Assembly (NCBI RefSeq): GCF_000003605.2
Contig: NW_003122912.1
Span: 178,361-242,360, forward strand
Length of the DNA: 64,000 nucleotides
Origin: Saccoglossus kowalevskii
Taxonomy: Eukaryota; Hemichordata; Enteropneusta; Harrimaniidae
Direction: 5' to 3'
The position numbers and the translations under genes are program-made. Under the pieces are notes generated by a model. The model worked only from the letters and a program-made list of their open reading frames with translations. It did not search any database and was not told the DNA's origin. Positions 1 through 64,000 of this stretch are shown here, piece after piece. Numbering within the stretch: the first letter of the stretch is position 1; the number at the start of each line of letters is the position of its first letter.

Positions 1-451
1 TAAAGGTACAATTAAATAAGTGATTCAATTGAACCTTGACTACATAGCTGTATACGTTATTTGTGATGTGCGAGATTTGACTTTATTATCATTATCCACA
101 ATATGTCATGTTAAATTGCCGTTGTTGGCGAAGTGTGTTTGGCGTGGTAGGTAGCGAGTTTGCAACTGTGGCGAGGCGATTGCCGTGATCACGAGTATGA
201 ATCCCGTCTTTCATATTGTAATATATGTCTGTTTGTTTCGTGTGTACAATGCATTATTATTGATGGAAACATTACGATGATTATACCAAACAAATAGATA
301 ATTTTTATCCTTTATCGCAGGTTTATGGTTGATTTGTTTTCTATTAGTTCCTATATGACAATCATATTACACAAAGTGGGGTATTAATTGTTAATATCAT
401 TAGTTGGAGCTCATCGAAAGAAGCAGCATAGAGTTTGCATATTCCACAAGC
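1..451. other. Region upstream of the GPCR gene
   Basis: No coding signal is visible. Around 150-205 a TGGCGTGGTAGG string, about 11 of 12 matches to the pol III A-box, lies some 45 bases before GAGTATGAATCCC, a weak B-box match, so a decayed tRNA-derived SINE is possible. The receptor frame is closed by TAG at 401-403, and CATTAG at 398-403 could be a splice acceptor from a 5' UTR exon. Confidence 0.35.
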
Positions 452-1993
452 ATGATGGAGCTAAATGAGACACGTAATGAAACTGCAACATTGAATTATG
501 GTACTTCCAAATCACCGATGCCGTGGAGTTCAGAAATGTTGACTACTCATCTCCCATTTGAAGAGCCGCCGTTAATATCCATATGGACGGCAATAGCAGG
601 TAGTGCTCTAGGCCTAGCTATAATTCTAGGAAATGTTGTCGTCATATTACTTTTTACGAGAGTTAGAAGTCTTCGGAAACTATCAAATTTATTCATTCTC
701 AATCTAGCTGTTTCAGATCTTCTAGTCGGTTTGATGTCGACTACTGTGTTCACTATGTACAACGTAATAGGAAAGTGGCCGTTCAGTCGTTTAGTTTGTG
801 ATATATGGCTCACTATAGATTACACTGTCTGCAGTGTATCGCTGTTTGCCATATTGGCTATAACTGTGGATCGATACATTGCATTAGTTGATCCAATACG
901 ACATTTAACTCGGATCAACAAACGACAGGTTTGGACAACAATATGTCTGACATGGATAGTAGCATTTGTGATATACGGGCTACCTAACTTTCTGTGGCCT
1001 CGGTTCCAACGTGAATACAGTACTTCTGAAGAAGAGTGTGTTATTGCATATTTGGACGTTACATGGTTTATAATCTTGCAGACAATATTAGGATATTGGA
1101 TACCATTATTTGTTGTATTCGCACTGTATATCAAAATATATCAAGTGGCTACTAAGACTGCACACAAAAGAGTAAGCCGGATTGACAATGCCGGTGCACA
1201 GTCCACGAACCCAACATGTAAGGCACATGAACACCGGACGTTCAAGGGTGTGGAAAACAGAACGGAGCCTAATAAAGAATTGCCAGATTGCACAGACTTA
1301 AATAATGCCTCTAGCAGTGAAATTGGAGTTATGAATCCCGCATTTTCTAAGGATGGAGATATTTTCGAAACAGGAAGGCCACAAGACAGTACAATCGTTC
1401 CGTTCGATGGCAGTGGTGACTTAAATGACAAGCAATGCTGCACCACGGACGATGCAGTAAAAAATCAATTTCACGTTTTTTCTGAACAAGACAGATCAGG
1501 ATTTGCAACTCACATTGATGATGCGATCTCAGCGAATAAAGTCACCCCTTCAAAAGAAGCCAGTGATACAGTGGAGCTACACGGTAGGTCAGAATCAATT
1601 ACTACGCTGAATTATCCTGATCATGTATTTGAACTAGATGACATGCAAACCGGTCGACGCGAAGATAAAATGTCTGCGGCCTACGTTGGACAATCTAAAA
1701 CTGTTGTGAATACAGCGCACAATATGGCAAAAAGAACTACTAAAACTAATGAAAGTAAAACATTCCGCACTGTCACTACATTACTAGCAGCAATTGTGTG
1801 TTGCTGGATGCCGTACCACATAGTTGCCATTGTGATTACCTTATGTCCAAAATGCATTCATCCTGATGTGTTTAAAGTGGTCTACTGGATGTACTTCACA
1901 AACAGTGCAATTAATCCTGTATGTTACGCACTTGCTAATCCTATGATGCGAAAAGCGCTGAAAAAACTCATCTTTGAACGCAAACTAGCTTAG
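452..1993 (+). CDS. Muscarinic-like / aminergic class A GPCR, intronless
   Basis: This is a plasma-membrane G-protein-coupled receptor of the aminergic rhodopsin family, 513 residues from the ATG at 452 (a second ATG follows at 455). The N-terminus carries NET, NET and NYG-type sequence near possible N-glycosylation sites. Landmarks are N61 (1.50), D89 (2.50), disulfide cysteines C116 and C196, D123-Y124 (3.32-3.33, the amine-binding Asp), DRY at 140-142, P218 (5.50), CCWMPY around 450-455, and NPVCY at 488-492. The third intracellular loop is about 200 residues, as in muscarinic receptors. The end of TM6 through TM7 (CPKCI, YW, NPVCYAL) is closest to muscarinic receptors. Pocket positions differ: C127 (3.36) recalls H3/H4 histamine receptors, position 5.42 is Q rather than T, 6.52 is H rather than N, and 7.43 is F rather than Y. 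I see the aminergic fold; the ligand is not predictable. AATAAA at 2249-2254 may be its poly(A) signal. Confidence 0.88.
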   Translation: MMELNETRNETATLNYGTSKSPMPWSSEMLTTHLPFEEPPLISIWTAIAGSALGLAIILGNVVVILLFTRVRSLRKLSNLFILNLAVSDLLVGLMSTTVFTMYNVIGKWPFSRLVCDIWLTIDYTVCSVSLFAILAITVDRYIALVDPIRHLTRINKRQVWTTICLTWIVAFVIYGLPNFLWPRFQREYSTSEEECVIAYLDVTWFIILQTILGYWIPLFVVFALYIKIYQVATKTAHKRVSRIDNAGAQSTNPTCKAHEHRTFKGVENRTEPNKELPDCTDLNNASSSEIGVMNPAFSKDGDIFETGRPQDSTIVPFDGSGDLNDKQCCTTDDAVKNQFHVFSEQDRSGFATHIDDAISANKVTPSKEASDTVELHGRSESITTLNYPDHVFELDDMQTGRREDKMSAAYVGQSKTVVNTAHNMAKRTTKTNESKTFRTVTTLLAAIVCCWMPYHIVAIVITLCPKCIHPDVFKVVYWMYFTNSAINPVCYALANPMMRKALKKLIFERKLA

Positions 1994-4184
1994 ATAAATG
2001 TAGTCAAGACTAGTCAAGTGTGACGCAACCCCATAAGTCGAATGGCGCATTTGTTATAAATATCAAGGAAATATCAAGTGCTGGGAAAATGACACAGGAA
2101 AAAATGCTTATTTACAGGGCGGTCGTCGCTGAATATACATATTTGATTCCAAAAATAACAAAATAATGATGGCCGCTAGCTACCAGAAAACCATAAAGAA
2201 ATCTTGGAAAATGCAATTTAAAGAAAACTAACCTAACAAGAATGTTAAAATAAAAACAATAACTTTTCATTATATAACTGATATCTTCATTTTTCAATGG
2301 TTAAGCTGTGACTACTTGTAACACATTTAAGGACTCTTGAAAATTGCAATGCTTTTCACGCGGTTGACATATATGCCACTCGGGACTAGAACGTAATCAT
2401 ATTATTTTAAAATTGTCAATCAAATGGAATTTCCCCTAGTCCACCCCGAAATGCACCTTTCTAATAAATAATTTAAAAATATATTTGTGATTATCCGTTT
2501 TGGTTTTTCCGTTTATTATAACTGATATTTTTCAATTCTCAAATTTCTGAATCGCGGAGTATATATTTTGGCAATCTGTTTCTTGTATTGCTTTAATAGC
2601 TTTATCTGTCATGTTGACTCTAGCTTCAGTAATGTTTCCATTTGATTGGAAGATAATCTCGAGGAAATTGTATTAGTTTACACAACAACGTTTTTCATTT
2701 TGATTTAATTAATTTAATGTAATTAATTTGTTATCACTTTGTAGTTTTTCATTTCTAAATGTGATTAGTTAAGTTTTAGGCAGGTAAAATTTTTCATTTT
2801 TGGCCGTAGTTCTGTAATTTATTTTTTGCCGTTACACATTAGCTGTTTTTGACAATAATGTCAAACTGTCAGCATATAGTCACGCGTTTAGTCTAATGTG
2901 ACCTGATGATGAGATTCATCTTAAACTGATTTACTTAAATCATTTACTTAACAAATAAATAGGATAGAACTTAAAACACAGTCTTGTCTTACACCTTTAC
3001 ATGTACACAAGGATAGGTTATCGTATTTCCATTGGTGTTAGAATACATATTTTTAATAATTTTGTCATTAATTCAATTAATTCAACTCATAAAATAAACC
3101 ATTTCTTCAGACACTAATAATTTACCATTTTGCTATTTTTATAACAATCACTGTCAAAACAAAAATATAATTAGTTGCTCGACATTGCTTAAGCTTGGTT
3201 ATAATTGATGAAATTTGTTTCCAAGTACTGTGTAGTTATGTTAGCAATACAATTTCAGAATGATTTGTCTATATCTTATATTACACTAGTCTCCCAAATG
3301 TTCAGATATGCTCATAAGCCTGAGGCTTAGTTAAATAATCTTTCTAATCAGCAGTGTATTTTAAAAATACTTAACAACCACCACCACCATATATTCTTAC
3401 TCTCAAGTTTCTTATCAACTGTCTTAATTTTATTGCTGATCAACTTATTTTATTTTATTTTATTTTATTTTATTTTATAGTACTCTTACCACTTTTCAAC
3501 AGAAATGGAATTAGCTTGATCTGTGTTCGTGTTTTGCAGTTTGTTAATGATTGTTCAACATGTATTTGTATTACTACTTTTTTAATTTGTTAACAATTAA
3601 AGTCTCTTAAATGTGTGTTTTGTTTTAATTACTAAAAGCAAAAAGAGCCTCATTACCACAAAATGTATGTTTATGTTTTCTCATTTCGAATAATCAGAAA
3701 TATATGATTTTTGACAAGCAAAAATTTAGTTGTACATTTTTTTCAAATTTGCCGGTTGATATTATATATATGTTATTTTTAAAATGAAAAAAAGCTTGCA
3801 CCACAGAAATTCCTTTTGCTTTACATGAATTGAAAATGCCTCTTATTGCTTGTTATTTCTGTTCACTGAATAGCTGTAGTATGCCGGTATTGGTACGGTA
3901 CTGCTGGATTTTTTTTTATCTAACCACGTGTCAACAAGTCCGATGATATTTTTTTGAATATTCTAATATGACAGATAAAGAGACTTTCTCTGTGAAATAT
4001 TTCTTTTTTTCAAAGTTTATGAATAATTTGATTTTGCATGTGTTCTTTACATTATCTGTATTTGTTGATGTTTGTTTGGTCTCTGGTCATAATCATGTGA
4101 CCAGTTAGGGATGGGATAGAAACCCTGGGTATAGATATGCTATGTTGTTGTATCCATAGTGGCAGATATTTTTCTGATTGCAAA
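1994..4184. other. AT-rich intergenic region
   Basis: The stretch holds the receptor 3' UTR and then AT-rich DNA with stops in all frames. Apart from a TTTTA microsatellite I see no gene, RNA or defined element. Confidence 0.5.
3444..3478. repeat. (TTTTA)n microsatellite
   Basis: About seven uninterrupted five-base units of T4A are read directly from the sequence. Confidence 0.9.
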
Positions 4185-4440
4185 TAAACAACACCGAATA
4201 TTGGGCATGGTAAATACTCAATCTGATTAAAATCCTATGTAGGTATAAGGCTCCAATTTTTTTTATTTATTTTTTTATAACCTTTTATATTATATTTATT
4301 TGTATTTTAGTTTGAATATGTCGATTTTTTTGTTTTCTTGCCGTTAATCAGTTCTTAGAAAATCTGACTCAATGCCTATACAAATCTCGTACAACGAGAT
4401 CAGTTTTCGACGAGTTTTGTCGACCAATCATAGTGTGGCT
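4185..4440 (+). repeat. Left inverted arm of composite element
   Basis: It pairs with 7400-7835 on the other strand with small indels. The inner end (4380-4440) diverges from its partner, so the best-conserved core is about 4215-4396. Confidence 0.6.
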
Positions 4441-4462
4441 TACAAAAATAGCTGTCTGACTT

Positions 4463-4474
4463 TGCGCATGCGCC
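4463..4474 (+). promoter_or_regulatory. NRF1-type palindromic site
   Basis: TGCGCATGCGCC matches the NRF1 consensus (YGCGCAYGCGCR) except at the last base. It lies about 28 bases before a good-context ATG (AAGATGGCT) at 4502, so it looks like a TATA-less core promoter for the decayed gene inside the composite element. Function is inferred from the motif only. Confidence 0.4.
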
Positions 4475-4501
4475 AGACTCATCGTTCTTGGTTATTTCAA
4501 G

Positions 4502-5908
4502 ATGGCTTCAAGTAATGTTAGAACCGATGTGAAATGAAGAGGATTCAGAATTTGAGGTGAGTTTTAGTCACTTTTACAAAAACTTAATTATCTTTTGTGA
4601 GCAATCACGGCTGATGTATGTATTTCATTTGAGATCATTCGGATTTCAACTTTGATGACCTTGTATTACCACAGGTGAGGCGGCGTTACTTGATCTTGTT
4701 AACGAGTCGCATTCGACGCAATATAAACCATGCGCGCATGTTGTTTCGACTTTATGCATTATGCATTATGAGTTAATGTATTACGACCAGGCAATGTTTT
4801 TGTGAGTCTATGATAAATCTATGGCTTTCATGTCAGTAATTTTCGTATTTGTATTTAGCCTTTCGACGACATCCCCTACTCCCGTCTTAACCGTTAAACA
4901 GTAAGTTTTGTCCTCATGCCGTGACTGTGACCTATATGCATTAACAACTTAAAAGTAACGTGAATCATTTATTTGCCGAGTCAATTTTTTTATTGCGATA
5001 TATTAAATGTGCACATTTCCCATTTCTTTAAGGTGTGCAAGAAGGAGTCATTAACACATCTGTTATTAAAACAATGTCCAAGCCATCCTGTGAACTGGAT
5101 TTGGTTAAATCACTAATCTACCCATGTATAATTAAGAAACCTGGTTCTGTTATCATAGGTTCTCCCGTGATTCCATTAATGAAAGTTCGGGTAAGATTTC
5201 CACTCAACATTAAAATCATAATTTGCATTATGTGTGTTATAAATTGTAGAAGTTCATGTTGAATGGTCGATGGGATGCGGTTTAAAAGTGGCTTAGCCAC
5301 TCATCATTTCATATTTTCTGATAAAATGCGAATATTTTTAATGTAGGATATATGTGAACATATTCCCCCACTACTGCATGTGTACAGAGCTGTATTTGGG
5401 CTATTCATTATAAAAGTGCTCATTCTAACAAAATTTCAGTGTACATGTTTTATTAGAGAATTTGTTTTTTTCAAAATCAGGAAATGATTAGATTTGGAAT
5501 CCCAACTTGTACACGTTTACCTTCAAATGATAATTTCTGTGATCTTTCTGTGATTCTGTGATGACAGCCAAAAAAGCAGGCGCAAGACACAACAAAGTGC
5601 ATTCAAGGAATTTTCCTAACTTGTTGGGGGAACTACGCTGTTTTACCTGATGTTACGGGCCTTGCACTGGCCACAACTGCCTCATTGGATTGTCAGTCGT
5701 AAAGACTCCTAGGGACAGTGCGTCCATATTTTATTGGATGGTTGACAAACTAAGAGAAGAGAACGATACTTTCCCACAGACAGTTATTTGTTGTTCATTA
5801 GCACTTAATCGTTATTTCAAAGAGGAGTATTCCCAGTCAGTTTTTTATATGCGAATGTACTATAGGGAACTGGCAGTATTGTACAAGAATCGCATCCAAA
5901 AGAAATAG
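4502..5908 (+). pseudogene. Decayed multi-exon gene inside the inverted arms
   Basis: A first exon starts MASSNVRTD at 4502 and then hits TGA. A frame shift would continue into acidic EEDSEFE sequence that ends at a GTGAGT donor (about 4557). A second open block (about 5033-5188) lies between an AAG acceptor and a GTAAGA donor and contains KPGSVIIGSP. A third block (5690-5908, 72 residues) begins SVVKTPRDSAS and ends IQKK. I recognise no family. The position between inverted arms suggests a transposon-borne gene, but a captured host gene is equally possible. The premature stop could also be a sequencing error. Confidence 0.3.
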
Positions 5909-7399
5909 CTGAAGTGTTAACTAAAGTTTGAGATTAATATTTTGCCACATAGCCTTTGGTATGGGCATTTTTATCAAAACAACTCATGTACTCCATTTAG
6001 ATCGCTCTTTTTCGATATTGACAGTTATAATACAGGGGTCGGGTTGAATTGGTAGAGATGATGAACCATCTCAGCTGTCTTGTTTTATCATGTGAATTAA
6101 AAAAATTATATAATAAATGTAACAGTATGTAGGAGGGTTAATTTATTTGAAAATTTTGCATCAAATAAAGACATCAGTGACATGAAGAGCAATAAACCAC
6201 ATCACCTAAATAAGTGACGTCTTGGTATATTAAGCCATTAATTTATTTTCCAGCTTTTTTCATAAGCATAACATGTTCATCTACTTAAAAAAACAATTGA
6301 CAGAACAAGGTTTATTTAAGTATCAATAAATATCTATTTTTCAAAGAAAATACGTTTATCAGTCACTAATTTACTGGAAATACTCTTATAAAAATAACAA
6401 AAGTATTTGGAAGCTATTCATCACAGTTTTAGAATTTTAATTTTAGTTTTTTTACCGGTACTATTAGTTAATTGTGATGGTACTGTTTATCAAAATAGCA
6501 CAACTATTGCCTGAATCTTAGTTAAATAACAAATTGGTGGATCTTTTCTTTGTGTGACCAAAAATATAAACTAAGACATTTTGCATAAAAACACTGACTA
6601 AAAATAAGATAGAATTAATTCTGATCAGACATAGACAAGAATAATGAAGTAATCAATAATTATAAAAAAAAACAGAACTGGTGTGAGACAAAACTATAGT
6701 ACAGCATCATGTCTAAGAAAATACTAATTAACATGTTAAATTAATCCATGTGCTGCATCAATTAACGTAACGTAATTACAAGAGTTGGCGAAAAAAAGTA
6801 CACTGTGCTTGCAGCCTCTCAGCTGAGATATCTGGGCTGTTAGCAATACACACCAATAAATACAATATAGGTGATTAACATAAATATTATGTAAATTATA
6901 TAAATATATACTATCGACACGCAAATACTAGTAGTTTGTTTCTAAAACTGAATCCACAAACAATACATTCATCTGCCCTGGAGGATAATTGTTTCTGGGG
7001 TGTCACGTTCTTCCTGAAAAAAACAAACATGGAACACGGTGAATTGATAGCGTTGCTGGTCCATCGTAAACATGCGTGTTGATGGTGACCAATCTGTCAA
7101 CCGGGAGCAGTAGAAAAAGCATCCATACTTCACGAATTCTTAGTTTAGAAACGATCGACTAAAAGGAATGTTCAAGTAAAGATGGGATAAAACGACCTGA
7201 AGTTGATACCGGATCATCGACGCCGATCCAGAGGCAAAAAACAACTGGCACAAGTAATTCATCTGCCACCAAACAGAAATGAAATACAATCAAGGCCAAA
7301 CTGATTAATGAATGCTACTTACTTGTTACTTTAAACAACGATCCATCATCGAGCTGCCGTAAAGCAAAGCAAAGTAGCTGCCGTACTCAGGCGCGTTTG

Positions 7400-7835
7400 T
7401 AACCCGTGATCTGATTGGCTGGTCTCTGGACGAGATTTGTACGAGATTTGTATAGGCATTGAGTCAGATGTAGTTAGAGGCGACTGGGACACGATTTTCT
7501 TAGAACTAATTAACGGCAAGAAAAACCAAAAAATCGACATATTCAAACTAAAATACAAATAAATATAATGTAATATAATATAATATAAAGGGTTATACAA
7601 AAAATTTAAAAAAAAATAAAAAAATTGGAGCCTCATACCTACATCGGATTTTAATCAGATTGGGTAAATACTATAAGTCAAATAAAGGTAAAAATGTACT
7701 GCATGACGTGGATAAGCGCGGTGATTAAGCATTCTTTGAAGATGTCCGGTGGTGAGGTGAAGACACGCCGTTACTTGAAGCTAGGAGTTTAAGTGACATA
7801 CCCTAGCCTATCATGCCGCTTATTCGGTGTTATTC
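7400..7835 (-). repeat. Right inverted arm of composite element
   Basis: It is the reverse-complement counterpart of 4185-4440. It carries a repeated ACGAGATTTGT pair at 7430-7450 and an AT-rich run of TAATA units at 7565-7585. Confidence 0.6.
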
Positions 7836-9660
7836 ACTGGCTTTACTTTCTATGTAAGCAGCTACTGTGAGTTTATGATTATTCTGACTGTGTCCTCTTT
7901 ACCGCCTGTTATTTTCGTGTGTTTTTGAACACAAACAACTGAGCCAATGACGTCGTTGATATTCTTTGTTAAAGCTGCTGTTATCATTAAGATGTAATGT
8001 ATCCATTAAATGCAGGTCAGATTTGATGTTCTTGTCAATGTGTGTAACATTGTGTCCTGTCTTTGTCTCGACCCAATGGCCGTTTAATTTAAATTGCTGT
8101 TTAAACCGAGTATAATAACACATTTTCAAGGTCACCTTTAATGTTCCCTTGCACGTCATCCTTGGAAGTCGCTGCATTATCATTAGCCATAACTTCATCG
8201 TACATATTAATATTGTGAATTCGAATGGCGTTCGGAATATTGTCCACTTACAATACAAATAGTAGATGACCCATGGCGGACCCGTGTGGAACCCCGAATT
8301 CTAATTTTCTTAGATTCTGATACCATACGGACTTATTTTTTTACGATGTGCGTGTGATTTGCACAGATTAAGTCATGAAACCACACAAGCAGTTGATTAG
8401 AGAAAACATAGTTAATTTGTATACAAATTAGCGAATTGTATACATATTAATTGGGGCTGGGAAAGCAAGAATACATATTCTAAAACTTATGTTATTAAAA
8501 TTATTTGATCAATATACACGGATTTGCACAAACCAAATTATATTCATATAGTTATACACGGGTCTCAAGACGTATTCGTAGACAGAGGCCAGTGTGTTAG
8601 CAGTGAAACGCGCTCAAACGAACAAACAGTCGGATAGACTATTGATGCAACATTTTATTCCTTACACAGATTCAAAAAACTATATTGTTATTGTTTGATT
8701 GGTTTCGGAGAATTATGCAAGATATCATGTGTTCAGGTGATCCCCATTCTCCTCAGTTGTCGCATTGATTTCACAAAAATTATCGATATCTCTTAGTTAT
8801 TCTTTTCACATAATTTTGTGTTGGCAATCTAACTAACATAAACAAATACAATCTGCGTATCATCTTTGGCGGAGGAATACTTTAGGCTACAGTTGGATCC
8901 ACAGAAAATTTTCTCTGTCGTACCTCTGATCTTGCGTAATGACTGACATCTCTGACACTGCACCTTATCAACGTGTTTTGTTGTACTGTTACCGGCTGTC
9001 CATGGAAGTTGGCAGTCACGACATCTTTTTTGGTGTGAACCTCAATTACTTTGTAAATAAAGATCTGGCAAAATTCGTGGCCCGGATTTTATTCAAATTG
9101 TATTCAATCATAATATAGGTATTTGCTGTTACGGCATTCTACGTGTATACAGAGTGCGCCCATTCACGTTTTTTTATAAAATATTAAGTGTGAAGAAAAA
9201 CTGTGACGGTATACTTAAGTGACGCAAGAGATTGGTATATGTGAACGTACAATAATGTTAGTTTGGAACACAAACACAAAATTAACCAAATTGTTGGTGC
9301 GATGGGAAATTGGAATGGTTTACGGCTCAGCAGCGTGTTTTGCCGTGGGCCACGATCGCTTTATGGCAACATACGTGGGACACAAATAGTTATGAGTCAT
9401 CATAAAATCAAACATTATGCAAAACATGCAATGCAATCATGGTATAATATCTGCTTCATTTTCCTACATTCAGTTACGCCTAAAAACACGAGTGCATTCG
9501 CGTTCACAATGCCGGGTGTTATATTGGAAACAGACATTCGTAATTCTGAAATTATAATCGAGTAGAAACAGTATTAACTACACTTACTGTTATGTAATAT
9601 GACAGAATCCCACACCCTGCCCATGGCTTTCGTTGCGTATGGAAGTTATTTTCACGAGTG

Positions 9661-9728
9661 ATGCGGTGTATCCTGCGGCCGTACTTTCACCAGCGAAGCG
9701 AGTGAAAGTACAGCAGAATACACCGCAT
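9661..9728. repeat. Long perfect-stem hairpin
   Basis: The left arm 9661-9690 (starting ATGCGGTGTAT) pairs with 9702-9728 (ending ATACACCGCAT). The loop is 11 bases (CAGCGAAGCGA). The stem is about 26 base pairs with one mismatch and a short GGC bulge on the left arm. It is likely a foldback/MITE core or a structured element. No TIR or target-site duplication was identified outside the stem. Confidence 0.75.
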
Positions 9729-11636
9729 CTAGGCTCCATAGTAATCGCCGATTTTACTACAGGTTGATCTTCTGAGAGCCCTTCAGGATAATAAAACTCG
9801 GTTTCCAGGTGGTCAACATACATTAAGTTCTCCCAATCGTAGTATTCCATGTGATATGCCAAAAATGTTGCTGGACGATTTGAGCCGGATAAAAAGCAGA
9901 CGAAAAATAAATGCAAAATAAAAGTAGTTCGATCGCCAATGGAAATGCCATGCTCATTTGCATATCAACCGTGAAAATACCGAAAACATTGCATGGGTGA
10001 TATGCAAATTAGTTTTAGTAAAAATAAGTGACTGCCTAAAATTACCATTACTGTTCATATTTCATTTCACTTGGCAAGTATATTCATGTACCCTATCGTA
10101 CTTCTAAATGTTGTTTATTTCTGCCATCTTTCGAAAAACGGTACTCCTGAAGGGCCTGCTTTGTTTGCTCTCAGACCTCATTTGCATATGGAGTGTGGAA
10201 ATACCGATTTTGATTTCAGGGACGAATCAAAATAAACTGAAGTACTTATGTAATATTTTTTTGTAGTGCTTAGTAGTCTTACATCGATGGAAATGTTGGG
10301 CGCTGAGCTAGAGATTGCATCAAAGAATAATTCTAGTAGCATTTTGTCAGATTGAATGTACGTCTTTCACCTAGAGAATTATAATCCTAGAGTGTTCACA
10401 GCAACACCGAAACATATACCGAGACTAAAGTTGCTTACTTACATGTGTTTGTGGAACTCAAAATACTAATTTAGGACCAGTGTGTCACAAGTATCCTCAT
10501 TCACTTGCATGACATGGACGCAACAAACATAAATCAAGCGAGCTTTTTCCCCTTTGCTCCTCGAGGGGTTTCCTAATCCTAATCATCTTAAAAAATCATT
10601 TTTATAAACGAAATGAGTGACTCATTTTGAAACAGAACATCTACAAAATAAAAAAGTATTTTCACTAAATATTTACATCACATTACAATAATGGTCACCT
10701 TTTTTTCACTAACGCCAAATTAAAGCTTACGATGTAGCAACCACGCATATGCAATACCTATCATTCTATTGGTGAGAGTGTCTCTCCGGCTCCATTGAAA
10801 TGATCATGGTTTTGCAGTTGGTTAGTAATACAAAAAAAGTAGTAATTTATCAAGTAATATTTCGAGCATAGCAACAAATAAAATATTTGGTATTAAACTG
10901 AGTAATATTTTAGTGCTATTCCCGGATATATAGCCGTTTTGGAATAATTCTGTGCATTTTTGTATATTGATGGATTACACCTAAATGTAGGCATATATGA
11001 ATCTGTTTCGGCATATTGTTAGCCGACTCCACTAAACCTGCTAGAGTTCAGCCACTTCTAAGAATGTTATACCTGTTTTGAGCAAGCAGCAGGTACAGCT
11101 GACATTTATGATATAATTGGTTCACCCTAGTGATGATTACACTGAAAAGATCCCACAATATGTCGTTACAATGCGTGTATTTACACCATTGACAACTCGC
11201 AGAATATACGAGATGTCATACTAATATGACTAGTCAGTCTGTGTGACAGATTAACGGGTCGAAACAATGCTTTCCGACTTAATAATTTATAATGCACAAA
11301 AATCAATATAATGCGTTAACACAATCATTAATAATCAGTTATAGTTTTGTTGTTCACAATTCCCGTGGGTTATTGTGCTTAGAATGGGGAAAAGCCTGTT
11401 GAATGAATTTAATTTACAAAAAAAACGTTTATCAAATATAAGGAGACTGATGCAATGAATACACTTCATTCAAGCAGCCTGAGCTTTAGATTTTTTCTTT
11501 ATAATGATATATTATGGTCAATAAACAATGTTCTTTGGGGAAAAACATTCATGTTTATTTGGGGGCTCGATCGCGAGAACGTTATTTTTTGTTTTTCTTC
11601 TTGTATTTGTACTTATTGTTTTGAAAGCAAATGCAA

Positions 11637-11637
<1 letters not shown>

Positions 11638-11699
<62 letters not shown>

Positions 11700-11700
11700 A
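11638..11700. repeat. (TTA)n microsatellite
   Basis: About 21 trinucleotide units. The poly-Leu and poly-Tyr frames across it are artefacts. Confidence 0.95.
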
Positions 11701-12128
11701 GAATGCACGAAGGCAGTACGGCGATTGTGTCGACCGACACAAATCAATAGTTTTTGCCTTAATAAAAAAATAACACCGAAATTTGTTTTACTTAAAATAT
11801 AAAAAAAAAAGGAAAACGTTCGAATGTGGTGTCATTAATCTGGAACATCTTCAATGTCGATGGTGTAGCTTAATCTATTTACAGGGCAATTCGAACGCTG
11901 GTACGACTGTAAATACGATTTTTTTTACGCAACGTTAATTTGTATTGTTTTCTGTTTTAGATCTATAATGATACAAAAAATAAAGTAGATAGTTATTTTG
12001 GAATTTGTTAATACAAAATATTCCCCAGCGACGGACACATGTAATCCCCAAAACAAGCCTGTCAATTTCATACAATGAATTATGTTATGGTAGAAGTCTA
12101 GTCACGAAAACACACGGAATTTAGTAAT

Positions 12129-12345
12129 TTTTCAATAAATTGTACTCCGTCAATATAAGGATAATGAATTGAACACACTGGGTTCAGAAGTCTATTTTTT
12201 GATAAATTGATAGTTTTAGTGAATGGCTTTAATTTTGTCTTTATTAACACCATTTCATTATCAATTCGTACGGTGGAGATATTATGCCATGTCTCAAATT
12301 GTAGTCTAATGACATAGGGAGAAAAATATTTATGTAATATATATG
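12129..12345 (+). repeat. Dispersed repeat, copy 1
   Basis: It shares several blocks in the same order and orientation with 43003-43210: AATTGTACTCC, CAATATAAGGATA, then GAGATATTATGCCAT and TCTCAAATTGTAG, followed by TGACATAG. It is an old interspersed repeat of unknown class. Confidence 0.6.
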
Positions 12346-13256
12346 TATTTCTAATCATTATTTCATTCATTTCATTATTAAACATCTTGGTTTTAAATTG
12401 TCAATAAATACAATTTTGCTTTAACGTTGTGTTCTATAGAATAGTTTTTTTTTTAATTAACCTTTGGCAAGAATTCTCAAGTTATGGTACTGCAACGCAC
12501 GAACAAATGTTACTCTATGTTACAATGGAACTACATGTCAATGAATGTAAAAATATTGACCACTTAATAAAACAAGATTATTGACTGGTATTTGTCGGCA
12601 ATATTACAATATTCACATTCAGTATTGTGCAAAACAAACGTGCACACGTATGAAACTATTGCCATTACTTTTTATTTCCAAATGAAAGTAAAATGAACGA
12701 ATTTTATTTTATGGAAGTAAATGTCGGAGTATATGTACAATGGTATGTCATTACAAATGGTATGCTAAAGAAACATAAATAAACATAATCACTTTATTGT
12801 CAACATCCGAGGGCATGATTTATATATATATATATTCTTAGGTAAACATAAATACCACACACAATTCATTTGGTAAAAAACATGACATCAGCAATCATTA
12901 CAGAATTCTTGAGTACAGACAGAATATAATTACAAAATATATTGTAAAGCTATTACGTCAGCAAATTATTCGTCTGGATTTCTGTGTTTGTCGATATGTG
13001 CTTCCTATGACGTGTGATAGTGTGGCAGTACACTTTTGATTACTGTGCACTTATTCTGCTTCCACTGACCCTACGACATTATAGAAGTACTGTTAAATAT
13101 TTTGTTATATATTGGGGTAAAATAATTTTCCTGTCAAATGTAGATATAGACATTCCCCTTTACTTGCTTAATTTATATGAAACGGTTCCCTATTTAGTAA
13201 CACTAGAGGGGGCTGTATTATTTCAGTCTCGTCATTCGCGTTATTGGTATATAGTA

Positions 13257-13258
<2 letters not shown>

Positions 13259-13299
<41 letters not shown>
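13259..13299. repeat. (AT)n microsatellite
   Basis: About 20 AT units read directly. A shorter AT run lies at about 12820-12835. Confidence 0.95.
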
Positions 13300-13304
<5 letters not shown>

Positions 13305-15087
13305 CTGAAGACGAGCACATTCGCGCAACAAAGACTTTCACAGAGTAACATTTCATTAATGTTCTGGTATCTGTCACAGCTTGTCGATAGATCGCAAGTT
13401 CATAGTTCAGAAAATTGTTCGTAAGTAAGCTTTGACTCTTATATTATTACGTTGAGAGGCTGAAAATCAGCGAAGGTAATGCCTATGTGCAAATCTGGCC
13501 CTAAAACTAATGTAAATGCTGACCTAGCGATTACTGTTTTACTAATTGTTTTCAAGATAATGGAACGAGTGGTCCATATGCAGTTATGTGGCACCAGTGA
13601 CCTGACTATGCTTTCTTGACGTGAGGGCGCTTTAAAATGATATAAATCATTTCTTTCAACCTTACAAGCGTAGTAACGATTAATAAGTCAATGTCAGAAC
13701 CCACTCAGATTAGGACCAACGGTTTTCACTATATTAGACACTTGTTGTTTTACTACATGCAAAATGCCATACAATAACCTGAAATCAAAACGTTTGCTGA
13801 GGACAAAAATTTGAATATTCTTTCAACATATTTTAAATGTAATAAAAGCTTGATTTGGTAAAGACACAGCCTGTGTTATTCGACACTATACAAAGTTTGG
13901 CAAACTTGGCAAAACTCAACATACAAGTTTAGAGAAAAAAATATATGACAGATAGATTGTTACAAATAAATGTGTATCAGTGTCAGCATTTTGATTAAAG
14001 TATAAGTCAATTATAATTATGCTAATACAACTTTATGGCGCAACAGTCCACTAACCTTCGATAGCGGAAGGTATTCTTTCAGTGTCTTTTGTCGACATTT
14101 ACTAGGTTAACACACTCTTTTTGTTCCAAACAGTCTGCGTTTACTAGTTTGTTTTGCTCTCAGCATTGCCTGATTACTAGGAAAGTATTTTCCCTTCGTA
14201 AAAACTTGCCCCCTTTACTAATTTCTTTGTTCCAAGGAATGACCGTTTACTGAGAAAGAAGTACGTGAAGTCCAGTACGTGGCTGTTTTCACTCGACCTA
14301 ATTACAAGCACAATTGCCCCTTTCTCAATTTAAAAAAAAGTCAGTCACATGATTTCTTTCTGAATGCAGTAGCACACATGGTAAAGAGGTCGTTCGCGCA
14401 TAATACCGGAGGTAACATTTAACACTGCTCAAATCAATTGATTTTATTTTCTCTCTATGCCCACGAAATACTATCAACATTATAATCCTTTCGTCGAGCG
14501 GAACTAATCATATTACCGATTGTCCATAAATTTAATTGTAATTTTATCGAGTTTTTTGAAACCGCAAATCTGATTGATTTTATATATGGTATATGCATAG
14601 ACCTCTCTTTGATTTGTTCATTTCGTGATGACACATTTAATTCTCTAATTTTGATTAATATTTTTGTAATGTTTATAAAATGTGATATTTTCGTCTTAAA
14701 AGCAGCTCATACAATTGCTCTATATGTGTATGTCTAGGTACTTCGTGTGGACTCGTTTAATATTTGCTCAGATTGCTTGTGAAATGTGCATTGCTAACTG
14801 CGGGGCTAAATTAGGCAAAAGGCTGCTTGTTAAAAATAGTGTTAATTAATTGACCTACACGATAGTCACTGAAGACGGGATTCTGTTAAAATTCCATTTC
14901 GTTCATTACACAATCAAACAAACACGGTGTATTGCTTCAGAAATATTTTAATTTGTATTCCATCACCAAATCTACAATACGTTTTTTTAGCTAGCTTAGT
15001 TACAACATGAAATAAATGAATATAAAACAAGATTTTCACGGACATGACACTGCCATGCCCAGGTCATCCGCAAACACGAAACCGAAG

Positions 15088-15302
15088 TCAATCAGACGAA
15101 CTGAAAATATATAACGTGACCAAAATTAAATAAATCAAAGTGAACAATGTGTAAGTACATATCTGTGGATTAGGATCTTTCCACATTTCATAAAAGAACA
15201 AATATTTAGAATTAAAATATCGATAATCGGGAAAAAAATCATCAAAGTGGTGTCGGTGTCGTTCCTTTCGTCTTACGGGTTCATTAGTTTGTTTCATCTT
15301 CA
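15088..15302 (-). CDS. Possible alternative last exon with hydrophobic C-terminus
   Basis: An open frame from an actcAG acceptor to TGA at 15088 encodes a second basic site (VRRKERHRHH), then about 40 residues, then a hydrophobic tail (CTYTLFTLIYLILVTLYIF) near the end. That is the expected order for a membrane-anchored or GPI-anchored ZP tail. It needs phase-1 entry, which the main donor after 15468 does not give. A weaker internal donor (GGAC|GTAAAA near 15546) would give it. The coding signal is clear; its use as an isoform is inference. Confidence 0.35.
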
Positions 15303-15308
15303 CTGAGT

Positions 15309-17688
15309 TTATTCATTGCATCTAAAGAAAATAAGACACAATAACGCAATTATTATCTAATTATGCAGAAAATACAATGATCAGGCTATGTATTTGACAA
15401 TGATATAAAATGTTCTATTACAATTCTTCTACGGACTTTTTACACGAACTAGTAGATAGTGTATTACCTCTCGCCGGATGTCTTCCTAAAAGGTCCGTGA
15501 GTTATAAATGAATCGTTTGGTAGATCAGAGTATTCTTCTCTTTTACGTCCTTTGTCGACGCATCCCTAAAATCAAGTCACGTAATATGTTGAATGACAGC
15601 AATGTGCAGGCAATGCATACTTTGTTTTGTTACACACAATATACAACATACGATTTTAGGATTAGTTTGGGCACACGTACCTGATCACAGCGTGTTCCAA
15701 CCTCTGCTTTCTTGCAAATCACAACCGCACAATGGATATACAGATCAACTTGCTCATCATCAGGAATGTCAACATAAACGTTGACAACATCATATGCATC
15801 CCAAATAAAACGTTTGGTACGATCGTCGGCTGAAGGTTCTTCCATCACTGTTTCATCAAGGCATCTATGATCATAATAACATAATTTAGTAATGTTATTT
15901 AATAAAATTCTGCTATTGTATTAGTCGAGTAATTCGCTAGATAAACTGGATAATGCACACATTAAATCATAAATATTTCACCCGTTAGTAATCATTGGAT
16001 ATCTGTCGTCCGAAGAATGTGGATTGTCACTCTGAGATGCAAAGCAGTCCACTACGAATAATTCCAAACTGTCATCTCCACTATGAGTTGATATACCAAA
16101 GTATATCAGGACGCCATCGCACACTTCAACAGGGAAATCCACATTAGGATCCATTATAGCTGTGAACGATGCATCTTTATACAAGGTAGCCGTGACGTTG
16201 AATTGCCCAAAACCTTTCAGTTGTATTAACACGGAGCTTTTAAAACAAAGTACAAATTAATTAATTGTGCAATATCTATATGATAGAATAAAATAGCCTT
16301 TAAAACATTTAATTTTGATTTCGGCTGCTATGACCCACCTGTATGTACGTCATCTATGACAACATGCAATTATGTGATGAACGCGATTTAGTGGATTGAC
16401 ACAAGCATATTCGACAATGTGAAAATCCTACCACAAGTAGGATATCTTTTAAAGCTCAAATTGTCGCTCTTAATAATAAAAATCAAACGTAGTAGTAGTA
16501 AAACGTAGTATATAATACAGGATATACTGTCGTTCTACTCTCTTATCAAATTACAATTTGCTTGTTTAGTGTATTTCATTTGAGGTAGATTATACAAGTC
16601 CAAGATTGTCCGAAAGTACCGCGAATATCGCTCAATAAGAATTACATAATAGTAAGCTTTATTGTGGAAAGCATACCAAGGATTAGCTTCAATATATATA
16701 GGTGCAATAATATATTCAGTTCCATAGCAACACAGTAGCTCTATGATTTTAGTTCCTCTTTCCGTATAGACCATGTTTATGTATTCTATTGACTTGTCTT
16801 TTGGTTTCTCCTGTGAAACAACAAAGCAGAACTTATGGTAATTGTGACGCCCTATGCTAAATGTTTCCTGTACAACTGAGTATATAAAATGTATTTATTA
16901 GTCTCCAATCTTATGTACAAATAATTGAATACATATAAATAACTGACGTTCATGTTAAGAAAGTATGAGAAATACAAACTTCGTAGTATTCACAATATTT
17001 TAAAACACTCACGTTTCTGAAAAGCACAACGCAACTACAATGCTAGGTTTGTCTGTAACAATGTGTGTGTGTGAAATAGAATGTAGAATTTTAGACACAA
17101 CATAGCAAAATGTAAAACCAGCTTTCAATACAGTACAATTTTTATTTATTTATATTTTGTTTTCTGTATATATAAATATACAGTTTCATATACAACTTCT
17201 TTACCTAACCATGCCTCTCCCAGTCCGTACAAAAATATATACGTTTTTCTTCAAAACAGACTATGATTTTTTTTTGTAGTAGTTGTTCAGAAGTATGGAA
17301 ACTCATTCATTCATCTACTACTACTAAAATGACCTATGTCATCAATATACAATTCAATAGTTTTCACAATTATTCTTTCTATCTATCATGCATGTATTAT
17401 GTATTTACAAATAATAAATTAGCACTACCACCGAAGTTAAACGTATCAAGTTTTTTTATGTAACAAAATACAGTTTACTTACTATAGAGATAGTACCACA
17501 ATCAAAAAGGAATGTTTCAAACAAAAATGCATCTTCGCCATCATGAATAACATCTATACCAGTACACGCTGGATCATTCAGATGAAAGTAAGACGCATTT
17601 GCACCGGAATGATGAAGGAGCTCCAAAATATAACTCTTGCTAACAACTGCACTCATTTTGGTTTCACTGCATATTATGCCATCTGACT
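15309..17688 (-). other. ZP module exons (ZP-N, ZP-C, furin-type site, stop)
   Basis: ZP-N starts at 17688: cysteine in GIICSETK, a LNDPAC motif and FDCGT, and closes with ELLCCYG in the 16677-16810 exon. ZP-C begins in 15982-16236 with [26 protein letters not shown] and ends at the classic NGC junction. It continues in 15681-15864 with [18 protein letters not shown] and RCDQ. Exon 15468-15565 opens [12 protein letters not shown], a dibasic furin-type cleavage site after the ZP-C fold, as expected for ZP proteins. Splice phases are 1, 0, 2, 2, 0, 2. With the nearest acceptor at 15321 the protein ends RCNE-stop at 15309, with no membrane anchor. Confidence 0.85.
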
Positions 17689-20600
17689 CTGAAATAGTGA
17701 TTAGTGTGATTGTTTTATTCTATAACATAACCATTCACACACAACACAATATCAACATAGACTTACATTCATAACGTATTTTTATCTAAAATTCATTCTA
17801 ACATTACAATAACACATCATGTTTTACTAATCCTGTTAACAGATAAAAACGCACCTTCTTCACAGTGTTTTCCGTGATGTCCTTCTTGGCACTGGCAGTG
17901 ATAACCCTCAGAACTATCATTGACACAGAGTCCATCGTTCTGACATGGATTGGGTTGACATGAATCTGGGATCAATTAATAGAAACCTTGTTGAAAACGG
18001 TATTTATGTGTTATGCAGTCATTCGTGTAGCAATTATACGTTACGTTTCACCAGCAACAAATACCCCCGCCTCCCCAATTAATCACATCACGTTATATGT
18101 TAATTAAAGGGCGGTAGTCGTTGCGCCACGCAAGCGCGAGAAATATGGGTCTCATATAAACAAAGATGGCGACTTTGACTGTTGCGCAGATCAACGAGTA
18201 CATATTGACACCTTTCAAAGCTATAACTAGGTTATATTTGGGTGATTGGGAGGTAGTCGAGCCCAAGTTAAACCTCATACTTGTGATTTCTTTTTGAAGA
18301 GTTCTTTGGATTATGGGAAAAATCAAAGTTTATCAACACAAATGTCGCACATGGTCAGCGCGACGACTATCGCGCTTTAAATTATACGTCGGCCTTTTTG
18401 TGGAAAGAATCAAAAGAATCAATGCATCTGTCGGATCATCTGTCCGTGGAAGACGGCTTCTCAAATACTGCTTAACGTTTTAACTTGCTTCGGGAGTTCA
18501 GATGGGGCTTTGTTCGGTAATGAAAACCACCAAAAATTTGGTCTTAGACTTGCATAGTATCTATCTATTGTATGTTTGTTGGTGTTTGTTTTCAATAATA
18601 TAAAACTTTGGGAATGTATAACTGGCAAAAGCTTCCCGACATCGCGACCAGAAGAGTACCCATCCACGACCTCTTCCTGGTATTTTAAAGCGATGTATAG
18701 TCCAGTATCCTAGTAGTCTTCCAATGCCATCATGAAAATCTCAAAAAATAAAGGGAAATCCAAACGCGCGAAATTGCAGTTTTGGTGCTGTTTCTAATAA
18801 ACTGTCAAATCAAACTCAAATGTTGTCCTTAACGCTGATTGATGGGATTATAATGACCTTCTCAATCATTGCATGACGCATTGAAATCAGACCGGTAACA
18901 ATCATCACCGATGTCGCGAGTGGGCGTCTGCAAGATTCACATGTATCTTGTGTTTTTTTAGCGATATTCCGGCTTTTGCCATTCACACAGTCCCATATTT
19001 TATTGAAAAAAACACCTAATAATAAAGAGACTGTATGCAAGTTTATCTTTTTTTATTTACTGTTTTTCTTTGACACAGATTTTGATATGTTGTTGCAGAT
19101 GCCTAGTGGGGACCACTATGAGATTTGTTTACTACGTTTTTTTTCATAAAACCATGCATCAAGTTCCTTTTATATTTTATAAGTAGGTACCTTTGGTGGA
19201 TATCTATCAGAGAACAGTAATTATGTGATGATACTTTCAATTCTCTAATTACATAATGGTGCATGTTCTATATCTAATAATGATAAATGTCACCTGTACA
19301 GTTCTCTTCATCACTACCATCCCAGCAATTATAATAACCATCACAAATTTGGAAGGCGGGAATACATTGTCTATGGTGGTGGTAATAGTGATAGTAGTAG
19401 TAATAGTAGTGATAATAATACTCGTACTTTGTACAGTTGAATTCACAAGCTGAAAATGCAAAATGACATGTCATAAATAAATAGATGGTGACGTAGGGTT
19501 GAAACAGATATGTCCTGTTTATGTTGTCTTAAAGTCCTCTACTTGAAGGCATATTTAACAACCATAAAATGCACAATTTATAGATGATGTGGTTGAGGAT
19601 ATAGAATAGATTCGTTTATTATCGCATGTTAAATCACCTTCTGTGTTTGTTGTGTGTGATAGAGCGTATTCGACAATAAAAGGATATTTACCTGCTCTGT
19701 GTTATCGATAGTGTATTTTTAATGTACATTAACGAATATTCATGCTGTACTGAATTATATTGAGATCATATTCCAGGCACAAGACCAGCTAAACTAATGT
19801 ATTATACTTGAACACCTAATAATTGTTCTTTCTATGATGGAGAGTTTTTTTTTTTTTTTTGACATTTTATAATTTACAAAAAGAGTGTATATTGTGTTGA
19901 AAATATCAATCTCAGGTTCTTTATCAAGTTCTGTTTGCTGTCCTCAATTAATCTTTATTTTGATACATAGGCGCATCTTTTTATATTCTAGTATTGTTAC
20001 TTGCATCGTTATTCCCTAGTTTATATTTTATTAGGCAGTACCCTTGGGGTTCAAATATCATAATATGTTCCAATATACTGTCAATGCTTTGACATTTTTA
20101 TTTAAAATAACAGCCCCATACATCGCTGTGTATATCTTTGTGCGAACACATTTGCACTATTGTCAATAATGTCTATATGAAGCAAGAAATATCTGAAGAT
20201 AACTGTAATGGCCCGAATTTATAATCAGTTATATTGGTTATGTTTATCTGTGTTACCAAATCTAGATGTACAAACACAAAAGTGAACATTTATTAAACTC
20301 ACGACAGTTCAGTTCATCACTGGCATCTCCACAGTCACTATGGCCATTGCATACCATATATTTTGGGATGACTCTTCCATTATTGCATTGAGAATGCAAT
20401 GCAGAATCGTATCCTATGTGATAATATAATATTTCCCGTATATTACTTTCAAATATATAAAGATCTGGCGGCGTGGCAATACACATGTAATATACAGTAA
20501 AGCTATCATCTTGTATACATACCACAGTTTTCATCGCTCCAATCACCACAAGCATCATATCCGTCACACAAATTATAATCTTCAATACAGCGACCATTAT

Positions 20601-23600
20601 TACACAAGAAGGACCCTTTTCGGCAACCAACTACAACGATGAATGTAATTCTATTATTACAAATTATTATTAACAAATGAAAAGAAGACAAAAACAACAT
20701 ATTACAGATTTACTATTTGATCAGTTTAATGGAAAATTATATATATGCTATCGACGAATGGCTACAGTTCCTTTAACTTAAGTAACTTTTTCAGGTTTAG
20801 TTGTCTCATAAAATTATAAAGTAGACAAATTGTTTTACCACAATTGATTTCGTCGGAATCGTCCCAACATTGACTGTATCCATCGCATTGTAACTCGGCT
20901 GCTATACACCGTCCATTTTTGCATTTGAAACTTGTCTCATCATTGCAATCTGATAAATATATATGATGTAGGATATATACAGAAACCATTTGATTATAAA
21001 TAATGATAATTTAAGGGTAGCATGTGCAGAGCAGGATTTGCTTATATCTTAGACTTTTGTACAAAAAACAAATTAGGCTTAAGAATGAGGTACCTTGCTC
21101 TGAATAACACAGCATAGCATTCCCTACATTCATCAGCGTACCAAAATATTTTAACGACTATTTTATATATTAGCGTAATTATCGTCGACTCTCAGGACAC
21201 ACTCGTCGTCAGCAGACTATATCACCATCCATGTGTTTGAGTGATAAATTTTCCTTGCTGTGGGACTACATGTCTGAGTTCCAGATGTATTGACGCATAG
21301 ATTTATAATTTTCGTTAGTTAGTTAGTTAAATATTCAGATGTGATAGGTAATACAATCACGTAAAGTTATTTTGCTGTTGATGATCTCTGAACAAAATCA
21401 ACATTTTCTGCAAAACATTTCACAATGAAATTGCTTTACGGTGAATGATTACTATTTTACTATTTTTTAAGCATACCCCGTGCAGAAAGAAATGCCATAG
21501 GTAGTCCAGACGCTGAGCAACAAATGCAACAGGGTCTGATGCAGCAAACGATGCAATTCGTGATTTAGGTCCATGGCTAATGTTGCTGCAAATTATATCA
21601 GACTGTCGCAGTAATAAAACTGTCATACAATACCTTATTATGACTGCTTTTCTAACCATCAGCGCGAAACGGATACGACTCGGATGGCGATGCACGACGT
21701 ATTATCCTACAATTGTTGAAATACTCACCACAGCCAGATTCATCACTTAAGTCACCACAGTGATTGTAATTGTCACAAAGGTCATGCCTATATACGCACC
21801 GTCCATTTTCGCATTGAAACTCATAATGGCTATTGCATTCTGTAATAAGAAATGGTTTTATACGTAAAGGGCCATGTATTTTTCAATACGTTGTAGCTCT
21901 GACTACGATGTGACTATATTAATTTGTGCTGCACGTACCTGTATTATTACATTCTTTCTCGTCACTGTAATCACCACAATCATTATCATAATAATCACAA
22001 ACTTTATAATGCGGAATACACATGCCATTATCACATAGAAAATAACCATCAGAACAATCTATCAGACAAAAAAAGAAGATGAAATTAAGATCGATTCTCA
22101 TTTGTCACACAATAGTGTAATTATTAGTTGTTAATTTAAAATACAAACTAACTCCATGATAGTAATAATAACTAACCAGATAAATAAATAGATTGAGCAC
22201 TATCAATGTATTACCTCCGCAATTTACTTCGTCACTTTGGTCCCCACAATGATCGTAACCATCACACACTGCTTCAATAGAAGTACATCTCTTGTTATTA
22301 CACGTGAAGTGATTTGTATTTGAACATTCTGTAATATAAACATACACTTTTCAGCTGTAACATTGTATTATGTTATAATCGAAACAAGATTTCATATATT
22401 CGTGTTAAACTGCTCTTAATTTAAATGATACTTACTACAACCAATTTCGTCTGACCAATCGCCACAATTATTATAACCGTCACACAATTGGTCACGATTT
22501 ATACACAGTCCATTGTCGCAATGGAAACTATATTCCCAACAATCTGTAATATGATAACACAATTACTTATCATGAGTAAATATAGAAATCAGAAAGGCTT
22601 AGAATTATGTAACACTCGGCGGAGAACAACCAATTCACCACATCCCAAATGACGTGGGGTTATTAACTGCGCTTTATAAATTGTTCAATCTATGTTTGGA
22701 TGTGTGTCAAGCTACGACCGACACCTACTGATAATGAGTCCTATCTAAATCAGGTTTTCTTAGTATAACAGTTGATTAACATACGTGGATGATCTGTTAT
22801 AATAATTATAACGTACGTATATATGTTATGTTATATATATATGTGTTATGTTATAAATGTAAATATTTAAACAATATTATCTTACTAGTGCAATTGATTT
22901 CATCCGAAATGTCCGGGTGCCCACAGTCTAAATAACCATTACATACATCCCATTCCTCAATACAAACACCATTGTCACATAGAAACATATAGTCACTATT
23001 GCAAGCTAAACAAAAACAAATATTTGTGTTGCCACGATTATGTTGTCAATATTGATATTAGTTGAAAACAGCTGTGTGAAAATAACAGTTGTTGTACTCA
23101 CTGCAATTCATTTCATCACTCTTGTCGTCACAGTAAGCCCATCCATCACATTTTGAATCGTACCACCCCGTACACATACCATTAGCACATCGGAACCCAT
23201 CGCAATATTCATATGCTAAAATTGAGAATGTCAATAAGAAAACAGAATGGTAAATGAATGCATGAATAAAGTTTGAACACAATATATTCATTTTATATTG
23301 TATATAGAAATATGGGATAAGGACGGGAGATTAATATGCTTTTTTGGACAAAAAAACAATAATTCACTGACTACATATCAAGGAAACAATATCGAAATAC
23401 ACTTACTGCAATTGTTTTTTTCGCCTTCATCCCCCCAATCACCACAGTCATTATCACCATCACACAATTGCCAATCATAAATGCAAACTCCATTACTACA
23501 TAATACTTCGTTGGTGTCGTTACATGCTAGGAGTAAAAATGTTAGTGTTTAAATTGGTGATATATTTGGACGAGAAAACCCACCACAACGTTATTTTCAA

Positions 23601-26600
23601 AGTACACCCACACTTCACTGTCGGTAAATTTAAAATGTGTGAAGTACGCACAGAAAATAACCTCGAAATTCACAATAATGTCGAATTATTTAAACTGTTC
23701 CTGTAGTAAGAACGACACGTTTGTTTTGTTTTTTTAAAGCAGCATATATGAACAATCAGACACAAAACTGCACTTACTGATGAGTATAATACTGAAATTG
23801 AAATTGATCATGGCACCTTCGCCACAGTTTTTATGGATGAAAATAACACAACTGATGTACACTACGTCATCTGTATGTGCACCCAAATACGGAGTCGGTA
23901 TAGGGCTTATTTAAGTTATTTTTCATTAAAACGATAATCACTCATAAATCACTCATGTTACGTGAAATATATAAATAATAACGCTGAACATAAATAAACT
24001 TTTTGGAAGAATGATAAAACACATCAAAGTGACTTTCTAACTGACGTCCAAAAAATGATGGCGTTCAAAACACCTTATCAAAATTCAGAATCCGTAAACG
24101 GCAATACAATCCAATAACTTTTAATAGCAACTGACTATATTTACCACATCCAATTTCATCACTAAAATCAGTTAATCTACAATTCAGATAATGATTACAC
24201 CGTGATGTTTCTGGGATACATCGACCATATTCACATTCGAATCCTTGGCACGCATCACCTAATACACGATATAAACAAAACTTAATGTTATGTATTCAGT
24301 GTTTGGCCTGAATAATAATGATGAATGATGGCATTGGTGAAGAAGCATTCCTCTGCCTTGAATGTCATTATCATAAATATATGATATACAACATGATGTA
24401 TTACCATTATTTAACGTAGTAGACTAAGATAATTTGAAATTATTTTCTTTATAATATTCAGTTCGAAGATATAATTATATTATGCACACACTAGTCTACA
24501 CTTTTGGAACAATTATTGAAAAGAAAATGAAATGGCAAGCAAGATTAATACCAACACACTGGGTAAATTTAAGTTTGTGCCCATTATTGAGAGGAGGTAA
24601 TATGCTTGCTACAATATAATAATTACAGTCACATTGTGTTATAAATCTGGCGTACGAATATAATTATAATACTTACCACAGTACAATTCATCTTTATTGC
24701 AGGTATTGTGACCATCACAAACCATGCTACTTGTCAAACATCCCCAATTCCAATATCCACAATCAAAGGCCCCAGGTAAACTACAGTCTATTTATTGGAT
24801 TCAAAATTTTAATAATTATTCAAGCAACAGTGAGTAATTCTTCATGGATTTAATCACATTATTGTATTTTGCTGGCGTGACGGAATGGGTAGAACCAGAC
24901 ATAGTGGCGATGTATGATTGGAAACAGACTTTCGATAAAGTGAGTGAGACATTTGACCATTTTGCCTTTTCAACTCGGTAGCAGGGTCAATCACAAATAT
25001 AGCAAATCGTGTATAATAAGTTTGTAGGTGCGCCCTCGTAAATTTTATTTTGTGAAATTGACGCGTGAGTACGAACACGTGGTCTACACAGCAACATCCC
25101 TAACAAAGTAATTTGCTTCATTTATTGAAAACCACCATATATATAGTATTAATATACATCTGTCGCCGTAACGCCATAAGTTACAACGTGCCGTAATTTT
25201 GCGGTATTTCAAGGGGTATTTTCATCCTACTATATTAGGAAATGCGAACTCCAAATATGGAATGATTACGTACGTACGCGCCCTCTAATAATAAAAACAA
25301 ACATGGCTGCCACCAGGGTTTGACCGGACTCCACACAAAGAAGTTCGCTGACTCTGCTCTAAACTTTTTGGATTTCGGCATTCCCATGATGTATCCTTGG
25401 AAAGAAAAGATGTATAATAATAAGTTTATTACGAGGATNNNNNNNNNNNNNNNNNNNNNNNNNNNNNNNNNNNNNNNNNNNNNNNNNNNNNNNNNNNNNN
25501 NNNNNNNNNNNNNNNNNNNNNNNNNNNNNNNNNNNNNNNNNNNNNNNNNNNNNNNNNNNNNNNNNNNNNNNNNNNNNNNNNNNNNNNNNNNNNNNNNNNN
25601 NNNNNNNNNNNNNNNNNNNNNNNNNNNNNNNNNNNNNNNNNNNNNNNNNNNNNNNNNNNNNNNNNNNNNNNNNNNNNNNNNNNNNNNNNNTCGTAATAAC
25701 CTCATATTATACACTACCAATATGACTGGGTTCTAATGATTTATTTAGTCCAAGTTATTTAATGTAGACTACAGTGCATTGGGACTGCTATCTATATTAT
25801 TCTCAATATCAATTGTGAAACCACGTTTGTGTCGTTTTTTGTGGTAGCATATTTGTTTCAAATGATTTACCAAATATTTTAAATTAATTCAAATAATCTA
25901 AAAAAAAATATTTTTTCACTCTAATTTGTAGGAATAAATAATGACCACACTTGAATTTTCTTCTGGGAATCAGAACTATTTATTCTTTCACATTTCTTTC
26001 CATGAAATGTATAAATCTGAACAGGTTGAGTTAGATAAGTAGCTCTTTTGACTAATATAAATCGCCCTCTCAATTTTCTTTTTATTATAAAATTATTACC
26101 AAGCTTGTAAAGTATATTTGCTAATTAAATGCACTTTATCTCGCATAACATTCCACAGCGAACATTGCATTTGTGATGAAGAAGACTGCAATTGGTATAC
26201 GTATCGAATTTTGTTTTATTATTTAACCGAGTGGTCAAGGGGTTTAGAACTGTTAACGTGATTTGTATCTGTCAGTGAGTGGTGAGAGTGTTTCATCATA
26301 AACCCATGGCTAAACAACAGCGTCAGCGTAATCTAATTGGATTCAAAATATCACTACATTTGACATACCGCAATCGAGTTCATCACTCCAGTCAATACAA
26401 TCATTATAACCATCACACAAATTGTAGCTGTGATGAATACATATACCATTGTCACAGGTAAACATGTCGTCACTGCAAGCTGATAGAAAAATGACCAACA
26501 CGTAATAAAGACGTCTTCAGGACGAAAAAAGAATTGATTGTTAAGTTGTTAAAAAATGTTTTGTCGTATATTGTGAAAGCACTTTCCACTAAAAATTCCG

Positions 26601-28994
26601 TATTTAAATCAGGTATACTACATCAGTGAATTGCAGTTATCAACGTATTCAAAACACCAAAATTAATTATATAAACGGATCGCCAGCTAAAGTGTCAATA
26701 ACGTGCGGAGTAAAATTATTGTGGATTTCAATGTGTAAATGTTTGTTTAAAATGTTCATAGATGCATTACTCACTGCAGTTTATCTCATCGCTCAGATCT
26801 TGACAATGTATGTAGCCATCGCATACATCCCACTCAGATATGCACTTGTAGCCATCGCACTGCAATTCGTTATAATCACATGCTGGAAGCAAATCAACAT
26901 TGTATAATATTTTCAAGATTCGAGAGATCCACTTAGACGCGTGGACGAGTAAAATGAGATTTATGTACGTTATGTGCTGTTAAAATGTATGTGTTCTACT
27001 TACTGCAATTGCGTTCATCACTGAGGTCGCCGCAATTGTCATAATTATTGCACACGTAATGTGAGTGAATACATCGACCATTATCACACAGAAAGTCATC
27101 TGTGGTATTGCATGCTGTAATGCAATGAACGACATTAGCATGAAATATATCAACTTCAAATGTTTACTTACTTAAATTATCGTGAGTCAAGCGAATTCAG
27201 TTACCTGTAACAAAGTAGTTCGGTAGTAATCCATTACATTCTTGGGTTACATTTAGCCCAGTTAATCTCAAATTACCTAATTTATTAGCAGCGAACTTTG
27301 GCACACCAGCTCAAATAGTGTACCACAGTCATGTTGCAATTTATCGTATTCGTTACTAGGTGTATTTCCTTTCTTGTATAAGAAATGCTGGTAAAAGTAG
27401 ACGTTTCTATATACAGAATTGAACTACAAGGGTCCCTCCCGCCACAATAAATTGAACTGCTTGTAGACAGAGGAATCATAATTCTGTTCATAGGATGACG
27501 ATTAAATACTCACAACAAAAATATTCATCTTCGCCATATTCGCAGTGGTTATGATCGTCACATTTCACTGTTGAGGGTAGACACCGCCCATTGTTGCATG
27601 TGAAATGGTCGCCCTGGCAGTCTGACAAACAATGGACAGTATGATTATTGATTTGTTTTTAAATGTTTTTGAGCCAGGCGACAGTTCTGGACATTGAGTG
27701 TCACTGTTGTCTCTCCTGCAAGTGCTAGTGTTGACACATAAGTCATATCTCTCTATCAAATGGCAATTTTAATGCGCTATCCTGGTGTCAACCAGACTCG
27801 GTCAAACACAAGCACTTATAATTATTGATTAGTCTTATTCAATTTGCAATAAAAAAGGGTGCAATTGCAACTTTCTAGCAATATAAATTCGGTTATTGAT
27901 TAGTCAAAGAATAACAATTTATATACTTACCACAACCAGTTTCGTCACTCCAGTCCTGACAATGATTATACCCGTCGCATATATGTCCTTTATATATGCA
28001 AATGCCTGTATCACATCTAAGTTGGTTACTGTAACAAGCTGTGAATACAATTTCGGTAGTATGTAATCAAATGACATACTTTTAAACAGTGTTTTGGTAG
28101 CTATATTGTTGCATGTGGCATTCGCATGTTGATGTGTACGTTATTTTAAGTCAATAATTTCTCATGCATGATCATGGTCTTTTTTTACAGAGAAACGGGC
28201 ATGTTCCATAAAAATATTGACGTTTTGAACGGCTTTGTGTCACTAAGTTATGTCAAGAGCGGACTTAGAAGAGTCTTTTATATTAATTAACATACTAAAA
28301 ATTATGTAAATGTCATCATATACTTTTTTGGGAAACCACACCTCAATCTTATTTCGTGTATAACATAAGTGGAACTCGCGTAAAATATGTTATTGTTTTT
28401 TTTTTAAATTAAATCGGAACCAAAGTATGAACATCTTTAGATACTGTGCAAAATATCGATACATCGAAAAAGAGTGTATATATGTGACTTAATTAATCCC
28501 TAAACATTGTATCTGATTAGGTATAAATTTAGAACTAAGATTTGTTTGTTTTCAAAACTGTTGTGGATAATAAAGTGAAAAACTAGTGGTATAATTTGTT
28601 ATGGTTTATTACGATTCCACATAAAATTATTACACCTATGTTTACACAGGGATCAAATTATCTTACTAATCTGAGATTAGATTATATTTAGAACAAGGTT
28701 ATTTTTTCATGAAACAGCATATTAACCATGTTTTTTTCTATTTTTAATCTTCGATCGACATGTAAACGTTTGGAAACATGTTGACTCAAATGAAATAATG
28801 TCATGTTGCAATGATTCAACAATGTATTTTTTAGGACTTACTGCAGTTAAGTTCATCACTCCAGTCGTCACAATCAGGATATCCATTACACTGATTCCAG
28901 TGGAAAATACACTGTCCATTGTCACATATAAACATATCATCATAATCATACCAATCATAATAATAGTAGTAATAATCGTTCATATTAGTACACT
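15309..28994 (-). CDS. Large extracellular protein: at least 19 LDLa repeats, EGF, ZP domain (5' end missing)
   Basis: All exons lie on the minus strand. LDLa exons in order: 28842-28994, 27931-28038, 27514-27621, 27004-27114, 26775-26882, 26369-26479, 24677-24787, 24147-24260, 23407-23526, 23102-23215, 22886-23005, 22436-22543, 22215-22328, 21939-22058, 21729-21839, 20839-20949, 20523-20630, 20303-20413, 19294-19449. The EGF exon is 17855-17965. ZP exons are 17483-17688, 16677-16810, 15982-16236, 15681-15864, 15468-15565, and a short end exon 15309-15321. Every LDLa exon and the EGF exon starts and ends in phase 1, so they chain without frame breaks. LDLa repeats bind calcium and ligands, and ZP domains polymerise extracellular matrix or egg-coat filaments, so a secreted or apical matrix protein is likely. 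A RKR furin-type site (GRKREEY) follows the ZP module. No signal peptide was joined to the first LDLa. A gap (25439-25690) lies in one intron. The locus could also be two genes if 23811 is a true start. Confidence 0.82.
17855..17965 (-). other. EGF-like domain exon
   Basis: A 111-base phase 1-1 exon encodes one EGF-like domain, with [12 protein letters not shown], then a cysteine pair in [11 protein letters not shown] and a last cysteine in KHCEE. It links the LDLa array to the ZP module. Confidence 0.9.
18108..18376. mobile_element. TTAA-flanked MITE, copy 1 (family A)
   Basis: The element is flanked by TTAA on both sides (18104-18107 and 18377-18380). Its ends are inverted: AGGGCGGTAGTCG at the left and the reverse complement of AGCGCGATAGTCG at the right. 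The interior matches the reverse complement of 34693-34973, including GGGTCTCATATAAAC and AAGATGGCGACTTTGAC. TTAA duplication is typical of piggyBac-superfamily insertion. It is too short to code and lies in the intron between the last LDLa and the EGF exon. Confidence 0.75.
19294..23526 (-). other. LDLa array, downstream block (11 repeats)
   Basis: Eleven single-exon LDLa modules of 108-120 bases, plus one of 156. Most show six cysteines, NG.C, CDGY and SDE. The 20303-20413 repeat lacks cysteines 1 and 3, which form one disulfide in the LDLa fold. The 19294-19449 repeat carries a long Tyr/His-rich insert between cysteines 2 and 3. A Tyr after CDG recurs across the array, which suggests expansion from one ancestor by exon duplication. 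Confidence 0.9.
23778..23870 (-). other. Unresolved exon or alternative start between LDLa blocks
   Basis: A strong GTAAGT donor in phase 1 ends an open frame that includes [11 protein letters not shown] (ATG at 23809-23811). Reading 1: a first exon with a very short hydrophobic leader, giving a separate gene for the downstream array. Reading 2: an internal 93-base phase 1-1 exon from the CATACAG acceptor, encoding a non-LDLa segment with two cysteines. The leader is too short for a usual signal peptide, so neither reading is secure. Confidence 0.3.
24147..28994 (-). other. LDLa array, upstream block (8 repeats)
   Basis: Eight phase 1-1 exons each encode one LDLa module. The first (28842-28994) is longer because a Tyr/Asp-rich insert ([15 protein letters not shown]) lies between cysteines 1 and 2. 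The 24677-24787 module is divergent (KDE instead of SDE, WNWG in place of NG). The 24147-24260 module keeps all six cysteines with LTDFSDE. A gap of 252 N lies in the intron between 24787 and 26369 and could hide a further exon. Confidence 0.88.
25439..25690. other. Assembly gap (252 N)
   Basis: The bases flanking the gap are inverted copies of each other (TTTATTACGAGGAT on the left, TCGTAATAACCTC on the right), so the missing sequence probably sits in a palindrome. Confidence 0.95.
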
Positions 28995-31900
28995 CTAAAA
29001 AGGTAATAGATAATTAATTTCAGAAAAACCGCAATCACCAACATGACTTGAATAAATTGAATTATCTCCTGAGAACAGTCTATAAAGTTTTGTTTCAGAA
29101 TAAATGCCATTTGAGGTTGATAGGTTACAACTATATTGTAATAAAAGATAATAATATTTTCGGACCTTGGTTTTAGTGAATGGTTGAATGCTTCAAATAC
29201 ACACAGAAACTTCAATGTACTATATTTAAGCAATAATCTCTCACTGAAGGTAGCGAGATATTTCACAATTTATGATGAGTTATTATTTAAGTGGCTTTAA
29301 GCAATGGAAACAACACAAAATGTTTGAGCTAAACAGTACATTCGACTCCTCGTTTTCGTTAAAATAACTGTTCCATTTATCTAACATACACATATTATAA
29401 TGTCCTTCATTGCAGTACATAAACAGAATTAAAGCTAACTATCAAAGAGTAATGATTTATTAATAACATTTTCTATTCATATGTTTGACCTATCATGGAA
29501 AAATGATTGTCCTCAAGCTGATATTCAGGCCCTGAACAATTTAAGTATTAATTTGGAATGTCTTTTTTAAATATTTTTAATTAAAAGTGGAATTATCTCG
29601 GAAAGTAATCTTTAGTGTGTGAGCGATATCTGCGACACGGTGACATGAACGCAATTTAGTTGAAATTGAGAGGACATATATATATATCATTATTCAAAAG
29701 ATATAAGAAGAAATTCATTTACTCTTTTACAGGTACTATTCACTAGAAATAGGAATATTCATTAACTGTATATGTAACCAATGTCAATACTCGTTCATGT
29801 GAATTGAATTGTTCACTTGTGGAATAATTTAGCAATTCCAGTAATGTCATCTAATTAGATTTTCGTTTTGCTGGGTGGTTAAAAGAAATTTGCTGGAATT
29901 TTTGTTGTTTAACATTTGCTTGTACATATCAAAACTGAATAGATGGATGGACGGTCGACAGACCATTGAATAAATAAATTATCCTTCCAAAAATGTAAAA
30001 CAAGTTCTTGTCCAATCACAATAGTGTATTTATGCACTGGTATATAGTACATAACTGCGTATTTTCTGTCAAAATGTTCCTTGTTTTGTTTCCTTGGCTT
30101 AGCATTTAGAAGTTACTGCCAATTTAAGAATTGATCAAAACACGTAGCGTTGTGTTTCTGTTTCAAAACGCGATTGGTGTAATTTATTTCAAGTCAGGAT
30201 TATGTTTGAACCACAAATATATTGCCTACATTAAACAACTTCTGTGTACATGTATTACCTTGATACTGGCGTTTATCATGCTGGGCTTTTCTCAACAGAC
30301 TGCTGTAATCCTGGAACCAAGAAGATACATGCGTATCAGCGTATGATAAAGAAAGGCATTATGGTTTTATGAAAATATCAGCTCAGTTTCTATTTATATT
30401 TAACGGCTATACGAAGTTCAAACACTGTAGTTTTGGATTAATCTCACCTGACGGTTAGAGCTAGTCAAATAGGAGAAAAGAGAAACTAACATGCAAATTA
30501 TTCTAAAATAGTACTTTGGTATAGTAGATATAGTCAGATATAATAACATATTCATATCTTCAGTCTAGCAACAAACTTATTGGAGTATATAGCTAGTCGT
30601 CGAAATATTGATTATCGTGCTAATTGGATGTTGATAACAAACAAACAAACAAAAAGGTAGGGTTATTTAAGTTACATAATGACATAATTCCACTCGACTA
30701 TATGTGTAATATGAGTACTCAACTGGTATGGCTTGTGACATTATTCAGATTGAAACTACTTAATTTTGTTTTTCTCACCTCTTCGTTTTCATGTCTTCCT
30801 GATAGTGTGCTTTGTTCACCCACCGAACCATCGCCTGGCCTCTGCAGAGTCCTGTGGAATGGTACGTCATCAGCTGTAACATACTGGAAGATGAGATATT
30901 ATAAGTCAATGCCGGATAATTTCATATTCAACAAAAATGGTAATAACACGTGGGCAGTGTCGTTATACGAATAATTTCTAATGAATGGAGTGGAAATATT
31001 GTTTTACCTTGTAGTCATTCGCCTTAACCCGATGATTTGAATAATAATATTTTGCTCAATCATCGTTGTTGTATTTATATATTATCTTAATGAATCCATA
31101 TAGTTTACTATTGAATGTAGTGTTTTCGAGATGTGACAACTGACGGTATACTGACACATAGTATAATTACCTACAATATATATACATGTAACCTTTTCAG
31201 GTCATAATATGAACCTGATCAATCAAGACTTCGCTACTTTTCCTATCAGTTTCGCAGATATTGAGATGATCGAGACGTCTAATTTGTGACGACACTGTTT
31301 AAATTATCCAGTAATTAATTTGTTCGTTATATGAGTGCAGAATACGCAAATAAGATTCTAATTAATTATATATGATTGGATTTGTGAAATTATGGTAATG
31401 TTCATCTTCACTGGGTTTTGCAGACGGTCAAACAATTATTTTTAATTGAAGTAAAACATGTTTGCAGGTGTTAACTAGTTCTATTCACAGGGAACTCGTT
31501 AACTCCAAAAACAGGGCGGGCAGGGTTATTATTTGTTTGATGATCTTTACAATTACAGTTGCTCGGACGTACTCGGTCCCTCTGAATGATCATATCCCTC
31601 GTATAACATTCTCGAAAATAAATGTCCCCAAGGTGGAATGTAACATCGGTCACGGAAATGTACATGTACATGTCGCTCATGTTAGGAATTGGGAAACGCT
31701 TTAAAGCAAAATACCACATATTAAATCTCAATTGTATGTTTCTTGATCAGTATCTTTGCAAAATTGTAACATTGAAGATCACGTTAACAACTTCATACCG
31801 TGACGAAACGGGGAGAAGAGAACTAAATTGGCGACGAATAAGTAATTATTCAACAGGTAAATAAACAAAGACTTAAAATTAATATGCGAATTATAGAAAA

Positions 31901-33271
31901 TATGGAAACGTGTCCGGCGAGGTATACATTAACACTTACTCACAATAAAAAAGGCAGTCAATTTCTTCGAGAGGGACACATGTCACACAACCGTATGATC
32001 ATGGCTGAGCAAAAATGTCATGCAACAACGTAAATATATATTATGTGTGTCTGAAAGGCAAATCTAGATGCAGTTTTGCTTTATAGTAGCCCATACGTAA
32101 CAATCATATGTATGGTGATATGAACGAAATGCTATGACCAAAGCTCAAATGCCGCTTGGACTGAACTGTTGAACTGTTCTCAATTACTGCAGCTGATTTA
32201 TGACAGCAAGTTTGCTGATATGTCTTATTATGTAGACGTCTCAGACGTCTTTGAATCTCGCTCCACGGGCAACATAACGCCTTGAATGCACGTGAACCTT
32301 GTTCAGTCGTTCCGTAGCGACATTAGCGAAGTGTAGCCTAGTGTTGATATGTTGCAACGTAACGAGAAGTCGATTGGAATAAATGAATGAATGGATCATG
32401 CCCTAGAGCAGTAATACCCTCGACTCTATGACACTTCTATGAAACTAACCCGATTTCAACCTCGCTGTACACTTTACGTTGTGTTCAACCAAGACATACC
32501 GCGGCCGGATATTGCACTCACGCAAACTGTTTTGTGGAGTTCGGGAATACTGCCAGCAATCAAGTTAGTTGTTGGTAAGATATCCCAAAGGTGTGTGAAT
32601 CTGGAATTATTCGCGTTTCGTCTTGACACCACTTGCGGTTATTGAGATCGCGATTGGTCACGGGAATGATGGAGTCCTCAAAAACAATTCTGTTCCGACG
32701 TCCCCCAACAAGCTGGGTAATAGCATTCTGATGTATTCCTGCTTTAAGCATACCAATTGCTTTTCCAGAGTTGCACCAAAATAAATTTCTTTGGACGGAA
32801 TAAATTTTACACACACGAGTGCCGGGTTCAAATATCTTCTAAAACGAATAGTTCACATGTCACCGTGCCACGTCACGAAGACTCTCCAGCAACTGGTGTA
32901 CAACTTAGTCACTCGCTCTGCACATTCACTCATCAGAGAAGTTAAATTCGGTTGCCTGTTATTTTTGCTTACTTTATTTACTTTTCAGATAGATTTTTTT
33001 CATGTATATGTTTAGTATATGTTTTTGAAAATGATTTTCATGTCCAGGGTCAGTATCACTGACTGATTGGCATCTAAATATTGGTTACATATATCGGGTG
33101 TTCATGATCAGAAGCTTAATTTTGACCATGTCATCTCGTAAGTGTTTCATAATATATGTAATCATTTCTTCTGTTATCATGTGTGACTTGTAAATAGCTA
33201 GAAGATGCATTAATATATGGCAAATTGGAGATAAGCAACGTGTAAAATAGAATAACAAACTAATGACCTAC
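28995..33271. other. Region upstream of the LDLa gene, mostly non-coding
   Basis: The missing 5' exons of the LDLa/ZP gene should lie here or beyond. I found no further LDLa module. One minus-strand block (about 30778-30857) lies between a TTCCACAG acceptor and a GTGAGA donor, is open in two frames and is GC-richer than its surroundings, but has no recognisable domain. A Tc1-like fragment is at 32.6-32.8 kb. Confidence 0.4.
32560..32814 (-). pseudogene. Tc1/mariner-like transposase fragment
   Basis: The minus-strand frame contains AIGMLKAGIHQNAITQLVG at about 32700-32765, which resembles the first helix-turn-helix of Tc1-family transposases (IGML.AG.SQ..VA). The following segment does not keep the normal DNA-binding sequence, and no DDE catalytic motif or terminal repeat is visible. 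It is a relic; assignment rests on one motif. Confidence 0.4.
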
Positions 33272-33333
33272 CTGTTGAATGGTTAATGCTGCCACATATA
33301 GTGCAATTAGTGTTAGTTTTCTTACGACCATTT
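33272..33333 (-). CDS. Orphan first coding exon with signal peptide
   Basis: After a TTTTCAG acceptor, the ATG at 33331 opens a 20-residue frame, MVVRKLTLIALYVAALTIQQ, with a positive start and a hydrophobic core typical of a signal peptide. It ends at a GTAGGT donor in phase 0. Further upstream on the minus strand a GTAAGT donor (exon end 33489) could close a 5' UTR exon, with TATATA near 33625-33630. It lies upstream of the LDLa gene on the same strand, but the phase (0) does not fit the first LDLa exon (1), so an intermediate exon or another gene is needed. Confidence 0.4.
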
Positions 33334-36300
33334 CTGAAAATTAGTATTATTTTTATGAATCGGTGATTTTTTAATGTCGCACATTCTGGTGGACAAATTA
33401 GTAATTACCTCTAAGTAAAGAAAGAAAGTCAAAGAACATTCATTGTACAAATGCATAACATAGTGGGTAAAAAGAAAACTAAACTTACCAGTACTCCGAG
33501 GTTCTTCCTGCACTGGCTCCAGAAGGTATGAAAACTATGCTCTTTCTGTGCGTAAATATATTTTCTTTAATTATGCATCTGCATCATGTGAAAGAACTGC
33601 AATGATTGGTCATGGTTTATCTAGTATATAACTTGCACAATGAAATGTAGTTGATGTTTTTGCCAAAACCATTGAAACTAGGTACCCGGATTGCACGCTT
33701 AATAGAACTTTGGTCTAAGTAATTATGCAATATGGTGGAAACTATCCAGACGAAACTTCATTCGTGTATGTATTGAACAAACCGATCCATTAAAAAAATA
33801 ACAGTATGTTAAATATATACTTTTAATTAAAACAAAATTTAACAAATTATCGTGTATTATATGCTCGTCATATGCTGTAAATCAATGTGTGTAGCACTGC
33901 ACTGTACTGTACTGTACTAACAGCTGTTTGTCGTGAGCACGGGTGTTTTTTTTTTGTGTTTTTTCTTTTTTTTACATTCTTTTGATCACAATTACAAATA
34001 TATTTTCGTGTATTGCTTCATGTTAAAATGATTTATGTTGAATATGTGTAACTGTGTTCCAAAACAGGGGGCCCATTGTTTCCCAAACGGATCGTTTGGC
34101 TGTGAAAGTTTCGTATATTTTCCCTGGTTTGTAGGAATCTGAAAAACGCGTTTCCCAACTTGCCTTTTTATTTAGTTTCATAAAGTGAATATATATCGGG
34201 GGATTAATCGCATGTATTTGATTATCACTTCACGCTCTGACTTTTTTGCGGGGGTGGTGCATGTTTACTTCAATTTGAAATATTTGCCATGCTTCTTATT
34301 ATGGGTTATTTGTTTACTAGTGGTAGTTCGAATTTATTATTTTATCATATTCAACTGAACGAAGCAATTTAAAATACGCACATTCCGCCTATTGATAAAA
34401 TAGATGGCATGCCACTCGTGCGTAATCTGTGCTTCTTTGCAAATTCTAACTGTAGCGTTGAAGCTAACCCACCTTTGACAATTGCCCATTGTTGTCAGCT
34501 TGGCCAGATGTTACATAACTTGTTGCTTATAGTGAGTTACACATGTGATCAATGCTGTATAAACTCTGTACTTTGTTTACTATGGGCACTAAAGTAATAT
34601 AGCGCGTGGCCGAAATATAATTGTGTCACTGAACATAAACGTATAAAACATTGTTTTTTTTGTGTTTGTTATGAGCTGTTATTTCTCATTAAAGCGCGGT
34701 AGTCGTCGCGCTGCGCATGTTCGACATTTGTGTTGATAAACATTGATTTTCCCACAATCCAATGCGCTCTTCAAATGGAAATCACAAGTATGAGGTTTAA
34801 CCTGGGCGCGACTTGCACTGATTACGGCCGGTGACTTCTTCGATACCTTCCAATCATATGAAAATTACCTAATTAAAGCTTGGAAACGTGTCAGTTCGTA
34901 CTCGTTGATCTGCGCAACAGTCAAAGTCGCCATCTTTGTTTATATGAGACCCATACATCTCGACTACCGCGCTTTAAATTATTACTGCGCGCAGTTCGGG
35001 TCAGGCAATATGGGGTAACATCGAACAGACATAGCGAAAGTTGATACGATCGCCGCGCTACCTTTGTCTATACTTTGCAGTATTTTCGTGATTCACCAGG
35101 AATATATTAATCACATGAAACTACTTTCTTTGTAGCACTAAAAAGATTGACAGACGTGGACACACAGGCAATTTGGTATTTAAATCATACGCTTCATAAT
35201 ATAAGTTCTAAGCTGTATTTCAGCGTAAGCTGAATCTTGCATTGTTATCGTTTTAGCCATACATTCGAGATCGTGTGTTTGTTATTGCAAACGCCACAAA
35301 TGTAGTCGGTGTATTGTATATCTATCCTGTATTGAATACTTATTCATTTTTGCTGATTTGAAAAACCTGATATTTTCGGGCCACTCAAGAGACCTATATG
35401 TTAAAATCCCTGGGAAGGAGGTGCACGCGGTAAAAGTACTAGTTTGATCGAGTTTCTGAATATTTCCAAATCACCAATCATCTTTCTAATATGCGTGTTT
35501 GGGCACCACACTGAGTTGCACTAATATTGGTGCTACGCGACGTATACATTAATACACTTTTGCAAACAAATTTCGCTGCTCCAAGATGCGCGTATATGTT
35601 AAATGTTGGAAATATTTACCAGTGAAGGTGGATACTTCATTATTATGTACTATGTACGTATTACGTTACATACCTTCAACAAACTATTCCTATTCCATTT
35701 GTCTGCCTATGTCGTGTCAAAGTGTCGGCAATATACATAGCAAAGGCTAGTAACGGGGGCAAATATCTAATTGTTTTATTCTATTTTTAATATGAACCAT
35801 GGCATTGAAAACATTAGAATGACTATGGGATTCAATAATTTAAAACCGTTTATATCAGCTTGAGTTTAAGGTATTGGGGACAAATCGTTCGGGTTACTGT
35901 GGTGAACAATATGTGTTTTTTGAATGGATTAGTGAATGGAATCTCGATTGGCTGCATAGCATTACACTTACTCACGGGAAACGTAATGCTATATGTGAGA
36001 AAGTACCCGTGGACAAGTGGAAACCACTCTTAAATAAATTACTTGAATAATTTAGAATATATATATATTAAACAAAACCAATTAATTGCACAAGATATGT
36101 AACGGTTTTGTATATACCTTAATAAAGTGTCTGTTCGTGGCATAAATGACGAGGTTGATAATTGAATCTAACATAACACAAATTGATTGTTCAACCAACT
36201 GAGTGCCGATATTAGGCCGTTCAGTGACCAGAGTTAATTAAATTCCTATTTATCACGAATTGACTGGACTGTTAGTAGTACTCACATATTGTAATGGAAA

Positions 36301-36781
36301 AGTGATGTAATGTGGATGTGTCGATCCTGGCTCACCAGTGACATTTCCATAAACAATCATACATAAAAAGTTGACTGAAGCCATGACACAATCGAACAGT
36401 AAATTGGACGTCAGAAGAAAAGCTTGTAAAGTAACCGCCTATTAAAGGGAGTTGTATTTTTTGCAGACGTGCGTGTGTTTGTTTGTCTGTAAGCAAGGTG
36501 ACTCAACAAGGTATACCTGGATTGTCCCGAAATTGTCATGAGAGGTTACACTTGCCTAGTCTTGGAAAGTATATAGACAGTAGGTTTTTGTATCACGAGT
36601 TTAGTCTTTTTTTCCAGGTCCCAGTTACACACATACTTATCCACATTTGATTCAAGTGGCCCCGGTAAACACTCGTGAATGCGGTCATCTGACTTTTGCA
36701 CACACAAAAACAGAAGCAGTCAACCGGTCAATGTTGAGGGCGCTCTGTTAAACACGTGTTTACAGTGAAGATTTGAACAAA
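33334..36781. other. Intergenic region between orphan exon and PPID
   Basis: The only defined element is the TTAA-flanked MITE at 34693-34973. No other coding pattern is visible. The last 60 bases before the PPID ATG contain AACACGTGTTT, an E-box palindrome. Confidence 0.45.
34693..34973. mobile_element. TTAA-flanked MITE, copy 2 (family A)
   Basis: Flanked by TTAA at 34689-34692 and 34974-34977, with ends AGCGCGGTAGTCG and its exact reverse complement CGACTACCGCGCT. It is in the opposite orientation to 18108-18376 and matches it along both halves. The centre (34800-34870) differs most. Confidence 0.8.
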
Positions 36782-39700
36782 ATGGCGGAAGAAATACAAA
36801 ATCCTAGGTGCTTCTTCGATGTGTCTATTGATGGTCAGAAATGTAAGTAATACGTGATGCAAAAATATGTTAATGCTTCGGTGACATCATAAACAGGACA
36901 TGTGACAATTTCTGGTGTAATCACGTCATTATTGTTGCTCCCAACCCAACCTATGGAAACAACGGGGACACAGTAAGTGACAATGCAATTCGTGGTAATG
37001 GCAATGTTAAATCGAAATAGGGAGATAGTTATAATGTGTTTTGTGGCGCGGTCGTGTGTGTTCGGTGATCATGGACACCAATACCACCTCGATTTTCGTC
37101 GATGACTTTCACGGTACGGAGGATATCAACCTCGCTCTTATACATAGAACGGTTTATTAAAGTGCGGTAATGGCCAACGTCACTGGAAGTTTACCACCAT
37201 GATTGTTCTAATTGAGTTAAATAGGAAAGCTTCGGTTTCTATATGTGATTATACTCTAAAAATATAAATGAAAGAGTCGATTCAGATTATTTATGGAATA
37301 AATTGGGCAGTCACGTTAGGAATGTTCAAATATTCGCCTCAAGGTGGTTCGTATAACGTATTTTATAAATTAACTATAATCCAAATCCACTGGTTGATCA
37401 GAAATTACTGCATATCAAATTAACACTATTTTATTAAATGAATGCGCTTATCAAAATGCTTGTCATGAAAACCATTGCCTTTCACAACAAACATTTCTTT
37501 TATGTTGTAGGTGGTCGTATGATATTTGAATTATTTGCTGATGTTGTTCCAAAGACTGCAGAAAATTTCCGAGCACTATGCACTGGTGAAAAAGGAGTAG
37601 GTGCTTCAGGGGTTCCATTACACTATAAACAGTGTACATTTCATAGAAGTAAGTTGATCTTTGGTTTGATCAGTGCACACACTTTTTATGCAATAATAAA
37701 TACAATTTAAGGATTGTCATGTGCAGCTTCCAAATTGTCTCTGACTTGCAACATATTTGAGACAGGTTAAAATGCCTATTGCATTAGTCCACATTCAGAT
37801 AAAGTATGAAAACTGGGACTCTGTACATTCGTCCATCCATCTCCACCTATATCTTAGAAATTCCTGGACCAATTAAACTACACACATACATCATACATAT
37901 TCACTTCCATTTGTTTGGCGATCTAATTCAATATGGCCGAATGGTGGCCATTTTAATGTTAAAAATGCATCAAAATTTAGCATTGCTGCCTTTCGGGACC
38001 CTGATCTTGACCTTACATGGACAGGTATTGTTAGAATTATTTGGTACATACATTGAACATTAAAACTTAAAATTTTTCAGATAGAATTGAAAATGGACAA
38101 TGACAGAAATTTTGTACTAACGAATGCTGTTCTCTGCCATGCACGCTGACTCTGACATGCATTGACTGGGTGCATTCAACTTTAAAACTACATTTAACAT
38201 CATTTTACCATCAGTATTTGTGTATTAATTAAAGCGAGAGGGTCGTCACCTGCAAAGGTTGACTTTGGTCACATTGTCTTTGTGAAATGTAGTTGTTAAT
38301 TGCTCTAAAATATTGAACCTTTCTCACGATTGTGTCATTATTAAAGCTGCACACTGCAGTAAGTTCTACATCATGTGTACCAGTATGTAACACTGCTCTT
38401 ATTCTGTCTTTTCAAAGTAATTAAGTCCTTCATGATACAGGGTGGTGATTTCACCAAACATGACGGCACCGGCGGTGAGAGTATATATGGGGAGAAGTTT
38501 GAAGATGAGAACTTCAATATTAAGGTAGGAATTTAGCCACTGGTTTTATTGTTGAATCTAACTAATAGATGTTTCTTAGCTTGTCTTTACTGTGGTTATA
38601 TTTTTCGGGGTCTGTATTTTCAATGGTCAATTTAAATTTTATATTAGATAATCCAGACTGGTGTTGATTTTGACTGGTTGATTTTGTTTTTTTATCACAT
38701 AATTTTGATCAATATCATTCATAGTTGTAACGTGTGAAATATCACTAGCTGATTGGGTATTGTAAACACCACAATATTCATGTTCAACCATTCCATGCAT
38801 GTTTGAACAATGTGCTGGGAAAAAAACAAATTATATGGAAGTACACTTTATATTACAGCAGTAAAAGAATTTTGTAGTGATTTCTATTCTTCAAACGACA
38901 CTATGACAACTAGTTTGTAAATAGCTTGTTGACTGAAATTCTGAAAGAATAATAAGGATCATAATTCTGTTGATTTTCATAACTTTTGATGATCATAACT
39001 GCAAAAAATGATTAGACATTATGACTTATTAGCGTAAATGAGCATATGATATTTAAAGGTATTTGTGTAAAATTGCAATTACTTTGTTTGTTTTTTTGCT
39101 TTTTTTATACTTTTAAAAGCTATTCATGTGATGTAGAGCTGCTTGGCTGTGGATAATACTAGACTAGTGTCACTTGTATCAAACAGCTTGGTATCATGCT
39201 GTATCAAATCCCTGTTCCTGGTCTCTCACTGATAGTATTGCAGTCAAATTAATTCATGATTTATTTGCATACTCTGATATTGATATTAGTCAATTTGTTA
39301 GTATTGTTGATTGCCGTGACGTTTTTGTGACTGGTCTATTTTTTTTCTACAAATCAAGGCAATTTTGTGTGAGCTGTATTTCTCATTATCAATTGAATTC
39401 TGGTAAATGTGACTGCTCAATCTACACATCTGAGAAATACCATAATATACACACTGTTCAATGTTCTCATTTATGATCTTTTACATAGCACGATATTCCT
39501 GGTTTACTGAGTTGTGCAAATGCTGGACCCAACACTAACGGATCACAGTTCTTTATCACTACTGTACCTTGTCCTCATCTTGACGGTAAACATGTGGTCT
39601 TTGGAAAACTCCTGAAAGGAATTGGTGTGTTACGAAGATTGGAAAATGTAGAGACAGTTCAAGATAAGCCAAGCATAGTAAGTGATTTTGGACTGCACAT

Positions 39701-42700
39701 TTCAGCAGTGATTGTCAAGCTTGACATACTATATGATGTAGACCTGTAAGAACAGTGGTTGTCACCATCCTTCCTTATTTATCAAACTCTTGGGAAACTG
39801 CGATCCAAGAAAGATTCCAGAGTAAATTATCTAGTAGCTTTCATACATTTTCATTTCACATAAATCATACATTACAGTAATGACTCTTACCAAATATATG
39901 TAAATCTTCCTTTTTTGATCTTTTTTGTAAGCTCCCTTCATCGGTCAAACAGTACTCTTCCTGGTAGATTTACAGAGGGAGACTGTGAAGTGGCATACAG
40001 CTTTGAAATAGACGTATTCTGCTTCAAGTTTATTGATTAGTAGTCTGAACTGTAAAACTTTCACTAGTTGCCCCACTTTCATTTGTTGCCATGAGAACCA
40101 AAATTTGCAAACACTTTATTTTTAGCTTTATAAGTTTCATCAAGATTGTCAGAAGGTGCTGGATCTGGAACGGCCAAGCTTGACAGCAGTAGCACCAGGG
40201 TTTTCAATAGTGACATTGTATGCGTTTCACCATTTTTTCTCTGATGGTTATCATGAAAATTGACACAGTCATGGAAACAGAATATCATGATCATTTCTCG
40301 CAGACAAAGTTTACAGTATATTCCACATATGCAAAAGAGGTTACATTGAAGACATCAATAAAATTAAGCAAATAGGATATTTATACATGTAATAAATATT
40401 GTAAAATTGAATGAAGGTTTCTCATGGAATGATTATTTACAGGCATGCATAATAGAAGACTGTGGTGAAATTCCTGCTGGTGAAGACGGTGTAACATGCG
40501 TAGATGATGGTACTGGAGATACATATGCAGATTACCCTGAAGATAGCGATGTTGGTACCAAAGATGTAAGTCTAAGATTATGCTAAACTTGCATGCTGTT
40601 GGTTGAATATTGTCCAATGGATGTAAACTTGCATGCTATTGGTTGAATATTGACCAATGGATGTAAACTTGCATGCTAACCAAGCATTATCACCATTCCG
40701 GAATTGTATCCGCTAGTGCCCGGACTGATTCTTGGTTGGACAAACTTGGTACATAGCTTGAACATTATTGAAGCAAATCATTTTTTTTTTCATATTGGAT
40801 TTGAAATCATTTCCAGCTGGCATTTTGTTTTAATGGATGCTGTTTCAGAGTTGTGTCTCTGACAAGCCCTGTCAGTTAAGTTCAAACATAATTTATTTCC
40901 TGAACATTATAACTCACAAGGAATATGTAACACAATAAATTGTTGAAAATAGTTATTCATAAAATAAACATTATTTTTTCTTATCATTTCTTTAGTTCTT
41001 TAAATATTACAATATGGCAACTTAACTGAATAAAAAATACTTGACAGGAAATTTTGAAAATTGAATGTGAGACAAGATTCATTTCTATCAACATGAAAGT
41101 CTGGGTTTTGAAACTGTATTTCCTGTTAAATAATTCAAAGTTGATTGAAAGTTTGTTTGTTTTTTTACACCAAGTGGTTTTACTAATTTGGTATATACCA
41201 CCGGTAATTGTGTACAGTGTAATAAAATTTATTAAATTTTTCTTTGGAATGTTTGGCAGTGATATGCTAATTANNNNNNNNNNNNNNNNNNNNNNNNNNN
41301 NNNNNNNNNNNNNNNNNNNNNNNATTTGTTGAATATTTCTGAATGCTTGTATGATATTAGATGAATATTGATAATTTATTAACTTGCATGCTGATAGTGT
41401 TGGGTCCTGTCAAGAATTGTCATAAACGCATGTTCTGTTTCGCATTCAGCTTCAAAAGGTCATGGAGGTGGCAGAATTCATAAAGCAAATAGGAAACAAA
41501 TTATTCAAGGAGCAAAGTTACGAGAAGGCTAAAGACAAGTACTTGAAAGCAATCAGGTTAGTTCAGTTGGGTTATTCCACATCCTTGGTATCCTATCAAC
41601 TCATTAAACCAAAAGAGCTAGATTTTGTGCATGTTGTACAATGATTTCACCCATAACTTCGACTGTATCTGTGTAGATTGGTAGGAATGACTTCAGTTTT
41701 ATGACATGTGTAATGTACATTGTTTGGCATAGCAATCACTTTAGTGGCTATCTAAACGTATTCATAAAACATGGACTTATAGATTCACCTCTGAAAGTTC
41801 ATTTTACACTGAAATTTTAAAAGAAAATATCTTGATTAATATAATAAATATAAAAATACAATAGGTGATTTTCCGTACAATTGCGAGATGCATGAAAGAC
41901 GCGCGTCGAACGTCTGCCGCAAAAATCGAACGATTTGATTTTGAACTCGAATTTCTTTATTTCGTCACTCACATCGACCGGCCGATCTTCGACAGAGGAA
42001 TATTGCTTACGAATACCCTTACTTAATCGAAATTGCCTATCATCAAATGTGGACAGCACATTATTAAGCATGGAAATGTCCCCAAAATACTTTCGCGTTT
42101 GTCGAATCCCACGCGATGTTTGACGCCACTACGACGCTATGACCTTTGTTTGTCCTGTTTTTACGTTCGATTTCACGCATAACGCGTGATTCTCGCAGTG
42201 TACGGAAAATGGTCTATTAGCAAGCTGTTTGAGGAAACAATATATACTGTAAATCACTTGATTTACCCGCATAGAAATTATTTTTGTGGCATTCATGTAA
42301 CATTTTCCGAAGTCGTTGGTACAAGTAGAACCCCCAGAATAATTTTCGCTGCAACTAGATTTCAAAACTTTCACAAAATTCATGAAAATATGTGTGCCAT
42401 CCAAAAACCTCAACCACAGTGAAGTTTTGGCATGCGGGCAAACTGATATTTTTTTCTCATCTGACGCCTAAATTAATAAATAATGTCCTCATCATTCAAA
42501 CTTATTCAAGTTCAGTGGCATCTTAGGATTAAGTGGATGCTTGGAAAATTTTATTTTGTGATCATATTGAAATTTGTGTGACTTCAATTATGGTTACATT
42601 TCATATCACGTCTGTTTCATACACATATCTTCTAAATCAATGTTGTGTAAATTTCTAGAATGCGTACAAATGTCATAACTACCATTTCTTACCATGCAGA

Positions 42701-44463
42701 TACATGGAATATTTGGAAGACGGTAAACCAACAGATCTAACAGCGGAACAAGAGGAAAAAGTTCTAGGTGTAGTTCTGCCCATGTATAACAACGCATCGT
42801 TTTGTTGTCTGAAATTAAACCAACATGAACAGGCTTTAGAGAATGCCGAGAAGGTATTATTATTAGAGTTTATTGGTATCCTACTGTGCTTCAATCACAA
42901 CCAAACATTTTGTTTATGGGATTCATTGTTTTACATTTCATATCTACATTAGGGTAGAAGACTACTCATAAAGCAAATATCCAGAATTAATTCATTTTAC
43001 AATCAATTGTACTCCTGGACAATATAAGGATATTGACCTGAACAAATTTGGGGGTCACCAGCCTAATTTTCGGGAAAATTTTATTTTAGCGGATAGTGAG
43101 CATTTTGTCAGTATTATAACGCTTTCACCATAGGTTTCTATGGCAGAGATATTATGCCATATCTCAAATTGTAGACTGGTGACATAGTCTGAAAAAATGT
43201 TATATTGTGAATGATGGGGTACTGTTTGTTGTCCTGATTTTTTTCAAAAATTTGGCTTCTAAAAGAAGCATTGTTATGCGATTTGTGGCCAACTTTCTCA
43301 AAAAATATGAGTAATCTTCTATCTTAATCTTTTTATCTTTGGTCTATGGACAAAGCCACACTTGTGTAGTTACGTTATCAGGCATTCCGTATTGCATTGG
43401 GACTGTTCAAAAAAGATTAGTGATCAGGGTTATATTGGCTGTTCATCCACTCACTGCTTTACGGCATTGAGTCAGAAAGTGACATAAAACCTATGCATGT
43501 AAAAAAAATGGGAGAATCACAAAGAGTAGCAGGGGACTGTTTTTGATTATACCTTTCTCTAAATGACCAATAGATTGTTGAATAGATATGAATACTTGTC
43601 AAATGATTGTCAGATTTCCATAGCGTCATCCAGAAATACATTTTCTTTCTTTTGATACAGGCATTAGATGTGGATCCCAAAAGTGCTAAGGCATATTTCA
43701 GGAAAGCACAGGCATTAACTGCAATGAATCGGCATGAAGATGCCATGCCTCAGTTACTGGAAGCTCAAAAACTGCAACCAAGTGATAAAGGTAAAAAGCT
43801 AAATTCAGTTTTTCCATTGTTACCAGTACATAATGATACCGCAATTCTTGTAGTTAGAATTATCGTAATTTGGTTTTAGACAAATCAAACCATACAAGTA
43901 TTTAGAACAAACTCTGAATTATCTCTTCAATGCTGATTTTCTATTTTGGGATTTACCTTGCTGCAAAAATAATGAAGTGTATCAGGGCTAAACTATATGT
44001 TGCCGGTCACCTGATAGCATAGTGGTTGTTGCATCGGCATTGCGACCAGAGTTCAAATCTTACTTTGAGTTGAACACCAAAAAAGAGCAACCCCTACCTA
44101 GGCGAGTGTGCCACAAACTCACTGGTCAAGATTCATTCACTAACTTGTGCAACTTTGGGAAGACTGGGACTGGTTGACACCAGGATATAATGTAATAAAT
44201 TGTCATAATACAAATATGATTGGAAGATGATCTTACAGCTCTAGCACAGTCTCAAACATGGAGTATGGTTTCTCTAGCAAATTGTACTATTTGTCGGCAC
44301 TCAAACTTTGCACATAAAAAGGTCAGGATAGACAACAGTGGCATTTTATGTAAACTTATTTGTCTTTACAGGAATTAGGAATGAGCTGATGAAAGTGAAA
44401 AATATACTGGAAGAGAGAAAGAAAAAGGAAAGAGCAGTGTATGCCAAAATGTTTTCCTCTTAA
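36782..44463 (+). CDS. PPID: Peptidyl-prolyl isomerase D (cyclophilin 40), nine exons
   Basis: Cytosolic Hsp90 co-chaperone with an N-terminal cyclophilin domain and C-terminal TPRs. CDS exons: 36782-36842, 37511-37648, 38418-38524, 39489-39677, 40443-40565, 41450-41556, 42700-42853, 43661-43790, 44372-44463; 366 residues against 370 in human. All phases join. The PPIase part shows [24 protein letters not shown] (catalytic Arg), [17 protein letters not shown] and LDGKHVVFG. The His in KHVVFG replaces the Trp of cyclophilin A, as in other Cyp40 proteins with low cyclosporin affinity. The TPR part keeps the Hsp90 carboxylate-clamp residues: K and N in KQIGNKLF, N in MYNNAS, K and R in KAYFRKAQ. 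The end VYAKMFSS matches the family. ATG context is AAAATGGCG. AATAAA at 44603-44608 is a likely poly(A) signal. Confidence 0.96.
40585..40679 (+). repeat. 40-bp tandem repeat in PPID intron 5
   Basis: Two 40-base units (40585-40624, 40625-40664) beginning AAACTTGCATGCT and ending CCAATGGATGT differ at only a few bases. A third, partial unit follows. Confidence 0.9.
41274..41323. other. Assembly gap (50 N) in PPID intron 5
   Basis: Fifty N bases, probably a fixed-size placeholder. It does not interrupt a recognised exon. Confidence 0.95.
41864..42214. mobile_element. MITE with inverted ends in PPID intron 6 (family D)
   Basis: The left end GGTGATTTTCCGTACAATTG matches the reverse complement of the right end (GACCATTTTCCGTACACTG). 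The similarity continues inward for tens of bases (GCGAGA, then TCGAACG). The element is about 350 bases and GC-richer than the intron. TA dinucleotides next to both ends are consistent with a TA target, but this is weak. Confidence 0.65.
43003..43210 (+). repeat. Dispersed repeat, copy 2, in PPID intron 7
   Basis: Same-orientation relative of 12129-12345, with AATTGTACTCC, CAATATAAGGATA, GAGATATTATGCCAT and TCTCAAATTGTAG in the same order. Confidence 0.6.
44005..44200 (+). mobile_element. tRNA-derived SINE in PPID intron 8
   Basis: TAGCATAGTGG (a full A-box match) is followed about 30 bases later by GAGTTCAAATC (B-box-like), giving a pol III promoter with tRNA spacing. A non-tRNA body follows (about 44070-44200). 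The cloverleaf stems are not intact, so this is a SINE and not a functional tRNA gene. Confidence 0.55.
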
Positions 44464-44602
44464 TAGCTTCTATGAAATCTAATTAGTTATTAGTCCAGTT
44501 CTCCCTTTCGCGTGCAGAAGTTATCTGGTAAGGTTTCAATATCAGTCAGTTAACATTGGCTTAGTGATTTCAAGATTATTTTCATCTTTGCAAAAAGAGC
44601 AT

Positions 44603-44608
44603 AATAAA
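44603..44608 (+). terminator. PPID poly(A) signal
   Basis: AATAAA 140 bases past the stop codon. A second AATAAA lies near 44737. Confidence 0.45.
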
Positions 44609-45461
44609 TCATGTAAAGTTTTTATATGACATTATAATATAAAATTCAATCGTAACGTTTCTTCGTAGACCAGTTCAACAATAACTCATTGCAAAATTGC
44701 TCAATTTTGAGAACATTACAAAATATGAAACTGTAAATAAAAATCAGTGAAAAACTTGTATGAGAAATATTTAAATAGAAGACTCATTGTTAGATAAGTA
44801 CTATCAATTGGAAATACCTGTTTGACTGCAGAATATGTACCAGTTTGTTACAAGCTCGTTCGACTGCCATGTGTTATCAAATTCACTCGTATACTTTCTT
44901 GTGCGTGTAAATTCCTGTAAATGGAGAACTCTTTTTTTTTTCCTGAGTGTATGAGCCATGTTTACACAAGATTCTTTTTCCTTTGACAAGCACCGTTAAA
45001 TCTGTATTTTTTATCTGCCAGTTGTTTTGATGCATAACTATTACACAAAGTTGAAATACTCTGGTTGAAGGAGATAACAGGTTATATTCACCAGTGTGCT
45101 CAGTGAGTCATTTCTAAAACTGAAAAGCATGTGAAAGATGCAAAATACAAGGGGGATGCAGTAAAAGAGGTGTTCTGTTTTATATAGAGGTCTTACAGTA
45201 AAACCGATCTAAATGTTCAGTTTATAGAGGTCTTGAAGTGAAACCTGCCTGAATCAAGAATACTGTTTGATTTAAAGGGCTCATTTCCAGTGTAATCATG
45301 AATGAAACACTGAAGTGAAAAAGCAGTCTTAGTTTACAGAGGTGTTCAATTATTAGATGTCAATTAAAACTGAGCACTAAATGGACTGAAAATTTTACTG
45401 AGGTGTATGATTTGAACTCTTTTAGAGAAGGGATGGGGGAAACAGTTTACACAATTTTGCT

Positions 45462-45729
45462 GGTCCTACTAATTAACGCGGGGGCGAACACCTAACACAT
45501 GGGCGAACAGGGGGAAATATCTAACGCGTGGGGCAGCAGCTGCAGCAGCAGCAGCTATCTTTGTACAGTATAATGTTCGTTTTTGCTCAAAATTTAAAAC
45601 AGTGGCGAATTCCAGCAGCTATCCACACTTTTTATGATCGACGCCAGGGCATTTCGTCTAGTCCGCCATGTTGTTTACTAATGTTGGTTATCGCTCAACA
45701 ATAGGACCGCACATTAATTAGTAGGACCC
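45462..45729. mobile_element. MITE with 9-10 bp target-site duplication (family B)
   Basis: Inverted ends GGTCCTACTAATTAA and TTAATTAGTAGGACC are flanked by the direct repeat CAATTTTGCT (45452-45461 and 45730-45739). The 268-base element holds a GCAGCAG run at about 45534-45557. A 9-10 base duplication points to a Mutator-like (9 bp) family rather than hAT (8 bp). Confidence 0.85.
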
Positions 45730-46553
45730 CAATTTTGCTATGTCAGTCTACCTCATGGGAAATGTAATCTATTTTGCATTGTGATCTACGATCATAAGTT
45801 GTGACACATTCAGATAATAATTTGTAGACAAGTAAATTATATATATACTAAGAGTAGACTCGACCAGATAAATATTTTTCATGTAATAGTGTGCACATTG
45901 TATTGTAAAACTATTATTTTGATAATAAAAGCTTGCTTGTAATTCCAGTTTCTTCTCATTTATATAACTATGGGTAATTGTACTAAGATTCCATAATGCA
46001 TGATGGTACACATTACAAATTTATTTAATATAAAGTATATGGGGTTGGCAGGATAAAACTGTCACTGGCATCACAGGGGGGGACAAATCTCTCTAATTGC
46101 CAAAATATAATGCACATTCATTACCAATTGTTCAAAATTTTGAATATACTTATAATTAGTTCTGAAGCATTTAGTTCTGTGACACTCTATACTTTTTTTG
46201 ATGTAAATTAGAAAATGCGTCGCTGAGAAAAGTTCATTTCCAGTTGTTTTTAAATTATTTGGCTATCGAATGACAAAGTATTCTGTCATCATAGGGAAAT
46301 TAATAGCATTCCATTCAGCGGTTCTCTGATGAAAGGGCTCTTATCCCCCCCTATAGACTTTGACCCCAAAAATACATTCAGTAGGTATTTGAAATTGTGG
46401 AGTAATTACAAACGCCCATATATTGTGCCCCTAGTTGCGAACACTTATTTGCTTCATATGCAATTGGAAGAAGTAACATGGACTGAAAGAACACCCTATC
46501 GAACTGCTAATGTGTCCATGCAAGACAATACCGGTGGTCATCTCTTAGTAAAT

Positions 46554-46712
46554 ACTGTGGATTACTTTTTCGCTGAAGAAATGATTCAGTGAAAATAAAA
46601 TCCAGCGAATATACCTTTTTTCCTATACTCAAATTTTCAAAAATCATACAAATCGCCAAAAAAGTCTATAGAGTGAAAATTAAATCCAGCTGAAATAAAG
46701 TATTTTACAGTA
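46554..46712. mobile_element. Palindromic MITE, copy 1 (family C)
   Basis: Ends ACTGTGGATTACTTTTTCGC and AAATAAAGTATTTTACAGT are inverted copies. The interior has GTGAAAATAAAATCCAGCG, shared with the other family C copies. Confidence 0.65.
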
Positions 46713-47319
46713 TACTAAGGACATACGATAAGAGTGTTCAAGCTAGACTAAGCAATATCACTATGTAGAAGTCTTATACCTGTATGTATGCAAAACAGTA
46801 TGTAAGACATGAATAATAAATATAGAATTTATTTTAAAAACATGAACAAACTTTCACTTACTGTTTCTAGATAAATACAGTAAATTGACATTGTCAGAAA
46901 ACAGTTCAATGACTAATATCTGCACATTTGTAAACAAATATACAAGACAATGAAAGTTGGATCTACCGGTACAGAATATTTTAACTGAATATTCTCAGCA
47001 TACTCTCATATCTGAAATGGCAGCATATTGCTATAGGTTGCACTTTTTGCATATTTATAGTGACTGATATTATTTGCATTCAATAAATCTGTTTGTGTGC
47101 CTGTTAATTAAACACTACAAGTTATCATTAAGGATTTGCAAGCTAGTGCTGATCAGTGAGTAACATTTATCAAATATGTTGGTTTTCAGAGCACATACCG
47201 CTTTAAAGTAAAAAGTTTTTCAACATGGATAGTGATAAATTTAATAATCACACTGTCAGGCTCAGTACACCTTATATAAATACAGTTCCTCTTGTGTTCA
47301 GTCTTGTCAATCAATCAGG

Positions 47320-47593
47320 ATAATTAATTTCATTAGTATCAATCAAGCAAGTAGTTGATAATAGTATATCTAACCCAAAATGGTGGAAAGATTCTCTTAA
47401 ATTAGAGAATTACTGTTGTTGCCTTGAAATGAACAAGTCTGAGACAGGTTCATTTCACTCGTATCAATCAAGCTCATAGTTTTTAAAAAGATGTTGCTAG
47501 TAGCATTTTAAATGGTAAAAATATCCACTTACTATGTAAATTAGGAATTAATGTTGTTGCCTTTAAATGAACAAGTCTGAGACACGTTCATTG
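47320..47593 (+). repeat. Degenerate tandem duplication, period about 138
   Basis: Two units share GTATCAATCAAGC early and GAACAAGTCTGAGACA near the end (47430 and 47568). The units differ by scattered changes and small indels. Confidence 0.65.
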
Positions 47594-48567
47594 ATGGTGT
47601 CAACATAAAAACTATCAAAGCAACTGGTCTTTTCAGAAATAGTATTTTTATACCAAAAATATTCAATAAAATTCTGGAGTTGAAGTTATCACTAAATAAA
47701 CATTTCTGAGGTCTATCTGAGGAATATACATATAAAATATGAAAACAATCAGACTATTGTCTCCAATAAGAAATCAACAAATTACCTAAAATGTTTAGTG
47801 AAATTAGTGATTTGAAAGTATTGTCACAAAAAATGTAACAGACATCTATCCAACGTACATGTACTTATACATGTATATGAAATCAGAAGTCATGAATAGC
47901 ATTTATACCAAAAAAATTCATTAAAATTAATTAAATTAAACTTATCAAGATATGTTAATCAATTCTAAGAAAGAAGGTACATTTTTAGGGAGTATAAAAC
48001 ACATACTTTAGCCAGTTTTTAAGAAAAGGTTAAAGTTGGCGACAACGGATGATGGCACTGACTTTGTCAACAGTGAAACAAAAATTTTGACATGAGCCAA
48101 TAAACTCTTATTTTGCCACTATCAAGTTTTGTGGCATTTCATGTTTACTGTCTGTTTCTTAATCTTTGGTCCCAGTTTACCGTTTGAATCAAATTGCCCT
48201 GTTCATCTCTGAAAAATGGCCACCAGTCAGCCATACTTTTCATATGGCATGCATATGTAAAAAAGCATACACTGTCTATGTGTTAAGTTTGAATGTAATC
48301 GGTCAATGCATGTCTGTGCAAATTAAACCCAAATTAATTAATAGTCCTCGCTTGTATGAAAACGAGACTGAAAAACTTACTCCATAGTATTGTGGTGGGA
48401 ATAATCATGTGTGCTGTATTAGAAGTGTATGTGAGTAAAATACTTAGTACTGGCACTCGTATTTTGTTAACTTAAGTCAGAGCATGCAATTCTGATAGAG
48501 CAATTATGGTAGTCAGACACATATAATACCTTATTTGCTTGCAAAGTACATGCAATATATAATGCAA

Positions 48568-48780
48568 TACTGCAAAATACTTTATTTTCACTTGGAATTA
48601 ATTTTCGCTATTTTTGCTGAAAGAATGATTTAGTGAAAATAAAATCCAGCGAATATACTTTTTTTTCTATATTTGACATTCAAATTGTCAAAAATCTGTG
48701 AAAATAAATTCCATACAAAACACCCAAAAAGTCTTAATAACAAAAGTTAATTCTAGCTAAAATAAAGTATTTTACAGTAC
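48568..48780. mobile_element. Palindromic MITE, copy 2 (family C)
   Basis: Left end ACTGCAAAATACTTTATTTT and right end AAAATAAAGTATTTTACAGT are inverted repeats. The interior includes GAATTAATTTTCGC and AAAATCCAGCGAATATAC. Confidence 0.75.
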
Positions 48781-49018
48781 GGTATTTCATGGGCAGCATT
48801 GGTGTTCTGAGTTACTATAGTACAATTCGACCAGTTGACATGTCAGTACTTCTTGCATAATTAGGTTTAATTCATAGAAAGGTACGAGTAATTAAAAAAA
48901 ATTTATAATAAGCTTATCTGTTAAGAATCACATATGCAAATACTGTTTTAAAAAATGTAATGTAAAATTCAATAAAAACAATGTCAATCATATTGCTGTC
49001 ACTAGGAAAAGCATATAT

Positions 49019-49203
49019 TACTGTAAAATCTGTATTAGAAGCCGCGGTTTTTATTGAAATGGTACAATGCAACAGAGGGGATGTAGCTTCTATTAGAGCA
49101 TCTACACATATGAGAAATGATTAATTTCTGATTCTCAATTATTCAAAAAGAATGGATATAACTTCTATTAGGGATGCAGCTTCTAATACAGATTTTACGG
49201 TAC
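49019..49203. mobile_element. Palindromic MITE (family E)
   Basis: Left TACTGTAAAATCTGTATTAG and right CTAATACAGATTTTACGGTA are inverted copies, extending inward through GAAGC on the left and GCTTC on the right. A second inner inverted pair around CTTCTATTAG is present. Confidence 0.75.
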
Positions 49204-49296
49204 TAGTAACATAGACTAGTAAACTCGTTCATTCACAAGAGTCCAAGAAACATCACAGCAGTGACAATTTCATTTGAGTAAGTGATTCTCAAGCAA

Positions 49297-49302
49297 TTTA
49301 TT
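49297..49302 (-). terminator. ZCCHC10 poly(A) signal
   Basis: TTTATT on the plus strand reads AATAAA on the gene strand, about 80 bases past the stop codon. Confidence 0.5.
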
Positions 49303-49382
49303 CCAATTCCACGTCCTCAAACCGAGAATTTCTAATGATGAAAAAGACACTTTCTGGGAAGTCTTTCTTCATTCAAACAAAT

Positions 49383-52451
<3,069 letters not shown>

Positions 52452-52953
52452 TTTGACCAAAAAAAATATTGTTTGTTTGTTTGTTCGTATGCATTTCCTC
52501 CATATCTCGCAATAACCTAGAGTTTATTTAAGCTTATGTGTGGCACGTATCAGACATAGTTTTAACGCGTTTGATTTATGGAGTATATAGAGCTCGTCCA
52601 GGGACCTTATCATATTTATATTGCTGTCTGGAACCTATCGAATATATTATCAGATCAATGGCTCACCTTTGACCCAACCCCTCTCCATGTACCCGGGTTG
52701 TGGGCGCCATTCATTCACTAACTGGCTTATGACATAGAAAATGACTCGAGCAAAAACGAAATAATATTCTAGGACGGCATTATAATCACAGATATAATTT
52801 GATTAATATGACCAATAGAATACCATGTAACATGCTCATTAATTAATCATTGGCACATCATCCCATGCGATTCGACGTGAGCAGAATCACTGAAAACGAC
52901 TCTTTCGTGATTCCCGGCGTTTTGATCATCGGTTTCTCACCGTCAAGTAAACG
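52452..52953. promoter_or_regulatory. Shared upstream region of ZCCHC10 and PGAP2
   Basis: The two start codons are 502 bases apart and diverge, so this stretch must hold both promoters and may act as a bidirectional promoter. I see no TATA box in a convincing position for either gene. A CCCGGG-type GC patch is at about 52690. Confidence 0.45.
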
Positions 52954-55900
52954 ATGGACTCGTTTATTTTTACAGCTTCGCTGCTTGTTCCTCTTGTCGC
53001 CGTGTTATCGTCTCTCCCTTTACCAATTAACGGCAGTAACAGGACTAGAACCGTATTCAGAGCTAACGTTTCTCGGGTAGCCCTCGCTGTAACGTCTCTT
53101 CCGTTGTGTGCGTTCTTTATCTGTGTGTGCATTGCGTTGTTGAGGGATTTCGACGGTGCAACCAGTACACACTGTGATGTAAGTATGCCACTTTGTTGAA
53201 AAAAAAATATTACCACATTCTGAGCATTTCGTTCATTGGTCCAGTGTTTAGATCCGGGTCCAAAAAATGGCAAGTAAGAAAAAAATACCCAACTTTTATT
53301 TATTTACTCCACATTTGAAAATTACATTTATTTCATTACACTTACAGTACAGTGCATATTAATAACGGTATTTATATTGTATTGTATGATTACATGGCAA
53401 GATATATATACTGTGGTACTATTGAGACAATTGTCATTAATTTATTGGTAATGCACGAGCTTATTCGTGTATTGAAATGTGTACTTGTCATACATATTTA
53501 TTATGTAAAGATGTAATGAATAAGTAATAAGATAGTATTATGCAAATGTATTAGTTCAGTTGTTTATAGATTCGTCATGCACAGTGTTACATTCTATTAT
53601 CTAATTAGTTTACTAGAATATAACAGATTTTTCTTTACATTTCTACATCATTGGATCAAGTTTCAGATAATTCATATATGAAAGAAATTAAATTTACTAA
53701 AATTTTCAATTGCTCGTAAAACTTAAGACAATTATTAGGCATTTAGATATCTCATAGAATTCATGTGACATCCATATTCACTATTGATAATCATCATTTA
53801 AATTTAAAAAGTATTTAAATTTGGCACAAAATACTTTTAGATAGTAATTTTAGAAGCTGCTGGAGGGGGGCCTGCACACGATAACATTCCCCCCAAAAAT
53901 TCAGCACATAAGTTTCTCTTTGTTAACATTTGAGTACCAAACTCTTTCCACCCAGTAAACCTGTAGAATGTTTTCATATTTTTCAAATTTTGATTAAAAA
54001 TTCTGTAGTTTTCAGTTAGAAAGTCCATGTATACTCAAATATTTTCAATTAACAAAAAAATTAAGAAAAGTTGTGCATCAAAATTTGGGTCTCTCAAAAT
54101 TAAATCAGTTTGGCGTGTGACAAGACCGAAAAGTATTTAAATTTATCTTGTTTTTTTTGTTTACAGGTTCCGAATCTCTTGCCATCAATAAGTGCATCAA
54201 TCGGTGACTATACACCTCAACGCTACATATGGAGAACGGCCATTTCGTTACACAGCGGTCCACGTTTACTCTACGCTTATATGCATAACACATGGTTGAA
54301 AGGTCACAGCCAAGAATCAACCATTGATGGCCATACTTATGAATCATTTTGTAAAATAGCCTTCATTTGTAATTTGATTGAAATATTCTCATTGATGTTG
54401 CTTACGTCGGTTTCATCAACAGAATATTTTGGTATGTACACTACTGTGGAATACTTTATTTTCACTGGAATTAATTTTCGCTGAAAAGGCTTTTTGGGCG
54501 TTTTGCTTGGAATTTATTTTCACTGATTTTTAATAAGTTTAATGTGAAATATAGGAAAAAAAGTATATTCACTGGATTTATTTTAACAGAATCATCCCTT
54601 CAGCGAAAATAGCGAAAATAAAGTATTCTACAGTATTTTCCAATTGCTGCTGCTGATGAAAATTAAGTTTATCTGTGAATATGTGGCACCCTCTAGTGAT
54701 AAAATGCTGTGACAGATTGGTTAACATTGTATATTATTAATATACACCTGGCAGTTTAAAACAATAAAATTCAGTATATCTTTCTTATTTGAAAAAAAAA
54801 CGCATCATATTTACATATATTTGAACACCTTTCTTTGTTTAACAGTGTAGCATGCTGCAAAAACAGAATCGCGTCACATAACACAAATTATCTTACAGAC
54901 ACAACCTTGTAAATTACTCTTTGCTAGCATCTACCCATGAGCCTTTGTGTTTTTAGCGTGTGTTGTTATCGTCGCTTGGGACTCAATTTCCGTGCGTGCG
55001 CAGGTGACGCTTTAAGTAAACTCATTTAAAATCCTTTGAACATTTTATTATGTAAAAAACATTTTATTAGCTAGTTTACTTTAAACAAGTTAAATAACAT
55101 GCTCGTATATTTGCAAACTGTAAACCACTTTAAATTCGCACGAGACAAATTTTTGTGAATTTCATGAAGTGAAAATTTTCTGGGGTTCAAAGTGACAGCA
55201 ACTTTTGTAAAATTTTGTCTTCACAAATGCCATTAAATCATCGAATTGGGAAAGTTAAAATGAATAATTAGTTTCTAATTTTTAACAGACTGTGGTTTTC
55301 ATTGCAGCATTTCATGAGGCCTGCACTGTACTGTTTCTGTTAATGTCATTTGCTTACATGTCATTGGTAGTTTTACTGTTCCATTGGTTGCCACAGCGAC
55401 ATCGAGACTATCAGGTGAGTCTGATGATTTTCCAATTTTTTTCAACTTTAATTTGTTTTTAATGTTTTGTAATGGTATATCAAACATCAGAAACCTTGTT
55501 TGAAATTTGGGATAGACCCTTTCATAAGTCGAGAGCTCTCACAGTTGAACCAGGGGGCTTGTAGGTAAAGACATGTTTTTGCTGTATGCATAGGAAACCA
55601 ATCTTCCAAAAGTAAGACACACTTTATTGAAGTAGCTTTCACATAGTAAAATAATGTCTTGACTAATTTTCAAAATTGAAATTAATGCCTTAAAAGGGAA
55701 CCGATACTATAAGTAGGGGCAAGAATGCCACCGCAATTAGTATGCTAATCCGAACCTAGCCGCTCACATTGTCGTGGGAGCTCCAGGAATTGTGCAATTT
55801 ACGATGTTTAAAGATCAAGCTGTGATTCCAAATATATTTCTACGGGGGCATGAATATGTACGCTAAAGATTACACTCATATGGTTGGGCTTTTGATGTAT

Positions 55901-56705
55901 AAATGTTGTTGTTTTCGGTCGAAACGTACTGTAAAAATCATGAATTTAAAATGGCGGCTAATGTATGCAAAATGCCTGTCAATCACAGTTTAAGTAAGCG
56001 AGCACAATAAGCATTCATTTACTTAGTGGCCAGAGGCGGAGTTAATTACCCATGAGCATGTGGTGCAATCCATGGGATTGAGCGGTTCCCCTTTAAGAGA
56101 AGTTTCTTTACTTAAAAGCCTCTTTCTGAGTTCACCTGACAGGTCTCTCCCTAAGGGAACTGTGAGGGCTCCCAACTTATGGGTCTATCTAAAAGGGTCT
56201 ATCCCATATCTCAAAAATTCAGATGAGGTTTGTGATGTTTGATATGCAATTGCTACATGTATAACAGTAGAATAATGAACCAAAGTGAATAAACTTTATT
56301 GTTACTAGTAGTGACGGTTATAATCATGGTTATTTCATTCTTTTAATCTTTCAGTCTTCAAAAATTAAAGTGATTTGTTGGTTGGTGACAAGTATTTCTA
56401 TTCTTCTGATGTTATACCTTTATTGGAGACATAATAAATACTGTGAACCATATGGTAAGCAACTCTATGGTACTAGTTACTTACAGCATAATCTTCACAA
56501 TTCTGGTGTAGATAGTTTCTGCATTAAAACAGTCCACAAAACTAATTGATGCATCATTTTTTTTTCAGTTTATACAGTTTTTGCCTTTTTTGAATACATA
56601 GTTGTTCTAACTAATATGTGTTTCCACGGGACAGCAGCACTGGATCTGAAAGATAAAGAAATTATTGTGTCTTCCGAGAACTCCAGAACATGGCAAGATG
56701 TATAA
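52954..56705 (+). CDS. PGAP2: Post-GPI attachment to proteins factor 2, five exons
   Basis: Multi-pass Golgi/ER membrane protein needed for fatty-acid remodelling of GPI anchors. Exons: 52954-53178, 54167-54431, 55308-55414, 56355-56454, 56569-56705; 277 residues against 254 in the human form, all phases joining (0, 1, 0, 1). Family signatures are ATSTHCD at the exon 1 end, then VPNLLPSISASIG, PQRYIWRTAISLHSGPR, LLTSVSSTE, AFHEACTVLF, and near the C-terminus FAFFEYIVVLTNMCFHGTAA. Hydrophobic segments are at about residues 4-25 and 39-63, then several more in exons 2 to 5. The extra N-terminal hydrophobic stretch makes it longer than human, but 52954 is the only ATG in this frame upstream of the conserved part. 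AATAAA lies at 56937-56942. Confidence 0.95.
54442..54635. mobile_element. Palindromic MITE, copy 4 (family C), in PGAP2 intron 2
   Basis: Left ACTGTGGAATACTTTATTTT and right AAAATAAAGTATTCTACAGT are inverted copies. The inverted pairing continues inward (AATTAATTTTCGCTG against CAGCGAAAATAGCG), so much of the element can fold back. Confidence 0.8.
55474..56247. mobile_element. Foldback structure in PGAP2 intron 3
   Basis: The left arm (about 55474-55575: ATATCAAACATCA, then GGGATAGACCCTTT, then CTCTCACAGTT) matches the reverse complement of the right arm (about 56105-56247). The right arm has an extra duplicated ATAGACCC-type segment. A separate TTAA-flanked element sits between the arms. 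Confidence 0.65.
55694..56092. mobile_element. TTAA-flanked MITE (family F) nested in the foldback
   Basis: TTAA flanks both ends (55690-55693 and 56093-56096). The terminal inverted repeats are AAGGGAACCG and the reverse complement of AGGGGAACCG. The 399-base body has no coding capacity. TTAA and the purine-rich, GGG-containing ends fit a piggyBac-like non-autonomous element, of a different family from 18108/34693. Confidence 0.75.
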
Positions 56706-56936
56706 AGCAATAAATAACTCATTATCCAGATACGAGTAAGCCAATATATAAAGATTCCTGTATATGCAAATTACTATGTCATTTGACAGTGCAACCAAAA
56801 TACGCCCTCGGTGTTCATTCTCCACCCATAATGCAATGCAAAATCAAGAAAGCTTCAAAGTTCTTTCAACAATAATACCTTTACCGCATGGATTGTGCGA
56901 CATAAATCTTTTGTGAATTTTTTGAGAATTAAATTT

Positions 56937-56942
56937 AATAAA
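56937..56942 (+). terminator. PGAP2 poly(A) signal
   Basis: AATAAA 232 bases past the stop codon, in an AT-rich context. Confidence 0.45.
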
Positions 56943-58099
56943 TTTACAGGAATTATATCTGCAGATTATTGCTATGACAACCATCAAAACAATGATTGAC
57001 TGATCGATCTTGAAACACCAAAATGTGTAGTGAATGTTAATTGATGGCGAGATGCTTCTTTCATATTATATCAGAACAACATATCATTTGCGCTATTAAA
57101 AATATGTGTACAAATACATCCCTCATTTTTCATTCACAAAGTTGTTTTTTATTTTTATTTTTTAATATTCTCAAGATGAAGGATAAAAATAAGGGTAAGC
57201 TCTTTTTTTCAGGGCCACGCATTAATAATTTAATGTATTTGTGATAAAATTTTGTCAATAGAATTGATACGTAATATATTGCATGCAGTTTACATGCAAT
57301 GCATTAGTAGATTAATCAGTACTGCTAATAATAAATATACGCACAACAAACAATATTATGGATTACTAGCCTTGACTTTACACGAAATGCCATTTAATTA
57401 TTGAAATCAAACTATGTTTTCATGAAAGCTAGTTTGGCTGCCCTTATTTCTTTTTTCCAGAATTAAATCTTAATTGATATAGTATAAAATTTTGTATATT
57501 TATCAAAATGTTATGAAAAATATGTGATATTGTTAAATACCACTCACTCATGAACCAACATATTAGGATATTATAAGAGTGAAAATATAGTGTACTTTAT
57601 CTTTCATTTGCATGCATGAGTGACAGCAGTGACAGAACTACCTTTCAACTCCTGAACACCATGCATTGAGTAATATGTTACACTAAATACATCAAATCGA
57701 ACTTTGATCTGTGCAAAGTAGTAAACAAATTAAGAGTAGTTTTGAGGGTTATAAAACGTACCATTACTCAGATTAATTAAATTTTTGATGACTTAAGGTC
57801 AAACTACCTCAGAGGTTATGTTACTATGCATACAGTGTATAGTATACTTGGTTATGTGTACAAAATATTATGCAGTGGATCTCAATGTAAATATATCAAT
57901 AACAGGGTATTAAAAAGTATTGTAAGTGTACACTTTTCAGTATTTACTCAAAAATACAATATTCTCAGTAGTTGAAGCAATAATAAACCTGCACCTTTCC
58001 CAAGCACCTGTGCCACAAGTGCTATTTAAATCTGATCTTCATCGATATCATAATGGCATTTGCTAATAAAAAAAATAGATAATCAATATGCATGGTTTT

Positions 58100-58560
58100 C
58101 AACATTAAACAAATCGCATCCGTGGATTACCCCCAGAGTATCAATGTTTTAAATGTGAAGATTTATATGCAAATCAGGTAATTAGTATGCTTAAATTTCA
58201 ATCTGTATGCCACGTCTTATTGAGATGCAATAAGTTCTATTTGAGATATCTGTAGAAAATTATGCATAAATCAGGTAGTTACTGTTAGTTTCCTTAGAGC
58301 ATTTATGTACCAAGATTCATCAAAATACAATTAGTTTTTAAGACATTGAGGAAAAGCTGAATTATGCAAATCAGATGATTAATATGCACATATATTTACC
58401 TAAAACTAATCAGGTCTGTGCAATGTCCTAAGTTTTGGTTAAGTATGACAATTTGTATTTAAAATATTGATTGAAAAGCCGAAAATTTAATAATTATGAA
58501 AATTATAAGTAATGTTTTTAACCCAAAATTAATAGTCTTTACGTATAGTTTCCTTGAATA
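58100..58560 (+). repeat. Degenerate tandem repeat with ATGCAAAT-type cores
   Basis: Related segments recur at roughly 100-base spacing: ATGCAAATCAGGTAATTAGT (58169), ATGCATAAATCAGGTAGTTA (58263), ATGCAAATCAGATGATTAAT (58365). Each is followed by a stretch ending near a TTTCC/TTTAC motif. Two cores contain the octamer ATGCAAAT. Confidence 0.6.
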
Positions 58561-59766
58561 GTGATGTGAAATGTGATTTGATGATATCCTTGGAACTAAG
58601 ATACATTGATGTATATACATATTGATAGGGTAACTGCTCAGACCCCCATTGTGTTCTTCCTAAACTGGAGTCAAAAATTAATTTTCTATACATTTAATTG
58701 TTTTACAGTTGTATTACATTCTTTGTTGAAAGAAAATAAAATTGATCTTTTCTATGATATGTAAGATCATTTATTGCTTTAGGTATCACTATTCATCTTG
58801 TAGAAAATGTACTATTTAGTAAACTCATAAAATTGTAACTGTTGATGTCGTAGTTGTCTATAGATGAAGTAATAAAAGTTTGAGCTTCTTTTTGTACCAT
58901 CTTCACAAATATATATTAAATTTACCTTATTTACACATTGCCACCAAGATCTCATTGGCATGTGACTTTGTTTTTGTTCTGCCAAGTAATGTTCTATTCT
59001 CTAAAGCCATAGTGTCCGTGATTACGAGTAGTTTGATTAGATAGATCATTTGAATACGGTCTATTCTATTCTATCTGATCTCTTTTTGTGCAAAGTCAAC
59101 TATGAGAAATACTCTGCATATGAAATCAATTATAGACGCAGGATTATGTGTATGTACAGGCGTACATGTCGTCACCCATCGGTGAGTGTGTATATAGCAC
59201 AAATGCAATGAATGAAAACATCCTTGTATATTGAACATTGAAATCTTTGATTTTCACAATCATTCACAATAAAATTTATAATCAAACTTGATTCTTTCAC
59301 GAAAATACAAAATATATATTTTGCATGTGTCAAGTAAATACACAGAAATTATGTTGGTATTGTATATCTGTATACAACTTTTTTTTTTCTGAACACGCAA
59401 CATTAATACCTAGAACAAATTCATGTACAACAACAAACCAAAGTGAGAATACATAATTTTATGTACAGTAATAAAAAAATAAGTAGATATACAATGTTTC
59501 TATGAACATGGCATTTGCTAAAACCGCAAAACTTGGAATAGCTTGCATTGAAACGTGCCTCAAGCTTAATTTGCAATTTTGGTGAAACCAGCATTACTCT
59601 CGAGCTATAGGTGGGAGCTGTACATGTACCACTGGAATTGAAATATTCCCACTTCTCTTCTCTTTTGGATACCAGCGGAGCCAGTATCCTTTTCTGCCAC
59701 TCATTATGGTTTACCTCGCAATGAAATCTACAGCATTGCTGATGTTTACAAATCTAGTACATGGTA

Positions 59767-61616
59767 TTACGAATTCAATAGAAACAATAATGCAAACGGT
59801 CCAAACACAACAAGGAGTAGGATGAATAGGGTGATTTCCGCAGCTCCCCACTCGCTTGTTTGTCTCATGTGACAGCCGTAACACCCACCACAACATGTTC
59901 TGTTCTCATAAACACTTTCTTCATCATCGTAAATGTCTTCATCAGTATTTGCTCCCGCTCCTATAGCACTGTGAAATGATAAAAAGTTAAAGGGTTACAT
60001 TTCTTAAAAAGTTTGAGACGCCAAAGAAACCCATGTCATGTAATGTAATGTGTAAATGTTTTTCAGCAACATGAAATGTACATTTTTGTTTGACACCTAG
60101 TCCACATTGGTGATCTTGTCCTAAGCCACCGCTGCAGGGTTTGACACTCATACTCAGGACCAGCATAAAATCCGAAGGACTAGTGGTTTTTTACTGTTGT
60201 TTTAATGAATGGATTGTGCCCGTGATTTTTATTCTTTATTATGAAAGGAAAGGGGGAAATGTTCTGAGATGTGTGCCAAAAATAAACGCAGACATGTAAG
60301 TGAGAGGATGTACCAATTTTAAGTTGGATAGCATCAAATCATACAGTAACCTTGCAAGCAATACCAGAAATTTTGCAAGAAATACTGTGGCTCACAATTT
60401 GCGGTTATTTGAATTTGAATACAAATGAAGAACAAGTTTTGATTGAGTAATAAAGTTGCTAGTTTTACACAAACATATTTGTCAGTTACAACTATCACAG
60501 GAGTGCAGGCACATGTCCCAGTACAGAGTAAATATACCAAGCTCTCTCTAGTAATAGCTCTCCCAATATCTCCATTGATGACTTACTGTTTGAGAGCGTT
60601 GCTATGTAAATGTTTTCTAGCTTCAATTAACAATGATGGCGAAAAGAGACTACCCTTGCAAAAAGTAGGAGGACCAATAAGATTTTAGGTGGGATAGCAT
60701 TTTTTCCAGGTTTGCTAGCCCTATTAGATAGTGACAAATTTTCTTGACCGTTTTACCCTGCACTGAATATTACTCTGGATCATATGAAATGCAAATTAAT
60801 ATAAAAATGTGTACACTGTAATTAAGTTGTCTGTAAATCTGCCTGTAAGTTGGGCTCCATTGTTTCCAGAATTCAAAATACCTAGCAGGGTTTTTGTTAG
60901 AAGCTGGTCGCCGGCTTATTTGCCGTCTACACGATCACGCACGGCCGTCTACAGAATTCAACTGCAGGTCTAAGGTCACACCTGTTGTCACATGGTTGAT
61001 TTGAAAAATGGCGTCCAAACGTAGGATTGCACAGGCAAACAAGACGGGAATAAAATGTATAAATAAAACTATCACAAATAAAATCTTTCACAATAAACAA
61101 ATTTCTATTTTGGTCTTTATTTAAACCACATGCCCACATGCAAAATGAACAAAAATATATTCAAACCTGCCACCAAATATGTCTTGCACTTTCTAAAAGT
61201 CTTCGGTCTACGGAGGGGGAGACCCCACTCCTGCCCTTCCCCGCGAAAGCAACATGCTCGCATTGCGCTGCGAAGCTGTTGGGAGCCTCCTACTATTTTA
61301 ATTTAGCCTTCTACTTTGAAAGTTAGGGAAAACCCTGACTTAGAATTGTTTTAAACTCCTCATTATGCACATAACTTTTACAGTTAAAATGCATCACACA
61401 AAATTGCTGTTTCAGTTAAAATAATTCCCCAACTAAATTAATCTCATAGTACCTTTCATAAGAAGGTGGATCTGAATAGGTTAATATACAGTCCTCATCG
61501 ATGGCGGTATAAGGCGGTGGCGGTGTGTTTGGAGGATACGCTACGACCAGAGGCTGCAATGCCGTCTCATTGGACAGAAGTGGTGTTGATTCATTCATGG
61601 ATGAGTGAGACATCAT
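59767..61616 (-). CDS. Small PPxY-motif, C-terminally anchored membrane protein
   Basis: Two exons (61453-61616 and 59767-59968) join in phase to give 121 residues. In order: an acidic dileucine motif ESTPLL at 9-14; two PPxY motifs (PPPY at 33-36, PPSY at 50-53), the ligand for WW domains of Nedd4-type ubiquitin ligases; an acidic stretch (TDEDIYDDEES, 63-73); a cysteine cluster CCGGCYGC at 80-87, possibly palmitoylated; and one hydrophobic segment at about 98-119 ending two residues before the C-terminus. The start is fixed by an in-frame TAG just upstream of the double ATG. The combination suggests a type II/tail-anchored endolysosomal adaptor that recruits Nedd4-like ligases. I do not recognise a named orthologue. 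A hAT-like element occupies the intron. Confidence 0.8.
60886..61337. mobile_element. hAT-like element in the intron of the PPxY gene
   Basis: Ends CAGGGTTTTTGTTA and the reverse complement of CAGGGTTTTCCCTA are inverted and hAT-like. The interior is GC-rich and holds an ATG in good context (61008) followed by 37 codons starting MASKRRIAQANKTG, perhaps the N-terminus of a transposase. The adjacent 8-base flanks do not match, so the insertion footprint is not confirmed. Confidence 0.45.
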
Positions 61617-64000
61617 CTAAATATTCTGGTTTCCATCGTCGTTGCACTGAAGTAAATGAACATTCATTATTACATGTGTTAATTAAGCCATGAGTCCTTC
61701 GATCGACAACTGACTGTGGTAAAGCAGATCGATTCATAATGATGAACTGGCCAAATGCAAATGTGCTTCTCACCATGGTTTTACATGTCGAAGTAATGAT
61801 TATGATTATGATTATCAATTGCATAATTTACAGGATATTGAACTGGATTAAAGTAAAGGCCCATGGGAGTAAAGGAGTTTTAAAAGGGGGACATGTCAAA
61901 ACGGATTTCAAACTATTGACAAACCATGCCCGCTTGATTTCCATGCTAAATGGCAAGATATTTAGTAATTTGGGTTATTATTATTATTATTAATATCGCA
62001 CAACCAGCAAGCAGTAAGCAGGTAATGTATTATGGCAAAAAATCGTTTAGCAAACACGGAATCAATTTCTTGCCTGCTATTTCCGGTTGGCACTGCGGAC
62101 ATGTATCCCAAAGGGTGGCACTTCTACTTCTGGTGACAACACTCTCCATACACTCAGACCCTTGACCCTTGTCCCCTGCCCAAATTATGCAAATACCTTG
62201 TAAGACTGTCACCTGCAGTAAAGTCGTGCGTCAAGTTAGGCTCTGGAGTGGATGGGAATGCCTTAATCTTCGCTGCACATTTTTGAGGTCAAGAGATAGC
62301 GCCCTCTTGTGGTGTTTCTTTAAAATACAATATTTTCAATCAACACAACTTGACGAGTAAAAGTTTCAACAATATCCAATTTATTATTTAATTTTTTTCT
62401 AATTTCTTATGCTCCTTATATTTCTTGTTCTGTACAACATAACATAATGAGATTCAGCGCCAGTTTCAATGGATCTACAAAAATGCGATCTTTTTGGTAA
62501 TCTATGGTTGGATTGTTTTCATTTTTCTATAGGACTTAGTAATTTGCCGTTAAGGGACCGGTCAGTTACTTCATCCTGGGTGGTGACATTACTTTTTACC
62601 ATTGTAAAAATATGGTGACCAACACCCATTTTTTTTTTAGAAAAAAAGTCCCGGCACACCCCAAACAAATTTTAAGAAATGCCCCCCCCCCCTCCTCCAC
62701 CCAAGTTAAGAAAACCTCTTACTAACCACTGTAAAAATAATAAAGGCTTTGAATATTGTGTAGTCGATGAGAATTCTCACGAACTTAAGTGATTACAACA
62801 ATGAAAATATTTTTTTTGGATTTCATTACTTATCATTTTTCTATTGTGATCATAACCAAACGGAAGAAATCTGCATATAATACGAAATAGAAATGCAATT
62901 TTATATCATATACTTCTCAACATACAGTTACACCCACAATAAATAGTGTGTGTCTTATCTGGCACGCAGTCTACATTATCTCAATATTAACAGTTTGAAA
63001 GTCTATAGTTCACAATTGTTACATTAACATAGATAATGTTTATTCAAAATAAAATCAAAATTGAAAGGCACCGATATATTTTATTTTATTAAAAAACAAC
63101 AAAAAACAGAGAAGGGACTGTATGCAAGCCAGCTCTAGGCATATTTTTGGACATGTGCATATATTTAATCGTATACTTCAGTGTCAATGTCAAAATATTA
63201 GTAATATTTGTTGTATGTTTAATTTTGTAATTCCACACTTGGTCTTTTGTCTCAGGTTCTTTTCATATACGGATCAGTAATTGCCACTGTTGTTTTCACA
63301 CGCAGATTAGCAAACGCCCTGATTTGTTTCATTCGGAGGTTGCTGTCAGTACACTGGTAATATTTCCCACACTTGTTAGTGTTCGACATTTTCTAACGTG
63401 GAGCTTGGGCAGGTGTCAAGGTTTGAAAGTTTATAGGTGAGTGAGACCTCTATTGAAAATGTTGGCCAAGTTTGAACCGCGACTTTTGTATTAGAAGTCA
63501 GTACCTGTAACACCTATTCAATGGGGCATTCGGTTGGAATGACTGTGCAGATGTATAATTGTCATCACGTGATATGTACACAATTAACTAAATTGAGTCG
63601 TTTGTGTTGATGCAAATTACCTTACCACTGACAGTAATACAGCTGAGCAGCGTGTGAATTTATAATGCTTTTTAGTCGGATCGTCGTGGTATGTGGTATA
63701 AGTCGCCAATCGCACTTATTGTCAGCATCTACCAAACCTTCTGCTCCGTGACATTTACAAGATGTTGATTAAGATAGAGATGCAGGTTCGTGGGCACTTG
63801 GGAGTGATTTTTTTTTTTTTTATCCAAACAGTCTTGGCTGTAGACTGTTAAAATTTTGTAGAATTGTGAATAGTGGAACATACTCAAAAAACGATTTTAA
63901 AATATAGATAACAGGCGCAAACATTCTCTCTTTTGAATGTTTGCAAGATTTGGCAAGGGTGTACATAAATAATAAAAAAGAAACGTGGTGAAAAAAAGAA
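61617..64000. other. Right-hand end of window, no gene recognised
   Basis: Probable promoter/5' UTR area of the PPxY gene, then AT-rich DNA with a short TTA run (about 61976-61992), a poly-C/CT patch (about 62683-62702) and a T run (about 63809-63821). Open frames here lack domain features or splice support. Confidence 0.5.

Follow-up and report, generated by a model that had tools for sequence, protein, structure and literature searches.

A predicted hemichordate gene joining nineteen LDLa exons, an EGF exon and a ZP module in one open frame

Described proteins with LDLa, EGF or ZP domains

Long arrays of LDLa repeats are typical of the lipoprotein-receptor family, and LDLR, LRP and the vitellogenin receptors are encoded with an array of class 1-1 LDLa exons. 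The gene described here, from the hemichordate Saccoglossus kowalevskii, differs from these receptors by its ZP end and by the residue before Cys5 of the repeats, which is mostly replaced; neither a YWTD propeller nor a membrane anchor was found. Shell proteins combining EGF and ZP were reportedly described by Shimizu et al. in 2022. In amphioxus, BbZP2, BbZP3, BbZP4 and BbZP5 associate LDLa, vWFA and a ZP module and are located in the egg coat (PMC3543715). Our predicted protein resembles BbZP2-5 by LDLa with a C-terminal ZP module and by the lack of a detected transmembrane segment, and its putative signal-peptide-like start would correspond to their signal peptide. These four proteins differ in having a vWFA domain and no EGF, in their size of 673-891 residues, and in being described with an LDLa domain, versus 19 here (PMC3543715). 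In the same text, BbZP2 and BbZP5 are not among the amphioxus proteins said to carry a furin site (PMC3543715).

The association of one or more EGF domains with ZP is shared with the nemertean NeZPL1, 4, 5 and 6, the ascidian HrVC70, and mollusc mantle or shell proteins (PMC11673550). The nemertean proteins differ by a predicted transmembrane segment and a CFCS, and the terms LDL and LDLa have 0 occurrences in that paper (PMC11673550). Uromodulin and GP2 likewise have EGF before ZP and an EHP-containing end (PMC7737619), and among solved structures uromodulin comes closest to our ZP part. It differs by its GPI anchor and its D8C domain, and is not known to have LDLa. A 2026 review places LDL-receptor domains among the auxiliary domains of ZP proteins (PMC13361971); in two other articles, LDLa appears only within the protease matriptase (PMC6331135) and LDL is unmentioned (PMC6262864). 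No description of a protein with 19 LDLa, EGF and ZP was found in searches of the open-access literature, among the matching articles examined. LDLa with ZP and EGF with ZP are known, and the search suggests that what is new is this arrangement of well-known parts, with its 19-repeat arm.

Gene model and domain content

The window is a stretch of 64,000 nucleotides (contig NW_003122912.1, positions 178,361 to 242,360); coordinates below are positions within it. The original prediction was of nineteen LDLa exons and one EGF exon at 15309..28994, uniformly of phase 1-1 and feeding into a ZP module. These 20 exons were indeed found there on the minus strand, 20 of 20 with phase 1-1 and AG/GT borders, and they lead in frame, on the same strand, into six ZP-module exons. 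The proposed extent holds for the array, the EGF exon and the ZP module and falls short at the 5′ end, where three further upstream exons are predicted. Exons were chosen by rule and by eye, then joined by splice sites and frame. All 29 predicted exons could be joined without a stop into 1144 residues on the minus strand, beginning with an ATG at 33331 and closing with a stop at 15309, with GT..AG ends in 28 of 28 introns and fitting phases. A signal-peptide-like exon (phase 0-0) comes first, followed by a short 0-0 and a short 0-1 exon; next are the nineteen LDLa exons and the EGF exon, all 1-1, and finally six ZP exons (1-0, 0-2, 2-2, 2-0, 0-2 and 2-stop). The DNA itself establishes the domain content, the domain order and one open frame of this model (19 LDLa, EGF and a complete ZP module).

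The predicted first coding exon (33272..33333, minus strand, ATG at 33331) ends in phase 0; ttttcag stands just before it, and its donor is gtaggt. Its translation, MVVRKLTLIALYVAALTIQQ, is hydrophobic and resembles a signal peptide by eye; it also passes a hydrophobicity scan, in which chance alone yields about 1.1 passing candidates per 1.3 kb of the window. It is followed on the same strand by predicted exon N2 (30779..30883, phase 0-0), a linker or propeptide without known domain, and by predicted exon N3 (30259..30310, phase 0-1), which ends in HDKRQYQ and joins the phase-1 LDLa array. These three exons were predicted from splice sites and open frame only, and the gene is probably longer than first given, with its start at 33331.

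The LDLa exons follow, also on the minus strand. For most of them, the splice and frame model was accompanied by a profile match: these are LDLa 2 (27931..28038), 3 (27514..27621), 4 (27004..27114), 5 (26775..26882), 6 (26369..26479), 9 (23407..23526), 11 (22886..23005), 12 (22436..22543), 13 (22215..22328), 14 (21939..22058), 15 (21729..21839), 16 (20839..20949) and 17 (20523..20630). Six repeats were scanned singly with Pfam, and 4 of the 6 passed the PF00057 cut-off of 24.1 bits: LDLa 1 (28842..28994, 38.4 bits), whose Cys1-Cys2 loop contains a Tyr/Asp-rich insertion, LDLa 8 (24145..24258, 26.6 bits), LDLa 18 (20303..20413, 43.6 bits in spite of the loss of Cys1 and Cys3), and LDLa 19 (19294..19449, 31.8 bits), with a Tyr/His-rich insertion between Cys2 and Cys3. 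Just below the cut-off were LDLa 7 (24677..24787, 18.1 bits), whose Cys5-Cys6 loop is short, and LDLa 10 (23102..23215, 23.0 bits), which also had a profile match. A low-confidence structure model of LDLa 19, built with 16 of the 19 window repeats, had a mean pLDDT of 56.8, with residues 1-19 below 50. The EGF-like exon (17855..17965, minus strand, phase 1-1) scored 41.3 bits alone with PF00008.

A profile made from the 19 repeats recovered all 19 in the six frames of the window, the weakest at E = 3e-10. Because this profile was built from the repeats themselves, Pfam is the independent test. On the joined protein, Pfam bore out the LDLa assignment (E = 2e-114, 18 stretches) and the EGF (9e-8). 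The ZP assignment stood when the ZP part was scanned alone (ZP-C 1e-21, ZP-N 3e-6) and was unlisted for the whole 1144-residue protein at E ≤ 0.1. In bits, the joined ZP part reached 27.9 for ZP-N (cut-off 24.7) and 77.7 for ZP-C (cut-off 24.6), ZP-N and ZP-C being found in tandem. The closest solved structures to it were uromodulin (E = 1.3e-6), then ZP2 (0.0055). Beyond these, Pfam listed nothing else on the protein, neither a domain like the D8C of uromodulin nor a YWTD propeller. Likewise, no further LDLa exon better than E = 0.28, the next best hit of the repeat profile, and no further ZP exon better than 0.12 was found within the window, and none of either kind in the 5 kb on each side (thresholds 0.01 and 0.1).

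The intron between LDLa 6 and 7 contains an assembly gap of 252 N (25439..25690), which could hide another cassette. One extra phase-1 candidate, at 23780-23876 on the minus strand (about 31 residues, two cysteines), had no Pfam match at E ≤ 0.1 and was omitted from the model. Elsewhere in the window, an apparently intronless rhodopsin-type GPCR lies at 404-1993 on the plus strand (a single unbroken frame of 529 residues between stops, matching Pfam 7tm_1 at E = 3e-57). Next door to the array gene, on the opposite strand, Pfam detected cyclophilin exons followed by a TPR exon (about 37438-43876, plus strand), which together resemble a cyclophilin-40 (PPID) gene.

The ZP module, on the minus strand, begins with ZP exon 1 (17483..17688, phase 1-0), carrying ZP-N (3e-6 in the joined module), and continues with exon 2 (16677..16810, phase 0-2; end of ZP-N and linker), exon 3 (15982..16236, phase 2-2; ZP-C, 1e-21 in the joined module) and exon 4 (15681..15864, phase 2-0; ZP-C). 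Exons 2 and 4 were placed by frame, Pfam and the solved-structure match. ZP exon 5 (15468..15565, phase 0-2), placed by frame, encodes the last cysteine of the module, a basic GRKR and a 10-residue EHP-like segment. The last coding exon (15309..15321), also placed by frame, ends in RCNE and a stop; retention of the intron after ZP exon 5 would give an immediate stop as well. We take GRKR and the following segment to resemble the cleavage site and EHP strand of ZP proteins. The basic site reads G-R-K-R, with Gly at P4, and does not match exactly the strict furin consensus R-X-K/R-R. No membrane anchor was detected 3′ of ZP exon 5 among 9 candidates at 11.0-15.5 kb (best 19-residue hydropathy mean 1.05), in a scan covering single exons that have phase-2 acceptors with at least 9 pyrimidines and frames of at least 25 residues; there is some chance that an anchor-encoding 3′ exon was overlooked. 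Such an anchor is frequent in ZP-module proteins, though not present in all of them.

In uromodulin, the EHP lies within the C-terminal propeptide, whose release is needed for incorporation into filaments; a soluble variant that terminates past the EHP is still secreted but does not polymerise, and assembly needs membrane-bound monomers (PMC7737619). Since the frame stops after the EHP-like segment and no anchor was found, the gene predicts a soluble precursor that would require an outside protease to cleave it, or a partner. As it stops where the non-polymerising soluble uromodulin stops, its polymerisation may need this outside protease or partner, or may not happen.

History and chemistry of the LDLa array

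It had been proposed that the uniform phase allows any cassette to be skipped or duplicated without breaking the frame. This is arithmetically right; it is a general rule of class 1-1 domains and nothing special to this gene. Shuffled, mobile extracellular domains are usually encoded by phase 1-1 exons (PMC3927616), and by this rule uniform phase 1-1 is expected for LDLa and EGF; phase-1 introns were found on both sides of 20 of the 20 exons concerned.

Recent tandem duplication of cassettes was rejected as a source of the array, as identity between adjacent repeats was 0.431, against 0.448 in random orders (p = 0.93). With neighbours no more alike than random pairs, the array bears no sign of recent tandem copying; nor did identity show a trend with distance along it (permutation p = 0.37). 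The closest pair was LDLa 1 and 6 (identity 0.69). These two also gave the one longer match in a DNA self-comparison (76% over 112 bases); four short matches of 36-54 bases were also found, and by their coordinates the matches fall in or at LDLa exons. For 15 of the 19 repeats the best match was inside the array, but the mean identity within the array (0.455) exceeded only slightly that between array and 36 control LDLa (0.42) and that within the controls (0.442).

Six cysteines together with PF00057 above its cut-off were found in the array; 18 of the 19 repeats have six, LDLa 18 only four. In LDLa domains Cys1 and Cys3 are disulfide partners, and since LDLa 18 lacks both, the two halves of one bond seem to have disappeared together. 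The array is acidic, with a net charge of -115 over 739 residues, and 8.4% of it is Tyr; 15 N-glycosylation sequons were counted in the whole protein. TAT and TAC codons are mixed in both the LDLa 1 and the LDLa 19 insertions.

The repeats were set against 36 six-cysteine LDLa domains from elsewhere in the genome, after removal of 66 of 102 aligned stretches that were duplicates, had a cysteine count other than six or were of the wrong length. At position Cys4+3, 14 of 19 array repeats had Tyr and 18 had one of Tyr, His and Trp, versus 0 Tyr, 0 Trp and 2 His in the 36 controls; Asp before Cys5 was found in 6 of 19 versus 30 of 36. A pattern-based version, which left out 2 of the 19 array repeats (no fit) as well as 9 of the 56 controls taken from three loci, gave Tyr, His, Trp or Phe in 16/17 versus 3/47, and Asp before Cys5 in 5/17 versus 38/47. 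By this comparison the array would carry its own signature relative to other LDLa of the genome, with Tyr at Cys4+3 and Asp before Cys5 mostly replaced, in a contrast whose size is probably overstated, because the neighbourhoods of top-scoring hits, from which the controls were taken, favour consensus-like domains. The acids of the LDLa calcium cage are placed after Cys4, before Cys5, and as DE before Cys6. At these positions, DE before Cys6 and Asp or Asn after Cys4 were present in 19 of 19 repeats each, and Asp before Cys5 in the 6 already mentioned.

The genome-wide LDLa search (572 Mb, 4830 contigs) scored 150 of 1658 candidates. No ZP exon was found beside other LDLa at E < 1, a weak negative obtained with a single ZP query on one flank each of 20 stretches plus eight loci, two of the 20 flanks being shortened to 2694 and 1043 bases by contig ends. 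Two LDLa loci lie in very long open frames: at L027 1518-9899 the frame is of about 2794 residues and open to the end of L027, and at G000:C4670:36558-41390 it is of 1735 residues. Some LDLa arrays of this genome are therefore not divided into one exon per domain.

Possible roles of the protein

In our judgement, the gene most likely encodes a ZP-module protein that is secreted without an anchor as part of an extracellular coat, with the LDLa array as a side arm. Such a protein would be secreted by means of its predicted signal-peptide-like start, and cleavage near the basic site would remove the terminal EHP-like strand. The ZP module would then polymerise head to tail into filaments, and each subunit would bear, as projections, its EGF domain and the acidic arm of 19 repeats. 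The arm could give the coat charge, calcium handling and a binding surface, as an acidic, partly calcium-binding tether, and the Tyr/His-rich loops at its two ends may be cross-linking or metal-binding points.

A matrix or egg-coat protein had been suggested originally; this is plausible, with a precedent in amphioxus (PMC3543715), and the egg could not be told from other extracellular coats by our analysis. Two narrower forms divide the secreted-coat explanation by tissue, and neither excludes it. That the coat is the vitelline envelope of the egg, with the LDLa arm serving in coat structure or sperm binding, appears rather unlikely to us. In its favour, an LDLa domain is present in BbZP2-5, 4 of the 5 amphioxus egg-coat ZP proteins, with a transmembrane segment detected only in BbZP1 (PMC3543715), and EGF with ZP occurs in vitelline-coat proteins of ascidians and in nemertean proteins that are candidates for the egg surface (PMC11673550). 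However, coats other than those of eggs contain ZP proteins too, and the amphioxus proteins have vWFA, lack EGF and are described with an LDLa domain and no long array (PMC3543715). A coat of an epithelium, of the gut or of a mineralised tissue, or else a uromodulin- or GP2-like decoy filament, has a better chance, if one still short of even: uromodulin is the closest solved structure to the ZP part, and ZP proteins are found in the coral skeleton (PMC4890752) and in the Oikopleura house (PMC3390340), although neither D8C nor any other further domain emerged from the Pfam scan.

Other readings depart further from a coat protein with an LDLa side arm. The third longest of the model's 28 introns (1328 bases) separates LDLa 19 from the EGF exon, as would suit two adjoining genes, one for the LDLa array and another for EGF and ZP, which only our model unites. 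We hold this very unlikely: the continuous frame and fitting phases of the 29 exons favour a single gene with LDLa array, EGF and ZP, as first proposed. Between the last LDLa and the first ZP exon, no signal-peptide-like start with a phase-1 donor was found; as 40% of 200 comparable stretches also had none, this gives weak support to one gene. A lipoprotein-receptor-like or ligand-binding protein, whose LDLa arm would bind Lys-bearing ligands as in LDLR, seems very unlikely too. The length of the array would fit that family, but a YWTD propeller (by Pfam) and a membrane anchor, which would mark an LDL-receptor-family member, were not found, and Asp before Cys5, part of the ligand and calcium site, is retained by only 6 of the 19 repeats. 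A more elaborate idea is that of a purpose-built LDLa subfamily, in which founder repeats spread within the gene and an aromatic/His signature, CDGYxx[H/N]C, replaced the acidic ligand site. The Tyr/His-rich loops of the end repeats would then form dityrosine or metal cross-links, making the arm a two-ended, cross-linkable tether on each ZP-filament subunit instead of a lipoprotein-type binding arm; we regard this as improbable.

If the secreted-coat reading is right, the gene would be a further example of how animals have fitted one polymerising ZP module with various side arms, and the association of LDLa and ZP known from amphioxus egg coats would be extended to an LDLa arm that is far longer and altered in its chemistry. 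The gene would also offer a natural case for asking whether an anchorless ZP protein that ends after an EHP-like strand still forms filaments.
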